The notes beneath the pieces were generated by a model. It had not been told where the DNA came from, did not search any database, and saw only the letters and a program-made list of their open reading frames with translations. A stretch of DNA of 64,000 nucleotides, from the NCBI GenBank assembly GCA_025963725.1, contig JAOQAE010000002.1, forward strand, positions 372,001-436,000. Reading direction: 5' to 3'. This DNA comes from Bacteroidota bacterium (GTDB lineage Bacteria > Bacteroidota > Bacteroidia > 2-12-FULL-35-15). The translations under genes and the position numbers were made by a program. This document shows positions 1-64,000 of this stretch, in pieces. Positions within the stretch are counted from its first letter, which is position 1. Every line of letters begins with the position of its first letter.

Positions 1-1149
1 ATGGCCACAGGCTCGGGCGTAATTGTGTCGCAGGACGGCTACATCATCACTAATAATCACGTGGTGGACGGCGCCGATAAGATTGAGATCACGCTCAACG
101 ATAAAAGAACCTATGTTGCTGACGTGATCGGAAAAGACCCTACAACCGACCTTGCACTGCTGAAGATCAAGGAAACCAACCTTCCGTACATGAGCTACGG
201 AAATTCCGATAATGTAAAAGTCGGAGAATGGGTATTGGCAGTGGGTAACCCGTTCAATCTCACATCCACGGTTACGGCCGGAATTGTGAGCGCGAAAGGA
301 CGAAGCATCAACATCCTCGACAATGACCCTGCAAAAGGGCAGTTCCCGGTTGAATCATTTATCCAGACGGATGCTGCCGTAAACCCGGGTAACAGCGGCG
401 GCGCCCTTGTGAATACAAAAGGCGAGCTGGTGGGGATCAACTCTGCCATTGCTTCCAACACAGGTTCCTATACCGGTTATTCCTTTGCGATCCCTGTAAA
501 CATGGCGCGTAAAGTGGTTGCCGACCTGCTTGAGTTCGGTGCCGTGCAGCGTGCCTTCATCGGCGTAAGCATCCGCGACCTGGATGCGAAGCTGGCGCAG
601 GAAAAAAGCATTAACGAGATCAAGGGTGTGTATGTTGAAGGCCTTTCTGCAGGCGGTTCCGGTGAGGAAGCCGGCATTAAGGAAGGCGACGTGATCACGA
701 AAGTGGGCGAAGTGGATGTGAACAATGTGCCTGAGCTCCAGGAGCAGATCAGCCGCTTCCGTCCGGGAAACAAGATCACCATTACGCTTAAGCGCAATAA
801 CCAGGAAAAGATCATCCCGCTGGTGCTGAAAAACAAGAACGGCAATACCGATGTGGTTGAAAAGCCCAAGGTGGAAGTTGTAAGTGCGCTGGGGGCAACA
901 TTCGAAAATATTAATTCAGGCGATATGAAAAAGCTGGGGATCGAGAACGGACTTCGTGTAAATAAGCTTTCCGCCGGTAAATTGCTGAGCGCAGGCATTC
1001 GTGAAGGCTTTATCATCACCAATGTCGACAAGAAAAAGATCACTTCCGTAGAGGATATTAAAGCGGCGCTGGAGACGAAAAAAGGCGGTGTGCTCATCGA
1101 AGGAGTTTACCCGAATGGCATGCGCGCATACTACGGATTCGGGATGTAA
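1..1149 (+). CDS. HtrA/Do-type periplasmic serine protease, 5' end missing
   Basis: The reading frame is open from the first base, so the true start, signal peptide and the beginning of the protease domain lie outside the window; the ATG at base 1 is an internal codon. The trypsin-like triad is visible as H20 (NNHVV), D50 (TTDLALL) and S132 (GNSGGAL), followed by a first PDZ domain at about residues 190-280 and a more divergent second one at about 290-380. Family members degrade or refold damaged envelope proteins and have this protease-PDZ-PDZ layout. A good hairpin terminator follows at 1186-1215, so it ends its transcription unit. Confident for family; DegP versus DegQ role cannot be told. 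Confidence 0.95.
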   Translation: MATGSGVIVSQDGYIITNNHVVDGADKIEITLNDKRTYVADVIGKDPTTDLALLKIKETNLPYMSYGNSDNVKVGEWVLAVGNPFNLTSTVTAGIVSAKGRSINILDNDPAKGQFPVESFIQTDAAVNPGNSGGALVNTKGELVGINSAIASNTGSYTGYSFAIPVNMARKVVADLLEFGAVQRAFIGVSIRDLDAKLAQEKSINEIKGVYVEGLSAGGSGEEAGIKEGDVITKVGEVDVNNVPELQEQISRFRPGNKITITLKRNNQEKIIPLVLKNKNGNTDVVEKPKVEVVSALGATFENINSGDMKKLGIENGLRVNKLSAGKLLSAGIREGFIITNVDKKKITSVEDIKAALETKKGGVLIEGVYPNGMRAYYGFGM

Positions 1150-1185
1150 AGATTTATGCCAATGGCAAATGGGCCGTTGATCGAC

Positions 1186-1215
1186 AAAAAGAGCCTCTTT
1201 ACAGAGGCTTTTTTG
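1186..1215 (+). terminator. Intrinsic terminator after the HtrA gene
   Basis: Perfect 6-bp stem GCCTCT/AGAGGC with a 4-base loop, preceded by A-run and followed by six T. Confidence 0.85.
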
Positions 1216-1307
1216 TGCTTGGTCTAATATATTATAATTCACTGAAAATCAATTGCTTATAAAGATTTTTTTATGTAAAATAAATGCCGTGATCCAGCGT
1301 TTTAAAG

Positions 1308-1315
1308 TATCTTTG
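1308..1315 (+). promoter_or_regulatory. Bacteroidota -7 element for rpoD
   Basis: TATCTTTG matches TAnnTTTG exactly. No convincing -33 TTG at the usual spacing. It lies 38 bases before the rpoD ATG, in an AT-rich gap that also holds the preceding terminator. Confidence 0.6.
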
Positions 1316-1353
1316 TACCGATTTTTAAATCAAATTAAACACTCCAACAAAAA

Positions 1354-2217
1354 ATGAGACAACTCAAAATAACCAAATCAATCACCAACCGCGAAAGTGC
1401 ATCCCTTGATAAATACCTTCAGGAGATAGGGCGGGAGGAATTGATCAATGCAGATGAAGAAGTAATTTTAGCGAAGAAGATCAGAGAAGGTGACCAGGCT
1501 GCTTTGGAAAAACTGACGAAGTCAAATCTTCGTTTCGTTGTATCTGTTGCCAAACAATATCAAAACCAGGGCTTAAGCCTTCCCGATCTGATCAACGAAG
1601 GGAATTTAGGCCTTATCAAAGCCGCCAAGCGTTTCGATGAGACCCGCGGCTTTAAATTCATTTCCTACGCAGTATGGTGGATCCGCCAGTCGATCCTCCA
1701 GGCTTTAGCTGAACAGTCGCGTATCGTACGTTTACCGTTGAACCAGGTTGGTTCACTGAACAAGATCAATAAAGCATTTTCCAAGCTGGAGCAGGAATTT
1801 GAGCGTGAGCCAAGCGCCGAAGAATTATCCGAGCTCCTCGAATTACCGCAGGATAAAGTGGCAGACACGATGCGCGTTTCCGGACGCCACGTATCAATGG
1901 ATGCCCCTTTTGTGAACGGTGAAGAGAACAGCCTGTTGGACGTGCTCGTGAACCACGATTCACCGCGTGCCGATAACGGGCTGCTGAACGAATCCTTACA
2001 GCGCGAGATCGAACGCTCCCTTTCAACATTGACCGAGAGAGAACGCGATGTGGTAAAATTATTCTTCGGGATCGGCATCAACCACGGCTTAACGCTGGAA
2101 GAGATCGGTGCAAAATTCGACCTTACCCGCGAGCGTGTTCGCCAGATCAAGGAAAAAGCGATCCGCAGATTACGTCATAATTCCCGCAGCAAATTACTAA
2201 AAACCTATTTGGGATAA
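1354..2217 (+). CDS. rpoD: RNA polymerase primary sigma factor (RpoD/SigA)
   Basis: 287-residue sigma-70 factor of the short form usual for the housekeeping sigma of Bacteroidota, without the large region 1.1 and non-conserved region of proteobacterial RpoD. Region 1.2 spans about 16-50, region 2 about 51-127 with the -10-reading helix ([17 protein letters not shown]), region 3 about 131-206, and region 4 about 215-275 with the C-terminal helix-turn-helix ([13 protein letters not shown]). It directs polymerase to the TAnnTTTG promoters seen throughout this window. Monocistronic: own -7 element upstream and a long hairpin terminator downstream. Confidence 0.97.
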
Positions 2218-2243
2218 TCAGGTAAAGCCTTACGGAATGTCAG

Positions 2244-2315
2244 TTAACCGCATAAACAACTTCTTAACAAAAATGAAAAAGGAAGCTGTTTGTGCGGTTA
2301 ATTTTTTTTATTTTT
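2244..2315 (+). terminator. Long hairpin terminator after rpoD
   Basis: A 20-base arm at 2244-2263 pairs with 2282-2301 at 18 of 20 positions, followed by a T-rich run to 2315. Unusually long stem for an intrinsic terminator. Confidence 0.8.
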
Positions 2316-2359
2316 AATCGGCCTTATTTAATAATTTTCTAATTTAACTTATATAAAAT

Positions 2360-3838
2360 ATGACTCTTGAAACGATGGAACCTACAAAAGGTAAAGCAAA
2401 AGGCTCTTATGAAGCAGAACTGAATGAATGGATCGACCATGAAAAAGCGGCGCTCGACCTGATCAACGCGATCGGGAAGCTTTGGTTTGAAAAGTCGATC
2501 GAGCTGATCCTTTTCAGGAACCAGCTGGTTGACCGCAGCGCGAGCGAGATCATCAACCTTCATCATTATGCAAAAAATGTGGTTGGTAAGATCATTACCG
2601 TTGAAGCTACTTTAATGATCGCTACCGAGATCGGCAAGCTCGACCTCTGCCCTTCCCGGATCGATATCGGAAAGCTTGCATTCGAATGGCTGCAGGAGCA
2701 GAACGATTTTAAAACTGCCGGCGACTTCTTAAAGAACAAGCTGGTGGAATTTGTAGGCGCCAAACATACCATCACTCCGAAGGATGTGGTGCTGTTCGGC
2801 TTTGGCCGTATCGGCCGCCTCGCTGCAAGAGAGCTCATCGCACAGGCAGGTAAAGGCGAGCAGTTGCGCTTAAAGGCAATTGTTACACGCGGAAACAGCA
2901 ACGAAGAGATCATCAAGCGCGCCGATTTGCTGCGTACCGATTCCGTACACGGACAATTCCCGGGAACCATCATCGAGGACCTCGAGAAAAAAGCGCTTAT
3001 CATCAACGGGCACACCGTGTACATGATCGATGCGAAAAACCCGGAGGATGTGGATTACACTGCTTACGGAATTGAGAACGCATTGCTGATCGACAACACC
3101 GGCGTGTTCCGCGACAGGGCTGAATTAAGCCGTCACATGCAGGCAAAAGGGATTTCCAAAGTATTGCTTACGGCTCCTGCCAAGGACATTCCTAACATTG
3201 TGCATGGCGTGAACCACAAAGCGATCGATATCAAAGCGGAAACCATCTTTTCTGCCGCAAGCTGCACCACGAATGCCATTATGCCGATCCTTGAGGTAAC
3301 GCATAATAAATTAGGAATTGTACGCGGACACATCGAAACCGTTCACTCCTACACCAACGACCAGAACTTACTCGACAACTATCATAAGAAATACAGGCGC
3401 GGACGCTCTGCAGCGCTGAACATGGTAATTACGGAAACAGGCGCGGAAAGCGCGCTGAAAAAAGTATTGCCGCAGCTCTCAGGAAAATTCACCGCGAACT
3501 CTGTGCGTGTCCCAACCCCTAACGTATCGCTTGCGATCCTGAGCATGACCATTGAGAAGGAAGTGACGAAAGAGGATGTGAACAATATTTTGAAGGATGC
3601 GGCATTGAATGGCGCGCTCGTGGAGCAGATCCAGTATATGAACTCCAATGAGTTCGTATCCACCGATGTGATCGGCAACCCCTGCCCTTCCGTGTTCGAC
3701 AGCCAGGCAACAATTGTTGGGCCCGACAAAAAGAACATTGTACTATATGTATGGTATGATAACGAATATGGCTATACCCGCCAGGTGATCCGCTTATCGA
3801 AATACATTGCGGAAGTAAGAAGGCTTGTATACTATTAA
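2360..3838 (+). CDS. gap: Glyceraldehyde-3-phosphate dehydrogenase, N-terminally extended form
   Basis: 492 residues against about 335 for classical GAPDH. The extra N-terminal region of about 135 residues is helical and charged; the NAD-binding domain begins near residue 138 (VVLFGFGRIGR). The catalytic cysteine is C302 in SAASCTTNA and the C-terminal substrate-domain motif WYDNEYGY is intact. The enzyme oxidises glyceraldehyde 3-phosphate to 1,3-bisphosphoglycerate in glycolysis. Long GAPDHs of this kind are known in Bacteroidota; the function of the extension is unknown to me. Flanked by terminators on both sides, so transcribed alone. Confidence 0.95.
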   Translation: MTLETMEPTKGKAKGSYEAELNEWIDHEKAALDLINAIGKLWFEKSIELILFRNQLVDRSASEIINLHHYAKNVVGKIITVEATLMIATEIGKLDLCPSRIDIGKLAFEWLQEQNDFKTAGDFLKNKLVEFVGAKHTITPKDVVLFGFGRIGRLAARELIAQAGKGEQLRLKAIVTRGNSNEEIIKRADLLRTDSVHGQFPGTIIEDLEKKALIINGHTVYMIDAKNPEDVDYTAYGIENALLIDNTGVFRDRAELSRHMQAKGISKVLLTAPAKDIPNIVHGVNHKAIDIKAETIFSAASCTTNAIMPILEVTHNKLGIVRGHIETVHSYTNDQNLLDNYHKKYRRGRSAALNMVITETGAESALKKVLPQLSGKFTANSVRVPTPNVSLAILSMTIEKEVTKEDVNNILKDAALNGALVEQIQYMNSNEFVSTDVIGNPCPSVFDSQATIVGPDKKNIVLYVWYDNEYGYTRQVIRLSKYIAEVRRLVYY

Positions 3839-3855
3839 TATCATTGTACTTTAAT

Positions 3856-3893
3856 AAAAATCCCCGTGAATATTTTTTCACGGGGATTTTTTT
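3856..3893. terminator. Bidirectional terminator between convergent genes
   Basis: ATCCCCGTGA/TCACGGGGAT stem flanked by A-run on the left and T-run on the right, serving gap on the plus strand and the secreted PepSY-like gene on the minus strand. Confidence 0.85.
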
Positions 3894-3897
3894 ATGA

Positions 3898-4356
3898 TCA
3901 GTCCTTCTTATATTCCTTCACCTGGTCTTTACGGATCAGCTCGCCATTCTCCGCGATCACCACTTCGTAGTTCATCTGGTTGTACTCAACGTCGATCTCG
4001 TAGCAAACGCCATCGGGCTTATCAACCTTCTCTATGTCATTTTCTTTATAAATGTCGAATTGCCGGGTGAGGCACGACTTTACAGCCGCCGGCAATGATT
4101 TATGGGTAACAGGTGTTTCGGTCATTACCCATTTGCCGTCCTTATTATACGTTACGATCACTTCTGTTTTATTCTTTTGGAAGTGTGCCACATAATTATC
4201 GTAGTCCATTTCCCATTTCACATCTTCGGGGCTCATGTAGGCCGTGTTAAACACATTCATGATCGCCGCCGGCACGGCAGATTTTTCAATGGTTTGCGCA
4301 ACAGTAGCTGTGCTGAATGCGAATACGCTCAGTGCAAAAACAAGGATCTTTTTCAT
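3898..4356 (-). CDS. Secreted PepSY-like protein
   Basis: 152 residues with a signal peptide (about 1-20, ending in TVAQ). The rest resembles two PepSY-like units: a first one with VKWEMDYDNYVAHF followed by a KWVMTETPV strand, and a second ending VVIAENGELIRKD. Small periplasmic PepSY-like proteins are common in Bacteroidota and no precise role is known. It stands alone, convergent with gap and divergent from the MFS gene. Family assignment is from pattern only. Confidence 0.65.
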   Translation of the reverse strand: MKKILVFALSVFAFSTATVAQTIEKSAVPAAIMNVFNTAYMSPEDVKWEMDYDNYVAHFQKNKTEVIVTYNKDGKWVMTETPVTHKSLPAAVKSCLTRQFDIYKENDIEKVDKPDGVCYEIDVEYNQMNYEVVIAENGELIRKDQVKEYKKD

Positions 4357-4462
4357 GGTGGATTTGGTTTGTGTTAAATCAAAAATAAACTATTTATTGA
4401 TATAACAGCAAAACCACCTGCCGAATTCATGAATGCAGGAGATGTTATTGCTGGATAAAATG

Positions 4463-4470
4463 TAAATTTG
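4463..4470 (+). promoter_or_regulatory. -7 element for the MFS transporter gene
   Basis: TAAATTTG, exact match to TAnnTTTG, only 8 bases before the ATG at 4479. Transcription would start almost at the start codon, giving a leaderless or nearly leaderless mRNA. Confidence 0.65.
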
Positions 4471-4478
4471 CAGCGCTG

Positions 4479-5732
4479 ATGACGACTTCCAAAAACATTA
4501 AACACGACCCATTTGCAGCCCTGCGGATAAAAGAATTCCTTTTCTTTCTGAACACGCGCTTTTTCCTCACCATGGGCATCCAGATGCAAAGCGTGATCGT
4601 TGGCTGGCAGGTGTATAACATCACCAACGATAAGCTTTCACTGGGCATGATCTGTCTCGCGGAAGCGCTTCCTTTTATTCTCGTATCATTATTCTCAGGC
4701 CATGTGGCGGATGTGGTAAGCCGCAAGCGCATCATTTTAATTTCCATGTGCCTCTTAACATTCTCCACTGCCGCCCTGCTCTGGTTTTCGCAGGAAGGCT
4801 CCATGGTCATTAAAAATTACGGCACCTTCCCTATCTATATTGTATTCGGGTTCATTGGAATTGTGAGGGGGTTCATCTCCGCCGCATTCCCGGCGTTCAT
4901 GTCGCAGATCGTGCCGCGGGAAATGTATGCCAACTCCGCCACATGGAACAGCAGCGTATGGCATACCGGCGCGGTGATCGGCCCTGTGATGGCGGGATTT
5001 ATCTGCGCAGTGAGCTATTCAGCAGCTTATACCGTAAACCTTGTGTTTATATTCCTTGCTATCATCTCCTTTATCTTTATAGCCGCCAAGCCTGTTCCTG
5101 CAAGGGAGAAAAAGGAAACTATGAGCCAGAGCCTCTCGGCGGGGATCAGGTTCGTGTTCAGCAACCAGCTGATCCTTGGCGCACTGTCGCTCGACCTGTT
5201 TGCCGTGCTTTTCGGCGGCGCGGTGGCCATGCTTCCCGCGTTCGCGAAAGAGATCTTATTCACAGGCCCTGCTGAGCTCGGGTTTTTAAGGGCTGCCCCT
5301 GCGGTGGGCGCAATTGTCACCGCCATCATCCTTGCCTATAAGCCGATCACTAAAACGGCCGGCCGGCAGCTCTTCATTCATGTTGCATTGTTCGGTGTGG
5401 CTACCATCTTCTTTGCGATCTCCGGCAATTATTATTTATCGCTGTTCCTGCTCTTCCTTACCGGCGCATTCGATAATGTAAGCGTAGTGATCCGGCATAC
5501 CGTTCTCCAGCTCTCCACTCCCGATCACATGCGTGGAAGAGTGTCGGCGGTGAACAGCATCTTTATCGGCTCTTCCAACGAGATCGGCGGGTTTGAATCG
5601 GGGCTCGCGGCCGAACTGATGGGGCTGAAAGCTTCCGTAGTGTTTGGCGGTGCAATGACGGTGCTGATCGTGGGCGCTACTGCGCGGCTCGCGCCGAAGC
5701 TGAGGAAGCTCGATCTGAGAAAGATTCAATAG
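4479..5732 (+). CDS. MFS transporter (MFS_3 / EntS-like exporter)
   Basis: 417 residues, strongly hydrophobic with about 12 predicted membrane spans. The loop between spans 2 and 3 carries the basic MFS motif (HVADVVSRKRIILIS), and the pattern resembles the enterobactin-exporter/MFS_3 group. Such proteins are proton-driven exporters of small molecules in the inner membrane; the substrate cannot be read from sequence. The start is fixed by the promoter element 8 bases upstream. The gene is single; repeats follow it. Confidence 0.85.
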   Translation: MTTSKNIKHDPFAALRIKEFLFFLNTRFFLTMGIQMQSVIVGWQVYNITNDKLSLGMICLAEALPFILVSLFSGHVADVVSRKRIILISMCLLTFSTAALLWFSQEGSMVIKNYGTFPIYIVFGFIGIVRGFISAAFPAFMSQIVPREMYANSATWNSSVWHTGAVIGPVMAGFICAVSYSAAYTVNLVFIFLAIISFIFIAAKPVPAREKKETMSQSLSAGIRFVFSNQLILGALSLDLFAVLFGGAVAMLPAFAKEILFTGPAELGFLRAAPAVGAIVTAIILAYKPITKTAGRQLFIHVALFGVATIFFAISGNYYLSLFLLFLTGAFDNVSVVIRHTVLQLSTPDHMRGRVSAVNSIFIGSSNEIGGFESGLAAELMGLKASVVFGGAMTVLIVGATARLAPKLRKLDLRKIQ

Positions 5733-5778
5733 GATTTTATTTTGCTGCAAAGGTGCAGAGACGCTGAGTGTGTATAGC

Positions 5779-5823
5779 GTCATTTCGAGTATTTTTCCTT
5801 TTCGGAAAAATGTATCGAGAAAG
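5779..5823. repeat. Intergenic hairpin repeat, family A copy 1
   Basis: GTCATTTCGAG, then an arm ATTTTTCC pairing with GGAAAAAT, then TATCGAGAAA. The second copy of the same hairpin lies at 20205-20246 inside the ribosomal-protein operon. Confidence 0.75.
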
Positions 5824-6007
5824 GCGCCGGGCAGGTAACTATTTCTCGCAAAGCCGCAAAGAACGCAAAGCATTGGGCGTTGTCAGGCGCAGGGTTAAAA
5901 TGTCGAAGTGGGTTGGTCACTCGGAGCTTGTCGAAGAGTGTGCGAAGGCCGACGCAGATGTTTCGACAGGCTCAACATGACAACGCGCAAAATGCCGCTT
6001 CGATTCA

Positions 6008-6154
6008 GTCAGTTCGAGCGGAGTCGAGAACGCGCGCAGGCTATTAACAGATCCCGTGTCGGGCACGGGATGACGGAGCATTGTGCGTTGTCAGTTCGAG
6101 CGGAGTCGAGAACGCGCGCAGGCTATCAACCGATCCCATGTCGGGGCACGGGAT
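6008..6154. repeat. Direct repeat pair of GTCAGTTCGAG type
   Basis: Two near-identical 64-65-base units (6008-6071 and 6090-6154), period 82, each running from GTCAGTTCGAGCGGAG to an inverted CCCGTGTCGGGCACGGG-like hairpin. A related degenerate unit (CTTGTCGAAGAGTG to TTTCGACAGGCTCAAC) lies just upstream at about 5928-5980. The whole gap 5733-6278 is made of such repeats and no convincing gene is seen in it. Confidence 0.75.
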
Positions 6155-6195
6155 AAGTGCAGGTAATGTTTCGCTGGCGCGAAACAAACCTGCAC

Positions 6196-6227
6196 TAAAA
6201 AAGCCCCGGGCACATGCATGCCGGGGC
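6196..6227 (-). terminator. Terminator of the surface-repeat operon
   Basis: Read on the minus strand, GCCCCGG/CCGGGGC with an 11-base loop followed by six T. A second small hairpin at 6229-6247 (AAAAAGC/GCTTTTT) faces the plus strand. Confidence 0.75.
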
Positions 6228-6278
6228 CAAAAAAGCAAGCGCTTTTTTACGCCTTTCCGTGTAAAACAAACCGGGGCG

Positions 6279-6983
6279 TTAGCCTGCATCACTGAACGGC
6301 CTGAAGCTCCAGTTGACCAGCGGCGTGATCCGCTTCCCGATGATATTCACCAGTCCGATCTGGATGCCTTTATGTTCTTTGCTGCGGTTGATCAGCCCAA
6401 TCTGCAACCCTCTTGAGCGATCATCACACTTGTTGTAAATTCCGGCCTCCAGTCCGCTTACCTGCTGTGTGTTGTTGTAAACGCCTACCTGCAGGCCGCT
6501 CAGGCTTGAAACATAATTGATCACTCCTATCGTAACGCCATTGGCATTGTAGAGTGTAACTGTTACCGGCGCCACGATCAGCCCGTTGAGGTCGTGATGC
6601 GTGATCACAAAAGGTGAAACACCGACTCCATTGATCTTTCCGGCAAGCAACGTAGTTCCGAAGATCAGGCCGTTATTTTGAAGGTGGTTACGCGATTTCG
6701 GGATATATCCTTCATCGTCCAGGAAAAGGAATGGCGTTACCCAGCCTGCGCCAACCAGTTCCAGCTGAACCCCGTTGATCCGCTGCTCATGATGCATGTC
6801 AGGCTGGTTCCAGATGCCGAGCGCAAGGCCGTTGATCTGATCCATCTCTTCCGTAACAATACCTACAATGTTGTGGGTATGGCCCGGAGGCTTCAGCGAA
6901 TCCTGTCCCAGGCAGTTGATGTTCCAGAGAATAAAAAGCAGCAGGATAATGAACCCGAGGATGCGTTTAAGTGTATCGATCAT
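6279..6983 (-). CDS. LA_2272-type surface repeat protein
   Basis: 234 residues, N-terminal hydrophobic segment (about 8-27) that is a signal peptide or anchor. The body is built of short repeats of the form NG-x-x-IG-x-x-N (for example NGVTIGVIN, SGLQVGVYN, RGLQIGLIN, KGIQIGLVN), which is the signature of the LA_2272 surface-repeat family; these form regular beta structures at the cell surface or periplasm with no known activity. Last gene of a three-gene minus-strand run (7498 to 6279), 12 bases after a tiny membrane-protein gene, with a terminator downstream. Confidence 0.7.
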   Translation of the reverse strand: MIDTLKRILGFIILLLFILWNINCLGQDSLKPPGHTHNIVGIVTEEMDQINGLALGIWNQPDMHHEQRINGVQLELVGAGWVTPFLFLDDEGYIPKSRNHLQNNGLIFGTTLLAGKINGVGVSPFVITHHDLNGLIVAPVTVTLYNANGVTIGVINYVSSLSGLQVGVYNNTQQVSGLEAGIYNKCDDRSRGLQIGLINRSKEHKGIQIGLVNIIGKRITPLVNWSFRPFSDAG

Positions 6984-6995
6984 AATTGTAAAGGC

Positions 6996-7157
6996 TTAAA
7001 TTGAATCCCATTCAAGGATGTTATTGATAAAGTCGTGAAGGCTGATCTTTCCAGCGAGGCTGATCGCGCAGGCAATGATGAATGCAATGGCGCAGCATTT
7101 TAGAATGGCAGCTGTTTTCGAAAAGGTAACAACCTGCTGTTGTGTTTGGGTTTTCAT
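6996..7157 (-). CDS. Small single-span membrane protein, 53 residues
   Basis: ATG at 7157 to TAA at 6996. The product starts MKTQTQQQVVTFSK, then a hydrophobic span at about residues 16-35 (AAILKCCAIAFIIACAISL) and an amphipathic tail ending EWDSI. It fits between the two neighbours with 20- and 12-base gaps, so it is likely co-transcribed. I do not recognise a family. Support comes from position, clean gaps and a plausible membrane span, not from homology. Confidence 0.6.
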   Translation of the reverse strand: MKTQTQQQVVTFSKTAAILKCCAIAFIIACAISLAGKISLHDFINNILEWDSI

Positions 7158-7177
7158 GATTTCTTGTTTTAAGTTTA

Positions 7178-7498
7178 TTAAATAGTAATGACGATGCCTG
7201 CATTGAACCTTGCTCCGACATGCAACGTAGGCAGCGTGCCGAGATCTGAAATAGTAAAGAGAGGGATCCCTGAGCCGTCCAGCAGATCGACAGAAGCTTT
7301 CGGGCGAAGACCATGGCTCAGCAAGCGGAAAATGGCTGGACTTTCTTTTTGGCAGCTGCTTTTGACCCTGCCGATCTTTATTACATGTTCTTTCCGTTCA
7401 TTCTTTAAGGAAAACAGCGCTTTTCTTCCTGAACCATTTTGGGCTTTTAAAGAGAGAGCAGGAAGGATGAACAGCAACAGGATAAGAATGTTTTTCAT
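7178..7498 (-). CDS. Small secreted protein, unknown function
   Basis: 106 residues with a clear signal peptide (MKNILILLLFILPALSLKAQ). The mature part is basic and ends in an alternating hydrophobic strand (VGARFNAGIVITI) that could be a beta-barrel or beta-sandwich edge. First gene of the operon with the 53-residue membrane protein and the surface-repeat protein; a -7 element sits 25 bases upstream. No family recognised. Confidence 0.6.
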   Translation of the reverse strand: MKNILILLLFILPALSLKAQNGSGRKALFSLKNERKEHVIKIGRVKSSCQKESPAIFRLLSHGLRPKASVDLLDGSGIPLFTISDLGTLPTLHVGARFNAGIVITI

Positions 7499-7522
7499 TA
7501 GGATTTGTTTTTATATCTGAAG

Positions 7523-7530
7523 CAAAACTA
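7523..7530 (-). promoter_or_regulatory. -7 element for the small secreted-protein operon
   Basis: TAGTTTTG on the minus strand, exact TAnnTTTG. It is followed by a leader of roughly 20 bases before the ATG at 7498. The gap 7531-7717 holds nothing else I can identify. Confidence 0.5.
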
Positions 7531-7717
7531 CGCCGGTGTGAGCAGGCAGCGAAACGGCAATCCGCGCCCTGCAATGGATCCGAGGCAATAGCTGCAAAAT
7601 TTAAAGGGCAGGAAAACCGGCAGGAACAGAAATTTGCATTTTTTGCAACTTATCCGGGAGAATTATTATAAATTGCAATTAATTCTCGCAGCGATACTCA
7701 TTTAATACGAAATTTTG

Positions 7718-8740
7718 ATGGCTAAAAATGTCGGGGAATCCGCACAAACCCTGCTGATGCAACGGATAAAAAGCGCTTTGCCCGCCAACCTCTCGCTGGT
7801 GGATGAGCTCGCGGAGCTGCTGGGCCTGAGCAACGACAGCGCTTACCGCCGCATGCGCGGGGAAACACAGCTGAGCATCGAGGAGATCGCCCTGATCTGC
7901 AAGCATTTCCGGATCTCGTTTGATTCCTTTATCAACAGCGGCAGCGATAATTTCGTAAGCTTCACCTATCACCAGCTCAGCAGCCATGTAAGCACGTTCA
8001 GGGAATACCTGCAGGGCATCCGGAACGACATCGGGCAAATGCTGAAATTTGCGGAAAACGACCGCCAGATCATTTTTGCGGCGGAAGACATTCCCGTGTT
8101 CCAGCATTTCGCGCATCCGTACCTTACGGCATTTAAAATATTTTACTGGAATAAATCCATCCTGAACGCCAAAGGCTTCGAGGACAAAAAATTTGAACCG
8201 GCGCATATAGATGAAGAACTACTGCAGCTTGCAGCCGATATTTATGAAGGGTATTCGAAGATCAATTCCATCGAGGTTTGGTCGGACGACACCGTGAACA
8301 GCACCCTCAAGCAGATCGAATTTTACTGGGATGCAGGCGCATTCAACAACCGGCAGGAAGCGCTCAGGGTATGCGAAGAAGTGAGCCTGATGCTGAACAG
8401 GATTAGGAAGCAGGCAGAGCTAAACATCAAGCTGGGGGCGGACAACAAGCCTACATCCACGGAGCCGAACTATGCACTGTACCACAGCGATGTGATGATA
8501 GGGAATAACTGTGTGCTCTCCACTACCGGCGGAATAAAAGGCGCCTACATTTCTTACCACACTTTTAATGTAATGCTCACCACCAATGTAAATTTCTGCA
8601 ACGAAACCGAGCTTTGGCTGAAGAACCTGATCCGCAAATCGAACCTCATCAGCGGCGTGGCGGAAAAGCAGCGTTACCGCTATTTTAAGCGTGCCGATGA
8701 TGTGCTGAAGCAGCTGATCACAAAGATCGAGAATGACTAA
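7718..8740 (+). CDS. Helix-turn-helix transcriptional regulator of unknown target
   Basis: 340 residues. Residues about 15-70 form an XRE/BetR-like helix-turn-helix (LVDELAELLGLSNDSAYRRM then LSIEEIALICKHF). The remaining 270 residues are mostly helical without a motif I know; this architecture is common among Bacteroidota regulators. A TTG at 7715 just precedes the ATG, and I prefer the ATG. The stop overlaps the start of the DUF2400 gene by 8 bases, so the two are probably one transcript. Confidence 0.75.
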   Translation: MAKNVGESAQTLLMQRIKSALPANLSLVDELAELLGLSNDSAYRRMRGETQLSIEEIALICKHFRISFDSFINSGSDNFVSFTYHQLSSHVSTFREYLQGIRNDIGQMLKFAENDRQIIFAAEDIPVFQHFAHPYLTAFKIFYWNKSILNAKGFEDKKFEPAHIDEELLQLAADIYEGYSKINSIEVWSDDTVNSTLKQIEFYWDAGAFNNRQEALRVCEEVSLMLNRIRKQAELNIKLGADNKPTSTEPNYALYHSDVMIGNNCVLSTTGGIKGAYISYHTFNVMLTTNVNFCNETELWLKNLIRKSNLISGVAEKQRYRYFKRADDVLKQLITKIEND

Positions 8741-9506
8741 GGGCATGAAGAAAGCCGAGCTGAAAAAGTTCCTGGATGAGAAGGTGGACCAATTCAACCG
8801 CCCGCACTTTATCGGGCCTGACCCTGTTTCCATCCCGCACCTGTTCACAAAGAAAGAAGACATCGAGATCGCAGGCTTCCTCGCCGCGACCATTGCTTGG
8901 GGACAGCGCGTTACCATTATCAATAATGCGAATAAGATGATGCGGCTCATGGACCAGAGCCCTTACGAGTTCATCATGCATGCGAAAAAGAAAGACCTCG
9001 AAAGGTTTGAAGGCTTTGTGCACCGCACGTTCAACGGCACCGATATGGTGTTCTTCCTGCGCTCCCTTCAAAATATCTATAAAAAGCACGGCGGCCTGGA
9101 AGCGGCATTTCATACCGGTGCAAAAACAGATGTGCTGCTGCATGCCATCACTAAGTTCCGCGAACTGTTCTTTTCCATTCCGCATGAAACACGCACAAGG
9201 AAGCATGTTTCCAATCCTATGGACAATTCCTCCGCTAAAAGATTATGCATGTACCTTCGCTGGATGGCGCGTAAAGACAAGCGCGGCGTTGATTTCGGGA
9301 TCTGGAAGCTGCCTGCTTCGGAGCTGATGTGCCCGCTCGACGTGCATTCCGGCAACGTAGCCAGGAAGCTCGGGCTGCTGAAACGTACGCAGAACGACTG
9401 GAAAGCCGTGGAAGAGCTTACTGCCGCCCTGCGGAAAATGGATCCGGCAGACCCGGTGAAATATGACTTTGCGCTGTTTGGGTTAGGCGTGTTCGAAAAA
9501 TTCTGA
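8733..9506 (+). CDS. DUF2400 / TIGR02757 family protein
   Basis: 257 residues. Recognised by GFLAATIAWGQRVTIINNANKMM near residue 47 and by LCMYLRWMARKDKRGVDFGIW followed by L-x-C-PLDVH-x-GNVARKLGL. The family is conserved through Bacteroidota and some Proteobacteria and has a helix-hairpin-helix glycosylase-like appearance (CMYLRWMAR; PLDVH), but no activity is established. The start overlaps the regulator gene by 8 bases; a second ATG at 8745 would remove the overlap. It may act on DNA, which is inference only. Confidence 0.85.
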   Translation: MTKGMKKAELKKFLDEKVDQFNRPHFIGPDPVSIPHLFTKKEDIEIAGFLAATIAWGQRVTIINNANKMMRLMDQSPYEFIMHAKKKDLERFEGFVHRTFNGTDMVFFLRSLQNIYKKHGGLEAAFHTGAKTDVLLHAITKFRELFFSIPHETRTRKHVSNPMDNSSAKRLCMYLRWMARKDKRGVDFGIWKLPASELMCPLDVHSGNVARKLGLLKRTQNDWKAVEELTAALRKMDPADPVKYDFALFGLGVFEKF

Positions 9507-9510
9507 TCTT

Positions 9511-10104
9511 TTACAGCGCCGGGACAGTATGGGAAAGATGCGCCTCATTATTTCCCCTTAGCCTGTTGTTCTCCATTTCCAGCTCATTGATGCGCACAAG
9601 CGCGTCTTTCATCACATTACGCGCTGCAAGGCGGAGCTCGATCTCGTCCATGATAATTTCTGCCATGCTTTTCAGCATATCCTGCTGATCGGAATTGATA
9701 TAGCGCTGACGCTTATCAAGGATACAGAATGTCCCGATGTTATGTCCGTCGGATGTCTTCAAAGGCGCGGCAGCATAGAATTGCAATCCGAAATCGCCTG
9801 CTACTAATGGATTTGCAAGGCAGCGGGGGTCGTTTTTAGCATCCTCCACCAGGTAGATCTCATCTGAAAGGATAGCCGAAGCGCAAAGCCCCGGATCTTT
9901 CCCTATTTGCCTGGCTTCCAAGCCATAATGTGATTTGAACCAGATCCTGTCAACATCCACCAGGCTGATGATGGCAATGGGTACGCTGAAGATTTTGGAA
10001 GCAAGGGCCGTTACTTTATCAAAGTTCCCATCCTCAGGAGTATCAAGTATTTCATAACGGTTCAGCGCTTTAATGCGGGCGAGTTCTTTTTCGGCAGTGA
10101 TCAT
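9511..10104 (-). CDS. GAF domain protein
   Basis: 197 residues. A single GAF domain covers about residues 20-160 (FDKVTALASKIFSVPIAIISLVD ... AAPLKTSDGHNIGTFCILD), followed by a short coiled-coil-like tail (RINELEMENNRLRG). The N-terminus RIKALNRYEILDTPED is the usual lead-in of stand-alone GAF proteins and GAF kinases. No output domain is attached, so it either binds a small ligand and a partner or is a sensory remnant. It converges on the DUF2400 gene with 4 bases between. Confidence 0.85.
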   Translation of the reverse strand: MITAEKELARIKALNRYEILDTPEDGNFDKVTALASKIFSVPIAIISLVDVDRIWFKSHYGLEARQIGKDPGLCASAILSDEIYLVEDAKNDPRCLANPLVAGDFGLQFYAAAPLKTSDGHNIGTFCILDKRQRYINSDQQDMLKSMAEIIMDEIELRLAARNVMKDALVRINELEMENNRLRGNNEAHLSHTVPAL

Positions 10105-10262
10105 TTGTGTGTTTTAGAGTAGTTGTATATTTTATTTATTTTCCTGAATGCTTGTTTTCAGAACATTGACGTAGCACAGAAATATATATGCCAATCCCGG
10201 CGGGATTAAAAACAGATTACCTCCGGTCAAATAATTTAAAGGCCAACCTTTCAAAAAAATAG

Positions 10263-10270
10263 TATATTTG
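10263..10270 (+). promoter_or_regulatory. -7 element for the BatA-like gene
   Basis: TATATTTG, exact match, 7 bases before the ATG at 10278: again a nearly leaderless arrangement. Confidence 0.65.
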
Positions 10271-10277
10271 TCCTTTG

Positions 10278-12338
10278 ATGAGCTTTACCTACCCTGCATT
10301 TCTTTTTGCACTTTCGGCAATCGCCATTCCTGTCATCATTCACCTTTTTAATTTTCGGAAATTCAAGACTGTTTACTTCAGCAATGTCCGCTTTTTAAAA
10401 GAAGTAAAGCAGGAAACACAGGCCAAATCAAAGCTCAAGCACCTGCTCGTTTTAGCTGCCCGCATCCTTTTCATCACCTTTCTTGTGCTTGCATTTGCCC
10501 AGCCTTTTATTCCCGTGGAAAACAGCAAGGTGATCCCGGGCGACAAAGCCGTAAGCATCTTCATCGACAATTCCTTTAGTATGGATGCCGTGAACAAGAA
10601 TGGGACCCTGCTGGATGATGCCAAACGGCGCGCAATGGAAATTGTGGCCGCATACAAGCCGAGCGACCGCTTCCAGCTGCTTACCAACGATTTTGAAGGC
10701 AGGCACCAGCGGCTGGTGAATAAGGAAGAGTTTGCAGAATTGCTGGATGAAGTAAAGATCTCCCCTGCAACAAAAAGCCTTTCAGAGATCACTTCCCGAG
10801 CCTTTGATGTGCTGCAGCAAAGCGGAAGCAAAAGCAAAACGGCATTTATCCTTTCCGATTTTCAGAAAAGCCTGAGCAACCTTGACGAGCTGAAGAACGA
10901 TACGGGAATTACAGTGAACCTGCTGCCTTTATCTGCCATCGAAAAAAGCAACGTATACATTGATACCTGCTGGTTTGAAACGCCGGTGCGGCAGTTCAAC
11001 CAGGTGGAGAAGCTGCATGTTAGGATCAGGAATGTTTCGGAAAAGGAGCTGGAGAATAATTCCATCAAGCTGTTCATTAACAACATCCAGAAAACACCCG
11101 CCAGCTTCAATGCAGAGAAGAACGGTGAAACAGAGGTTGTACTCTCTTTCGCTTCCCGCGAAGCAGGCGTGCAGCATTGCCGCATCGAGCTGAGCGATTA
11201 TCCTGTGACCTTCGACGATAAATTTTATTTCAGCTTCGAGGTGGCAAAAACCATCCCGGTGCTTTGCATCAATGCAGCCGGCGCCACACCGGAGAGCGCT
11301 TACCTTGATAAGCTTTTCGGGGCCGATTCGCTCTTTGTACAAAAGAATGTATCCGATAACCAGATCGATTATTCCACGCTTTCTGCGAACAGCCTCATCG
11401 TGCTGAACGAATTAAAGACCATTTCATCGGGATTGGCGCAGGAGCTGAAACGCTTTATGGACAATGGCGGCAGCGTGCTGGTGTTCCCTGCAAAGGATGC
11501 CGACCTGGCAGGCTACAAGGAATTCTCCCTGCTCGCAAGGGCAAATTATTTTGAGCGCTATGATACTGCCGGCACAAAGGTGGACAAGATCAATCTCGAC
11601 CACGAAATTTACAGGGATGTATTTGAAAAGAAAACGTTCAGCGCCACCAACCTCGACCTGCCGAAAGTAAGCTCCCACTATGCGCTTTCAAAAACAACAC
11701 GCAGCGCCGAAGAGTACCTGCTCAGGCTGCAGAACGGCGATGTGTTCCTTGCAAAATACCCGGTAGGCAAAGGAAAGCTCTACCTCTGCTCCGGCGGGCT
11801 CGGCAGCAATTTCAGCAATTTTGCCAAGCATGCCATCTTCGTCCCTACACTTTACAAGATCGCGATGTACAGCCTGAAGTCAGGGCCCCTCTTCTACACT
11901 ATCGGGAATGATGAATCGATTGAGACGGACAAACCGCTCAGCGGCGAAAATGTATATCATATTAAAAGCACAACAGGCACTTTCGACATCATCCCCGAGC
12001 ACAGGGTGATCGAGTCGGGAACGGAGATCATGGCGCATGGACAGATCACCAATGCAGGAAATTATAATCTCTTTGCAGATAAGGATCCGGTGGCCGGGAT
12101 CTCCTTCAATTTCAACAGGAAGGAATCGGACCTGAACTGCTATACACAAGCCGAACTAACAGATCAGGTAAACAAAAGCAATCTATTTAACTTCAATGTT
12201 TTAAATAATTCAGAACAAAGCTTAACGCATTCGCTTGCCGAGCTCGACCAAGGTAAAAAATTATGGAAGCTCTGCCTTATCCTGGCGCTGCTTTTTTTAG
12301 CGGCGGAAGTGATTTTGCTGCGGTTTATGAAGGGTTAA
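10278..12338 (+). CDS. BatA-domain / von Willebrand A membrane protein
   Basis: 686 residues. The N-terminus is the BatA double-span domain (FLFALSAIAIPVIIHLFNFRKF, then a second span around 58-78), followed by a vWA-like domain starting VSIFIDNSFSM with a partly preserved MIDAS (D-x-S-x-S), a long beta-rich periplasmic region, and a final span (LCLILALLFLAAEVILLRF). Such proteins resemble the Bat aerotolerance proteins but sit alone beside a dihydroorotase-like gene, as often in Bacteroidota. A TTG at 10275 precedes the ATG; the ATG is preferred. Role in envelope function is inferred. Confidence 0.85.
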   Translation: MSFTYPAFLFALSAIAIPVIIHLFNFRKFKTVYFSNVRFLKEVKQETQAKSKLKHLLVLAARILFITFLVLAFAQPFIPVENSKVIPGDKAVSIFIDNSFSMDAVNKNGTLLDDAKRRAMEIVAAYKPSDRFQLLTNDFEGRHQRLVNKEEFAELLDEVKISPATKSLSEITSRAFDVLQQSGSKSKTAFILSDFQKSLSNLDELKNDTGITVNLLPLSAIEKSNVYIDTCWFETPVRQFNQVEKLHVRIRNVSEKELENNSIKLFINNIQKTPASFNAEKNGETEVVLSFASREAGVQHCRIELSDYPVTFDDKFYFSFEVAKTIPVLCINAAGATPESAYLDKLFGADSLFVQKNVSDNQIDYSTLSANSLIVLNELKTISSGLAQELKRFMDNGGSVLVFPAKDADLAGYKEFSLLARANYFERYDTAGTKVDKINLDHEIYRDVFEKKTFSATNLDLPKVSSHYALSKTTRSAEEYLLRLQNGDVFLAKYPVGKGKLYLCSGGLGSNFSNFAKHAIFVPTLYKIAMYSLKSGPLFYTIGNDESIETDKPLSGENVYHIKSTTGTFDIIPEHRVIESGTEIMAHGQITNAGNYNLFADKDPVAGISFNFNRKESDLNCYTQAELTDQVNKSNLFNFNVLNNSEQSLTHSLAELDQGKKLWKLCLILALLFLAAEVILLRFMKG

Positions 12339-12341
12339 TTA

Positions 12342-12369
12342 ACCACAGATTACACGGATCGACACAGAT
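12342..12369 (+). repeat. Left inverted end of the GxxExxY unit
   Basis: Begins ACCACAGATTACACGGAT and ends CACAGAT; pairs with 12863-12890, the only mismatches being three central bases. Confidence 0.85.
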
Positions 12370-12421
12370 AAAAAATAAACTGCTTTCGGCAGACAGACTA
12401 AAAAGATTTCGATTGACTGAC

Positions 12422-12820
12422 ATGGAAATAACTAAGTCCAAAAAAAGTATCGCGATAAACGATTTAACCTATTTAATCATCGGCTCTGCATTTAAAGTAC
12501 ACAACGCCCTTGGTCCCGGACTTTTGAAATCCTCTTATGAAGCATGCCTGTTTTATGAGCTTACCGAAGCGGGACTGAAAGTAGAAAGGCAAAAAGAATT
12601 ACCCCTAATTTATAACGAAGTAAAGATGGATACCGGGTACAGGATGGATTTGCTGGTGAATGACACAGTAATTGTCGAGATCAAGGCAGTAGAAGAGCTT
12701 GCCCCTATCCACAAAGCACAAGTACTCACATATCTTAAATTATCAAAACTAAAAATTGGCTTATTAATAAACTTTAACACCACTGATCTAAAGGAAGGGA
12801 TACAGCGTTTGGCAATGTAA
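12422..12820 (+). CDS. GxxExxY protein (PD-(D/E)xK nuclease-like)
   Basis: 132 residues from the ATG at 12422; the frame is open further upstream but that part lies across the inverted end and has no homologous look. The PD-(D/E)xK core is present as YRMDLLV followed by VIVEIKAVEEL. The name-giving motif G-xx-E-xx-Y appears as GLLKSSY, with Lys in place of Glu. GxxExxY proteins are very common in Bacteroidota, often between inverted repeats like these, and have no established function. A nuclease activity is possible but unproven. Confidence 0.9.
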   Translation: MEITKSKKSIAINDLTYLIIGSAFKVHNALGPGLLKSSYEACLFYELTEAGLKVERQKELPLIYNEVKMDTGYRMDLLVNDTVIVEIKAVEELAPIHKAQVLTYLKLSKLKIGLLINFNTTDLKEGIQRLAM

Positions 12821-12862
12821 TCTGTTCTAATTCGTTTAATCAGCCTGCCGCAAGGCAGCTGG

Positions 12863-12890
12863 ATCTGTGAAAATCCGTGTAATCTGTGGT
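12863..12890 (-). repeat. Right inverted end of the GxxExxY unit
   Basis: Ends ATCCGTGTAATCTGTGGT, the reverse complement of the left end. A small palindrome CTGCCGCAAGGCAG lies just inside it (12846-12859). Confidence 0.85.
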
Positions 12891-12903
12891 AAAACAACAT
12901 ATC

Positions 12904-14172
12904 ATGCACATACTCATCAAACAAGCCCGCATCATCGACAGCAGCTCTTCCCACAACGGAAAAACCGTGGATGTGCTCATCGAGGGCGGGATCATCACTT
13001 CCATCCGCTCAAAGATCACAACAGACAAGCACGTAAAGGTGATCGAAGCGGAGAACCTTCATATTTCTGCAGGCTGGATGGACATGCAGGCCAACTTCTG
13101 CGACCCGGGATATGAGCACAAGGAAGACCTCGAAACCGGGATGAGGGCTGCTGCAGCCGGCGGATTTACGGCAGTAGCGATCACTTCCGCCACCGATCCT
13201 CCCATCCACTCAAAAGCGCAGGTGCAATACATTAAGAACAACACCAATAACAGCCTGGTGGATGTTTATCCGATAGCTGCAACAACCGTTAACCGCGAAG
13301 GCAAGGAGCTTTCCGAGATGTACGACATGCAGCAGGCAGGCGCCATTGCCTTCTCCGATGATAAAAACCCGGTCTCCAACGCAGGCATCCTGATGCGCGC
13401 GCTGCTCTACTCGAAGAACTTCGACGGCCTGGTGATGACGCACTGCGATGACAAAAGCATTTCGCAGGACGGGCAGATGAATGAAGGGGAAAGCTCCACG
13501 AAGCTTGGCCTCAAAGGAATTCCGTCGCTTGCCGAAGAGCTCATGATCGGCCGCAACATCTTCCTCGCCGAATACACGGATGCTCCGCTGCACATCAGCA
13601 ATGTATCCACACAGGGCGGCGTTGAGCTGATCCGCGATGCAAAGGCAAAAGGCCTTAAAATAACCGCTTCGGCAAATGCATACAACCTTGCGCTGGATGA
13701 TGCATTGCTTTCGGGGTTCGACAGCAACTATAAATTAAATCCGCCGCTGCGCACAAAGAATGATATTGAAGCGCTCCGCAAAGGAGTATCGGATGGCACT
13801 ATCGATGCTATCACGAGCGATCACCGCCCGCAGGACATCGAATCAAAAGATGTGGAGTTTGACCATGCCTCCAACGGAATGATCGGGCTGGAAAGCGCTT
13901 TTGCACTGCTGAACACCAACAAGGGAAGGCTGAGGCTGGAAACCATCATCACGGCGATCAGCACAAACCCGCGCAAAGTGCTTGGACTGAAGCAGCCTTC
14001 CATCCGCGAAGGCGAGCAGGCAAACATCACCCTGTTCGATCCTGACAGGGAATGGACATTCGAAAAAAAGCACATCCAGTCGAAATCCTCCAACACGCCC
14101 TTTACAGGAAGCAGGTTCAAAGGAAAAGTGATCGGCGTGATCAATAAAAAGCTTCTTTCGCTGAACAAATAA
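12904..14172 (+). CDS. Dihydroorotase-like amidohydrolase lacking metal ligands
   Basis: 422 residues, full-length amidohydrolase fold close to type I dihydroorotase (AGWMDMQANFCDPGYEHKED, FTAVA, MTHCDD, ITSDHRP). The metal-binding HxH that normally follows strand 1 is Q62-A-N64, and the His of the HxCHVST motif is N233 (LHISNVST); H180, H230 and D306 remain. The protein is therefore likely catalytically inactive for dihydroorotate formation, or uses another mechanism; inactive homologues that act as partners of aspartate carbamoyltransferase are known. The start at 12904 is chosen over an upstream GTG at 12886 that falls inside the inverted repeat. Databases would probably call it pyrC. Confidence 0.85.
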   Translation: MHILIKQARIIDSSSSHNGKTVDVLIEGGIITSIRSKITTDKHVKVIEAENLHISAGWMDMQANFCDPGYEHKEDLETGMRAAAAGGFTAVAITSATDPPIHSKAQVQYIKNNTNNSLVDVYPIAATTVNREGKELSEMYDMQQAGAIAFSDDKNPVSNAGILMRALLYSKNFDGLVMTHCDDKSISQDGQMNEGESSTKLGLKGIPSLAEELMIGRNIFLAEYTDAPLHISNVSTQGGVELIRDAKAKGLKITASANAYNLALDDALLSGFDSNYKLNPPLRTKNDIEALRKGVSDGTIDAITSDHRPQDIESKDVEFDHASNGMIGLESAFALLNTNKGRLRLETIITAISTNPRKVLGLKQPSIREGEQANITLFDPDREWTFEKKHIQSKSSNTPFTGSRFKGKVIGVINKKLLSLNK

Positions 14173-14276
14173 GTAAGGGATCGCAAAAATTGAAATTTTG
14201 TACTTTAATAATTTTTTGTAGTTTAGCCCTTGAATTTTCAAACCAATCTTTATTAACCTTCTATTAATCGAAACAA

Positions 14277-15158
14277 ATGCTCGTAAACAAAAAATCATTT
14301 GTGCTTAAAAGCGCAATGCTTATTGCTACCGGGATGCTATTGGCATCATGTGGCAGCGAAACTCCAAAAGAGGACAATCTTTCCACCGGCACTGACACAA
14401 CAGCAGCAGAAGCTTCGGTAGAAGTAGAAGATGTTTCCTACTCGCTTCCTTCCCCGCTGCAGATCGCTTCGATCTTCAAAAAATCGGGATTGAAATATAA
14501 AGAGGGGATCACCAGCACACTCAAGGATCCGTCAAAATACACCACCAACGTGAGCAAAGCATTGAACCTCGGTGTTTACAGCGCCGACCTCTCCTACACT
14601 GTTTTGAACAAGCAGAACCAGGAAGCGATGAACTACATGAAACTCTGCCGCCAGATGGCTGATAATTTAGGAATGGGCTCCGTGTTCGATCAGGGCAACC
14701 TCTCCAAGCGTTTCGAAAAAAATATCGGCAACGAAGATTCGCTTGCATACATTATTGCAGAGCTGCAAATGGTAACCGACATGTACCTGGATGAGAACGA
14801 CCAGCAGGAAGTTACTTCCATCGTATTTGCAGGCGCATGGGTGGAAAGCATGTATGTAGGATCTAAGGTATATGAAAAAGGAAAGGACAAATCGCTCAAC
14901 AGTAAGCTTGCAGAGCAGATGACCATCCTCGGAAGCATTGTGAATGCATTGAAGGTACAGGAGAAAAAAGATGCTGCCATTGGCGGGCTGATCGCCGATC
15001 TGCAGGGCGTAAAGGATATTTACGACGGATTGCCATCGGTGAAAGACCACCCGGAAGCAAATGACGATACCGAAAAGGAAATGTCGCTCACGGATGATGA
15101 AGTAAGCACGCTTACTACTAAGATAGAAGCAATCAGAACTAAAATCATTAACGGATAA
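14277..15158 (+). CDS. Lipoprotein of unknown function
   Basis: 293 residues with a signal peptide and lipobox (LLASC, lipidated Cys25). After an acidic linker the rest is helical (SPLQIASIFKKSGLKY, NLGVYSADLSYTVLN, YIIAELQMVTDMYL, GAWVESMYVGSKVY). The same sequence style is found in uncharacterised Bacteroidota lipoproteins. It is followed after 33 bases by three tandem secreted paralogues and probably shares their transcript, so it may be their membrane-anchored partner; this is inference. Confidence 0.75.
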   Translation: MLVNKKSFVLKSAMLIATGMLLASCGSETPKEDNLSTGTDTTAAEASVEVEDVSYSLPSPLQIASIFKKSGLKYKEGITSTLKDPSKYTTNVSKALNLGVYSADLSYTVLNKQNQEAMNYMKLCRQMADNLGMGSVFDQGNLSKRFEKNIGNEDSLAYIIAELQMVTDMYLDENDQQEVTSIVFAGAWVESMYVGSKVYEKGKDKSLNSKLAEQMTILGSIVNALKVQEKKDAAIGGLIADLQGVKDIYDGLPSVKDHPEANDDTEKEMSLTDDEVSTLTTKIEAIRTKIING

Positions 15159-15191
15159 TTAAACCCTGCTAAACAATAAAAACGTTAGATT

Positions 15192-15644
15192 ATGAAAAAA
15201 CTATTTTATACAGGTTTACTTGGTTTGTTTTTCGTTTATGGATTTACAACCATCCAGACCACCGACAACTGCGATAAAAAAACGCTGACTGCAAGCTGCA
15301 AGAAAAAAATGGAGCCTTACAAATACGACAGCCAGAAGTTCACCAAGATCATGTTCCAGAAAAAAACACAGCAGCTGGAAATTGAAGTTCCCGTATTTAT
15401 CGGCGAAAAATACCGCCTGGTGTTCAATACTTCCTCATTGCCAAAACCAGTGCAGGTGAATGTGTACACCAAGGACAAGGAATCAAAAAAGCGTGAAGCT
15501 ATTTACAGCAGCAAGCCCGGAGAGAACGAGATCGTTTTCGATGCGCCCCGCGTACGCAAGCTGTATGTTGATTACGATGTTCCGGCCGACAGCACCAACC
15601 AGAAATTGAGCGGATGCATAGTATTCATGGTAGGATACAAATAA
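15192..15644 (+). CDS. Secreted protein, tandem paralogue 1 of 3
   Basis: 150 residues with a signal peptide (about 1-20). Pattern shared with the next two genes: Cys near the mature N-terminus, a Y/F-x-YD/FDS element, an F-x-G-x-x-YRLVF strand, PVQVNVY, and a C-terminal DYDVP...GCIVFMVGY. This suggests a compact beta-sandwich. No family recognised. It starts 33 bases after the lipoprotein gene and its stop lies 2 bases before the next start. Confidence 0.75.
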   Translation: MKKLFYTGLLGLFFVYGFTTIQTTDNCDKKTLTASCKKKMEPYKYDSQKFTKIMFQKKTQQLEIEVPVFIGEKYRLVFNTSSLPKPVQVNVYTKDKESKKREAIYSSKPGENEIVFDAPRVRKLYVDYDVPADSTNQKLSGCIVFMVGYK

Positions 15645-15646
15645 GC

Positions 15647-16138
15647 ATGTACAGAAAATTAAGCTATATCCTTTTAGTAATGATCGGTGCATTGGTTTGC
15701 ACCGGTCATTATTCTTTTGCGCAATGCAAGGCCAAGCAGATCATGAAATCTTCAAAGGCCAATATCACCAGGCCTTTTAAGTTCGACAGCTATACGGTGA
15801 ATGAATTCATCTTCGGCGATAAGCAAACCACGCAGGAAGTGCAGTTTACCGCTTTCCGCGGGATGAAATACAAGATCGTGTTCATCTCTTCCGGTTTTGA
15901 AGAGCCTGTGCAGGTGAATATCTGGGATAAAAGCAACAAGATCAAAAAGAACCGCAACAAAGTATACGACAATGCGCAGGGCATCGACAATAATTTCTGG
16001 TCGTTCGAGCCTACCAAAGCCGGTAATTATTTCATTGAATACACCGTTCCGGTGAGCTCAACCCCGGGAGTTACGAAGCAGGGCTGCATCATTATGCTGA
16101 TCAGCTACGTGGAAACCGAGCCGGGCGCAGCCGATTAG
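15647..16138 (+). CDS. Secreted protein, tandem paralogue 2 of 3
   Basis: 163 residues from the ATG at 15647; an upstream in-frame ATG overlaps the previous gene and does not give a better signal peptide. Signal peptide ends near FAQ, then QCKAKQIM as in paralogue 3. Shared core: RGMKYKIVFISSGFEEPVQVN and YFIEYTVPVSS followed by GCIIMLISY. Only 4 bases separate it from paralogue 3. Confidence 0.75.
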   Translation: MYRKLSYILLVMIGALVCTGHYSFAQCKAKQIMKSSKANITRPFKFDSYTVNEFIFGDKQTTQEVQFTAFRGMKYKIVFISSGFEEPVQVNIWDKSNKIKKNRNKVYDNAQGIDNNFWSFEPTKAGNYFIEYTVPVSSTPGVTKQGCIIMLISYVETEPGAAD

Positions 16139-16142
16139 CCTG

Positions 16143-16607
16143 ATGAAACAGTACCTTGCCTTTCTCCTTCCCCTTTTCTTATTGCTCATCCCGGCAGCTG
16201 CAAGCGCACAATGCAAGGCCTCAAAAATTGTTGAGCAGGGAAAATCCGAGATCGATTCGAGCTACCTCTACGATGGATTTACGCTCAGCAGCTTCACCAT
16301 GGATGAGAAGCAGAAGCGGATGCAGATCCGGTTCACCGCCCTCAAAGGCCAGCACTATAAGCTATACTTCTGCAATTCGGGCTTTACCGAAGAAGTGAAG
16401 ATCTCCATATTCAAGGAGGAAAAGGACGGCAAGCTCAGCAATGACCTGCTGGGAGCGACTACCGCAAAGGACCAGTTCTTTGAATTTGCCCTTTCCAAAG
16501 CCGGCAGCTATACCATTGAATACACTGTTCCACCCTGTGAGAATGCAGAATACGGCATGACGAAAAATGAATGCATGGTGATGCTGATCTCTTACAGTCA
16601 GAAATAA
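16143..16607 (+). CDS. Secreted protein, tandem paralogue 3 of 3
   Basis: 154 residues; signal peptide ending AASAQ, mature start CKASKIVEQGK. Core: KGQHYKLYFCNSGFTEEVKIS and YTIEYTVPPCENAEYG followed by ECMVMLISY. It is closer to paralogue 2 than to paralogue 1 in the first Cys region. It ends the plus-strand run and converges on a small minus-strand gene 6 bases away. Confidence 0.75.
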   Translation: MKQYLAFLLPLFLLLIPAAASAQCKASKIVEQGKSEIDSSYLYDGFTLSSFTMDEKQKRMQIRFTALKGQHYKLYFCNSGFTEEVKISIFKEEKDGKLSNDLLGATTAKDQFFEFALSKAGSYTIEYTVPPCENAEYGMTKNECMVMLISYSQK

Positions 16608-16613
16608 CGCGGA

Positions 16614-16952
16614 TCAGTTAAACTCCATTCTTTCCACATCCTGCGCTCTTTGCGTATCCACTTCAACAATGTAAGTTCCTTTGTATTTGCTGATGTCGAG
16701 CGACCTGATGTGCTTGAACTTCTCATCCAGCAGCTTTTCGGAATACACTACTTTTCCTGACGCATCTTTAATTTTAATGCTGAGGTCAGAGCGGAGATCA
16801 GAGGAATAAATAACCTTCAGTATTTTCTTTTCTGCATCCTGCTGGATAGTGATCCCTGTAGTTGAGGCGTTATCGGGCACAACCGGCCCCTGTGCGTAAT
16901 TTCCCGTGATTGCTGTGATCAGTAATACCAGGATCATGTATGTTCTTTTCAT
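16614..16952 (-). CDS. Small secreted beta-strand protein
   Basis: 112 residues, signal peptide about 1-20 (ending NYAQ). The mature region resembles the C-terminal beta-sandwich of T9SS cargo (LSIKIKDASGKVVYSEKLLDEKF, YKGTYIVEV) but lacks any catalytic partner domain and ends MEFN. It could be a stand-alone sorting-domain-like protein. Converges with the secreted paralogues. Confidence 0.65.
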   Translation of the reverse strand: MKRTYMILVLLITAITGNYAQGPVVPDNASTTGITIQQDAEKKILKVIYSSDLRSDLSIKIKDASGKVVYSEKLLDEKFKHIRSLDISKYKGTYIVEVDTQRAQDVERMEFN

Positions 16953-17176
16953 TGAGTTTCAGTATTGGTTTTACTCAATAGAAGAAAATGATATTCCAGA
17001 AATGCCCGTAAACACTGGCTAAAAAAAGAAATGAGCCGGTAACGGCAACATTATAGCTGAATCCGGAATTAGGATAGCCGGAAAGCCGGGTGGAGAAACA
17101 ACAGTAGCAAATGGTACAGAGTTTAACTATGGCGCGTTGTGGCGTTATTGCGGCAAAATTAATCACAGTGCAATTG

Positions 17177-17206
17177 TTGCATTCTCCCCTAATAAATCTA
17201 TATTTG
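17177..17206 (+). promoter_or_regulatory. thrS operon promoter
   Basis: TTG (17177-17179) and TATATTTG (17199-17206) with a 19-base spacer: a full Bacteroidota -33/-7 pair. It leaves a leader of about 55 bases. The remainder of the gap 16953-17176 has no gene I would support. Confidence 0.7.
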
Positions 17207-17266
17207 CAGCCTTATTTATTAATTACCTGCGCCCGTTTGTTTGGGTGTTTGGACAAAAAAAAGAAG

Positions 17267-19207
17267 ATGATCAAAATTACACTACCCGACGGTTCCATCC
17301 GTGAATACGAAAAAGGAACTACTGCGCACCAGGTTGCACTCTCCATCTCCGAAGGTTTAGCAAGAAATGTTTTAGCGGCAAAAGTAAACGGCGAAGTTTG
17401 GGATGCCACGCGCCCCATTAACAGCGACGCAAAGCTTGTGCTTCTTACATGGAACGATACCGAAGGAAAATCCACTATGTGGCACTCATCGGCGCACTTA
17501 ATGGCGGAAGCGCTGGAAGCATTGTATCCCGGAACAAAATTCGGGATCGGGCCTGCCATCGAGAACGGTTTTTACTACGACATTGACCTTGGCGGAAAAG
17601 CGTTCTCCCAGGAAGATTTCAAGAAGGTGGAAGACAAGATGCTGGAGCTGGCGCGCCAGGGAAATGCTTATGTGCGCAAGGAAATATCAAAAGCTGATGC
17701 CGTTTCTTATTTTAAGGAAAAAGGCGATGAATATAAGTTAGACCTGCTGGAAGGCCTGGAAGACGGGCAGATCACTTTTTACTCACAGGGAAATTTCACC
17801 GACCTCTGTCGTGGACCTCACATCCCTAATACAGGGTTCATCAAGGCAGTAAAGCTGATGAACGTAGCAGGTGCCTACTGGCGCGGCGATGAAAAGAACA
17901 AGCAGCTCACGCGTGTTTATGCGGTTACTTTTCCAAAGCAAAAAGACCTTACCGATTACCTGCTGCTGCTCGAGGAAGCAAAAAAACGCGATCACCGCAA
18001 GCTTGGAAAAGAGCTGGAGTTGTTCGCATTTTCTGAGAATGTAGGAATGGGATTGCCGTTATGGCTGCCGAAGGGCGCTATGCTGCGCGAGCGTTTGGTG
18101 CAGTTCCTGCAGAAAGCGCAAATGAAAGCAGGCTACCTGCCTGTGATCACACCGCACATCGGGAATAAAAAATTATATGTTACTTCGGGGCATTATGAAA
18201 AATACGGGAAGGATTCATTCCAGCCCATTTTAACGCCGCATGAAGGCGAGGAATTTTTCCTCAAGCCAATGAACTGTCCGCACCATTGCGAGATCTATAA
18301 AACCTCTCCCCGCTCCTACAAGGACCTGCCGATCCGTTTTGCGGAATTCGGTACCGTTTACCGTTACGAGATGGCTGGTGAATTGCACGGCTTGACCCGC
18401 GTGCGCGGCTTTACACAGGATGATGCGCATTTGTTCTGCCGTCCCGACCAGGTGAAGGAAGAGTTCTGCAAGGTGATCGACCTGGTGCTGTATGTGTTCA
18501 AGGCATTGGATTTCCATGATTTTACAGCACAGATCTCCCTGCGTGATCCCGAAAACAAGGAAAAATACATCGGTACGGACGAGAACTGGGCATTGGCGGA
18601 GGCGGCGATCATTGAATCGTCGGCCGAAAAAGGCTTAAAAACAGTGGTTGAGCTGGGTGAAGCGGCTTTTTACGGCCCCAAGCTCGATTTTATGGTGAAG
18701 GATGCGCTTGGCCGCAAATGGCAGCTGGGCACCATCCAGGTGGATTACAACCTGCCGGAGCGCTTTGAGCTGGAATACACCGGCTCCGATAACATGAAGC
18801 ACCGCCCGGTAATGATCCACAGGGCGCCATTCGGCTCGCTGGAGCGGTTCGTAGCCGTTTTAATCGAGCATTGCGCCGGAAAATTTCCGCTTTGGCTCAC
18901 ACCGGAGCAGGTTTGCATCCTCCCGATCAGCGAAAAATATAATGATTACGCAAAAAAAGTTTTAGAATTGCTAAAAAATTACGATATTCGCGGGCTCGTT
19001 GACGACCGGAATGAGAAGATCGGTAAAAAAATACGTGATACTGAATTGCAAAAAGTACCGTATATGCTGATCGTTGGAGAGAAGGAAGAGGCGGAAAACC
19101 AGGTGGCAGTACGTAAGCAGGGCGAGGGTGATTTAGGAAGCTTCTCCATTGAAGACTTTGCAAAGATCATCAGCACCGAAATTGACAAGAAACTGAAGGC
19201 TGATTAG
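17267..19207 (+). CDS. thrS: Threonine--tRNA ligase
   Basis: 646 residues from the ATG at 17267 ([17 protein letters not shown]); the frame is open further upstream but the promoter lies there. Order: TGS domain about 1-62, editing domain with [11 protein letters not shown], class II catalytic core with zinc and motif residues in [11 protein letters not shown] and [11 protein letters not shown], and an anticodon-binding domain at the C-terminus ([15 protein letters not shown]). It charges tRNA-Thr and edits mischarged Ser. First gene of thrS-infC-rpmI-rplT, the order also known in E. coli. Confidence 0.97.
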
Positions 19208-19248
19208 TTGAAATCAATCAGCCGAATTAACTGAATTATAAATAAATT

Positions 19249-19254
19249 AGGAGG
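19249..19254 (+). promoter_or_regulatory. Strong Shine-Dalgarno AGGAGG before infC
   Basis: AGGAGG with an 8-base spacer to the ATA at 19263. Strong SD sequences are rare in this window, and this one decides the infC start. Confidence 0.8.
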
Positions 19255-19262
19255 AACAAGCT

Positions 19263-19907
19263 ATAGCAGCGCCATTTAACAACAGCAACAGCAATAACAA
19301 ACCGCCATTTCATAAGCCGGGCGGAAATTTTGTTAAGCCGGCATCAACCGGGCCACGTCCTGACAGCCGTTTCGGAAGAGGCGGCCCAAGAAGAAGAGAA
19401 GACCTGCACAACATTAACGAGCGGATCAGGGCACGTGAAGTGCGTGTGGTCGGCGAAGGCATCGAACAGGGTGTTTACCCTATCGCAAGAGCCCTCGAGA
19501 TAGCACGTGAAGTTGGTTTGGACCTGGTGGAGATCTCTCCGAATGCAGAGCCGCCTGTTTGTAAGGTAGTTGACTATAAGAAGTTCCTGTACGATCAGAA
19601 AAAGAAACAAAAGGAGCTGAAAGCGAAAGCTGCGAAAACAGTGATCAAAGAGATCCGTTTCGGCCCGCAGACCGATGAGCATGATTTTAACTTTAAGAAG
19701 AATCACGCCATCAAGTTTTTGCAGGAAGGCTCTAAAGTAAAGGCATTCGTATTTTTCAAAGGCCGTTCGATCTTATTTAAGGAGCAGGGAGAAATTCTGC
19801 TGCTTCGCTTTGTAAACGAGCTGGAAGATTATGGCAAAGCAGAACAGCTGCCATTGCTCGAAGGAAAGAAGATGATCATGGTCATCGCACCTAAGAAAAC
19901 AAAATAG
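19263..19907 (+). CDS. infC: Translation initiation factor IF-3, apparent AUA start
   Basis: 214 residues if started at ATA 19263. Stop codons at 19239 and 19248 close the frame upstream and no ATG, GTG or TTG occurs between 19251 and a GTG at 19440; that GTG would cut off the conserved N-terminal [16 protein letters not shown]. The product has a low-complexity N-terminal extension ([18 protein letters not shown]), then the IF3 N domain, linker and C domain ([27 protein letters not shown]). IF-3 proofreads initiation codons and in E. coli represses its own AUU-started message, so a non-standard start fits the same feedback. Confidence 0.95.
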
Positions 19908-19995
19908 CCGGGAGAGCGAAGTGTGGAGAATCGAGAAAGCGGAAAGATTAAAACGATAAAGTGTAAGTTTAATTAATAATCAATAAATAGGTAAG

Positions 19996-20196
19996 ATGCC
20001 AAAAATGAAAACAATGTCCGGCGCAAAAAAGAGATTCTCTTTGACCGGAACAGGGAAAGTAAAAAGAAAACATGCTTTCAAAAGTCACATCCTGACCAAA
20101 AAATCAACCAAAGCTAAACGTGCTTTAACTCACGCAGGCCTTGTTGATAAATCAGATATGCCTCGCGTAAAAGCAATGTTGACTATCGGTAAATAA
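19996..20196 (+). CDS. rpmI: 50S ribosomal protein L35
   Basis: 66 residues, basic throughout, starting [31 protein letters not shown] cut here to its key run of [13 protein letters not shown]; typical L35 length and pattern. Lies 88 bases after infC in the conserved infC-rpmI-rplT order; rplT follows after 164 bases that contain a hairpin repeat. Confidence 0.97.
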
Positions 20197-20204
20197 GTTC
20201 CCGC

Positions 20205-20246
20205 GTCATTTCGAGTGTTTTTCTTTTCGAAAAACGTATCGAGAAA
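20205..20246. repeat. Intergenic hairpin repeat, family A copy 2
   Basis: Same hairpin as at 5779-5823: GTCATTTCGAGT, arm GTTTTTC pairing with GAAAAAC, then GTATCGAGAAA. It sits between rpmI and rplT. Confidence 0.8.
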
Positions 20247-20360
20247 TAAGCGAAACTTAAGTACCAACAAAGAGTAAATACAGTTCACAAAATTATAAAC
20301 CAGGCAACCAGTTTTAAGATCCGTTAACTGTCGGACACTGCAGCCAAAAAACAAAAAGAA

Positions 20361-20705
20361 ATGCCTAGATCGGTTAACTCGGTGGCCTCAAGAGCCAGAA
20401 GAAAAAAAGTATTAAAACAAACAAAAGGTTATTGGGGAGCTCGTAAGAACGTCCTTTCAATTGCCAAGAACGTTTTAGAAAAAGGTTTAACGTACGCTTA
20501 CCGCGACAGAAAACAAAAGAAACGCAATTTCCGCGGGATCTGGATCCAGCGTATCAACGCAGGTGTTCGTCCTTACGGATTATCTTACTCCCAGTTCATG
20601 GGCAAGATCCACGCTAAGAATGTAAACTTGAACCGCAAGGTGCTTGCTGATTTAGCAATGAACAACCCGGAAGCTTTCAAAGCGGTGGTTGAATCAGTAA
20701 AATAG
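20361..20705 (+). CDS. rplT: 50S ribosomal protein L20
   Basis: 114 residues, canonical L20: [16 protein letters not shown] start, [10 protein letters not shown], and the C-terminal [22 protein letters not shown]. It binds 23S rRNA early in large-subunit assembly and in some bacteria represses its operon. Last gene of the operon, with a strong terminator 27 bases after its stop. Confidence 0.97.
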
Positions 20706-20731
20706 AATTGAATATTAATGCTACGACAAAG

Positions 20732-20763
20732 AAGCCTCTCAGAAATGAGAGGCTTTTTTGTTT
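20732..20763 (+). terminator. Terminator of the thrS-rplT operon
   Basis: Perfect 8-bp stem GCCTCTCA/TGAGAGGC, GAAA loop, six T. Confidence 0.9.
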
Positions 20764-20766
20764 AGG

Positions 20767-22404
20767 TCACTGGAGTATGATCTTTTTTACCCTCCGGTCG
20801 TTTGCTCCCGATAATTCAATAAAATAGATCCCCCGGGAATAAGTACCGAGATCGATCTCCTGCCTCTCATTGTTTGTTTTACTACTGAGCAAACTGTTTC
20901 CGAGGGTATCATAAATGCGGATGCTTTCAATTCCGGCACCCGGCTCAATGGTGATCCTCCCGGAGGAAGGATTCGGGAAAATCCTGGTTTCCGGTACCGT
21001 GCTGTTTGCGATCCCGATGTTAAGCGTATCACTGCAATCATACTTGATCAGGTACAGTCCCCGTCCGTAGAGCGAATCGCTGCCGACGGCAAAAGTGGTA
21101 TTATAGGCACCCGTGAGGTAAGCATTGTCAAGATAATCCGTTGCTATTGATCCTGTTTGATGATAGCCGTTACACGCAAGGGACGAAGTGCAAAGGAGGT
21201 CGCCTGCCGGATCAAATTTAGCTGTAAATACGCTGAGGCCGGGAGTGGCAGCTAAAGTAGTGTCAAAAATATTGGTTGCCTCATTGAACCAGCCGGATAC
21301 ATACACATTTTCATGACTGTTGGTGCATATAGAATACCCTTCATCCCGACCTGCACCACCTGCAGTTTTAGCCCAGATCACATTTCCCAAAGGATCGTAC
21401 TTTACAATAAAAACATCGGAGAAGCCGACGTTGTGGAAAACGGAGGATCCGAAGGCAATGGAATCTGATTCAAAACTGCCTGTCATGTACACATTGTTGG
21501 CCACATCAGTTGCAATACTGTAGCCCGCCTCCTGGGCAGTGCCTCCAATATTCCTGACCCAAAGGAAATTTCCTGCCGCATCGTATTTAACAAGGAAGAT
21601 ATCATCGCTGACCGCGGCAGTGTCGTGATTTATAAGGACAGTGCTGCCAAAGCTTATGGTGTTATTATACATCCCCGCCACATAAATATTCTGTGCTGCA
21701 TCCGTGCTTAGGGAAAATCCAAAAGCCATTTGTGAGGTCCCGGTATTCTTCGCCCATAATACGTTACCATCCGGATCGTACTTAACAACAAAGCCGTTGT
21801 AGCTGTATCCGGGAGGTGTATAAAGGGTATACGCACCGAACTTAATGGAAGGCCCTTCAAACCAGCCCGTAATGATCACGTTCCCTGAAATGTCGCAAGT
21901 GATCGTTCTTCCCACATCATAACCTGATCCGCTGGGGATGCCGGAAACTCTCGCCCACAAGGCGTTTCCGGCCGGATCGTATTTAACAACTAAAACATTG
22001 TCAGAGCCTGTTGATCCGGCGCTGACAGTATCAAAGCTCACTGAGCTATCCAGGCACTCTCCTGTGATATAAATATTTCCCTCTTTGTCGGTACATACCG
22101 AATTCCCCAGCACCCAGCTTCCGGACGACTTTTTTGCCCATAATACCCGCCCGGCGGAATTGTATTTTGCCACGAAAAAATGAAAGCAACATCCGCCTCC
22201 GCCCGTTAAAACAATAGAGTCGAACGTAATTGATGTGCTGAAGTACCCGGTTACAATAACATTACCATATACATCCGTGCAAACGGATTTGCCAATCGCC
22301 TCAATGGATGGTGTTTCATTCGCGCTTGTTGCCCATTGCCAGTTCTGTGCATGTCCTGAATGCCAGCATAATAAAAATAAAAAGTTCAGGTAAGCTGTTT
22401 TCAT
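20767..22404 (-). CDS. SBBP-repeat beta-propeller protein with T9SS sorting domain
   Basis: 545 residues from the ATG at 22404 (signal peptide ending SGHAQ); a Met 13 codons upstream gives a poorer start. About eight SBBP repeats follow, each of the form KYD-x-x-GN-x-LWAK ... SI-x-TD-x-x-N-x-Y-x-(T/S)G. The last 75 residues are a type A T9SS sorting domain (ETRIFPNPSSGRITIEPG, SIRIYDTLGNSLLSS, YSRGIYFIEL, KKIILQ), so it is exported through the outer membrane and anchored or released. Binding role is likely; no enzyme motif seen. Confidence 0.9.
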   Translation of the reverse strand: MKTAYLNFLFLLCWHSGHAQNWQWATSANETPSIEAIGKSVCTDVYGNVIVTGYFSTSITFDSIVLTGGGGCCFHFFVAKYNSAGRVLWAKKSSGSWVLGNSVCTDKEGNIYITGECLDSSVSFDTVSAGSTGSDNVLVVKYDPAGNALWARVSGIPSGSGYDVGRTITCDISGNVIITGWFEGPSIKFGAYTLYTPPGYSYNGFVVKYDPDGNVLWAKNTGTSQMAFGFSLSTDAAQNIYVAGMYNNTISFGSTVLINHDTAAVSDDIFLVKYDAAGNFLWVRNIGGTAQEAGYSIATDVANNVYMTGSFESDSIAFGSSVFHNVGFSDVFIVKYDPLGNVIWAKTAGGAGRDEGYSICTNSHENVYVSGWFNEATNIFDTTLAATPGLSVFTAKFDPAGDLLCTSSLACNGYHQTGSIATDYLDNAYLTGAYNTTFAVGSDSLYGRGLYLIKYDCSDTLNIGIANSTVPETRIFPNPSSGRITIEPGAGIESIRIYDTLGNSLLSSKTNNERQEIDLGTYSRGIYFIELSGANDRRVKKIILQ

Positions 22405-22484
22405 GTTCCTGTTTAAGAAACAGCTACAACAAATTTGTGCCATTGCACTTATTATATAGTGCGGGCCGGCTTTCTGATTTTGCT

Positions 22485-22492
22485 TACATTTG
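22485..22492 (+). promoter_or_regulatory. -7 element for the multispan membrane protein
   Basis: TACATTTG, exact match, 5 bases before the ATG at 22498; the message would be essentially leaderless. Confidence 0.6.
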
Positions 22493-22497
22493 GTTTC

Positions 22498-23886
22498 ATG
22501 AGCAAACGCTACACTCTCCTACTCTCTTTCGTTGCTTTGTTGTTTGTGCTGCTCTCCGCAATGCTTTCCTTCTATTCCCGCCTCGCCACCGACGATTACT
22601 ATTTCATCTGGGATGTGCGGAACAACGGCGTGACTGAAGGCGTGGTATCACAATATCTTTATTGGTGCGGACGCTATGCCGCCACCTTTGTTACCGACGT
22701 GCTGTATAAATTATGGGATACCGACCAGACCTGGTACTTTCTCTGGCCCTTAACGTCGTTCATCGCGCTGATCACCGGCGTTTATAAGTTCTTCACGGCG
22801 CTTGCCAGGCAATCCGGTTCCGCGCTAAAAAAGCCAACACTGCTGCTCTGCGCTCTTTCCTTTACCTGCCTGCTCTTTTTCCTGAGCGTGGATATCGGCG
22901 AAACCTGGCTCTGGTACTGCAGCCTGAGCTCCTATCTCTGGAGCGTGATCGCATTCACCTGGGGATGCTACTTCCTGCTCCGGGAGCAGAAAAAGAATAT
23001 TTCGCTTATCCCGGCCGTTCTCTGCTTCATTTATGTGGGTGGCGCTTCCGAAGTGTATTCCGTGATCTACGGTGTAATGATCCTCGCTTTCCTGATCTTC
23101 CGCTACAAAAGAGCTGAAAATTTAAAATCGTTTGTCAGCCAGCCTCTCAACAAAAGGATCATTGTCGCTTATGCATTCCTCGGCATCGCGTTCATTATCC
23201 TGATCGCAGCACCGGGAAATTACCTGCGCGATAAGCTGTTTCCCGAGCACCAGCTGCTGAGAACATTGTTCATTACAGGAAAATCGATTGTAAAATTCGG
23301 GGTGCTTTACGTTCCCTTCCGGCTCGTGTATGTGCTTGCCTTTGCCGTACCGTTTGCAGTGATCGGCGCTGACGCGGGGGAACAAACTGTTTCTGGAACT
23401 TCTTTCAGCTTGTTCTTCAAACGGCTGACATTCGCTTATCTCGCCCTGCTCCTGCTCTTTTTCCTGCTGGTAGCGTTTGTGATGGTGGAGACCGGCCCGC
23501 CGCGCCTGTGGTTCATGGTTGCTTTCCTGTCGGCACTCTATTGTTCTGCACTTTCTTTCTACGCGGGCTTTTCCGGTGTGATCAGCGAAGCAAGGATCGG
23601 CGTGCTGAAATACGGGAGCATCGTGCTTGCGCTGCTGATCCTCGGCTACAATATTATTAATCAGTTTCGCATTTGCAGCGACTATACAGAGGCGAATGAT
23701 GCACGCATACAGTACATCCAAAAGCTCAATAGAACGATCAGCTCCGATACGCTGATCCTGCTGCCGCACTTGCCATCCAGCGGGATGCTTTATTCGGCAG
23801 AGATCCAGGCCGACACCAACCACTTTACCAATCGTGAGCTGCGAATGGGCTTCGAGCTTAAATTTCATGTAGCGGTTAGGGAGTAA
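22498..23886 (+). CDS. Multispan membrane protein, DUF6056-like
   Basis: 462 residues from the ATG at 22498, which follows the promoter element; the longer frame starting at 22435 would begin before it. About 10-12 membrane spans, with a conserved-looking first loop (RLATDDYYFIWDVRNNG, then YWCGRYAATF) and GETWLWYCSLSSYLWSV, features of the DUF6056/GtrII-like membrane group involved with glycosyl or lipid-sugar transfer. The assignment is tentative. A GGTTGGA tandem repeat starts right after the stop. Confidence 0.65.
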   Translation: MSKRYTLLLSFVALLFVLLSAMLSFYSRLATDDYYFIWDVRNNGVTEGVVSQYLYWCGRYAATFVTDVLYKLWDTDQTWYFLWPLTSFIALITGVYKFFTALARQSGSALKKPTLLLCALSFTCLLFFLSVDIGETWLWYCSLSSYLWSVIAFTWGCYFLLREQKKNISLIPAVLCFIYVGGASEVYSVIYGVMILAFLIFRYKRAENLKSFVSQPLNKRIIVAYAFLGIAFIILIAAPGNYLRDKLFPEHQLLRTLFITGKSIVKFGVLYVPFRLVYVLAFAVPFAVIGADAGEQTVSGTSFSLFFKRLTFAYLALLLLFFLLVAFVMVETGPPRLWFMVAFLSALYCSALSFYAGFSGVISEARIGVLKYGSIVLALLILGYNIINQFRICSDYTEANDARIQYIQKLNRTISSDTLILLPHLPSSGMLYSAEIQADTNHFTNRELRMGFELKFHVAVRE

Positions 23887-23887
23887 A

Positions 23888-23918
23888 GGTTGGAGGTTGG
23901 AGGTTGGAGGTTGGAGGT
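23888..23918. repeat. GGTTGGA tandem repeat
   Basis: Four perfect copies of the 7-mer plus GGT, starting 2 bases after a stop codon. Confidence 0.9.
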
Positions 23919-23935
23919 AATTGGATGTTACTGGC

Positions 23936-24036
23936 GTCAGTTCGAGTAGCGAGGCACGAGCATATCGAGAACAAGCCCTCACACTTTCTCGATACTCACC
24001 CTTCGGTCGATCCCGATAGCTATCGGGACAAAATGA
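23936..24036. repeat. GTCAG...TGAC intergenic repeat
   Basis: Starts GTCAGTTCGAGTAGCGAG, contains TATCGAGAAC and a later TTTCTCGATACTC in inverted sense, then CCCGATAGCTATCGGG and ends near AAATGACC. Long imperfect palindrome upstream of serA. Confidence 0.7.
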
Positions 24037-24100
24037 CCGCGCACATAGATTCGTTTAGCGTACATTTTTTCTTATTTTTACGCTGATTTAAAAACACATT

Positions 24101-25054
24101 ATGAGCAAAAAAATATTGGCCAACGACGGCATCGACGCACAGGGCAAAGCATTGCTTGAAAAGGCAGGATTTACAGTGATCACCGAAAAAGTAGCGCAGG
24201 AAAACCTTGCAGCAGCGATCAATGAGCAAAACTATGTTGGGCTAACCGTTCGCAGCGCGACCAAGGTCCGCAAGGATGTGATCGATGCCTGCCCGGGGCT
24301 GAAGCTGATCGGCCGTGGCGGCGTTGGAATGGATAATATTGACGTTGACTATGCAAAGAGCAAGGGCCTTGCTGTGGTGAACACACCAGCCGCATCCTCC
24401 CACTCTGTTGCCGAGCTGGTGTTTGCGCATTTGTTCAATGCCGTCCGTTTCCTGTACGACAGCAACCGCCAGATGCCTGCAAACGGCGATACACAATTTG
24501 ATGCGCTGAAAAAGAAATACGCGAAAGGAATTGAGCTTAAAGGGAAAACGATCGGCATTGTCGGTTTTGGCCGCATCGGGCAGAACGTTGCAAAAATAGC
24601 CCTTGGCTGCGGAATGAAAGTGCTGGCATACGATCCTTACATCGTGGAAGCGCTACTCGAGCTGGATATAGAGGGCGCTCCCGAAAAGATCCGGATAAGG
24701 CAGGCCACCGTTCCACTGGAAAAATTATTGGCGGAAAGTGATTTTATCACGCTGCATGTTCCGGGCGGAAAAGTGATCACCAAAAATGAGATGGCGAAAA
24801 TGAAGGATGGGGTGATCCTCGCGAATGCCGCACGCGGCGGCGTGATCGATGAAGCAGACCTGATCGAGACGCTTAATTCCGGCAAAGTGGCACATGCCTG
24901 TCTCGACGTGTTTGAGAACGAGCCAACGCCAAACAAAGCGCTACTCTCTCATCCTAAGATTTCCCTGACGCCGCATATTGGCGCTGCCACGGAAGAAGCG
25001 CAGGAGCGGATCGGGATCGAGCTCGCAGAATTGATCATCGACAGATTACGTTGA
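24101..25054 (+). CDS. serA: D-3-phosphoglycerate dehydrogenase, short form
   Basis: 317 residues, D-2-hydroxyacid dehydrogenase fold without an ACT domain. Rossmann motif GFGRIGQNVA, substrate/cofactor signatures VRSATKV and NAARGGVIDE, and the catalytic His in PHIGAATEEA. The likely reaction is 3-phosphoglycerate to 3-phosphohydroxypyruvate in serine synthesis; the link to the downstream DUF1015 gene is typical of Bacteroidota serA. No serC is in the window. A general 2-hydroxyacid dehydrogenase cannot be fully excluded. Confidence 0.88.
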   Translation: MSKKILANDGIDAQGKALLEKAGFTVITEKVAQENLAAAINEQNYVGLTVRSATKVRKDVIDACPGLKLIGRGGVGMDNIDVDYAKSKGLAVVNTPAASSHSVAELVFAHLFNAVRFLYDSNRQMPANGDTQFDALKKKYAKGIELKGKTIGIVGFGRIGQNVAKIALGCGMKVLAYDPYIVEALLELDIEGAPEKIRIRQATVPLEKLLAESDFITLHVPGGKVITKNEMAKMKDGVILANAARGGVIDEADLIETLNSGKVAHACLDVFENEPTPNKALLSHPKISLTPHIGAATEEAQERIGIELAELIIDRLR

Positions 25055-25105
25055 CCTTCGGAAGCCGTCTACTAACTACCAACTCCCGACTCCGAACTAA
25101 AAACC

Positions 25106-26356
25106 ATGGCAAAAATAATCCCGTTCAAAGGCATCCGCCCGGCAAAAGATAAGGTACACCTTGTTGCATCCCGCTCCGTGGATGGCTACGATAAAAAAGA
25201 GCTGCATGAGAAGCTGGCGAGCAATCCCTTTTCTTTTCTGCATGTGATCAGTCCCGACTTTAAGGACGGGAAACGCACAAAGCCCGGCTCACCTGCAAGG
25301 CTTCAGAAAGTGAAAGCGCAATACCTTGAGTTTATCCGGGAGGATGTATTCATCAGCGATGAGAAGCCCTCCTATTACATTTACCAGCAGTTCAAGGAAG
25401 GAAATGCATATACCGGGATCATCGGCTGCAGCAGCATCGATGATTATTTCAACGGCGTGATCAAGATCCACGAGCAAACGCTTACCGAGCGCGAGCAGAA
25501 GCTGAAGGACTACCTCGAAGTATGCGATTTTAATGCGGAGCCCGTGCTGTTCAGCTACCCGAACGATGCAACGATAGACGAGATCACTGCAAAGACCACA
25601 TTGGGCGCCGAGCCTGCTTACGATTTTACCACCACCGACCGCGTGCGCCATAAGCTTTGGGTGCTGAGCGACCCTGCGGAAGTGAAACGGATCGAAGAGC
25701 GCTTTGAAAAGATCCCGGCCGTGTACATTGCCGACGGGCATCACCGTTCCGCCTCTTCCGCCCTGCTGGGGGCTTCGCGGAGGGAAAAGAACCCAAGCTA
25801 TACCGGCGAAGAGCCTTATAATTTTTATCTCGGTGTGTTTTTCCCGGAAACACAATTAAAGATCTTTGATTTTAACCGTGTGGTAAAGGACCTGAACGGG
25901 ATGAATGCAGAAGCTTTTTTAGATCGGCTGCAGGAAAAGTTCATTGTGGAGCCGAAAGGTGAAGGGGAGTACAAGCCGGCACGCAAGCATAATTTCAGCA
26001 TGTACCTTGAAGGACAATGGTATTCGCTGGATGCGAAAAAAGAGATCATTCACAATGAGGAGCCTGTGGGAAGCCTCGATGCCTCCATCCTCACGGAGCA
26101 GATCCTCGCGCCTGTGCTGAACATACATGACCTGAAGACCGATAAGCGCATCGGCTTCGTTTCGGGGATCAAGGGGATGAAGGAGCTGAAGAACCAGGTG
26201 GATAAATGGAACTTTATGGTAGCTTTCGGATTATATCCTGTTGAAATGGAGCAGCTGAAGCACATTGCCGATACAAACAACATCATGCCGCCCAAAACCA
26301 CCTGGGTGGAGCCCAAAATGCGCAGCGGGCTTGTGATATATAGCCTGAGTGAATAA
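25106..26356 (+). CDS. DUF1015 family protein
   Basis: 416 residues. Recognised by KIIPFKGIRPAKDKVHLVAS at the start, the central YIADGHHRSASSALL and C-terminal FGLYPVEMEQLKHIAD. Family members commonly lie beside serA and are annotated as uncharacterised or SpsC-like; the GHHR element suggests a metal or phosphate site but no reaction is known. Starts 51 bases after serA and 5 bases before the YggS gene, so the three are likely co-transcribed. Confidence 0.9.
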   Translation: MAKIIPFKGIRPAKDKVHLVASRSVDGYDKKELHEKLASNPFSFLHVISPDFKDGKRTKPGSPARLQKVKAQYLEFIREDVFISDEKPSYYIYQQFKEGNAYTGIIGCSSIDDYFNGVIKIHEQTLTEREQKLKDYLEVCDFNAEPVLFSYPNDATIDEITAKTTLGAEPAYDFTTTDRVRHKLWVLSDPAEVKRIEERFEKIPAVYIADGHHRSASSALLGASRREKNPSYTGEEPYNFYLGVFFPETQLKIFDFNRVVKDLNGMNAEAFLDRLQEKFIVEPKGEGEYKPARKHNFSMYLEGQWYSLDAKKEIIHNEEPVGSLDASILTEQILAPVLNIHDLKTDKRIGFVSGIKGMKELKNQVDKWNFMVAFGLYPVEMEQLKHIADTNNIMPPKTTWVEPKMRSGLVIYSLSE

Positions 26357-26361
26357 TCTCT

Positions 26362-27039
26362 ATGTCGATCAAAGAAAACCTGCATCATATAAAATCAAGC
26401 CTTCCTCCGGGGGTTACGCTGATCGCTGTCACTAAAACACATCCCCCTGAAAAGTTGATGGAAGTGTATAATGCGGGGCACCGGATCTTCGGTGAGAACA
26501 AAGTGCAGGAGATGTGCGATAAGTACGAAGTTCTTCCGAAAGACATCCAATGGCACCTGATCGGGCACCTGCAGAGCAACAAGGTAAAATATATTGCGCC
26601 CTTTGTGTCGCTGATCCATTCGGCCGACAGCCTGAAGCTCCTGCAGGAGATCGACAAACAGGCCTTAAAGAACAGCCGCGTGATCGATTGCCTGCTGCAG
26701 ATCTACATTGCGGATGAAGAAACCAAGTTCGGATTGTCGTTTGAAGAGGCGGAAGAGCTCCTTTCTTCCGAAGCCTTTCAGCAGCTCCGGAATATCCGGA
26801 TCACCGGCCTGATGGGCATGGCGACCAATACTGACGACCAGGAGAAGATCCGGAGCGAATTCCGCTCCCTGAGATCGTTTTTCGACCGGCTTAAGCCTTC
26901 ACACCCCTCTCTCCGCCACATTTCCATGGGTATGAGCTCCGATTACCTCCTTGCCATTGAAGAGGGCAGCACTATGGTGCGGGTGGGCAGCTCTATTTTC
27001 GGGAACAGGAATTATTCTGCAGGCGCTCCGAAAGCCTGA
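26362..27039 (+). CDS. YggS-type PLP homeostasis protein
   Basis: 225 residues, the single-domain alanine-racemase-like barrel of the PLPBP family. PLP-binding Lys25 is in LIAVTKTHPPEK; other family landmarks are FGENKVQEM, WHLIGHLQSNK and GMSSDYLLAIEEGSTMVRVGSSIFG. It buffers pyridoxal phosphate in the cytoplasm and affects amino-acid pools. Follows DUF1015 by 5 bases. Confidence 0.95.
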   Translation: MSIKENLHHIKSSLPPGVTLIAVTKTHPPEKLMEVYNAGHRIFGENKVQEMCDKYEVLPKDIQWHLIGHLQSNKVKYIAPFVSLIHSADSLKLLQEIDKQALKNSRVIDCLLQIYIADEETKFGLSFEEAEELLSSEAFQQLRNIRITGLMGMATNTDDQEKIRSEFRSLRSFFDRLKPSHPSLRHISMGMSSDYLLAIEEGSTMVRVGSSIFGNRNYSAGAPKA

Positions 27040-27126
27040 AAACAGCCATTTAATCAACATTCTTTCGCTTAATAGCAGCTATTGGTCGATATTGTTTTAT
27101 AAAAAAACGATAAGATTTATTAAAAA

Positions 27127-27158
27127 TTTGGATTTTTTATATAAATGATATAAATTTG
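27127..27158 (+). promoter_or_regulatory. Cold-shock gene promoter
   Basis: TTTG (27127-27130) and TAAATTTG (27151-27158) with a 20-base spacer, in a very AT-rich gap. The leader is about 30 bases, much shorter than the long cspA leader of E. coli. Confidence 0.75.
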
Positions 27159-27193
27159 CCTTGCTAACTTATTAATTAATCAATACAATTAAA

Positions 27194-27382
27194 ATGAAAA
27201 CAGGTACAGTAAAGTTTTTTAATGAAACAAAAGGATTCGGTTTTATTAAAGATGAAGCAGGTCAGGAAATTTTTGTTCACGCAACAGGTTTGACCGACAA
27301 AATTAAGGAAAACGACACAGTGACTTTCGAAGTTGCTGAAGGCAAAAAAGGCTTGAATGCAGTCAATGTAAGAAAAGCTTAA
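27194..27382 (+). CDS. Cold-shock domain protein
   Basis: 62 residues, one cold-shock domain. RNP1 is KGFGFI and RNP2 is IFVHAT. Slightly short for the family (about 65-70). It binds single-stranded nucleic acid and acts as an RNA chaperone. Monocistronic with its own promoter and a terminator shared with the convergent gene. Confidence 0.95.
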   Translation: MKTGTVKFFNETKGFGFIKDEAGQEIFVHATGLTDKIKENDTVTFEVAEGKKGLNAVNVRKA

Positions 27383-27410
27383 TACTTAGTCCTTTATTTT
27401 ATTTACTCAT

Positions 27411-27443
27411 AAAAAATCCCTCACGAATCGTGAGGGATTTTTT
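27411..27443. terminator. Bidirectional terminator after the cold-shock gene
   Basis: ATCCCTCACGA/TCGTGAGGGAT stem with A-run and T-run flanks; serves both convergent genes. Confidence 0.9.
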
Positions 27444-27458
27444 ATTTTCTGCTTATCC

Positions 27459-27944
27459 TTATTGTTCTGTTTTTGTGGAGTCCGGCGGCGTAGCAGGTGC
27501 TACCGGTGTTTTAGGCTGAGGCTTTGGCTTCTTCTTGTTCTTCCAGATGCCGCTGATGTTGTAAGTATGCTGGATCTTTCCTTTCTTGCGGATGATCGCC
27601 GTCCCCGTGATCTTATCACCTTCTATGCTTGCATCCCATGAAAAACGCTCCTGGTTCTCATTCTTGGCTTCCACGGTGAACTTGATCACCTGTACGCCGG
27701 AAGTAGAATCCACTTCATACTCATAATCGCTTTGCGTAAATCCTGCCTGCATCAGGAAAGTAGATTTGAATTTTCCTAAAGCAAAGCTGCCTTCATCTTT
27801 TACCGGCTCCGCTTTTTTCTCGCCCTCAGGCGTAAGGGTCATGGTGTAAATGCGCCCGTCGAGCGGACTTTTCACTTTTTTCGCCTGCGAGAACCCGCTG
27901 ATCCCTGCCAGCATTGCCAAAGCAACTACAATCGTTTTTTTCAT
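27459..27944 (-). CDS. Secreted protein of unknown function
   Basis: 161 residues; signal peptide about 1-19 (ISGFSQ). The mature part is beta-rich (KVKSPLDGRIYTMTLTPEG, FSWDASIEGDKITGTAIIRKKGKIQHTYNISG) and has a lysine/proline-rich tail. Similar in style to META/heat-resistant secreted proteins but not assignable. Followed upstream on the same strand by a tiny lipoprotein gene. Confidence 0.65.
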   Translation of the reverse strand: MKKTIVVALAMLAGISGFSQAKKVKSPLDGRIYTMTLTPEGEKKAEPVKDEGSFALGKFKSTFLMQAGFTQSDYEYEVDSTSGVQVIKFTVEAKNENQERFSWDASIEGDKITGTAIIRKKGKIQHTYNISGIWKNKKKPKPQPKTPVAPATPPDSTKTEQ

Positions 27945-27962
27945 CGTATCGTTTTTTTAAAA

Positions 27963-28085
27963 TTAGAGCCAGCCGCCCATGTCGGTTTTAGCAGTTTTTT
28001 TATGTCCCTGGCAATCGCGGTGCGCGCAGGAGCTGAATGTTAATACACTTACGAGAATGCCCAGGATCAGGATGTTTCTTTTCAT
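27963..28085 (-). CDS. Small lipoprotein, 40 residues
   Basis: ATG at 28085, TAA at 27963. Product begins MKRNILILGILVSVLTFSSC with the lipobox Cys20, then AHRDCQGHKK and a short tail ending MGGWL. It is 18 bases upstream of the secreted-protein gene and may be co-transcribed with it. The signal peptide and lipobox are convincing; the gene was found by reading the gap. Confidence 0.7.
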   Translation of the reverse strand: MKRNILILGILVSVLTFSSCAHRDCQGHKKTAKTDMGGWL

Positions 28086-28131
28086 GTTTTCTTATTTTTA
28101 ATTAAACAACGGAAGAAGCTACAACTTAGTA

Positions 28132-29379
28132 TTAAGAATGTGCCGCAATGCGGTCAGACATATACTGGCCTGATTTCAGCTTGCCCACGATCTTGGAAAA
28201 GCATTCGATCGTGTAGTTCACATCTTCCAGCGTATGAACCGCAGTTGGGATCAAACGGAGAATGATCATGCCTTTCGGCACAACCGGGTACACCACCATG
28301 GAGCAGAAAATATTATAATTTTCGCGCAGGTCGAGGATCAGGTTGGTTGCTTCAGGAATAGAGCCGTTCATGTAAACCGGCGTTACGCAGGAGTTTGTTT
28401 CACCGATCTCGAAGCCGGCATTTTTCAAGCCCGACTGCAATGCACGGGTGATCTCCCACAATTTATCCTTCAGCTCAGGCTTGGAATTGATGAGCTCGAG
28501 GCGTTTTAACAAACCAACAACCAATGGCATTGGCAGCGCTTTCGCGAAGATCTGCGAGCGCATGTTGTATCTTAAGTATTCTACGATCTGCTCTTCGCTG
28601 GAAATAAATCCGCCGATAAGCGCAAATGATTTTGCAAAGGTTCCGAAATATACGTCGATCCCGTCCTGGCAGCCCTGCTCCTCGCCTGTTCCGGCGCCTG
28701 TTTTACCAAGCGTGCCGATGCCATGCGCATCATCCACAAAAAGGCGGAATTTAAATTTTTTCTTCAGCTCAACGATCTCTTTCAGCTTGCCCTGGTCGCC
28801 GCGCATCCCGAAAACACCTTCCGTGATCACGAGGATAGAGCCGTTCTGCGCTTCAGCCAGCTTGGTGGCGCGCTCTAATTGCTTTTCGCAATCGGCGATA
28901 TCGTTGTGCTTGAACACGTAGCGCTTGCCCATGTGCAGGCGAACACCGTCGAGGATGCAGGCATGCGACTCGGCATCGTAAACAATAACATCGTGGCGGT
29001 CAACAAGGCAGTCGATAGCCGAAACCATTGCCTGGTACCCGAAATTACAAAGTATGGTATCCTGCTTCTGAACCAGCGCCGACAGGCCTGCTTCCAGCTT
29101 CTCGTGATTATTTGAATTTCCGCTCATCATACGGGCTCCCATCGGCATTGCAAATCCGAACTCAGCGGCAGCTTCGGCATCCGCTTTTCTCACTTCCGGA
29201 TGATTGGCAAGCCCGAGGTAATTGTTCAGGCTCCAGTTCAAGCGCTCTTTCCCCCTGAAGTTCATTCTTGGGCCAATATCGCCTTCCAGCTTCGGGAAAG
29301 TAAAATAGCCATGGGATTCCTTTGCGTGCATTCCGATCGGCCCGCGATTTGCTTTTATCTTTTCAAATAAATCTTTCAT
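28132..29379 (-). CDS. Alpha-oxoamine synthase family enzyme (serine palmitoyltransferase type)
   Basis: 415 residues, PLP fold type I. PLP-binding Lys250 in FGTFAKSFALIGGF, ring-stacking His139 in DAESHACILDG, and D217 in VDDAHGIGTLG. The family joins an acyl thioester to an amino acid; in Bacteroidota this lineage makes the sphingolipid base from serine, or the sulfonolipid base from cysteate, and 2-amino-3-oxobutyrate ligase is the third choice. No sphingolipid partner gene is adjacent to settle the substrate. Single gene, upstream of and divergent from bamD. Confidence 0.8.
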   Translation of the reverse strand: MKDLFEKIKANRGPIGMHAKESHGYFTFPKLEGDIGPRMNFRGKERLNWSLNNYLGLANHPEVRKADAEAAAEFGFAMPMGARMMSGNSNNHEKLEAGLSALVQKQDTILCNFGYQAMVSAIDCLVDRHDVIVYDAESHACILDGVRLHMGKRYVFKHNDIADCEKQLERATKLAEAQNGSILVITEGVFGMRGDQGKLKEIVELKKKFKFRLFVDDAHGIGTLGKTGAGTGEEQGCQDGIDVYFGTFAKSFALIGGFISSEEQIVEYLRYNMRSQIFAKALPMPLVVGLLKRLELINSKPELKDKLWEITRALQSGLKNAGFEIGETNSCVTPVYMNGSIPEATNLILDLRENYNIFCSMVVYPVVPKGMIILRLIPTAVHTLEDVNYTIECFSKIVGKLKSGQYMSDRIAAHS

Positions 29380-29520
29380 AGTTCCGTTGTTGTCTTTGTT
29401 TTTAATAGTTGGAGATGCGAAATTAATGCTTTATCAATGATTTTCAAAGCCTTTTTAATTAACAGGGCTTTGCCGAAAAGTTAAAAAAGCCCCTGTATCT
29501 GCCATCTGCTTAAAATTAAC

Positions 29521-29528
29521 TATATTTG
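29521..29528 (+). promoter_or_regulatory. -7 element for the bamD block
   Basis: TATATTTG, exact match, 10 bases before the bamD ATG; short leader. Confidence 0.65.
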
Positions 29529-29538
29529 CAGCTCATTT

Positions 29539-30507
29539 ATGACAAAAAAGCATCTTTTTATATCATTTTTCACGCTTGCGCTGATCGCATTATTCTCCTG
29601 CAACAGCGAAAAGAAGATCTATTATTCCGATGGAGGCAGCTCTAAGGTGCGTGAAAGCGACGACAGCATCAGCAAGTTCCGCCTCGCTTTCCGTAAGATC
29701 GGCCGCGTTTTTCATAAGGATGAGAACAAGGAAAAGCGCTTTGGGCTTACTCTCGGGCGGTATAACAAGATCGTGAAGAACGGTACCCTTGATGAAAAGT
29801 ACGCTGCAGCCATTAAATATTTTGAGAAGGAAGACTATACCAAAGCGCTTACCCTGTTCGAGGAGCTGATGAGCGTGTACCGCGGCACGGCAAGGGGCGA
29901 GGAAGTGCATTATTATTACGCTTACTGCAATTACAACGTGGAGGATTATCTCGTGGCAGGCTACCAGTTCAGGAATTATGCCCGGGTGTTCCCGGGAGGC
30001 AAGCATGCCGAGGAATGCGCGTATATGAACGCTTATTGCTTTTACCTGAACTCGCCGGGCTACAGCCTCGACCAGATCGATACAAAGCTTGCCATTAAAG
30101 AGTTTCAGAGCTTTGTGAACCGTTACCCGAAAAGCGAGCGCATCCCGAAATGCAACGAGCTGATCGATGAATTAAGGGCCAAGCTGGAGAAAAAATCCTA
30201 CGAAAATGCCCTGTTGTACTACAACATGAGCGATTACAAGGCAGGGATCACCTCCTTTATCAATCATAACAAGGATTTCCCGGGCAACCCGCATGAGGAG
30301 GAAGCCAATTACCTTATTGTAAAATCCTATTACCTGCTGGCTTTGAACAGCATTGAGTCAAAAAAACAGGAGCGTTTTAAGGCTGCTGTCGATTCTTATG
30401 CTAAATTTGCAGAAGCATTCCCGAAAAGCAGGTACCTGCAGGATGCCGAAGTGTACCAGCGAAGTGCCTTAAAGAGTTTAGAAAAGTATAACAAATCAAC
30501 ATCATAA
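29539..30507 (+). CDS. bamD: Outer membrane assembly lipoprotein BamD
   Basis: 322 residues, signal peptide with lipobox LFSC (Cys21). TPR-like repeats begin near residue 92 (YAAAIKYFEKEDYTKALTLFEEL, EDYLVAGYQFRNYARVFPG, AIKEFQSFVNRYPKSERI). It is the periplasmic lipoprotein partner of BamA in inserting beta-barrels. First gene of bamD-rpoZ-coaBC-porD-recN, with a 5-base gap to rpoZ. Confidence 0.92.
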   Translation: MTKKHLFISFFTLALIALFSCNSEKKIYYSDGGSSKVRESDDSISKFRLAFRKIGRVFHKDENKEKRFGLTLGRYNKIVKNGTLDEKYAAAIKYFEKEDYTKALTLFEELMSVYRGTARGEEVHYYYAYCNYNVEDYLVAGYQFRNYARVFPGGKHAEECAYMNAYCFYLNSPGYSLDQIDTKLAIKEFQSFVNRYPKSERIPKCNELIDELRAKLEKKSYENALLYYNMSDYKAGITSFINHNKDFPGNPHEEEANYLIVKSYYLLALNSIESKKQERFKAAVDSYAKFAEAFPKSRYLQDAEVYQRSALKSLEKYNKSTS

Positions 30508-30512
30508 GACAA

Positions 30513-30845
30513 ATGGACTACAAAAAAACAAATGCCGATCTGACAACGACAACACGCGATTTGCGTGAAATGGATTCAAAAACAGGAAACCTGTACGAAA
30601 GCATTGCCATCGTTTCAAAACGTGCAAACCAGATCAGTGCTGAGATGAAGGAAGAGCTGACCAACAAGCTGGCTGAATTCGCTTCCCACACCGATAACCT
30701 GGAAGAAATTTTTGAGAACCGTGAACAGATCGAGATCTCTAAATATTACGAGCGTTTGCCAAAGCCTTCACTGATCGCTATCAATGAGTTTTTGGAGAAC
30801 AAAATCTATTACCGCAATCCTTCTGCAGATCAGACTCAGAAGTAA
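30513..30845 (+). CDS. rpoZ: RNA polymerase omega subunit, Bacteroidota form
   Basis: 110 residues. It resembles the Rpb6/omega-like protein of Bacteroidota (RDLREMDSKTGNLYESIAIVSKRANQISAEMKEEL, shown here by NLYESIAIVSKRANQI) rather than the shorter proteobacterial omega. It stabilises the beta-prime subunit. Gene order after bamD is diagnostic. A possible terminator-like hairpin separates it from coaBC. Confidence 0.88.
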   Translation: MDYKKTNADLTTTTRDLREMDSKTGNLYESIAIVSKRANQISAEMKEELTNKLAEFASHTDNLEEIFENREQIEISKYYERLPKPSLIAINEFLENKIYYRNPSADQTQK

Positions 30846-30859
30846 TTGTTCAATTAAAC

Positions 30860-30928
30860 AGATTGGCAGTTCGCAGTTTAACAGCCGGCATTGGCCGCTG
30901 AAAAAATTGTAAGCTGCCAATTTTTTTT
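30860..30928 (+). terminator. Possible attenuating hairpin between rpoZ and coaBC
   Basis: ATTGGCAG near 30862 can pair with CTGCCAAT just before eight T at about 30921-30928, enclosing a smaller CGGCATTGGCCG hairpin. The loop is long, so termination may be partial. Confidence 0.4.
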
Positions 30929-30935
30929 AGAAGGA

Positions 30936-32141
30936 ATGATGCTAAAAAACAAGAAGGTGATTGTAGGTGTTTCCGGCAGCATTGCCGCCTACAAGTCTGC
31001 ACTGCTCATCCGCCTGCTCATTAAGGCCGGCGCAAACGTACAGGTAATTATGACGGAAGCCGCCACCGGCTTCATCACTCCCCTCACCCTTTCCACCCTT
31101 TCCAAAAACCCGGTGCTTATCGACTTCACAAAAAACAAAGAAGGCGAATGGAACAACCATGTGGAGCTTGGCCTTTGGGCAGATGCATTTGTGATTGCAC
31201 CGGCCAGCGCCAACACGCTTGCTAAAATGGCGAACGGCATCTGCGATAACCTGCTGCTTGCCACTTATCTTTCGGCGCGCTGCAAGGTGTATGTAGCGCC
31301 GGCCATGGATCTCGACATGTACAGGCACCAGGCAACCCTCGATAACTTAAAGCGTCTTCAATCGTTCGGGAATGGCATTATCCAGCCCGGCAACGGCGAG
31401 CTGGCAAGCGGGCTTTACGGCGAAGGACGGATGGCTGAGCCGGAAGAGATCATCGCGTTCCTTGAAAAAGAATTTTCAAAAGGCCTTCCTTTAGCAGGAA
31501 AAAAAGCCCTTGTAACCGCAGGCCCAACGTATGAAGCCATCGACCCGGTACGCTTCATCGGCAATCACTCCTCCGGAAAAATGGGCTTTGCCATTGCCGA
31601 AGAGCTTGCCGCGAGAGGTGCGGAAGTAACGCTGGTATGCGGCCCGAACAGCCTTTCATTGGGAAATAAGAGCATCAAGCGGATCGACATTACATCCGCC
31701 GAAGAGCTATACAACGCATCAACAGCAGCATTCAAAACCGCCGACATTGCCGTGCTTTCGGCAGCGGTAGCCGATTACAAACCGGCCGTTACGGCAAAAC
31801 AGAAGATCAAGAAAACGGAAGGCTCCCGGAGCATCGAGCTTACTCCTACCCGCGACACGCTTGCAGAGCTTGGGAAAATGAAAAAAGCAAAGCAGCTGCT
31901 GGTCGGATTTGCGTTGGAAACAAACAATGAGACCGAGAATGCGAAATCAAAAATAAAGAAGAAGAACCTTGACCTGATCGTGCTGAATTCATTGAACGAC
32001 AAAGGTGCGGGATTTAAAAGTGAAACAAATAAGATCACAATTATTGACAGCAATAATAAAAGCATTAAATTTGAGTTAAAGAGCAAAGCTGAAGTGGCGA
32101 AGGATATTGTGGATGTGATCACCAAACGCCTGAAAAAATAG
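30936..32141 (+). CDS. coaBC: Bifunctional phosphopantothenoylcysteine decarboxylase / phosphopantothenate-cysteine ligase
   Basis: 401 residues from the ATG at 30936. CoaC flavoprotein half about 1-180: VGVSGSIAAYK, catalytic His in NNHVELGLWAD, and PAMDLDMYRH in place of the usual PAMN-x-x-MW. CoaB half about 185-401: TAGPTYEAIDPVRFIGNHSSGKMG and SAAVADYKP. It carries out two successive steps of coenzyme A synthesis. The Asn-to-Asp change in the PAMN motif is worth noting. An upstream non-ATG extension is unlikely. Confidence 0.95.
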   Translation: MMLKNKKVIVGVSGSIAAYKSALLIRLLIKAGANVQVIMTEAATGFITPLTLSTLSKNPVLIDFTKNKEGEWNNHVELGLWADAFVIAPASANTLAKMANGICDNLLLATYLSARCKVYVAPAMDLDMYRHQATLDNLKRLQSFGNGIIQPGNGELASGLYGEGRMAEPEEIIAFLEKEFSKGLPLAGKKALVTAGPTYEAIDPVRFIGNHSSGKMGFAIAEELAARGAEVTLVCGPNSLSLGNKSIKRIDITSAEELYNASTAAFKTADIAVLSAAVADYKPAVTAKQKIKKTEGSRSIELTPTRDTLAELGKMKKAKQLLVGFALETNNETENAKSKIKKKNLDLIVLNSLNDKGAGFKSETNKITIIDSNNKSIKFELKSKAEVAKDIVDVITKRLKK

Positions 32142-32198
32142 CCCACGCAGCGCCTCAATTCAAAAATTAAAAAATTCTACAATTCAAAAATTAAAACC

Positions 32199-33095
32199 GT
32201 GCGCAAACTCATCCTCATATTCGCCTTACTCGCTTCCCTCAGAATAAACGCCCAGGAGCTGAATTGCCAGGTGCAGGTGCTTTCGCAGCAGATCTCGGGA
32301 ACCGATAAGCGTGCCTTCGAAGCATTGCAGACCGCCATTTATGAATTTATGAATAACCGTAAATGGACGAATGAAACATTCAAGCTGGAAGAGCGCATCG
32401 ACTGCAGCATTCTTATCAACTTAACCGACCGCGTTGGAACCGACGAATACAAGGGAACCTTCCAGGTGCAGTCGCGCCGGCCGGTTTACAAAGCATCCTA
32501 CAATTCCGTATTGCTCAACTTCAATGACCAGGATTTCCAGTTCAAATACATCGAGAACCAGCCGATAGAATACAACGACAATGCATTTACAAGCAACCTC
32601 GCCTCTGTTCTCGGCTATTACGCTTACCTGATCATCGGCCTCGACTATGATTCATTTGCGCTGAACGGCGGAACACCTTATCTTCAAAAGGCGCTGGGCA
32701 TCGTGAACTTTACGCAGGATGTTTCAGAGCCGGGCTGGAAAGCATTCGAGAACAACAAGAACCGCTACTGGCTCATCAATAACCTCATGGATGCATCCTT
32801 TGTGCCGTTGCGCGAATGCTATTACAACTATCACCGCAAAGGCCTTGATGCCATGACCGATAACAAGGAAGCAGGACGCGCCGTGATCTCGGAAAGCATT
32901 GAGACGCTTAAAAAAGTACATGCTGCAAAACCCCTCTCCTTCAACATGCAGGTATTTTTCAATGCCAAATCGGATGAGATCATTAACATTTATTCCGGCG
33001 CATTTACCGATGAAAAGGCCAAGATCGTAAATACGCTTAACGAGATCGATCCTACCAACGCTAATAAATACGCGAAGATCACGAATACGAATTAG
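32199..33095 (+). CDS. porD: DUF4835 protein, T9SS-associated (PorD)
   Basis: 298 residues from a GTG at 32199; signal peptide ending RINAQ. Typical DUF4835 features: ELNCQVQVLSQQISGTDKRAFEALQTAIYEFMNNRKWT begins the mature protein (key part NRKWTNETF), then VLLNFNDQDFQFKY and SFNMQVFFNAKSDEI. Family members are linked with type IX secretion. Location between coaBC and recN is the usual one. The precise step it serves in secretion is not known to me. Confidence 0.88.
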   Translation: MRKLILIFALLASLRINAQELNCQVQVLSQQISGTDKRAFEALQTAIYEFMNNRKWTNETFKLEERIDCSILINLTDRVGTDEYKGTFQVQSRRPVYKASYNSVLLNFNDQDFQFKYIENQPIEYNDNAFTSNLASVLGYYAYLIIGLDYDSFALNGGTPYLQKALGIVNFTQDVSEPGWKAFENNKNRYWLINNLMDASFVPLRECYYNYHRKGLDAMTDNKEAGRAVISESIETLKKVHAAKPLSFNMQVFFNAKSDEIINIYSGAFTDEKAKIVNTLNEIDPTNANKYAKITNTN

Positions 33096-33148
33096 GATTA
33101 GTCCGGAGAGCGTAGGGCTGAGTTCGTAGACGGTTAGCTCATCGGGTT

Positions 33149-33319
33149 GTCATCCTGAGCGAAACGCAGTGCAGCGAAGGATCTTTTTAATTTTAAGCAC
33201 CTTGTTCCTATAGATGAGATTCTTCGTTCCATTTCATTTCACTCAGAATGACAATGTAAAAAGAGGAATCTGCCAGCCTTAACATTCCGTAGAGATTCCG
33301 TGTCGTGGCGCGGAATGAC
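33149..33319. repeat. GTCAT...ATGAC intergenic repeats
   Basis: 33149-33252 runs from GTCATCCTGAGCGAAACGC through GAAGGATCTTT to the inverse GATTCTTCGTTCC and CTCAGAATGAC. A second short unit at 33283-33319 is ATTCCGTAGAG, GATTCCGTGTCGTGGCGCGGAATGAC. They fill most of the 344-base gap before recN; no gene is seen there. Confidence 0.75.
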
Positions 33320-33439
33320 GGTGCCCTCCGAACTACAAACGACAAACTTCTTCTAACCCTTACCTGTTGATTACTTTTGATCATTCCATTTCCGGAATGC
33401 TTCTGAAAGAATTAATTTTAGCATCTACAACTATATATC

Positions 33440-35095
33440 ATGCTTAAACACTTATCCGTACAGAATTACGCGCTGATCGACAAACTGGATGTTGGCCTTA
33501 CCGATGGCCTGACGATCATTACCGGGGAAACCGGCGCCGGGAAATCAATATTGCTGGGCGCGCTTGGGCTTATTGCCGGCTCGCGTGCGGATACACAATC
33601 GCTGCAGGACAAAACAAAAAAATGCATCATTGAAGCGGCATTCGGGATCAAAGAATATGCACTTGAAGATTTTTTCAAAGAGCATGAGCTCGATTATGAA
33701 GCGGTAACCACCATCAGGAGAGAGATCAACCCGGAAGGCAAATCACGCGCGTTCATCAACGATACGCCGGTTACACTCAATCAATTGAAAGAGCTTGGGG
33801 AACGGCTGATCGATATTCATTCGCAGCACCAGACCTTATCGCTCAACGGCACCGATTTCCAGCTTTCCGTGGTGGATGCATTCGCAAAGCACGATACGCT
33901 CCTCGAAGAATACAAACAGGATTTCCGCTCTTTCAAAAGCCTGGAGAAGCAGCTGGCAGAGCTGATCGAGAAAGAAGCGCAGGCCAAAAAAGACCTCGAT
34001 TATTTTCAATTCCAGTTCAACGAGCTGGAGGATGCAGGCTTAAAAGCAGGCGAACAAACCGGCATGGAGCAGGAACTGGAAACGCTGAACAATGCCGAAG
34101 AAATAAAATCGAGCCTTTCGAAAGCTGCACACAGCCTGAATGGCGGAGAGCTCAACCTGCTTTCTTCCCTGGGCGAAATAAAGGCCCTGCTCAACTCGAT
34201 GGCGAAATTCAAGCCGGAGATCGCGGAGCTAAGCAGCCGCGTGAACAGCACGTATATTGAACTGAAGGACATCGCCAATGAAATAGAATCGATCGAGCAG
34301 GAAGTGGTTTATGACCCGAAGCAGATCGAGATCCTGAACGACAGGCTGGACGCCATTTACAGGCTGCAGCAGAAGCACCAGGTGAAAACGGTGGAAGAGC
34401 TCATCACCATCAAGGAGGAGATCAGCAACAAGCTGCTCGATTTCAGTTCGCTGGAGAACGAGATCGAAAAAACAAGAGCGGCGCTCGACAAGCTGCACAA
34501 AACATTATCCGCGAAAGCAAAAACAATTTCGGAGAACCGCAAGAAGGTGATCCCGAAGATCGAGAAAGAGATCGCCTCCCTCCTCGCCTCTTTATCCATG
34601 CCCAATGCGCAGCTGAAGATCAGCCAGTCGGCGCTGGAAACATTCTCGCTGAGCGGATCCGACAAAATAAATTTCCTCTTCTCCGCCAACAAGGGCAGCG
34701 ATTTCAAAGAACTGAACAAAGTGGCTTCCGGCGGTGAGCTCTCAAGGCTAATGCTGAGCATCAAATCGCTCATCGCACAGCTTACAGCCTTGCCTACGAT
34801 CATCTTTGATGAGATCGACACGGGAGTTTCGGGCGATGTGGCCGATAAGGTGGGAACCATCATGAACGCAATGGCTGCTAAAATGCAGGTGATCACCATC
34901 ACACACCTGCCGCAGATCGCCAGCAAAGGACAATCGCATTTGTTTGTTTACAAGGAAGACAAGAACAACAAAACATACAGCAACATTAAAAAGCTGGATG
35001 CCGATGAGCGCATCCAGGAAGTGGCAAAGATGCTGAGCACCGGAACGCCCACTGCCGCTGCGATCAACAATGCGAAGGAGCTTCTCAACCAATAA
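33440..35095 (+). CDS. recN: DNA repair protein RecN
   Basis: 551 residues, SMC-like ATPase. Walker A GETGAGKS near residues 30-37, long central coiled coil from about 150 to 360, ABC signature region LNKVASGGELSRLMLSIK and Walker B IIFDEIDTGVSGDVA, ending with the family's THLPQIAS. It binds DNA ends and helps recombination repair. Next gene begins 13 bases after its stop. Confidence 0.96.
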   Translation: MLKHLSVQNYALIDKLDVGLTDGLTIITGETGAGKSILLGALGLIAGSRADTQSLQDKTKKCIIEAAFGIKEYALEDFFKEHELDYEAVTTIRREINPEGKSRAFINDTPVTLNQLKELGERLIDIHSQHQTLSLNGTDFQLSVVDAFAKHDTLLEEYKQDFRSFKSLEKQLAELIEKEAQAKKDLDYFQFQFNELEDAGLKAGEQTGMEQELETLNNAEEIKSSLSKAAHSLNGGELNLLSSLGEIKALLNSMAKFKPEIAELSSRVNSTYIELKDIANEIESIEQEVVYDPKQIEILNDRLDAIYRLQQKHQVKTVEELITIKEEISNKLLDFSSLENEIEKTRAALDKLHKTLSAKAKTISENRKKVIPKIEKEIASLLASLSMPNAQLKISQSALETFSLSGSDKINFLFSANKGSDFKELNKVASGGELSRLMLSIKSLIAQLTALPTIIFDEIDTGVSGDVADKVGTIMNAMAAKMQVITITHLPQIASKGQSHLFVYKEDKNNKTYSNIKKLDADERIQEVAKMLSTGTPTAAAINNAKELLNQ

Positions 35096-35108
35096 TGCTT
35101 ACCGGCCG

Positions 35109-35909
35109 ATGAAATTCATTCTTGCCTGCATTATTTCCGCTGCGCTGATCGTTGGCCTGTACCTTTTCCAGGGAGAAAAAAGAGAATGGATCATGCCGAA
35201 GGAATTGAACGAAATCTCTGGTATCGCTTTCGTAAACGATCATACGCTTGCCTGTGTGCAGGACGAGAACGGGATCATTTTCCTGTACGACCTGCAGAAA
35301 AGTGAAATTACGCAGCGCATCTCATTTGCAGGGAAAGGTGATTTTGAAGGCATTGCACTGAAAGGAAAGGATGCATACATCGTAACCGGCGACGGCGTAT
35401 TGTATGAGGTGCATAATTTTCTCAGCGGGGAACCGGAAGTAAGCCTCTATTCCCTCAGCCTGCCAAACGAAGCGGAAAGCGAAGCCATCTGCTACGACAG
35501 CATCTCCGGCAAACTGCTGCTTGCATTTAAGAACCACGAAAAGGATGAGATCAATCCGGGCGTGTTCGCTTTCGACCTTAAAACAAAAACAGTTAGCGAT
35601 ACAGCTATTCTGCAGGTAAATTTCAGGAGCCCGGCGCTGCGCAAAAAGGACCGCGACAAGTATAAAAAGCTCTGGCAGCCCGCCGATCTTACAGTAGATC
35701 CGGCAAGCGGCAGGATCTTCATGATCGATGCCATCAACGGGCATCTTATGGAGATCTCGCGGGAAGGCAGGCTGGAAAAACTGACGGACATCGCCCGCAA
35801 GGTCATCCGCCATCCCGAAGGCATTGCCATTGCAGCCGATGGGAGCATTTACCTCTGCAACGACGGCAACAACGATGGCAAGGGCAAAATAGTGAAATGG
35901 AAGAATTGA
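35109..35909 (+). CDS. SdiA-regulated-domain membrane-anchored protein
   Basis: 266 residues from the ATG at 35109; an upstream ATG would overlap recN. One N-terminal span (FILACIISAALIVGLYLF). The rest is beta-propeller-like: LNEISGIAFVNDHTLACVQDENG, GDFEGIALKG, SEAICYDSISGKLLLAFKNHEKD, HPEGIAIAADGSIYLCNDG. This is the SdiA-regulated/phytase-like propeller family; ligand unknown. Short gap after recN suggests co-transcription. Confidence 0.8.
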   Translation: MKFILACIISAALIVGLYLFQGEKREWIMPKELNEISGIAFVNDHTLACVQDENGIIFLYDLQKSEITQRISFAGKGDFEGIALKGKDAYIVTGDGVLYEVHNFLSGEPEVSLYSLSLPNEAESEAICYDSISGKLLLAFKNHEKDEINPGVFAFDLKTKTVSDTAILQVNFRSPALRKKDRDKYKKLWQPADLTVDPASGRIFMIDAINGHLMEISREGRLEKLTDIARKVIRHPEGIAIAADGSIYLCNDGNNDGKGKIVKWKN

Positions 35910-35937
35910 GGATAATAAGAACTGTTTGTTATATTTG
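35906..35937 (+). promoter_or_regulatory. fabI promoter
   Basis: TTG (35906-35908) and TATATTTG (35930-35937) with a 21-base spacer, partly overlapping the stop of the preceding gene. Confidence 0.7.
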
Positions 35938-35979
35938 TAAACACATTAACCACGCTAATACTAATTAAAATCTCAGAAT

Positions 35980-36795
35980 ATGTCGTACAACTTATTAAAA
36001 GGAAAAAGAGGGATCATCACCGGGGCATTGGATGAAAATTCAATTGCATGGAAAGTAGCTGAAAAAGCCCACGAACAGGGCGCTACATTTGTGCTTACCA
36101 ATGCGCCGATCGCAATGCGCATGGGCGAGATCAAAAAGCTGGCTGAAAAGACCAATTCCCAGATCATCCCGGCAGATGCCACCAGCGTTGAGGAGCTCAC
36201 CAACCTTTTCACACAATCGCAGGAAGTATTGGGCGGCAAGATCGATTTTGTGCTGCATTCCATCGGCATGAGCGTGAATATCCGCAAGAACATCCCGTAT
36301 ACCGAATCCAATTACGATTATTTCATGAAAGGCATCGACGTTTCTGCTCTTTCGTTTCACAAAATGCTGGCAGTAGCTAAAAAAATGGATGCGATCAGCG
36401 AATGGGGAAGCGTTGTAGCGCTTACGTACATGGCAGCACAGCGCACCTATCCTTTCTATACCGATATGGCCGACATCAAAGCGATGCTTGAATCGATCGC
36501 ACGCAGCTTCGGGTACCATTACGGACTGGAGAAAAAAGTGCGCATCAACACGGTATCACAATCTCCGACCAAAACTACCGCAGGCACAGGGATCAAAGGC
36601 TTTGGCGATTTTTACGATTATGCCAATGCAATAGCTCCTTTGGGAAATGCCACTGCGGAAGACTGCGCTAATTATTGCATCACCCTCTTTTCGGACCTTA
36701 CACGCATGGTGACCATGCAGAACCTGTTCCACGATGGCGGATATTCCACTACCGGCGTGAGCATGGAGGTAATGACGAAGCTGGGAGTAGAATAA
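35980..36795 (+). CDS. fabI: Enoyl-ACP reductase FabI
   Basis: 271 residues, short-chain dehydrogenase fold with the FabI catalytic set Y150, Y160 and K167 at the spacing known from E. coli (Y146, Y156, K163). N-terminal GKRGIITGALDENSIAWKVA is the nucleotide-binding part. It reduces enoyl-ACP in the last step of each fatty acid elongation cycle. Has its own promoter and a terminator after it. Confidence 0.95.
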   Translation: MSYNLLKGKRGIITGALDENSIAWKVAEKAHEQGATFVLTNAPIAMRMGEIKKLAEKTNSQIIPADATSVEELTNLFTQSQEVLGGKIDFVLHSIGMSVNIRKNIPYTESNYDYFMKGIDVSALSFHKMLAVAKKMDAISEWGSVVALTYMAAQRTYPFYTDMADIKAMLESIARSFGYHYGLEKKVRINTVSQSPTKTTAGTGIKGFGDFYDYANAIAPLGNATAEDCANYCITLFSDLTRMVTMQNLFHDGGYSTTGVSMEVMTKLGVE

Positions 36796-36824
36796 TAAGT
36801 TAAAAGGCATAAGTTTATAAGTCA

Positions 36825-36870
36825 AAAGGCCGCAACTGTACAGGTAACTGTAGTTGCGGCTTTTGGTTTT
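36825..36870 (+). terminator. fabI terminator
   Basis: Stem GCCGCAACT/AGTTGCGGC (36829-36837 with 36852-36860) followed by TTTTGGTTTT. Confidence 0.8.
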
Positions 36871-36894
36871 GGTTATTTGAAAGTCTAATAATTC

Positions 36895-37210
36895 GCTCCT
36901 CGGGAGCTCTGTATCTTTTTTGTTTTCGTATGTTATTAATAATACGCTCCTCCGGAGCAGCGTGGTATAACAGGTCGCTCCTCCGGAGCTTTGTATCTTT
37001 TCTGCTTGTGTGTGTTATTAATATGCTCCTCCGGAGCAGCGTGAAACGGCGGGAAGATAAAGCTCCATAGGAGCAAACTGTTTGTAGCAATACGTATGTG
37101 TGTTTTTTCAAGCTCCGTAGGAGCGGCCTGTTCCGTACGCAGGAAATACTCCGGAGGAGTATCTTATTCATAGCATAAACATGGACGTTAAAGCGGAGCT
37201 CCGGAGGAGC
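36895..37210. repeat. Cluster of eight 13-bp GCTCC-NNN-GGAGC palindromes
   Basis: Copies at 36895, 36946, 36977, 37025, 37062, 37112, 37148 and 37198 (13 bases each), with cores TCG, TCC, TCC, TCC, ATA, GTA, GGA and GGA; the copy at 37148 has an A/T swap at its outer bases. The first four lie in two longer similar units (36895-36976 and 36977-37048) sharing TTTGTATCTTTT-like and GTTATTAAT blocks. This fills the gap 36871-37245 except its ends. Confidence 0.9.
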
Positions 37211-37245
37211 GAATTATTAACACCTTCAATTTTAACACTATTCAG

Positions 37246-38040
37246 ATGATAAAACAATTGATCTTTTTAGTTGCATTTGCATCCGCTTTTGGATGTTCAT
37301 CGTATGCTCAAACACCCTTTCTTTTCTCGGTTTCAGGGCTTGTGACCGACTGCAGCAGCAAATCGCCGCTGGAAGGTGTAACGGTTAAATTAGTGGGCAG
37401 CGACGGGCAGTGGGTGGAAGTAAAAACAAATGAAAAAGGAGAATACATTCTTAACTCTTCCGCTAAAAAAAGCCCTTTCGCATGCATCATCAAAACGTAT
37501 GGGCAGTACAGCTATTTTTCATTTTCTACGTCAGTGCAAAAATTCATGTTTTATGACAGCTGCAAAACCAACAATGGCATTGCAGACTTTTGCCTCACGA
37601 AAGGCTGCACCATGCATTACCTGCCAACCTTCCTTTTCAAAAAGAACAGCTCGGGGGATTACTATGAAGAAGACACACTCAATGGTATTTCCCAGCTTTA
37701 TTACACGCTCATGGATAACCCAACCTATGTTGTAGAGCTGGGAGGCAATGCCAATCCCAATGAGAAAGATCCCGTTAAGCTGGCACAGGCCCGTGCTGAT
37801 GAGATCAGGAATGCATTGATAAAACAAGGCATAGAGCCCGAACGCCTGGTGGCTAAATCGTATGGTGATACGCGGCCGCGGGAAGAGAAAGATGAGAATG
37901 GAAAAGTAATATCCATCGATAGGAAAAGCGACAGGAACCGGCGGGTTTATATTACTATTCTTAGAAAGTATTACATTCCCGCAAAGCCCGGAACGGTGGC
38001 TCCCGCTCCGAAGAAAGCATCTGAAGAAGAAGAGGAATAA
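37246..38040 (+). CDS. OmpA-family protein with carboxypeptidase-regulatory-like domain
   Basis: 264 residues; signal peptide about 1-21. Residues about 28-110 are a carboxypeptidase-regulatory-like beta-sandwich (VSGLVTDCSSKSPLEGVTVKLVG), and about 140-250 the OmpA C-terminal peptidoglycan-binding domain (VVELGGNANPNEKDPVKLAQARADEIR, key SDRNRRVYITI). It ends in an acidic tail. It probably ties outer membrane to the cell wall. The T9SS/gliding-related OmpA proteins have a similar domain order. Confidence 0.8.
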   Translation: MIKQLIFLVAFASAFGCSSYAQTPFLFSVSGLVTDCSSKSPLEGVTVKLVGSDGQWVEVKTNEKGEYILNSSAKKSPFACIIKTYGQYSYFSFSTSVQKFMFYDSCKTNNGIADFCLTKGCTMHYLPTFLFKKNSSGDYYEEDTLNGISQLYYTLMDNPTYVVELGGNANPNEKDPVKLAQARADEIRNALIKQGIEPERLVAKSYGDTRPREEKDENGKVISIDRKSDRNRRVYITILRKYYIPAKPGTVAPAPKKASEEEEE

Positions 38041-38067
38041 AAAAAAGGAGCACGAAGCTCCTTTTTA
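38041..38067. terminator. Bidirectional terminator
   Basis: AAGGAGC/GCTCCTT hairpin with A-run and T-run flanks, between the OmpA-family gene and the convergent desaturase gene. Confidence 0.75.
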
Positions 38068-38093
38068 TTTTTGACTTTATTTTCTTTAACTTC

Positions 38094-39164
38094 TTATACC
38101 CTTCCAACCTGCTTCAAATGCACTACGTGCGATTTTACTGCGCTCATTACCGTAGGAAATTCGAGGTACGGGATATTGAACTGCTTGCAGGTTTCACGCA
38201 CCAGCTCGGAGATCTTCGGATAGTGAACGTGGGAAATACGTGGAAATAAGTGATGTTCCACCTGGTAGTTCAATCCGCCGGTGAACCAGGAAACAATTTT
38301 GCTTTTTGTAGCGAAATTGGCAGTGGTCTGGATCTGGTGAACGGCCCATTCGGATTCTACTTTATAGTTTTGCGAATCTGGGGTTTCAAATGCTGCATCC
38401 TCCACGATGTGCGCCAGCTGGAACACAACAGCGATCACGAACCCGCATACAAAAGCGATCACGAGGTAACCGATGATGGTATCAAGCACGCCAACGGTAA
38501 AGATAGGCAATACGATGAATGCAGCAACATACAACAGCTTGCCCACCCAGAAAATGATGTGCTCTTTCACATCCATTTTGCGGAAAGGGGTTTCACCGAT
38601 CTTGCCTGTAAAGTATTTTTTGAAATCCTGCACATATACCCATAGCAGGTAAGTAACTCCGTAAAGGATCACCCAGTAAATATGCTGAAAGCGGTGATAC
38701 CAGAATTTTTTCTGGTCGGCATGAACGCGGATCCAGGGCTTAATGTCGATATCGTCATCCATACCTTCAATATTGGTAAAGGAATGGTGGTTCACATTGT
38801 GCTTGTATTTCCACAGATAAACGCTTCCGCCCATAAAATTGAGGGAATAGCCCATGAGGTCGTTCACCCACGTTTTTGTGGAAAAGCTTCCATGCGCGCC
38901 ATCGTGCATTACGTTAAAGCCGATACCGGCCAGGTTGATCCCCATCAATACGCATAAGCCTAATGACAGCCATACATTTGCCGGGGTAAAAAACACTAAA
39001 ATGGTGTAAAAGCTGATCGCGGAAAGTGATAAAAGAATGGTCTTTATGTATAATTTATAATTCCCGGTTTCTTTTATGTTGTTGGATTTGAAGTAGGTAT
39101 CTACTTTTTCTTTAAGAGCATTAAAAAATACGCTGTTCTTGTTGTTAAAGCTTACTCGTTGCAT
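38094..39164 (-). CDS. Front-end fatty acid desaturase (acyl-CoA type)
   Basis: 356 residues, four or more membrane spans and the three histidine boxes: H87-x3-H91 (HDGAH), H122-x3-H126-H127 (HNVNHH), and QVEHH at 301-305. The Gln replacing the first His of box 3 marks front-end desaturases, but no cytochrome b5 domain is fused. The enzyme inserts a double bond toward the carboxyl end of membrane acyl chains with a di-iron centre. Single gene. Confidence 0.9.
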   Translation of the reverse strand: MQRVSFNNKNSVFFNALKEKVDTYFKSNNIKETGNYKLYIKTILLSLSAISFYTILVFFTPANVWLSLGLCVLMGINLAGIGFNVMHDGAHGSFSTKTWVNDLMGYSLNFMGGSVYLWKYKHNVNHHSFTNIEGMDDDIDIKPWIRVHADQKKFWYHRFQHIYWVILYGVTYLLWVYVQDFKKYFTGKIGETPFRKMDVKEHIIFWVGKLLYVAAFIVLPIFTVGVLDTIIGYLVIAFVCGFVIAVVFQLAHIVEDAAFETPDSQNYKVESEWAVHQIQTTANFATKSKIVSWFTGGLNYQVEHHLFPRISHVHYPKISELVRETCKQFNIPYLEFPTVMSAVKSHVVHLKQVGRV

Positions 39165-39246
39165 TCTTATAAAGTTTGATTAATACGAAGGTACTTATTA
39201 AAACGTAAAAATAGTGTTAAAATTATCCAAAAGAACCTGTTAAAAA

Positions 39247-39729
39247 CTATTTGATCTTCGCCTTCAGCGACCATGTAAAAATGAATTCTGAAACCACTTC
39301 CCCGCTTTCATCCTTCCCTACTGCCCGTAGCGGGATCGTGACTCCTTCCCCCGTTTCTTTTGCCCTAAAAATTGCTGCCAGGATTTGCTCCCCATCGTTA
39401 CATGTAAATGTGATCAGCCCGGTTGCTTTTTTGAAATAGCCCGCTTCATTTTTAATGATCAGCATGGAGATGCCCGGCTTAGAGCCGTAAATGCCGTTCA
39501 TGACAAGCAGCCCGGTCGACATTTCCGCTGCCATCGCCTGGCAGGCGAAATACATGGAGCGGAAGGGATTCTGTGTGAGCCAGCCGTATCTTACAAGCGT
39601 TACAGCTTCCTTATCATTGAGGTGCTTTACCCTGATCCCGGCAAAAAATGCCATAGGAAGGCTTTTTAGAAGAAATAAGCGCATCAGGAAGCGGTTATTG
39701 ACCTGCTTTTGAAATTTGGAAATGCTCAT
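39247..39729 (-). CDS. DUF4442 protein (hotdog-fold thioesterase-like)
   Basis: 160 residues. Pattern VKHLNDKEAVTLVRYGWLTQNPFRSMYFACQAMAAEMSTG (key run NPFRSMYFACQAMAAE) is the DUF4442 hallmark, a hotdog-fold family related to acyl-CoA thioesterases. Its start overlaps the HMG-CoA lyase stop by one base, suggesting tight coupling and possibly a role in acyl-CoA turnover; substrate unknown. Confidence 0.85.
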   Translation of the reverse strand: MSISKFQKQVNNRFLMRLFLLKSLPMAFFAGIRVKHLNDKEAVTLVRYGWLTQNPFRSMYFACQAMAAEMSTGLLVMNGIYGSKPGISMLIIKNEAGYFKKATGLITFTCNDGEQILAAIFRAKETGEGVTIPLRAVGKDESGEVVSEFIFTWSLKAKIK

Positions 39730-40577
39730 CAGAGAGGGAATGTTTGCGCGGCAAGCGTCATTGCTTCCGCGAAGGCATTTTTATCGATGCCAGTTGCAAT
39801 TTTATGCTTATCGAAATAATCCAGCAGGTTCTCTGTTGGCATATTGCCGGTAAGCTTATCGGTTGCCATCGGGCAGCCGCCGTAGCCTTTAATGGCGCTG
39901 TCGAACCGCCTGCAGCCGCTTGTATACGCGGCATGCACTTTTTCTTCCCAGGTACTCGGGGTTGTATGCAGGTGCGCACCGATCTCCACGCCGGGAAACT
40001 CGGGAATGAGCTTTGAAAAAAGATAGGAGATGTTCTCCGGGTTGGAAACGCCGATGGTATCGGATAAAGCAATGGTCTTTATTCCCATGTCGGCAAGGCG
40101 CTTTGTCCAGCCGATGGCCACATCGCTGCTCCATTCATCTCCGTAAGGATTGCCAAAGGCCATGGAAACATACACCACCAGCTCTTTTTTATTACGGGTG
40201 CAAAGGTCCTGGATCTCCTCCACCCTCGTGAGCGATTCGGCGATGCCTGAATTGGCATTGCGCTGCTGGAATGTTTCCGAAATTGAGAATGGAAATCCAA
40301 GGTAGCTGATCTCTTCAAATTCTATCGCATCCTGCGCGCCGCGCACATTCGCAACGATCGCGAGCAGCTTTGAGCTGCTGCCGCTGAGGTCCAGCATTTC
40401 GAGCACCTGCGCCGTATCACGCATTTGCGGAATGGCTTTTGGCGATACAAAGCTTCCGAAATCAACAGTGTGGAAGCCTGCTTTTAAAATGGAATTGATG
40501 TAAGCCGCTTTTTTTTCGGTGGATATAAATTCATGGATGCCCTGCATGGCGTCCCTCGGACATTCGATCAGTTTCAT
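39729..40577 (-). CDS. Hydroxymethylglutaryl-CoA lyase
   Basis: 282 residues, HMGL-like TIM barrel. Landmarks: KLIECPRDAMQG with the catalytic Arg, FGSFVSPKAIPQM, ALSDTIGVSNP, GAHLHTT and the cysteine loop GYGGCPMA. It splits HMG-CoA to acetyl-CoA and acetoacetate in leucine degradation. It lies 57 bases after pyrD and overlaps the DUF4442 gene. Confidence 0.92.
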   Translation of the reverse strand: MKLIECPRDAMQGIHEFISTEKKAAYINSILKAGFHTVDFGSFVSPKAIPQMRDTAQVLEMLDLSGSSSKLLAIVANVRGAQDAIEFEEISYLGFPFSISETFQQRNANSGIAESLTRVEEIQDLCTRNKKELVVYVSMAFGNPYGDEWSSDVAIGWTKRLADMGIKTIALSDTIGVSNPENISYLFSKLIPEFPGVEIGAHLHTTPSTWEEKVHAAYTSGCRRFDSAIKGYGGCPMATDKLTGNMPTENLLDYFDKHKIATGIDKNAFAEAMTLAAQTFPL

Positions 40578-40634
40578 AAATGCGTATTTAGAGTAAATTT
40601 AATGATAAAACAGTTAAGAAGGCGGCTTGTTCGC

Positions 40635-41669
40635 TTACATGCTTTTTAAAAGCCCTTTGTTGATCCGCTTTACAATACCCGGGCCTTCGTAGATGAAGCC
40701 TGTGTATACCTGCACAAGGCTTGCCCCGGCATCCAGCTTTTCAATGGCATCCTCCGCCGTGTGGATCCCTCCTACCGCGATGATCGGGAACGACCTGCCG
40801 GATCTCTCGCTGAGGTATTTTACCACTTCCGTCGCGCGTTGTGCAACAGGCTTGCCACTCAACCCGCCCGCACCGCATGCATCCAGCCGTTCCTTCGGCG
40901 TGCGCAGATGTTCCCTCGAAATGGTCGTGTTGGTAGCAACTACACCGTCGATCTTCGTTGAAGCAACAATTCCGATAATATCGTCGAGCTGCTCGTTGGT
41001 AAGATCGGGCGCTATTTTCAGGAGGATCGGCTTCGGGTTCTTCTTCTGTGCATTCAGCTCTTTCATCCGCAGCAGCAGTTTTGTAAGTGGCTCTTTGTCC
41101 TGCAGTGCCCGCAGGTTGGGTGTATTGGGGGAGCTTACATTCACTACGAAATAATCAACATGATCGAACAACGCTTCGAAGCATTTTTCATAATCGCTCA
41201 CGGCATCTTCATTGGCCGTTACTTTGTTCTTCCCGATATTTCCGCCGATGATGATCTTTGTTTTTCTCTTCTTCAAACGCTCCACTGCGGCGTCTACACC
41301 GCCATTATTAAAGCCCATGCGGTTGATCAGGGCTTCGTCTTCCGGCAACCGGAACATCCGCGGCTGCTCGTTTCCGGGCTGTGCTTTGGGTGTGAGCGTG
41401 CCTATTTCAATAAAGCCGAAGCCATAATAGCCAAGCTCATCAAACAGCTTTGCATCCTTATCGAAGCCCGCCGCAAGCCCTACAGGGTTCGGGAACGTGA
41501 GCCCGAACAACTTACGCTCCAGGCGCTTGTCATTCACCACGTAAATGCTTTTTAGCAAGCCGGCAACACCGGGAATGCTGCAAAGAAATTTGATGGCCTT
41601 AAAAACAATGTGGTGGATCCTTTCGGGCTCGAACAGGAAAAAAATGGGTTTTATCAGCAGCTTATACAT
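40635..41669 (-). CDS. pyrD: Dihydroorotate dehydrogenase (quinone), class 2
   Basis: 344 residues. The N-terminal 40-residue membrane-docking helix is present ([17 protein letters not shown]), marking class 2. FMN barrel landmarks: [22 protein letters not shown], catalytic Ser in [19 protein letters not shown] and PIIAVGGI. It oxidises dihydroorotate with quinone at the inner membrane during pyrimidine synthesis. First of a minus-strand run with HMG-CoA lyase and DUF4442. Confidence 0.96.
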
Positions 41670-41815
41670 ACAAGGACAAAGTTCGCAAGGAAATCAGGAT
41701 TCGCAAGGATCGTTAATAATTAGGCAGTAATTGTTAATTATTAATCTTGTTTTCAATGGTTTTAATCTATATATTTACAGTATTAATCTAATTAATTCTA
41801 CTCTTAATCGGATAA

Positions 41816-42235
41816 ATGAACAAGATCACTACCCGTACAGCCGAGCTTTCCTACGACACCACTTCCCGCATTCTCAGGATCAGGATCCTTGAAGGTTCCG
41901 ACATTGAGCTGGCAGATGCACTCCAGAACCACGAGGCTACCAAGATCCTGACAAAAAATGAACGTCACCTCGTGCTGGTGGATGGAAGGGTGAATCTTTC
42001 CGTTTCAAGGGAAGCCCGCACTTATGCGGCATCCAAAGAGCATCAGGGAAGCATTGCCACTGCTATGATCATTACATCAACGGCCAATAAGCTGATCGGA
42101 AATTTCTATATTAATGTGAACAAGCCGGAGATCCCTACTAAGATCTTCTCTTCCGAGGAGAAAGCCCTTGAGTGGCTGGGAGGCTTTTTATACCGCACAG
42201 AATCGGGCAGGCAATTCACTTCCGCCAGGTTTTAA
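41816..42235 (+). CDS. STAS/SpoIIAA-like small protein
   Basis: 139 residues, alternating beta and alpha elements (LSYDTTSRILRIRILEG, RHLVLVDGRVNLSVSREARTYA, SSEEKALEWLGGFL) as in SpoIIAA-like/STAS proteins of Bacteroidota. These are thought to bind lipids or protein partners. Stands alone, convergent with the TPR gene 3 bases away. The AT-rich gap 41670-41815 upstream holds no other feature that I can see. Confidence 0.6.
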   Translation: MNKITTRTAELSYDTTSRILRIRILEGSDIELADALQNHEATKILTKNERHLVLVDGRVNLSVSREARTYAASKEHQGSIATAMIITSTANKLIGNFYINVNKPEIPTKIFSSEEKALEWLGGFLYRTESGRQFTSARF

Positions 42236-42238
42236 GCT

Positions 42239-43309
42239 TTATTTTTTAACAGGAGCCGGCGTTCCGCAGCCATCGGCCAGCGATTTCGCATCCTCATATC
42301 CGTAAGCAGCAGCCATTTTAAAATCCTTGCAGGCGCTGTTATCCTTCGCATCCTGGTTGGCCATTCCCCTTTTGTAGTATGCATATCCATCTGTCGGCTT
42401 TAAGCGGATGGCTTCCGAATAATCGTAGCAGGCCGAGCGGAAATTTTCCATGCCTTCGCAGGCAAGCCCCCGCTGGATGTAAGCATCATAATTGTTCGGA
42501 TCGAGGCGAACGACCTTTGAAAAATCCTCAAAGCCCAGCTTGAAGTTGGAGGCTGCATTGTATGCCAAACCGCGGAGGTAAAAAATGCGGACCGTATCGG
42601 GCCTCAGCTTGATAGCCTTATTATAATCGCTGATGGCCTTATCGTATTTTTTCAGCTGCACATTGCATTGCCCTCTTTTGATATAAGCCGTTGCCGAGTC
42701 GGTGTTCAGCTGGATCGCTGCGGTATAGTCCGCCATTGCTCCCGCATAATCCTTGCTCTCGAATTTTTTATCGCCCGATGCTATGAACGCAGCGCTCATG
42801 CCCGAGCATGCATTTTGTTCAAACAGCTCCTTCGCTTTTGCATTTCCTAATGATTTTGCTTTCCGCAGGTCCATGCAGCCTTTCTCCTTCACGCCTTTCG
42901 CTACCAGCACAATGCCTCTTTCACAAACGGCATCCGCAAATTTCGGATCAATGGTCACGGCCTTTTCCAGGTCGGCAAGCGCTTCATCCTGCTTACCAAG
43001 TCCTTCGAGTGCCCTGCCGCGGCCATAATACGGCACTGCCAACTCGTGGTTGTAGATAAATCCATCCGGCATATCGGAACTGGTGCGCTGAAATTCATTC
43101 AGGCTTCCATACTTGCTCATCTTGTCGAGGTAAGTCGCCGTAACCGCATCATTCAGGCGGATGGCGGTGGAAAAATCATCGGCTGCGCCCTGGAAGTTGG
43201 AGGCTGCGAGCTTGGCCTCCCCGTTCTTTATAATGGTTGGCAGGTCCTGTGCAAATGCAGGAATAACAGAGAAAAATAAAAGGGCGGAAAAGATACTTTT
43301 GAGTTTCAT
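42239..43309 (-). CDS. Secreted TPR protein
   Basis: 356 residues, signal peptide ending PAFAQ. About seven tetratricopeptide units: for example GKQDEALADLEKAVTIDPKFADAV, AYIKRGQCNVQLKKYDKAISDYNKAIKLRP and AYYKRGMANQDAKDN (consensus core A-x-x-x-Y-x-x-A-I-x-L). A break at residues 140-175 splits the repeats into two blocks. Protein-protein scaffold in the periplasm; partner unknown. Confidence 0.88.
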   Translation of the reverse strand: MKLKSIFSALLFFSVIPAFAQDLPTIIKNGEAKLAASNFQGAADDFSTAIRLNDAVTATYLDKMSKYGSLNEFQRTSSDMPDGFIYNHELAVPYYGRGRALEGLGKQDEALADLEKAVTIDPKFADAVCERGIVLVAKGVKEKGCMDLRKAKSLGNAKAKELFEQNACSGMSAAFIASGDKKFESKDYAGAMADYTAAIQLNTDSATAYIKRGQCNVQLKKYDKAISDYNKAIKLRPDTVRIFYLRGLAYNAASNFKLGFEDFSKVVRLDPNNYDAYIQRGLACEGMENFRSACYDYSEAIRLKPTDGYAYYKRGMANQDAKDNSACKDFKMAAAYGYEDAKSLADGCGTPAPVKK

Positions 43310-43320
43310 TTAAATGCTGA

Positions 43321-43355
43321 AAAAAATAAAGGCTCCCGCATGAAAAACGGGAGCC
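43321..43355 (-). terminator. Terminator of the deiminase gene
   Basis: Minus strand: GGCTCCCG/CGGGAGCC with a 9-base loop followed by a T-rich run. It lies between the deiminase stop and the TPR start. Confidence 0.85.
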
Positions 43356-43363
43356 GTGTTAAT

Positions 43364-45166
43364 TTATCTGACCATCAGTTTCTGTGTGATGCGGCCTTCG
43401 GTTGTTTCAATGCAAATCAAGTAAGCGCCGGCTGTAATGTTCAATGAAAGGCTGTTGATGAAATAATTTTTTTCACCAGCCATTATCTCGCCTTCGTAAA
43501 TAGTGGTTACCACGTTGCCAAGCATATCGTAGAGTTTGATCGTGCCTTTTGTGTTTTTATCGAATGCCACCGGGATGCAGGTAATGCCGTGTGAAGGGTT
43601 CGGATAAGCAGGCTTCATGCTGAGATTGCTTTTCGCAGGATCGTTCACACCTGTTGCTCCCAGCACATCGAATTCGAAATTTCCGGCAGGCGCAGGCATC
43701 GGGCGGAGCTGCTCTTTTCCTGAGTTCGCATGTCCCTTGATGTAATAATACACATGAGTTCCTGCAGGCTGCGCAGGAATGAATCCTGTCCAGGTATTGT
43801 TCACCGCGCTTGTCATGGTCATGTTCACGGCAGTGTAAGGAACAGCAACCGTGTCGGTGGTGTAATACAGGGTTGCGAACTGGATCCCGCTCTTGTGTTG
43901 GATGCGCGCATCCACCTGGTAAGGCGTTGTAGTATTGGTTGTATTCGGAAGGTTCTGGTGAACGATCAGCAATGGATTTGTAGCACCAATGGAATGCGTG
44001 ATGCAGTGCAGCGACCCGCTTGCAGAAATGGTGGTGTTGGAATTGATGCCTACCACGGTATAGCCCGGCATTGCATCCCTCCAGATCCTCAATGCAGTGG
44101 TATCATAGGTTGTATAAAATTGCGGAACGATGATCGTTTTGTTGATGATCGTGGCATTGGTGTATGTTAAATAATCGCCGCCGGCATCCGGGTAACCGGT
44201 CCAGGGCCCTGTAATATCGGGAGGCTGCGGGATGCGGATCACCTTGTACGGCGTGCCGAATGCCGAATTGTAATTGGCAAGGATGTAGGCCAGGTTCGCT
44301 TCTATCTGCGGCCCGTCGGACACACCGGCAGGGTATTGCCCGATGAGCAGGGTCTCTTCGTTGAGCAGCTTCATGTGCATATCGAGGTGATGAATGCCGT
44401 CGTAAGGCAGCGTATCCATTTTGATCGACCTTGTGATCCCCATAAAATTGCTCAGGATGCTGTTCACCTGTGCAATTGAATACGAAGGATTTTCCAGCAT
44501 GATCAGGTTGGAGTGGAACGAAGTGCCGAGCCCGTCGCAGATCCAGTTTCCGCCTGTATTGATGAGCTTGTTGGAGCCTACTGTAGTTTCATACACGGGA
44601 ATATTCAGCATGGTGCCGAGTGAGCTTGAAATAGCATCATCCTGCGGACGTGTAGGACGGTTGTATTTCCAATCGACAAGAACAAGCGAATCCACATCAT
44701 TCATGTAAACAGAGTTCGGGCCGTAATCGCGCATCCATACCGAATTGGAAGCTACCGGGTTGAAGCGGATGTTTGACAGGGGAACGCCGCCTGCGGTAAG
44801 ATATGTTTTAATAGCGGTGGAATCTTTATAGGAAGAGCTTCCCGAAGTAGTGTTACAGTTAATGATCACTACCGTTTGCTGGCGCGCAGCACGCACGATC
44901 TCGCGCAATACCGATTCGTAGCTTCTCCAGGTCACAGTCAGCGCCTGCACTTCTTCCCACTGGCCCATCGTTCTTAAGGGGCCCGGAGGCGGTGTGGTGA
45001 TGCTGCTCCGGTTGTACTCCGGCTCTGCAAAGCCGGGGCTCTGCATCTGGATCAGCTCAGCGGCTGAAAACCCGACAGGAAGATCAGTTTGCGCCATGCC
45101 AGGATTTCCCTGGAACACGAAAGCAAAGCCTAAAGCTGCAGAAATTTTTAGTAAGGATTTTTGCAT
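43364..45166 (-). CDS. Secreted peptidylarginine/agmatine deiminase-family enzyme with T9SS tail
   Basis: 600 residues: signal peptide about 1-25, deiminase (PAD_porph) domain about 60-420, an Ig-like domain about 425-520, and a type A T9SS sorting domain about 525-600 (MKPAYPNPSHGITCIPV, TIKLYDMLGNVVTTIYEG). Catalytic residues by motif: D147 (MRDYGP), H260-x-D262 (HHLDMH), N337 and C388 (GSLHCIT), the same order as the Porphyromonas gingivalis enzyme. It would convert peptidyl-arginine, or agmatine, to the ureido product outside the cell. Which substrate is used cannot be read. Confidence 0.88.
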   Translation of the reverse strand: MQKSLLKISAALGFAFVFQGNPGMAQTDLPVGFSAAELIQMQSPGFAEPEYNRSSITTPPPGPLRTMGQWEEVQALTVTWRSYESVLREIVRAARQQTVVIINCNTTSGSSSYKDSTAIKTYLTAGGVPLSNIRFNPVASNSVWMRDYGPNSVYMNDVDSLVLVDWKYNRPTRPQDDAISSSLGTMLNIPVYETTVGSNKLINTGGNWICDGLGTSFHSNLIMLENPSYSIAQVNSILSNFMGITRSIKMDTLPYDGIHHLDMHMKLLNEETLLIGQYPAGVSDGPQIEANLAYILANYNSAFGTPYKVIRIPQPPDITGPWTGYPDAGGDYLTYTNATIINKTIIVPQFYTTYDTTALRIWRDAMPGYTVVGINSNTTISASGSLHCITHSIGATNPLLIVHQNLPNTTNTTTPYQVDARIQHKSGIQFATLYYTTDTVAVPYTAVNMTMTSAVNNTWTGFIPAQPAGTHVYYYIKGHANSGKEQLRPMPAPAGNFEFDVLGATGVNDPAKSNLSMKPAYPNPSHGITCIPVAFDKNTKGTIKLYDMLGNVVTTIYEGEIMAGEKNYFINSLSLNITAGAYLICIETTEGRITQKLMVR

Positions 45167-45196
45167 GTTTTATAATAATTTTTGATGAAGGTATAG

Positions 45197-45204
45197 TAAA
45201 TTTG
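45197..45204 (+). promoter_or_regulatory. -7 element for the small secreted protein at 45245
   Basis: TAAATTTG, exact match, about 40 bases before the ATG. Confidence 0.6.
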
Positions 45205-45244
45205 CAAGAAATCCAATACCCTAAATTTCTAAAAATCAGACAAA

Positions 45245-45646
45245 ATGAAAAAAACGGCAACAGCCTTTTCAGCACTATTGATCCTACTGGCTATTTTTTC
45301 ATTTGCCCCTGCCGATTGTACCGTGAACTACAAAGGGATCTATGCGATAAAGCTCGACGAGGAGCATTCCGCCGTGCTGCGCTTTTATGAGGATGGAACC
45401 GTGCTCGCCTCCTCTTCCGTGAACGATTACATGGATGTGATGAGCTGGTTCAACAAGGAGAATAAGGACATGGTGCTGAAAGGGACGTACAGGATCAAAA
45501 AATGCGGCATCCGCTTCAGCGTAAGCGGCATGACCGGCGAGCAGGAATACGAAGGCACCATCAACGGAAATAAGATCGACTTTGACCTGAAGGATAAAAG
45601 CTCTAAAAAAAGCACGAAGCGGACGTATACTTTTTATACTTTATAA
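45245..45646 (+). CDS. Secreted protein of unknown function
   Basis: 133 residues, signal peptide about 1-20. The mature domain looks like an eight-stranded lipocalin-like barrel: YKGIYAIKLDEEHSAVLRFYEDGTV, LKGTYRIKKCGIRFSV, EQEYEGTINGNKIDFDL. No family assigned. Alone, convergent with the minus-strand channel-like gene. Confidence 0.65.
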   Translation: MKKTATAFSALLILLAIFSFAPADCTVNYKGIYAIKLDEEHSAVLRFYEDGTVLASSSVNDYMDVMSWFNKENKDMVLKGTYRIKKCGIRFSVSGMTGEQEYEGTINGNKIDFDLKDKSSKKSTKRTYTFYTL

Positions 45647-45649
45647 TGC

Positions 45650-46405
45650 TTAACGGGGCAGCCTCCATGAGATGCCAAAGCTCAGGTACAGGTCATCTGA
45701 ATGATCGTTCAGGCCAAGTCCCGCAGAAACATCGAACTGGAGATTCCTGAGCGGCTGGTAGCTGAGCCCGCCGTCGGCCTGGCATCCCGGATAGGAGGCA
45801 TAGGCAAGATCGCCAAACACTTCCGCATAGGCATACACCTTTTCATTCAGCGATGCTCCGAACGTTGCAGTATACACATATACAGGGTAAGCACTAAAAG
45901 GCTCCCATTCCATCCCCAGATTATACCCCAGCGAAAATATTTCTGTAAGGCTGTGCGACATAGAAAAACGGAAATTGGGTACAATTGCCTGCCGGTTCTT
46001 TGTTTGCTTGTCGCCGGGCACAAATGCAAGATGCCCGATAAAAGCGGTTTGCGGGCGAATCCCTTTCTCCTGGCAAACAGCGATCTTGGTGCCTATTTCA
46101 ACCGGTTGAAATCCCTTTGTGCTTGTTGAATCTTTTAAGCGCTGATTCTCTGCCTGCCATTCCCCCCCAATGATCCGCAGCTCTGCCGATGGCAACAACC
46201 CCAGGCGAAATAGAGTCGTTGGATAATTGTAACGCTCCTGCACTTTGCCATTCCTTGTATACACGATCCCTGTTTCTATCTGAAGGTTATGGAGGGGAAC
46301 AATGGAGGAGCATTCCGTTTGGTCGGGACGGTCGGTTTCCATAGGTTCCTGTGCAAATACAGGGCTTACCAATATAACAGCACAGGCAAGGAGATAAATT
46401 TTCAT
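45650..46405 (-). CDS. Outer-membrane channel-like protein of the MetA/phenol-transporter type
   Basis: 251 residues, signal peptide ending PVFAQ. Then METDRPDQTECSSIVPLHNLQIETG, which is the hallmark of the putative MetA-pathway outer-membrane transporter family, and many amphipathic strands (LQFDVSAGLGLNDHSDDLYLSFGISW) ending in Arg. It faces away from the mntR-mntH operon, sharing a 91-base gap that carries a DtxR-like operator, so it may pass metals; that role is inference. Confidence 0.75.
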   Translation of the reverse strand: MKIYLLACAVILVSPVFAQEPMETDRPDQTECSSIVPLHNLQIETGIVYTRNGKVQERYNYPTTLFRLGLLPSAELRIIGGEWQAENQRLKDSTSTKGFQPVEIGTKIAVCQEKGIRPQTAFIGHLAFVPGDKQTKNRQAIVPNFRFSMSHSLTEIFSLGYNLGMEWEPFSAYPVYVYTATFGASLNEKVYAYAEVFGDLAYASYPGCQADGGLSYQPLRNLQFDVSAGLGLNDHSDDLYLSFGISWRLPR

Positions 46406-46409
46406 GCTG

Positions 46410-46417
46410 CGAATATA
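46410..46417 (-). promoter_or_regulatory. -7 element (7 of 8) of the outer-membrane gene
   Basis: TATATTCG on the minus strand, one mismatch to TAnnTTTG, 4 bases upstream of the ATG. Confidence 0.4.
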
Positions 46418-46423
46418 TCAAAT

Positions 46424-46439
46424 TTTAGATTAGCCTAAA
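46424..46439. promoter_or_regulatory. Candidate DtxR/MntR operator
   Basis: TTTAGATTAGCCTAAA, a partly symmetric 16-mer close to the TTAGGTTAGCCTAA core of DtxR/IdeR sites. It lies just upstream of the -7 element of the outer-membrane gene and about 32 bases upstream of the mntR -7 element. Confidence 0.55.
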
Positions 46440-46470
46440 TTATTTTTTAAATGATATTAAAAACATTGCA

Positions 46471-46478
46471 TATATTTG
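46471..46478 (+). promoter_or_regulatory. -7 element of mntR-mntH
   Basis: TATATTTG, exact match, 18 bases before the ATG at 46497. Confidence 0.65.
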
Positions 46479-46496
46479 CATAAAAAAAATCCGGGC

Positions 46497-47153
46497 ATGA
46501 ATTCGTTCACCGAGGAAAACTACATCAAGGCAATTTACAAGCTGCTGGAAAGCGGTGATGAAACCGTGAGCACGAATGCCATCGCGGAAAGGATGCACAC
46601 GAGAGCGGCTTCCGTAACCGATATGCTGAAAAAGCTGGCCCTGAAAAAGCTGATCAACTACCAGAGATACCAAGGCGTGAGCCTCACAGGAAAAGGGGAA
46701 AAAATTGCGCTCAGCATCATCCGCAAGCACCGCCTCTGGGAAATGTTCCTCGTGGAAAAATTCAATTTTAAATGGGATGAAGTGCATGATGTGGCCGAGC
46801 AGCTGGAGCATATCCAGTCCGACAAGCTCATCGAGGAGCTGGATAAATTCCTGAACTACCCGAAAGCCGATCCGCACGGCGACCCGATCCCGGATGCGAA
46901 AGGCAAGCTGCTGGCACGAAAATCGAAATCGCTTTCACAGTTCAGCGTCAACGATGTGTGCATCATGACCGGCGTGGTGGACCACTCCCCGGCATTCCTG
47001 CAATACCTTGATAAAACCGGCTTCGGACTTGGCAACGAAATTAAGATCAGGGAGGTTGTAGAATTCGATAAATCGCTGCAGATCGTGGTAAACAAAAAAA
47101 CATTCTTCATCAGCTCTGATGTTGCAAAAAATATATTGGTGATCTTAAAATAA
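46497..47153 (+). CDS. DtxR/MntR-family metalloregulator
   Basis: 218 residues from the ATG at 46497; a TTG at 46476 lies inside the -7 element and is rejected. N-terminal winged helix (SFTEENYIKAIYKLLESG, then MHTRAASVTDMLKKLALKKL), dimerisation part ending with YPKADPHGDPIPD, and a C-terminal FeoA/SH3-like domain (about 150-218). This three-domain form is the IdeR/DtxR type; metal could be Mn or Fe. It lies 1 base before mntH and presumably represses the locus when metal is plentiful. Confidence 0.92.
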   Translation: MNSFTEENYIKAIYKLLESGDETVSTNAIAERMHTRAASVTDMLKKLALKKLINYQRYQGVSLTGKGEKIALSIIRKHRLWEMFLVEKFNFKWDEVHDVAEQLEHIQSDKLIEELDKFLNYPKADPHGDPIPDAKGKLLARKSKSLSQFSVNDVCIMTGVVDHSPAFLQYLDKTGFGLGNEIKIREVVEFDKSLQIVVNKKTFFISSDVAKNILVILK

Positions 47154-47154
47154 T

Positions 47155-49029
47155 ATGGAAAAGCGTTCAGGAAAATCACTGGAAGAAGTACATTCAAGCG
47201 TAGACACCGGAAAGAAGACCTTCTGGAAAAAGCTCTTCGCATTCATGGGCCCCGCCTACCTTGTTAGCGTAGGCTATATGGATCCGGGCAACTGGGCAAC
47301 GGATATTGCAGGCGGCAGCCAGTTCGGCTACCAGCTGCTCTGGGTGCTGCTTATGAGCAACCTCATGGCGCTGCTGCTGCAAAGCTTAAGCGCGCGGCTT
47401 GGACTCGTGCGCGGGCTCGACCTTGCACAGGCATCACGTGCGGCCTTTCCTCCTGCCATTAATTTTTTCAACTGGGTGCTTGCCGAGATCGCGATCGCTG
47501 CCTGCGACCTTGCGGAAGTGATCGGGATGGCGATAGGGCTGCAGCTCTTATTCCACATTCCGCTTCTTGCCGGCGTATCGATCACGGTGCTGGACACCCT
47601 GCTGATCCTCTTTCTTCAAAAGCATGGCATCCGGAAAATGGAAGCTTTCATCCTTGCGCTTGTTGCAACAATAGGCGTGGCATTTATTGCAGAGCTTTAT
47701 TTTGCAAAGCCCGACGGCATCGAGCTGGTAAAAGGCTTCATCCCTTCCATTCCGAACGATGCAGCATTATATATTGCCATCGGGATCATCGGCGCCACCG
47801 TAATGCCGCATAACCTGTACCTGCATTCATCGCTGGTGCAAACGCGGAAATTCGACAGAACACCGCAAGGCATCAAAGATGCGATAAAATTTAATTTCAT
47901 AGATACCGGCATTGCGCTCAACATGGCGCTCTTTGTGAACGCCGCCATCCTTATTCTTGCGGCCAGCGCATTTTACACCACCGGCCGCTTCGGCGTTGCG
48001 GAGATCCAGGATGCTTTTAAGCTGCTGGAAAACATTCTCGGCACACAGCTCGCTCCTATTTTATTTGCAGTGGCGCTTATAGCGGCCGGACAAAGCTCCA
48101 CGCTTACAGGAACGCTTTCAGGGCAGATCGTGATGGAAGGCTACCTGAACCTGCGCATCCAGCCATGGCTGAGGAGGCTGATCACCCGCATGATCGCGAT
48201 CGTACCGGCATTCCTCGTGATCTATTTCTTCGGGGAGGATGCAACCGGCGAGCTGCTGATCCTGAGCCAGGTGATCCTGAGCATGCAGCTTGGCTTCGCC
48301 ATCATCCCGCTGATCCACCTTACAAGCGACAGAAGGCAAATGGGCATCTTCGCGAATAAAACATGGGTGAAAGTTTGCGCCTGGGCAATAGCGGTGATCA
48401 TTGTAAGCCTCAACGCAAAGCTGGTGGTGGGGACGGTTGCGGACTGGATCGCCGGCGCCGACAATCCATGGATCCTTTATATCACCGTTGTGCCGCTGAT
48501 CGCCGCCGCCGGCCTTTTATTACTGTACATCACGTTCAGCCCGATCCTAAAAAAATCGAAGGATCTCAGCAACAGGGTTCCGGATGGCACGCCCGAAGAG
48601 CTTGATATTACACCCTTATTAAAATACAACAAGATCGCGATCACGGTTGATTTCAGCCGCAGCGACAGCAAAGCGATCAGTAATGCATTTTCACAGGGCG
48701 GCAAAAGCGCGGAATACATTCTCATCCACATTGTTGAAACCGCAGGCGCACGGATGATGGACCAGGAGATCGATGACCTTGAAACGGTTTCCGACAAGGT
48801 GAACCTTGAAAAATACAGGGTGGAGCTCGCATCAAAGGGATATAAGATCTATACAAAGCTGGGATTCGGCAATCCGAAAAAAAGCATCCCGGAAATTGTG
48901 AATGCGACCGACTGCGATCTGCTGGTAATGGGCGCTCACGGGCACAGGGCATTCAAAGACATGATCCTTGGCACTACGCTGGATACGGTGCGGCATAATG
49001 TGAGGGTGCCGGTGCTGATCGTGAAGTAG
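47155..49029 (+). CDS. mntH: Nramp divalent-metal transporter fused to a universal-stress domain
   Basis: 624 residues. Nramp part about 25-460 with about 11 spans and the metal-site motifs D43-P-G-N46 (GYMDPGNWATD) and A214..M217-P-H (ATVMPHNLYLHS). A linker leads to a UspA domain at about 488-624 with the ATP-binding pattern G593-x2-G596-x9-G606-T607. The fusion is found in Bacteroidota. It imports Mn (or Fe) with protons; the Usp domain may sense ATP or stress. Co-transcribed with the regulator: TAA of mntR and the ATG are 1 base apart. Confidence 0.93.
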   Translation: MEKRSGKSLEEVHSSVDTGKKTFWKKLFAFMGPAYLVSVGYMDPGNWATDIAGGSQFGYQLLWVLLMSNLMALLLQSLSARLGLVRGLDLAQASRAAFPPAINFFNWVLAEIAIAACDLAEVIGMAIGLQLLFHIPLLAGVSITVLDTLLILFLQKHGIRKMEAFILALVATIGVAFIAELYFAKPDGIELVKGFIPSIPNDAALYIAIGIIGATVMPHNLYLHSSLVQTRKFDRTPQGIKDAIKFNFIDTGIALNMALFVNAAILILAASAFYTTGRFGVAEIQDAFKLLENILGTQLAPILFAVALIAAGQSSTLTGTLSGQIVMEGYLNLRIQPWLRRLITRMIAIVPAFLVIYFFGEDATGELLILSQVILSMQLGFAIIPLIHLTSDRRQMGIFANKTWVKVCAWAIAVIIVSLNAKLVVGTVADWIAGADNPWILYITVVPLIAAAGLLLLYITFSPILKKSKDLSNRVPDGTPEELDITPLLKYNKIAITVDFSRSDSKAISNAFSQGGKSAEYILIHIVETAGARMMDQEIDDLETVSDKVNLEKYRVELASKGYKIYTKLGFGNPKKSIPEIVNATDCDLLVMGAHGHRAFKDMILGTTLDTVRHNVRVPVLIVK

Positions 49030-49072
49030 TCAGGAGGAAGGAGTTTGTAGTTGGTAGACTGTTACGGAGCTT

Positions 49073-49152
49073 GTCATTCTGAATGCAGCGCAGCGGAATG
49101 AAGAATCTTTCAATAGATGAGAAAGGGACCCATTCGCTTCGCTCAGGATGAC
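49073..49152. repeat. GTCATTCTGA...CTCAGGATGAC intergenic repeat
   Basis: Starts GTCATTCTGAATGCAGCGC, contains GAAGAATCTTTC and ends CGCTTCGCTCAGGATGAC. A second short hairpin AGATCCTGAAACAAGTTCAGGATGAC-like unit (arms TCCTGAA/TTCAGGA) lies at 49213-49236. Together they fill the gap before smpB. Confidence 0.7.
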
Positions 49153-49267
49153 ATACGGCACACATTGAACCTACACACCTCCGTAAATTCGACCTTCAAT
49201 GCCTGCGCTCAGATCCTGAAACAAGTTCAGGATGACCTCCACACAGATTATTTCGTAAATTTGCAGC

Positions 49268-49720
49268 ATGAGCACCGAGAACAGGATAGATATAAAGAAC
49301 AGGAAAGCGTCATTTGAATATGCGTTTCTCGATAAATACGTTGCCGGCCTGCAGCTGACGGGCACGGAGATCAAATCCATTCGTGAAGGAAAAGCCAATA
49401 TCAATGAAGGGTTTTGTGTGTTCAACCGCGAAGAGCTGTTCGTACGCAACATGCACATTGCACATTACTTTGAGGGCACCTATAACAATGTGGAGGAAAA
49501 GCGCGACCGCAAGCTGCTGCTGAACCGCAATGAATTAAACAAGCTGCAGAACAAGCTGAAGGACCAGGGATTAACCATCATTCCGCTACGCCTGTTCATC
49601 AATGAAAAAGGATATGCAAAGCTGGAAATTGCGCTGGCAAAAGGAAAGAAGCTGTTCGACAAGCGCCAGGATATTAAGAAAAAAGACATCGACAGGGAGA
49701 TGAGCCGCCGCTTGAAATAA
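49268..49720 (+). CDS. smpB: SsrA-binding protein SmpB
   Basis: 150 residues, OB-fold with the family pattern: IDIKNRKASFEYAFLDKY, GLQLTGTEIKSIREGKANINEG, and the basic C-terminal tail KRQDIKKKDIDREMSRRLK. It brings tmRNA to stalled ribosomes. The start is 4 bases after an imperfect -7-like TAAATTG, so another nearly leaderless case is possible. Confidence 0.96.
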   Translation: MSTENRIDIKNRKASFEYAFLDKYVAGLQLTGTEIKSIREGKANINEGFCVFNREELFVRNMHIAHYFEGTYNNVEEKRDRKLLLNRNELNKLQNKLKDQGLTIIPLRLFINEKGYAKLEIALAKGKKLFDKRQDIKKKDIDREMSRRLK

Positions 49721-49729
49721 GCTTAGCTT

Positions 49730-50833
49730 TTATCTTTTTAAGGTGATCACAAACTCCGTCCCTTCGTTCACCTTGCTTGTAACAGCAATGCTTCCGCCCA
49801 GGCTTGTCACCTGGTTCTGCACAATATACAACCCGATGCCTTTGCTGTCGATGTGATTATGGAATTTCTGGTGCAGCCCGAAGATCTTATCCTTCACCTT
49901 TTCCATGTCGAAGCCGAGGCCGTTATCGGCGATGATCAGCCGTACAACGCCTTCGCCTTTTTCCGAGCGTACAGCGATCACAGGCGCATGGCCGGGCCGG
50001 GCATACTTGATCGAGTTGGTGATTAAATTAAGAAAGATGCTTTCGAGGCATGCCCTGTTGAAATGCACGCTTTCAAGCTCGGAAAGATCGATATTGACTA
50101 CCGCCTGCGATGTTTGCACCAACAGGTTTACCGAGCTCAGCACTCCCTCCAGCACTTCGCGGATGTCCAGTTCTTCCATGTCAACGTTCAGCCGGTTTTG
50201 CCTGCTCAGCACATCCACATACCCGTTCAGGGTGCTTCTCAGCTTCTCGCCTGTGAGCTTCAGCATCTCCAGGAATTTCAGCGTTTCCGCATCGTTGATC
50301 TTCGAGGTATCCATCAGCGCAAAAAGCGAAAGCATATTGTTTACCGGCGACCTGAGATCGTGCGAGGTGGTGTAGGATAACTGCGTAAGGTCTTTATTGA
50401 TCTGCGTCAGGTTAGCAAGAAGCGCGTTACGGTCTTCTTCCTGCCTTTTTTTATGAGTGACGTTTTTTGCAATAGCGAAGATCACCTGGTCTTCAGGCAC
50501 GGGAAAGGATGTCCAGGAAAGCCATACGATCTCCCCGCTTTTTGTTACATACCTGTTCTCGAAATTATAAAGGGGCTTGTTCTTTGTGAGCTCCTGCCGC
50601 ATTCGTGAAGTGAGATCCTTATCGCCGCTGTATACAAAATCATTGATCGGCCGTGAATAAAGCTCTTCGCTGGTATAGCCGAGCAGGTTGGATACGGCGG
50701 GATTGATCCTTTTGAAAAAGCCATCATAGCCTGCTATGCATAACAGGTCGGGCGACAGCTCATAAAAAAGCTCGAGCTTATAGTTGTCGGAAGTAGTGTC
50801 CTTTATTGTATTCATAAGTAGTTCTTCATTCAT
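49730..50833 (-). CDS. PAS-domain sensor histidine kinase
   Basis: 367 residues. PAS domain about 22-130 (LFYELSPDLLCIAGYDGFFKRINPA), HisKA with phospho-acceptor H158 in SHDLRSPVNN, then the ATPase domain with N-box NLITNSIKYAR, G1 ADNGLGFD and G2 KGIGLYIVQ. There is no membrane segment, so it senses a cytoplasmic signal. No response regulator is nearby, so its partner is not evident. A second Met at residue 7 is a possible start. Confidence 0.9.
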   Translation of the reverse strand: MNEELLMNTIKDTTSDNYKLELFYELSPDLLCIAGYDGFFKRINPAVSNLLGYTSEELYSRPINDFVYSGDKDLTSRMRQELTKNKPLYNFENRYVTKSGEIVWLSWTSFPVPEDQVIFAIAKNVTHKKRQEEDRNALLANLTQINKDLTQLSYTTSHDLRSPVNNMLSLFALMDTSKINDAETLKFLEMLKLTGEKLRSTLNGYVDVLSRQNRLNVDMEELDIREVLEGVLSSVNLLVQTSQAVVNIDLSELESVHFNRACLESIFLNLITNSIKYARPGHAPVIAVRSEKGEGVVRLIIADNGLGFDMEKVKDKIFGLHQKFHNHIDSKGIGLYIVQNQVTSLGGSIAVTSKVNEGTEFVITLKR

Positions 50834-50932
50834 AGAACGGCATCAGTTAACCTTTATTTCAAGCGGCTTAATTCCAGCTTACAGGTGATCTTTACATCCG
50901 GCCACTTGTGTTCTTATTTGATTAAGACAACA

Positions 50933-50963
50933 AAAAAACGCTCCAGTTGCCTGCAGCGTTTTT
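50933..50963 (-). terminator. Terminator downstream of dapA
   Basis: AAAAACGCT/AGCGTTTTT pair enclosing a 12-base loop; T-run on either strand. It separates dapA from the kinase gene. Confidence 0.75.
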
Positions 50964-50981
50964 AATTTTCATTAAAAAAAA

Positions 50982-51869
50982 TTATTTATACACTTCCATT
51001 AATTCGGTCAGCGCGTTTTGTGTAGCCTTGTTCACTTTTACAAGCGGCAATCTTACGTTCGACGAGCAGATCTTCATCATTTCGAGCACTGTTTTAATTC
51101 CTGCCGGATTGCCATCTGCAAACAGCTGCTCGATGATGTCGGTTAATTTATAATGCAGCTTCTGTGCTTCCTTTACATTTCCAGCCATGATCTGGCGGGT
51201 CATCTCGGAAAAATCTTTCGGGAATGCATTGGCCACAACAGAGATCACACCTTCTCCGCCGCAGGCAATGATCGGCAGTGTAAGCGCGTCATCGCCGGAG
51301 ATCACAAGGAAATCCTTCGGCTTGTACTTGATGATCTTCATGCACTGCTCGAGGCTTCCTGATGCTTCCTTGATCGCAATGATATTCTTAAATTCTTCTG
51401 CCAGCTTTAAAGTAGTGTCGGCAGTGATATTCGAAGCGGTGCGCCCCGGTACATTATACAGGATGACCGGGAGCGGCGATGCTTCCGAAATGGCTTTGTA
51501 ATGCTGGTAGATCCCGCGCTGGTTGGGCTTGTTGTAATATGGAGAAACAGAAAGCAAGGCATCAATATGCGCAAAGCTTTCTTTTTTTAATGCGGTAAGG
51601 ATTTCCTGCGTGTTGTTTCCGCCAAGGCCAAGCACTACCGGAACGCGCTTGTCGACCGTTTCGATCACATGCTGCACAACGGATTGTTTTTCTTCCTTCG
51701 AGAGTGTTACCGATTCGCCGGTGGTACCCATCACCACCACATATTCCACTCCGCCTTTGATGATATAGTTCACAAGCTTTTCGAGCCCTTTGAAATCTAC
51801 ATTTCCATCTTTTGTGAATGGCGTTACAATCGCAACACCCGTACCTCTGAATTTACTGCTTTTGCTCAT
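50982..51869 (-). CDS. dapA: 4-hydroxy-tetrahydrodipicolinate synthase
   Basis: 295 residues from the ATG at 51869; a Met 5 codons upstream is an alternative. Class I aldolase barrel: VVMGTTGESVTLSKEEK, Tyr in LYNVPGRTA, Schiff-base Lys in IAIKEASGS, and ISGDDALTLPI. It condenses pyruvate with aspartate semialdehyde in lysine and diaminopimelate synthesis. Single gene with a terminator downstream. Confidence 0.95.
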   Translation of the reverse strand: MSKSSKFRGTGVAIVTPFTKDGNVDFKGLEKLVNYIIKGGVEYVVVMGTTGESVTLSKEEKQSVVQHVIETVDKRVPVVLGLGGNNTQEILTALKKESFAHIDALLSVSPYYNKPNQRGIYQHYKAISEASPLPVILYNVPGRTASNITADTTLKLAEEFKNIIAIKEASGSLEQCMKIIKYKPKDFLVISGDDALTLPIIACGGEGVISVVANAFPKDFSEMTRQIMAGNVKEAQKLHYKLTDIIEQLFADGNPAGIKTVLEMMKICSSNVRLPLVKVNKATQNALTELMEVYK

Positions 51870-51973
51870 GGGGATTCGTTTCAAAATTTTTGAATCGTAA
51901 AGATAAAAGGTTTTTTAAAATGCGCGCTATAAATAAGTTTTGATACTCATGATTTTCCGTCGATGGGTAATCC

Positions 51974-52069
51974 GTCATCCTAACACGAGGGAATTCTGCT
52001 CACCTGATCATTGCGTAGAGATGCCGTGTCCCCGGATCAGGTCCGGGGCAGGCGGGGCACGGCATGACG
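51974..52069. repeat. GTCAT...CATGAC intergenic repeat
   Basis: Starts GTCATCCTAACACGAGG, contains CGTAGAGATGCCGTGTC, an internal CCCCGGATC/GATCCGGGG-like hairpin, and ends GGGGCACGGCATGAC. Confidence 0.7.
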
Positions 52070-52087
52070 AGCATCACGGGCAACTAA

Positions 52088-52117
52088 AACGAAAGGCCCG
52101 GGAATAACCCGGGCCTT
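52088..52117 (-). terminator. Terminator of the 1303-residue protein gene
   Basis: Minus strand: AAGGCCCGGG/CCCGGGCCTT with a 5-base loop; tail is only weakly T-rich. Confidence 0.7.
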
Positions 52118-52122
52118 CAGTA

Positions 52123-55100
52123 TTAATACCCATCCAGATCGATGGGACGAAGCACGCCAAACCATTTCAGCGTCCGCTCCCCTATTCCATCCGCTTTCAC
52201 ATGGATGATGTACATGCCGCTTGCGATCGGGATCCGCTCCCCGTTCTTCAGGTCCCAGTCAACGGAAGTAACATCATTGTCCTTTTCGATCCTCCGCACC
52301 AGCGAGCCGTTAAGCGTGTAGATGCTCACTGTGCATTTCACCGGCAGGTTCGTGATCTTCACTACATTATCGAGCGCAGTTTTTTCATACTCCGAATACG
52401 CATAATACGGATTGGGAACAATGTTGATCAGCTGCAGGCCATCCTTCGCCGTTGCATTGTCATTCAGCACCGTTTGCAGACCTGATGTGTTGAATGTATA
52501 CATCGGGTAATTGTGGTTTTCCTGCACCGCCGCAGTATCCGCCGAAGGGATAATGGCGCTTGCCGCCCAGCGTGATGAATATGCCCTCGCATACGGCTTC
52601 GCTACACGGATCCGCACTCTCACATCGGTTTCACGCAGCGTGTGGTTGTTAGCGAGCAATGGTATGTTTACCCACATGGCGCTTGTGAACACCGCATTTT
52701 TCTTGAGATTAAAAGCAGTTCCGATGCCTTGTTCGGAAGCCTTCAGCATTTTATACATGGCAGCACCTTTATCGTAGCGCGGAACATCTTTTAATTCGTC
52801 CGGCAGTAAAGGATCCGTGCTTCCCCAGCGCGCTTCGCCGTTGTGCCCGAACACATAGATGTAATGCTTGCCTCCGTACACGGGTGTGCCACTGGAAGTA
52901 TACATTGTGGATGTAGGGTCCCAGCGCATGTTCGCGCCATGCTCGTCTGCAAACCAGGAATCTTCGCCGAATGCCATGTTCAGCCTTTCACCTGTTTCAA
53001 GATTGATGGCGTATCCCGGGAACCAGCCCATGCCGGTAGGAAAATCGTTGTTATCAGGCCCTGTGGCATCACTTCCTGTTTTGTCGACCGATTTGTGCCT
53101 TCTCAGGCTGAGCTTCGTTGCCGCACCTTCCGCCAGCTCCGGCTCTTCGCTCATTTCAAGCACAGGGCAGCGCGTCCACTTGGTCATGTCGTTGGTGATC
53201 ACCACATCCACGCTCGGGAGAAATGAAAGGCTGTCCTGCAGGATGTTGATCCCGCTTCCATTGGTAGCAGCAGGGCCGCAGGTGCTCAGTCCGCCGAAAT
53301 CGGAGTATGCGCACAAGGCATAAGGCGCCCAGGTTCCGCCAAGGATCTTTTCAAACTTAGCCTGCGGATCGATGAATTGTATTGGTGTTCCGGGCTTCAG
53401 CCTGTCGTCGAATGCCGGATTTGTTGTTGAATGCAGATTTCCTGCACGGATCCAGTTGCCGGGTACTTCGCCTTCTTCATCACGCAGCCCTGTAAGCCAC
53501 TGTTGTGTAGGATCGGCAAAGGTCATCGTAGCTTCGGTAAAGCCGCCTGTTTCAAGTGTTGATGTGCCCACATTCTCCACCTGCTTAATGCTCAGCGAAA
53601 GCCCCCACTGCGGCAGCAGCTGTTCATTCATCACGGCAATGGAGCGCTCCGAATTCACAATTTCGCCCGTTGTATTGTTTTTAATTGTCCATACCGCGCT
53701 TGCCGAAGCGGAGCTGAATTTTACAGTAAAATCGCCCACAGGCACATTCAGCGGATCCACCACTTTTACGTTCAGCGGGCCTCTCCCTGCCTGGTAGCGC
53801 GGATGCAGGATCCTGCCATCGGCGCTCGCCAGCAATTCATTTTCCGAAGCCGCAGTAAGGTCGAGCACGGTTCCCCCGTTGCCCTGTCCTTCGATCCTCG
53901 TGATCTCGGGGCCAGCACCGTAACCGGCATTCTGCACTGTTCCCATTTCTTCCACCGATGGAATATGCGGAATAGCTGTGTACACTTTTACATTTTTTCT
54001 TCCGGATAAATATGGCGTGTTTGCCGTGTTGCTGACATACGGATCGGCGGAAAGCTCACCCGGATTGTACGCATACGCGATCACCATGTAATAGTATTGC
54101 TTGTGATTCACCAGCGTATTTACACCTGTTGCAAATTTATCCTTGTCGATGCTGAAGGAATGGATGATGCCTTTGTTGGCGCCGTTCACTTCTGCAACAG
54201 GTACCCAGGAGCTGAGCAAAGGATCGTTTACCTGGTTGATAATCTGTCCTGCGGAGTTCTGAACATCACACTGCATTACGAGCCTTGCTTTATCCACATT
54301 GTGCAGGTCGTTCACGCTTACGGAAGGATCTTTTAGCTGGAACACCTGGTAGCCTTCGAACCTGTACAGCGTGTCGGAACCGGTAAGCACATAGGGATCT
54401 TTCTCCTGGTAATTTTCGCCGATGTTGTTGGAAGTTGTTGTTTGCGCGAGTGAGAAGATCAGCTGGTTGTTCAGCTCCTGGATGCCCAGCTCGGGCGCTG
54501 TTGGCCCGTCGAGTATTTTGAAGCAGCTCTGGAACAAAGCCTGCGCCTTGGTATCCGCAGCTTTCAGCAATGCCAGGGAAGCAAGGTTTCCGCCTTGTGT
54601 TGCCCTCGCCCACACCACTCCCGTCGTTACATAATTCACCGAGCCTGCTTTCAGCGTGAATGGCCCCGATGATTGTAAGAACCTCCTGTCGTTCGGCTGG
54701 TTGCCCACGCTTGCCTCGTCCCATGGCAGCTGTGAGCCGCCAGTCCCGTAACCTGTCGGGTCGGAATCACCCGGGAACATGTAATCACACACAGGCCCGC
54801 CGGAAAGGTGTCCTGTTCCTCCATACATGAAAGGAGTTCCGTCTTTCCAGAAGCCGCTCAGGTAATTATAAAATTCCACTGCCGTGCCCGGATCGCCTTG
54901 TCCGGACGGCGCACCGTTGGTATAGTACACGAATTTCGACATGCCCAAACGCTCATTGTCCACAATGTTATCATTGTACCCAATGCCGTTGGCAGAGCTG
55001 TCTACAGGATCTGCCATAAAATTAGCATCGGCAATAGGGCCTTCAAAAAAATCGATGCCGATAGCGGGAGGGTTGGCGCCATACGTGCTTTCGCCGCCAA

Positions 55101-56034
55101 GCACGCCATCATCCACGAGGTCGCCGTTGTAGCAATAGCCAAGCCCGCGCGTTACATCACAGCCTACATAGTCATCGCCGCCGCCGCCAAGATCGGGATC
55201 GGCCCACACTCCGAAATACGTTTTTGTTACATCGTAGGTGGATTTGTTGATGATCTTGTATTTGTAAAAGGTCATGTTATTGATCTCATCGTTGGTGTTA
55301 AAGGCAAAGGCCTGCGCCTGGATCTCGAGGCCAATGGATGCACCGCTGCTTTCGGTATGCACATTTCCCATGTCGTTAAATACCCACCACAATGTTTTAT
55401 CGCCTTTCAGCTGCGCATTACAGGCCCGTGTCCCGGTCATGTCGTAATCGGGATAATCGCCGGCAAGCGGATTGTAATCGCCGCTTCCATCTGCGTCGTA
55501 GTAAGGTGCAAGCGGCTGTCCGCTTCCGCTATACGTCGGCCAATTCAGGATATTGGGTGTCGGGATCCCCGTTGCCTGGAAGGTTTCCACTTCCTGGCGG
55601 CTCACGGTAAAGATCTTATCCCATTGCAAACAAGTGGAGCTGCTTACCGCACCGAAATTATCGAGCGGCCCCGGCCAGAAATCATTCCCGTGCTGGCGGT
55701 ACGTCATGGCCGCCACCTTGAGGTTATTGCCCGCATCAACTCCGCCGATCCATAAAGATCCGGCAAACAAGGAAGTGACGCCGCCGCCCTTTGGAATTTC
55801 GTACTGCCCGTGCATGAGGTCCCACCACATGTCGCCGCCATTTAAAATAGTAGCGCGCACATTGTTGATGTCGAGGTCGGTTTGCGCTGTAGCCGGTGCG
55901 CAATCGCCCATCATAGCCCTGCTGGGCGATTGTCCTGAAGAAAGAGGAGGCTGTGAATTGCGGATCTTTTCCGCGCTGAGATTAACTGCAACTGCCATTG
56001 TTGCAACCAATGCAATGAACTTTTTTGATTTCAT
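52123..56034 (-). CDS. Very large exported protein, unknown function
   Basis: 1303 residues; signal peptide about 1-21 (NLSAEKI). The body is rich in Gly, Asp, Asn and aromatic residues (DGSGDYNPLAGDYPDYDM, WADPDLGGGGDDYVG), suggesting calcium-binding beta structure. Near the C-terminus a FlgD/T9SS-like sandwich begins NIVPNPYYAYSEYEKT and continues VSIYTLNGSLVRRIEK and IASGMYIIHVKAD, but it ends TLKWFGVLRPIDLDGY rather than in a basic type A tail. The enzyme or ligand is unknown. Single gene. Confidence 0.8.
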   Translation of the reverse strand: MKSKKFIALVATMAVAVNLSAEKIRNSQPPLSSGQSPSRAMMGDCAPATAQTDLDINNVRATILNGGDMWWDLMHGQYEIPKGGGVTSLFAGSLWIGGVDAGNNLKVAAMTYRQHGNDFWPGPLDNFGAVSSSTCLQWDKIFTVSRQEVETFQATGIPTPNILNWPTYSGSGQPLAPYYDADGSGDYNPLAGDYPDYDMTGTRACNAQLKGDKTLWWVFNDMGNVHTESSGASIGLEIQAQAFAFNTNDEINNMTFYKYKIINKSTYDVTKTYFGVWADPDLGGGGDDYVGCDVTRGLGYCYNGDLVDDGVLGGESTYGANPPAIGIDFFEGPIADANFMADPVDSSANGIGYNDNIVDNERLGMSKFVYYTNGAPSGQGDPGTAVEFYNYLSGFWKDGTPFMYGGTGHLSGGPVCDYMFPGDSDPTGYGTGGSQLPWDEASVGNQPNDRRFLQSSGPFTLKAGSVNYVTTGVVWARATQGGNLASLALLKAADTKAQALFQSCFKILDGPTAPELGIQELNNQLIFSLAQTTTSNNIGENYQEKDPYVLTGSDTLYRFEGYQVFQLKDPSVSVNDLHNVDKARLVMQCDVQNSAGQIINQVNDPLLSSWVPVAEVNGANKGIIHSFSIDKDKFATGVNTLVNHKQYYYMVIAYAYNPGELSADPYVSNTANTPYLSGRKNVKVYTAIPHIPSVEEMGTVQNAGYGAGPEITRIEGQGNGGTVLDLTAASENELLASADGRILHPRYQAGRGPLNVKVVDPLNVPVGDFTVKFSSASASAVWTIKNNTTGEIVNSERSIAVMNEQLLPQWGLSLSIKQVENVGTSTLETGGFTEATMTFADPTQQWLTGLRDEEGEVPGNWIRAGNLHSTTNPAFDDRLKPGTPIQFIDPQAKFEKILGGTWAPYALCAYSDFGGLSTCGPAATNGSGINILQDSLSFLPSVDVVITNDMTKWTRCPVLEMSEEPELAEGAATKLSLRRHKSVDKTGSDATGPDNNDFPTGMGWFPGYAINLETGERLNMAFGEDSWFADEHGANMRWDPTSTMYTSSGTPVYGGKHYIYVFGHNGEARWGSTDPLLPDELKDVPRYDKGAAMYKMLKASEQGIGTAFNLKKNAVFTSAMWVNIPLLANNHTLRETDVRVRIRVAKPYARAYSSRWAASAIIPSADTAAVQENHNYPMYTFNTSGLQTVLNDNATAKDGLQLINIVPNPYYAYSEYEKTALDNVVKITNLPVKCTVSIYTLNGSLVRRIEKDNDVTSVDWDLKNGERIPIASGMYIIHVKADGIGERTLKWFGVLRPIDLDGY

Positions 56035-56381
56035 AACACTTGTTTTTAGGATAAAACAAATGGCATTGGGGAAATTGTTCTGGGCAAGTATACGGTGGTT
56101 TTAAACGGCTTGTTTTACAAAATGTTTCAATTCTATACGGGTCTGTCCGCAGCCCGGATTTCTTAAAGCCCCTACAAACCTTTATATTAAAGGCATCCAG
56201 CCCTTACCGTTTTTTGTTATTCTATACAGGTCAGAGCCCCGCAAAAAAGCTTACGAGATCTAAATCCGCACATTCAGAACAAAATTTTATTTATAAACGT
56301 TAAATACCGTTAAAACACGAGAACAACCGCTTATTTAAATATATTTTTAGCCCCGCTTTATATATTCTATATTTATCCTGT
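56035..56381. other. AT-rich divergent gap
   Basis: 347 bases between the large exported protein (minus) and the DUF5916 gene (plus). The only element I can point to is a TATATTTA near-match (7 of 8) to the -7 element at 56368-56375, 6 bases before the DUF5916 ATG. No gene or repeat seen. Confidence 0.5.
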
Positions 56382-58847
56382 ATGAAAAAACATATCGCGC
56401 TCGCACTTTCCATCTTTCTGCTGCAGGGGCTGTCGGCACAAAACGATACCATCAAAAGAAAAGATTACGAGATCGTACGCGCAACGCAGACCCCGAAGAT
56501 CGACGGCGTGCTGGATGATGAAGCCTGGAAGAACGCAAATGCCGCCAATACATTCCTGCAGAACTATCCGCATGAAAAGGCACCCGTTACGCAGCAAACA
56601 GAAACGAAGCTGGTGTATGACAATACCGCAATTTATGTTTCGGCAAAATTATACGATACCGCTCCCGACAGCATCCGCAGGCAGCTCGGGAACCGCGATG
56701 ATAACCTGAACGCGGATGTGTTCAGGATCGTTTTTGACACTTACAATACACAGCAGGATGCTTTTGATTTCTCCGTTACAGCTTCGGGTGTTCAGCTGGA
56801 TTCAAAATTTTCGGACGGACGATACAATGCAGTTTGGGAAAGCGCTGTAAAGATCGATAAGGATGGATGGAACGTAGAGATCAGGATCCCTTATTCCGCA
56901 CTGCGTTTTCCGAATTCGGGAAAACAGGTGTGGGGGCTGCAGATCACACGCAGCATTGCAAGGAACAATGAGTTCGACCAATGGGCGCTTACACCGCGCG
57001 GAGCGGCAAACGGGCTGTTTTACTGGGGGCTCATGAAAGGCCTGAATGATGTGAAGGAGCCGGTGAGGCTTTCGCTTACGCCTTACATCACAGCCTATAC
57101 ATCGCATTACCCGACCAATGTGGAAGGTGAAAGCAATTATACAACGAACGTTACCGGCGGGCTCGACCTGAAATACGGGATCAACGAAAGCTTTACGGTG
57201 GATGTTACGCTGCTCCCCGATTTCTCGCAGGTGCAAAGTGATAACGTGGTGAAAAACCTGAGCGCCTTCGAGGTGCAGTACGATGAGCAGCGCCCTTTCT
57301 TCCAGGAAGGAACAGATCTTTTTCAGAAAGGTAATTTGTTCTATTCAAGACGCATTGGCAGGCAGCCGGGAGGTTATTACAATGCTTATTCACTTACTGA
57401 TGAAACCACAAAGGAAGTGATCATTAAAAATCCCGACCAGGCAAAGCTGCTGAATGCGACCAAAATTTCCGGCAGGACCACCAACGGCCTTGGTGTCGGC
57501 ATACTGAATGCGGTGCTTGATGATACGTATGCGGTAGCGCGCGACAGTATGGGTAATGAGCGCAAGATCCTCACCGAGCCTTTTTCCAATTACAACATCG
57601 TGGTGTTCGATCAGCAGATGAAGAACAGCTCAAATGTTTATCTCATCAATACAAATGTGAACAGGCAGCATGGATATAACAATTCGAATGTAACAGGCAT
57701 CGGCAGCTATCTCAACAATAAGAAAAACACGTATAGCATTAACGGGAATGCAGCGTTTTCAAATGTATTCACACCCGATACCGCTCAGAACACCTATTCT
57801 GACCTGTTCGGTTATTCTTATGATGTCGCCTTCAATAAGGTAAGCGGCAATTTTCAGTTCAATGTGTATAGGGAAGGCGCTGATCCCACATTTCAGAAAA
57901 ATGACATGGGCTATAACCAGGTGGTGAATTATATCAACAACGGACTTAACCTGAATTTGTTCAAGTTCGAGCCGTTCGGAAGATTTTTGAACGGGAACAT
58001 TTTCTTTCATATCAACGAAGCTGAAAATTTCACCACGCACAGGCTTAATGCTGTAAATATGGAACTGAACGCCAATGCAACATTCAAATCGTTTGACAAT
58101 ATTTATTTAGGAGGAAATGCCCAGGTAACGGAGCAAATTGACTATTATGAAGCGCGGACTCCCGGCAGGATCCTGATCAGGCCGAGAGCCGCTACTTTGT
58201 ACGGCGGCATTAATTCGGATGCCCGGAAAAAATTAAGCGCGAGCTTAAATGTATATGCGGGATCCACAGAGATCATTACTCCTATCATCGGCCGCAACCC
58301 TTATTTTGGAGTGACGCTGGCGCCAACAATGAGATTCTCCGACCGGTTTACGCTGAGCATTAACAGCAATTATTCAAGAGACATGGGCGACCGCGGCTAT
58401 GTGAATACGGATGAATACGGGAGCATCATTTTCGGGCTGCGCTTCCTTACAAATGTGACCAACACCATAGAAGGCCGCTACCTGTTCCGCAACAACCTCT
58501 CGTTAGCGCTAAGGGCAAGGCATTACTGGGCACGCGGCGATTACAGGAGCTTTTATACTTTAACAGAGGAAGGGCGGCTGATCGATAACATCAGCTATGA
58601 CCAGAACCACGATTTCAACTTCAATGCGTTCAACCTCGATATGGTATTCCAGTGGCAGTTTGCACCGGGAAGCTCCGTGAACCTTGTGTGGAAGAATTCA
58701 ATTTACAACGAAGGGCAGGAAGTGATCAACAGCTATTCGAGCAACCTGGATAATACCTTTTCGGCGAAACAGCTGAATACTGTTTCACTCAAGATATTGT
58801 ATTATTTCGATTATCTTTACCTGAGAAAAAAAAGGACAGATAAATAA
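56382..58847 (+). CDS. DUF5916 protein: CBM9-like domain plus outer-membrane barrel
   Basis: 821 residues, signal peptide ending LSAQ. A carbohydrate-binding-family-9-like domain at about 35-210 ([29 protein letters not shown]) is followed by a DUF5916 region of amphipathic strands to the C-terminus, an outer-membrane barrel. Family members are frequent in Bacteroidota; substrate not known, though CBM9 points to a glycan. Its stop overlaps the start of lolD by one base, so the two are co-translated. Confidence 0.85.
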
Positions 58848-59497
58848 TGATCAGGGCATCATCCATTCATAAATCATACGGAAGCTTACATGTATTAAAA
58901 GGCGTTTCCATCCACATCAATAAAGGAGAGGTGATCTCCATCGTTGGCGCATCCGGCGCAGGCAAAACCACCATGCTGCATATTCTCGGCACACTCGACA
59001 GGCCCGATACAGGCACTCTCGAGATCAACGGCGTGAACATTTCTTCACTCAGCGACAAGAAGCTGGCCGATTTCAGGAATAAGAACATCGGCTTTGTTTT
59101 CCAGTTCCATCACCTGCTTCCGGAATTCACTGCATTGGAAAATGTATGCATCCCTGCTTTCATTGCAGGCACTTCCACTTCTGAAGCAGAAAAGAAAGCG
59201 GCTGAGCTGTTAACATTCCTTGGATTGTCGCAACGCATGCACCACAAGCCGAATCAGCTTTCCGGCGGAGAACAGCAGCGGGTTGCAGTGGCAAGGGCTT
59301 TGGTCAATAACCCTGCGGTGATCCTTGCGGATGAGCCTTCGGGCAACCTTGATTCGGCAACTGCGAAAGAGCTTCATCAGTTATTTTTTACGCTGCGTGA
59401 AAAGTTCAACCAGACCTTTGTGATCGTAACGCACAATGAAGAGCTTGCAGATATGGCGGACAGGAAATTAGTGATGAAGGACGGGAATATTGTGTAA
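58847..59497 (+). CDS. LolD-like ABC transporter ATP-binding protein
   Basis: 216 residues. Walker A GASGAGKT (34-41), Q-loop [10 protein letters not shown], signature [15 protein letters not shown], Walker [13 protein letters not shown]. Closest by pattern to LolD, which powers release of lipoproteins from the inner membrane, but MacB-type ATPases look alike. No permease gene is next to it. The ATG lies within TAATG of the upstream gene. Confidence 0.85.
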
Positions 59498-59499
59498 CG

Positions 59500-59892
59500 T
59501 TACAGGCAGATTGCTTCCAACAATTCCTTCACTCTTCTTTCAATCTCATCCCTAACCTTATTGAATTCAGAAGGCTCCATGTTCTTCGGGTCATCCAGCT
59601 TCCAGTCGTCGCGGTGCTCAGCCATTATGAACGGGCATTCATCCCCGCAGCCCATTGTAATTGCGTAATCATATTTTACAGCAGGGATCTCATCCAGCGA
59701 TTTTGAGTGGTGTGTGCCCAGGTCATAACCCAGCTCCTTCATTGCAGCAATCGCTTTCGGGTTGATCTTCCCGGAAGGGCGCGAGCCGGAGCTGTACACT
59801 TCTACTTTATCTTTTCCGTGGATGCGTGCGAAAGCTTCGGCCATCTGGCTCCGGTTGGAATTCTCCACGCAAACAAAGAGGATTTTTTTCAT
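59500..59892 (-). CDS. arsC: Arsenate reductase, low-molecular-weight phosphatase fold
   Basis: 130 residues. The P-loop is C8-V-E-N-S-N-R14 (CX5R) followed by SQMAEAF, with a second cysteine pair at C82 and C86 (MGCGDEC). This fits thioredoxin-coupled ArsC, which reduces arsenate to arsenite. The start overlaps the aquaporin stop by 4 bases. Placement in an arsR operon supports the arsenic reading over a protein tyrosine phosphatase. Confidence 0.88.
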   Translation of the reverse strand: MKKILFVCVENSNRSQMAEAFARIHGKDKVEVYSSGSRPSGKINPKAIAAMKELGYDLGTHHSKSLDEIPAVKYDYAITMGCGDECPFIMAEHRDDWKLDDPKNMEPSEFNKVRDEIERRVKELLEAICL

Positions 59893-60527
59893 GCTTCCTT
59901 TTTATAGACGTAATTAAATATAAAGACTGCCGCCAGCGCCCCGATGAATGGGCCGGTAAGATAGATCCACAGCAGCTCCGTGTTGCTGTTCATCACCGCA
60001 GGCGCAAAGGAACGCACCGGGTTCATTGATCCCCCGCAGTATGGCCCTCCGACATAAATTCCGAACGCAACATACGCGCCGATGATCCATGCATCATACT
60101 TCAGCTTCATACGCGCGCAGATGAGGATCACCGTCATCAGAAAAAAAGTGATCACGAACTCGAACGAGAAGGCCCAGTAGGAGCTGATCGATGGTAATGT
60201 TTCTCCAAGCGTGCTGCTGTCGGGAAAGATCCTTCTCAGCAGGAAGCTCGCAAGAAGCGCGCCCGCAGCCTGCGCCAGCAGGTAAGGGATAATGTCTTTC
60301 CGGAAGAACTTGCCACCCGCCGCAAGTGAAAGCGTAACGGCGGGATTCATGTGGGCTCCGCTCCATTTGCCTAAAAAGATGATCATTAGTGAAACGATCA
60401 ATCCCGTTATTAAGGAGATCCCGGCAAGCGTTACTTTCCCATTGCTCACATGATCCACGATCACAGACCCTGTTCCGATGAACACAAGGAAAAAAGTAGA
60501 AATGAATTCGGCTATGCTTTTTTTCAT
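59889..60527 (-). CDS. Aquaglyceroporin-type channel of the ars operon
   Basis: 212 residues from the ATG at 60527; an upstream frame overlaps the DUF6428 gene. Six spans and two half-helix motifs, NPA at 61-63 (AHMNPAV) and NPV at 169-171 (SMNPVRSF), the second with Val in place of Ala; R172 follows as the selectivity Arg. Channels in ars operons (AqpS type) let arsenite leave the cell down its gradient. No ArsB or Acr3 pump is present, so this would be the arsenite exit. Confidence 0.88.
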   Translation of the reverse strand: MKKSIAEFISTFFLVFIGTGSVIVDHVSNGKVTLAGISLITGLIVSLMIIFLGKWSGAHMNPAVTLSLAAGGKFFRKDIIPYLLAQAAGALLASFLLRRIFPDSSTLGETLPSISSYWAFSFEFVITFFLMTVILICARMKLKYDAWIIGAYVAFGIYVGGPYCGGSMNPVRSFAPAVMNSNTELLWIYLTGPFIGALAAVFIFNYVYKKEA

Positions 60528-60538
60528 ACGGCTGTTTT

Positions 60539-61012
60539 TTAGCAGCAGCCGCCACCAGGCGTGCAGCAAGCGTTTGAAGTGCTTCCCAGCTCTACAAGGT
60601 TCAGCTTTTGCTTTTCTTTCGGAGCTCCGCAGCTATCGCTTGCGAGGCAGGCGGTGTTCTTCGGCACAAGCACAAAGCCTTCATTTTTAATCTCAACACC
60701 ATACCTTCCGATGGTATTCGTCTGGTACTCCACTTCCACTTCATGATCGCCGATGCCCAACGCCTTTTCAGAAAGTGAGATGATCTTCGACAGCTTTTCG
60801 GCGGTTAAGCGGTGACCGAGGTCGTTCGCTTCCCAAAGCTGGAAGTTCACTACTTTCTCTTCGCGTACAGTGCCGCCGCAATCGATAAAGTTCTTTGTTG
60901 TGAGGCCGACTTCCGTGATGTGAAAGTGCGCGGGAACGGGATTGCCATCAGGCTGTGTGAAGCTTACGCCGCTGAGCGTGTTAAGCTGGTTTTTAAATTC
61001 AGATAGTTTCAT
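60539..61012 (-). CDS. DUF6428 protein with cysteine-rich tail
   Basis: 157 residues. The globular part (about 1-118) matches DUF6428 in my reading: MKLSEFKNQL, HFHITEVGLTTKNFIDCGG, NFQLWEANDLGHRL, and YGVEIKNEGFVL. The tail carries C122, C128, C149, C150, C156 and C157, ending ACCTPGGGCC. Located between arsR and the aquaporin gene (11-base gap), the cysteines suggest binding of arsenite or another thiophilic metal. Function is not established; the role is inference. Confidence 0.75.
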   Translation of the reverse strand: MKLSEFKNQLNTLSGVSFTQPDGNPVPAHFHITEVGLTTKNFIDCGGTVREEKVVNFQLWEANDLGHRLTAEKLSKIISLSEKALGIGDHEVEVEYQTNTIGRYGVEIKNEGFVLVPKNTACLASDSCGAPKEKQKLNLVELGSTSNACCTPGGGCC

Positions 61013-61070
61013 TTGATTAAGGATTTAGAATTGATGATTTAAAATTTATAGTAGTTTTTTAAGATCCGGA

Positions 61071-61403
61071 TCAGCAGCACTTCTTCATTGCTTCAAATTT
61101 CATGTTGAACAGCTCCGAAAAGATCGCTTTCGCATTCTTCCAGTTCTCCTTGTGGATGCAATAGCAAACCCTTGGCCCGTCGATCTCGCCCTGGATCAAA
61201 CCGGCGTTCTTTAATTCCTTGAGGTGCTGGGAGACTGTCGACTGCGACAAAGGCAGATGCTCCACGATGTCGTTGCAGATGCAGGACTTTTGTTCGGAGA
61301 GGAATTTGAGGATGGCGACGCGCGCCGGGTGCGACAATGCTTTCGCCAGCTCGCTTGCCCTGATCTCCGATTTGCTGAACTCCTGCTTTTTTGAATATGC
61401 CAT
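61071..61403 (-). CDS. arsR: ArsR-family repressor
   Basis: 110 residues, winged helix ([20 protein letters not shown], then [18 protein letters not shown]). C41-x-C43 sits in the usual metal-binding helix position (SCICNDIVE), with C80/C82 and a C-terminal CC (109-110) as further candidates. It likely leaves its operator when arsenite or antimonite binds. First gene of the four-gene minus-strand operon. Confidence 0.92.
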
Positions 61404-61418
61404 TGTTATTATATTTTA

Positions 61419-61436
61419 TATCGCAAATATACGATT
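61419..61436. promoter_or_regulatory. ArsR operator overlapping the ars promoter
   Basis: Inverted repeat TATCG-N8-CGAT(T) whose spacer is the -7 element TATATTTG on the minus strand (61424-61431), 21 bases upstream of the arsR ATG. A repressor bound here would cover the promoter. Confidence 0.6.
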
Positions 61437-61478
61437 AAACAAAATACAAAAGCAAATTTTTTGTGAATTATTTTTAAG

Positions 61479-61552
61479 GTCACTTCGGGTCCGACCGAAG
61501 GGAGAGTATCGGGAAGTGAGTGAGGACAAGGAAAGGCAACGAAACTGACGCG
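61479..61552. repeat. GTCACTTCGG-type intergenic repeat
   Basis: Starts GTCACTTCGGGTCCGACC, contains GAGTATCGGGAAGTG and ends AACGAAACTGAC; degenerate member of the intergenic repeat class. Confidence 0.55.
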
Positions 61553-61554
61553 TT

Positions 61555-61959
61555 TTAAAAATAGTTCTTTATCCGTTCAATAAATGATTCGGGAGCGCGG
61601 CAGGGCTTGTTGGTTTCCATGTTGATGAACACAAGGGTAGTATTGCCGGTATTCAGCAGCTCGTTCTTCTCATTATAGATCTCATAATCAAATGTGATCT
61701 TCAGGGTGGGCAGCTCTTTAATAATTGTTTTGATGAGCAGCAGGTCGTCGTACAGCGCCGGCTTCATGTATTTCAGGCTGCAGGTGTATACGGGAAGCAT
61801 CACGCCATTGTCTTCCATCTCCTTATAGCTGGTGCCGAGCGCCCGCATGGCCTCCACCCTTCCCACTTCATAATACTGTGTGTAATTACCATAATATACG
61901 TACCCCATCTTATCGGTTTCGGCATACCGCACACGTACAGTGGTCTCAGAAATATACAT
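61555..61959 (-). CDS. Acyl-CoA thioesterase, YbgC-like hotdog
   Basis: 134 residues from the ATG at 61959 (MYISETTVRVRYAETDKMG); the longer frame adds 19 residues without family character. The catalytic Asp in the YAETDKMGYVYYGNY signature is present. Hydrolyses short acyl-CoA or acyl-ACP thioesters. Single gene. Confidence 0.92.
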   Translation of the reverse strand: MYISETTVRVRYAETDKMGYVYYGNYTQYYEVGRVEAMRALGTSYKEMEDNGVMLPVYTCSLKYMKPALYDDLLLIKTIIKELPTLKITFDYEIYNEKNELLNTGNTTLVFINMETNKPCRAPESFIERIKNYF

Positions 61960-62112
61960 AGCTGCTGTTGAATTGATTGCTCTGAAAATACATTTTTTTA
62001 TGGAGCTGCGGAGCAAAAAAATATTTTATTTTTTTCTCTTTTTTTGTTTCGGCATCTCGCATTTATTCTCTATAATTGTATGGCTCTAGGAAAGTAAATA
62101 CCAATACCTTTA

Positions 62113-62877
62113 ATGAAACAACATCCCCTGCAATACTTCATTGTATTTATTGCTATTGCCACATTTCACGCATGCTCCGGCCCGCCGAAGATCAAATCGG
62201 TAGATACGGCCTCCATTGAGTTCAGCCCGCAGAATACAGCTGTTGATTCATCCGCTTATAAGCTCATTGCTCCCTATAAAAAAGAGATGGATGCGATCAT
62301 GAGCGAAGTGCTTGCCGTTTCCGATGCAGCACTTACAAAAGAGCTTCCCGAAGGCTCGCTCGGAAATTTTGTTGCCGATGCCGTGTTGAAAAAAACGAAC
62401 GATGCATATCATCCTGCCGATAATAAAAAAGCGGATGTGTGCCTGCTGAACAACGGCGGACTTCGTGCACAACTGCCAAAAGGAAACATCACACGCGGAA
62501 ATGTTTATGAGCTGATGCCTTTCGAGAACAGCATCGTAATACTTACGATTAGCGGCGAACGCATGCAACAATTGTTTCAATTCCTCGTTGATAATAACGG
62601 CGCGCCTTTCGCAGGTGCCACAGTAATATCAAAAGCGAAGAAGATCACCTCACTGAAGATCGGCGATGCTGATCTTGATCCCGCAAAAACTTACAAGGTT
62701 GTAACATCGGATTATCTTGCAGCGGGCGGCGACAAATATGATTTCTTTAAAAACCCGGTCGCTGTTGATACGCTGAATTACAAGCTCCGCGATGCGATCA
62801 TTGATTGCATGACAGAAGAAAATAGAAAAGGCAACACGATCAAAAGCAGGAAAGATGGACGAATTAAATATGAATAG
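62113..62877 (+). CDS. 5'-nucleotidase C-terminal domain lipoprotein
   Basis: 254 residues; lipobox TFHAC (Cys21). The domain is 5_nucleotid_C (LPEGSLGNFVADAVLKK, CLLNNGGLRAQLPKGNITRGNVYEL, PFENSIVILTISGERMQQL), the substrate-specificity half of UshA-type nucleotidases. It is followed by a gene for the metallophosphatase half, whose start overlaps its stop (ATG 62870, TAG 62875). Confidence 0.9.
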   Translation: MKQHPLQYFIVFIAIATFHACSGPPKIKSVDTASIEFSPQNTAVDSSAYKLIAPYKKEMDAIMSEVLAVSDAALTKELPEGSLGNFVADAVLKKTNDAYHPADNKKADVCLLNNGGLRAQLPKGNITRGNVYELMPFENSIVILTISGERMQQLFQFLVDNNGAPFAGATVISKAKKITSLKIGDADLDPAKTYKVVTSDYLAAGGDKYDFFKNPVAVDTLNYKLRDAIIDCMTEENRKGNTIKSRKDGRIKYE

Positions 62878-63808
62878 CAGGCGTGCATTCCTTAAAAAGA
62901 CTGCATTTGCAGGTGCCGGTGTTTTAGCGTTCAGCAGCATCCCGACCGACGTGTTCGCAAAGAGCGACCTCGTGAAGATCACGATCCTGCATACGAATGA
63001 TGTTCACAGCCACATCGATCCTTTTCCTGATAACGACCCTAAATATCCGGGGCTTGGCGGCGCGGTGAACCGTGCAGCATTGATCAGAAAAATCCGCACA
63101 GAGGAAAAGAATGTGCTGCTGCTCGATGCGGGTGATGTTTTCCAGGGAACACCGTACTTCAACATGTATGGAGGCGAGCTGGAGTTCAAGCTCATGAGCA
63201 TGATGCAGTATGATGCATCAACGATCGGCAATCACGATTTCGACAACGGATTGGATGGCCTCGTGAAGCAGCTGCCGAATGCAAGCTTCCCGTTCATCAA
63301 TAACAATTATGATTTTTCCGATACGCCAATGGCAGGCAAAACGATCCCGCATAAAATATTTATGAAGGATGGAATTAAGATCGGCGTGTTCGGTGTTGGA
63401 ATTGCACTCGAAGGATTGGTTGATAAAAGAATGTACGGCAACACAAAATATCTCGATCCCGTTGTGAAAGCTGCGGAGGCATCACACCACCTGAAGATGG
63501 ATGAGAAGTGCGATCTCGTGATCTGCTTGTCACACCTTGGCTATAGCTCGAAGGGAAAACAGATCAATGATGTGGAGCTCGCTAAACAATCAAGAAACAT
63601 TGATGTTATAATTGGTGCACACACACATACCTTTCTCGACAAGCCGGCAGAATACGTGAATGGTGAAGGAAAAAAAATATTAGTCGCACAGGTCGGCTGG
63701 GCAGGCATCCGGATAGGCCGTATCGACTACGTTTTCGAGCGCAGGTCAGGCAAAAAGGCCGCAGAAGGTCATAGTATAAAAATTTCCAAAAAGTCAATAG
63801 CTATTTAA
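62870..63808 (+). CDS. Tat-exported metallophosphatase, 5'-nucleotidase catalytic half
   Basis: 312 residues from the ATG at 62870; MDELN upstream is an alternative. Twin-arginine signal SRRAFLKK, then the metallophosphoesterase core with D44 and H46 (HTNDVHSH), LLDAGDVFQGTPYF, IGNHDFDNG, CLSHLGY and GAHTHTF. It lacks the C-terminal nucleotidase domain, which the preceding gene encodes. Together they form the equivalent of a UshA nucleotidase in the periplasm. Confidence 0.92.
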   Translation: MNSRRAFLKKTAFAGAGVLAFSSIPTDVFAKSDLVKITILHTNDVHSHIDPFPDNDPKYPGLGGAVNRAALIRKIRTEEKNVLLLDAGDVFQGTPYFNMYGGELEFKLMSMMQYDASTIGNHDFDNGLDGLVKQLPNASFPFINNNYDFSDTPMAGKTIPHKIFMKDGIKIGVFGVGIALEGLVDKRMYGNTKYLDPVVKAAEASHHLKMDEKCDLVICLSHLGYSSKGKQINDVELAKQSRNIDVIIGAHTHTFLDKPAEYVNGEGKKILVAQVGWAGIRIGRIDYVFERRSGKKAAEGHSIKISKKSIAI

Positions 63809-63840
63809 ACTTTTTTTAATTTTTTTTTCAAGGTTATTTG

Positions 63841-63870
63841 TTGCCGCTAAAGTAAAGTTGTATATATTTA
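63841..63870 (+). promoter_or_regulatory. dnaA promoter candidate
   Basis: TTG (63841-63843) and TATATTTA (63863-63870, one mismatch) with a 19-base spacer; leader of about 80 bases. Confidence 0.5.
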
Positions 63871-63954
63871 CAGCAGAATAAGCCGAAACACCGCACATAC
63901 ACAAGCCAAGCATAAACAAGCATCAAGTTAAACAGTAAAAATTTCTGAAAGCGA

Positions 63955-64000
63955 ATGGAGAAAGCATACGTAAAAGTCTGGGAGAGTTGTCTGGAGATAA
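63955..64000 (+). CDS. dnaA: Chromosomal replication initiator DnaA, N-terminus only
   Basis: Only the first 15 codons are in the window: MEKAYVKVWESCLEI. The W-x-x-CL-x-I pattern is the start of domain I of Bacteroidota DnaA. It runs off the right edge. No adjacent DnaA boxes were recognised in the last 150 bases. Confidence 0.75.
   Translation, partial: MEKAYVKVWESCLEI

Follow-up and report, generated by a model that had tools for sequence, protein, structure and literature searches.

DUF6428 is a regular member of Bacteroidota ars operons, plasmid-borne ones included, as follows from locus counts and from independent plasmid annotation. Its regular membership and a Cys-rich tail that it has in common with ArsM are undescribed as far as our searches reach. 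The gene studied here lies in the window, i.e., the whole 64,000-nt stretch of a Bacteroidota bacterium genome that was analysed, within a four-gene operon where an aquaporin stands in for an efflux pump. We are inclined to regard DUF6428 as a cytosolic As(III)-binding accessory protein, i.e., a buffer or chaperone, analogous and not homologous to ArsD.

The operon and its genome

ORF calls and profile matches confirmed the minus-strand order arsR-DUF6428-aquaporin-arsC between positions 61403 and 59500 (Table 1), and in profile searches the four proteins each matched their own family over most of their length. The gene order and tight gaps claimed by the first-pass annotation are real and all four family assignments hold, with 58 nt between arsR and the DUF6428 gene, 11 nt between the latter and the channel gene, and a 4-nt overlap of the channel gene with arsC. 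A co-directional 4HBT thioesterase gene lies upstream of the operon and a convergent gene for a LolD-like ABC ATPase downstream.

Table 1. Features of the ars operon in the window
Feature	Position	Strand	Description
arsR	61071..61403	-	ArsR/SmtB repressor; HTH_5 (PF01022) E 5e-16; NF033788 above cut-off
DUF6428 gene	60539..61012	-	157 aa; PF20001 E 6e-61
MIP channel gene	59889..60527	-	NIP-like; PF00230 E 4e-44
arsC	59500..59892	-	LMW-phosphatase-type arsenate reductase; LMWPc E 7e-24
Operator-like dyad ATCG-TATATTTG-CGAT	61420..61435	-	~17 nt upstream of arsR

The claimed absence of ArsB and Acr3 proved true at the locus and also across the genome, which is 97.9% complete: ArsB (PF02040), Acr3/SBF (PF01758) and ArsP (PF03773) profiles each gave 0 matches in the whole genome. 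Since these families are absent and the only MIP gene of the genome is that of the operon, the aquaporin in the pump's stead holds genome-wide for the three searched pump families (ArsB, Acr3/SBF and ArsP, as distinct from MFS exporters, e.g., ArsK and ArsJ). The search for ArsM in the genome gave weak class-I methyltransferase matches only, all below cut-off.

The ArsR protein has three conserved Cys pairs (C41-x-C43, C80-x-C82, and C109-C110). The dyad upstream of its gene occurs in the genome in one exact copy, the next best copies having two mismatches, and ATCGTA is present in 147 of the 155 arsR upstream regions of DUF6428 loci versus 8 expected in shuffles. The Bacteroidota -7 promoter box is TAnnTTTG, which we take the dyad core (61424-61431) to fit, and because of this match ArsR on the dyad should block transcription start. 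We infer that ArsR binds this operator-like dyad: without arsenic it would occupy the palindrome covering the promoter, with ATCGTATATTTGCGAT as its putative target, and the binding of As(OH)3 to the ArsR cysteines would release the promoter. A sigma-70 promoter and terminator scan gave nothing above chance, as expected for a sigma-70 consensus in a Bacteroidota host.

The ArsC protein has the CX5R loop (C8/R14) and, as in three-Cys reductases, two more redox cysteines (C82 and C86); its nearest solved relative, 3t38, has the same TMGCGDxCP stretch. The cysteine set is thus like that of thioredoxin-coupled three-Cys ArsC, but the NCBIfam equivalog cut-offs are not reached (104, 94, and 87 bits vs 158, 215, and 174). 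In many DUF6428 loci the short ArsC gives way to a phosphatase-like 'long ArsC' of 200-220 aa (L045:6576-7190; some 58 further ORFs resemble it), which contains CTHNSRRS as well as CSHADENCPFIPG-type stretches and scores below cut-off for both ArsC and LMWPc.

Channel and pump at one chromosomal site

A channel within an ars operon is an already known operon type. The ars operon of Sinorhizobium meliloti contains a MIP channel, AqpS, together with a reductase (PMC6205960), and MIP channels are a recognised class of ars transporters (PMC4435449). The operon in the window is like the AqpS operon in that the MIP channel replaces ArsB/Acr3 and its gene runs in the direction of arsR and arsC, without any pump gene; it differs in that DUF6428 lies between arsR and the channel. 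Arsenate reduction and exit through the channel, both under ArsR control, are likely by homology and by the AqpS precedent, and we infer that the channel substrate is arsenite.

The closest solved structures of the channel are those of rice NIP2-1/Lsi1 (E 5e-30 and 1.5e-29). Read off the NIP2-1 alignment, its filter is T41-I157-G166-R172 and its motifs are NPA and NPV, whereas two conserved NPA motifs are reported for the MIPs of PMC4435449. The channel is AqpN/NIP-like by its two NPA-type motifs and by a filter in which LE1 is small and LE2 is Arg. With AqpN and the plant NIPs (rice Lsi1, NIP2-1), of which the last is its best solved relative, it has in common a small-residue filter suiting metalloid hydroxides, but the filter is G-S-G-R in NIP2-1/Lsi1 and T-I-G-R in this channel. 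Relatives also have GlpF-like channels with no ars genes beside them, and in these the filter reads W-G-[YFW]-R; in another non-ars group it is I-[AG]-G-V. The ars-linked channels fall almost wholly into one group (54/58 rows, 94/88) apart from the GlpF-like one, in a tree that leaves NIP2-1 unplaced. Of the four 'non-ars' rows placed in the ars-channel group, two adjoin ars-linked rows; one of these two is identical to an ars-linked row whose ars genes are found beyond the short flank.

To compare the site in sister species of the same genus, we took the stretch flanked by the thioesterase and LolD-like genes. This slot is empty in nine loci (L232, L233, L236, L238, L239, L245, L250, L251, and L254), holds arsR-DUF6428-channel in L228-L231, L234, and L248, and has a methyltransferase gene ahead of the channel in L235 and L244 (continued in L008 and L015/L141). 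It is occupied by arsR-DUF6428-Acr3-arsC in L240 and L242, by arsR-DUF6428 with the transporter absent in L241, L243, and L249, and by Acr3 without DUF6428 in L247, L253, and L256. Either channel or pump is thus found at the same genus-level site, and therefore both fill one slot. In the scanned set, the genomes of this genus whose slot has an ars-linked channel (G000, G009, G010, and G018) gave no SBF match at all; in L031, the Acr3 score exceeds the ACR3 cut-off. Among the 96 DUF6428 loci with enough flank, 43 have Acr3 alone, 22 the channel alone, one both and 30 neither (Fisher p 1.8e-6, a generous value since the loci are not phylogenetically independent). This exclusion, together with the swap at one site in the genus, supports the earlier proposal of the channel as a pump substitute.

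Several ars cassettes contain, beside DUF6428, a TPMT/NodS-like class-I methyltransferase (about 205-214 aa) that is distinct from ArsM, e.g., L005:1982-2626, L008:1984-2598, L048:1758-2378, and L256; it is a candidate ars gene without assignment so far.

Distribution and neighbourhood of DUF6428

The DUF6428 protein matches PF20001 over positions 1-155 of 155 with 205 bits, against a gathering score of 28.7. The family occurs in 27 of the 59 relatives and in 76/296 genomes across the phylum, and is absent from all 14 control genomes (14/14). The neighbour check proposed by the first-pass annotation was run, and a family located mainly away from ars genes is not what it revealed: ArsR lies within 3.5 kb of DUF6428 in 156 of 176 loci, and just seven loci are without any profiled core ars gene. 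In two of these seven (L203 and L216) a neighbour is equal in length and position to the ArsN1-like genes of similar loci. On plasmids of Pedobacter, Empedobacter, Hymenobacter, and Pontibacter, the NCBI annotation has arsR-DUF6428 followed by ACR3, with phosphatase/metallophosphoesterase genes. Genes of the metallophosphoesterase family follow ACR3 or separate it from DUF6428 in L272, L273, and L270 (Hymenobacter, Pontibacter, and Pedobacter plasmids), and the small Empedobacter falsenii plasmid p1681-tetX (L271) carries arsR-DUF6428-phosphatase-ACR3 as well as tet(X).

The first-pass annotation suggested that DUF6428 may hold trivalent arsenic or hand it over between the reductase and the channel. 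A role specific to the channel is not supported, because Acr3 accompanies DUF6428 more often than the aquaporin does (73 versus 45 loci), and some loci have neither; the most constant companion is ArsR. DUF6428 is also not essential, because the three same-site Acr3 cassettes mentioned above lack it. ArsM, with NF008823 above cut-off, also occurs near DUF6428, as do ArsN1-like acetyltransferases and ArsN2, the last scoring above cut-off in L197. ArsN1 is an arsinothricin resistance family, and loci where arsR-DUF6428 is followed only by an ArsN1-like gene (L198, which is scored, and L199 and L205, alike in size and place) suggest a link to organoarsenicals. In some loci DUF6428 has arsR alone or arsR and an acetyltransferase beside it, with no reductase or exit nearby, which speaks against a buffer or chaperone.

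The constancy of ArsR, whose gene is immediately upstream on the same strand in 141/176 loci, could also mean that DUF6428 is a co-regulator that exchanges As(III) with the ArsR Cys pairs and so sets the induction threshold. A CC end common to both proteins (145/150 in ArsR) and the 11/96 loci whose only profiled ars genes are arsR and DUF6428 accord with such a role, but adjacency is equally explained by operon position and the sister cassettes with arsR and Acr3 run without DUF6428, so that we consider co-regulation improbable.

Conserved residues, tail and fold

Six of the seven cysteines (C45, C122, C128, C150, C156, and C157) are invariant in 108/108 close sequences, whereas C149, the first C of 'ACCTP', is conserved in 59% of them. 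The cysteine-rich ACCTPGGGCC tail pointed out by the first-pass annotation therefore stands as regards C150, C156, and C157, and does not as regards C149. A remote branch of 14 shorter sequences, mostly still beside ars genes, retains H31, T33, E34, D44, C45, G46, Q58, I77, E95, C122, and the terminal CC (C156 in 13/14) and has lost C128 and C150. Across 177 sequences, C45, C122, and C157 are invariant and C156 is so bar one, which makes arsenic-thiol handling by the conserved cysteines plausible.

A terminal CxxxxCC (spacing 2-6) ends 170 of 184 DUF6428 proteins, versus 13/176 ArsR and 13/1141 other ORFs, and none of the ArsC, Acr3 or channel proteins. About 10 of the 13 other ORFs encode ArsM and terminate in, e.g., CEPGSGCC or CCTPNSGCC. 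Because ArsM is unrelated to DUF6428 and acts on As(III), the occurrence of the tail on both is the best indirect support for As(III) handling by it, and the C(x)PGxGCC-type tail is possibly a transferable arsenite-binding one. ArsM proteins with a C(x)Px(x)GCC-type tail were seen in L182, L185, L186, L188, L194, L075, L111, L115, L116 (CCTPNSGCC), and L117; the literature search found no paper on vicinal Cys tails of ArsM.

The tail also bears on the reading of the cysteines as a structural or zinc/copper site in a passenger protein without a role in arsenic handling. Such a passenger would agree with the invariance of His, Asp, and Glu and with a literature search that gave no biochemical work on DUF6428 and found no mention of it, but it is hardly credible given the phylum-wide tie to arsR, arsC, Acr3, and the aquaporin, plasmids included, and a tail common to DUF6428 and ArsM.

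In the predicted model (mean pLDDT 80; most core blocks 85-94), an ordered alpha/beta core of about residues 1-120, with the element order beta-beta-alpha-beta-beta-beta, precedes a low-confidence Cys-rich arm (121-157) that ends in ACCTPGGGCC. In MerA, two conserved cysteines of the flexible C-terminal region deliver Hg(II) to the active site (PMC4500099), and the low-confidence arm is compatible with a flexible capture arm of this kind. The likeness in function is putative; MerA is an unrelated protein, and DUF6428 is without a flavin domain. Comparison of the model with the PDB gave no Foldseek match at E <= 0.001 and a best VIA-align Z of 3.1, and a profile search of PDB sequences gave one chance match (E 1.3). 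The fold thus gives no function for DUF6428, and since no known fold was matched, there is room for an enzymatic role.

The core polar residues H31, T33, E34, D44, Q58, and E95, invariant throughout the 177 sequences, the remote branch among them, look more like a catalytic or metal site and argue against a pure thiol scaffold. DUF6428 could then be an enzyme on an arsenical or thiol adduct, e.g., a thiol transferase or a redox partner of ArsC, with a predicted active site of H31-x-T-E34, D44-C45-G46, Q58, and E95 that the flexible CC tail would load or reduce in a MerA-like manner. The invariance (177/177) of polar residues beside C45, the flexibility of the tail in the model, the MerA precedent (PMC4500099) and the usual proximity of arsC fit an enzyme; yet the PDB comparisons found no fold or sequence relative of known activity, and DUF6428 is also present in loci without a reductase. 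We therefore judge an enzymatic role rather unlikely.

ArsD sequesters As(III) and hands it to ArsA (PMC2963123). ArsD and DUF6428 are alike as small Cys-rich proteins of ars operons that would work in an analogous way, but ArsD belongs to another Pfam family (PF06953), and it passes As(III) to ArsA whereas DUF6428 loci have Acr3 or a channel as the exit. The two families occur together in only 2/296 genomes. The assignment of DUF6428 as ArsD was rejected, the Pfam scan of the protein giving PF20001 only, and PF06953 has no match anywhere in the genome. In a check for the thioredoxin-like fold, the predicted element order of DUF6428 differed and the PDB comparison was without a clear match.

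Proposed mechanism

As an As(III)-binding accessory protein, DUF6428 would act downstream of ArsC, which would reduce arsenate to As(OH)3. The core thiolates C45 and C122 and the flexible-arm pair C156-C157, usually together with C128 and C150, may capture the arsenite freed by ArsC, lower its toxicity and presumably hand it over to whichever exit the operon has. In the window this exit would be the NIP-like aquaporin, in the slot held by Acr3 in sister species, with arsenite leaving down its own gradient. Because a passive channel exports down a gradient only, capture by DUF6428 would here lower free As(III) and protect thiols, and would not speed export; with Acr3, DUF6428 could feed the pump.

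Implications

More tentatively, DUF6428 might be the first of a new protein class that binds As(III) or processes arsenicals, perhaps an ArsA-independent Bacteroidota counterpart of ArsD serving both pump and channel, with the C(x)PGxGCC tail as a transferable arsenite-capture arm that is also present on ArsM. A family found in about a quarter of the sampled Bacteroidota genomes becomes assignable to arsenic handling, with the exact residues named. A bacterial-arsenic origin of NIPs is claimed in the title of Pommerrenig 2020, as cited in PMC7013980. The genus-level Acr3/aquaporin swap at one chromosomal site is a natural experiment that asks if passive channels can replace pumps, with a bearing on the AqpS model and on the origin of plant metalloid channels in bacteria.
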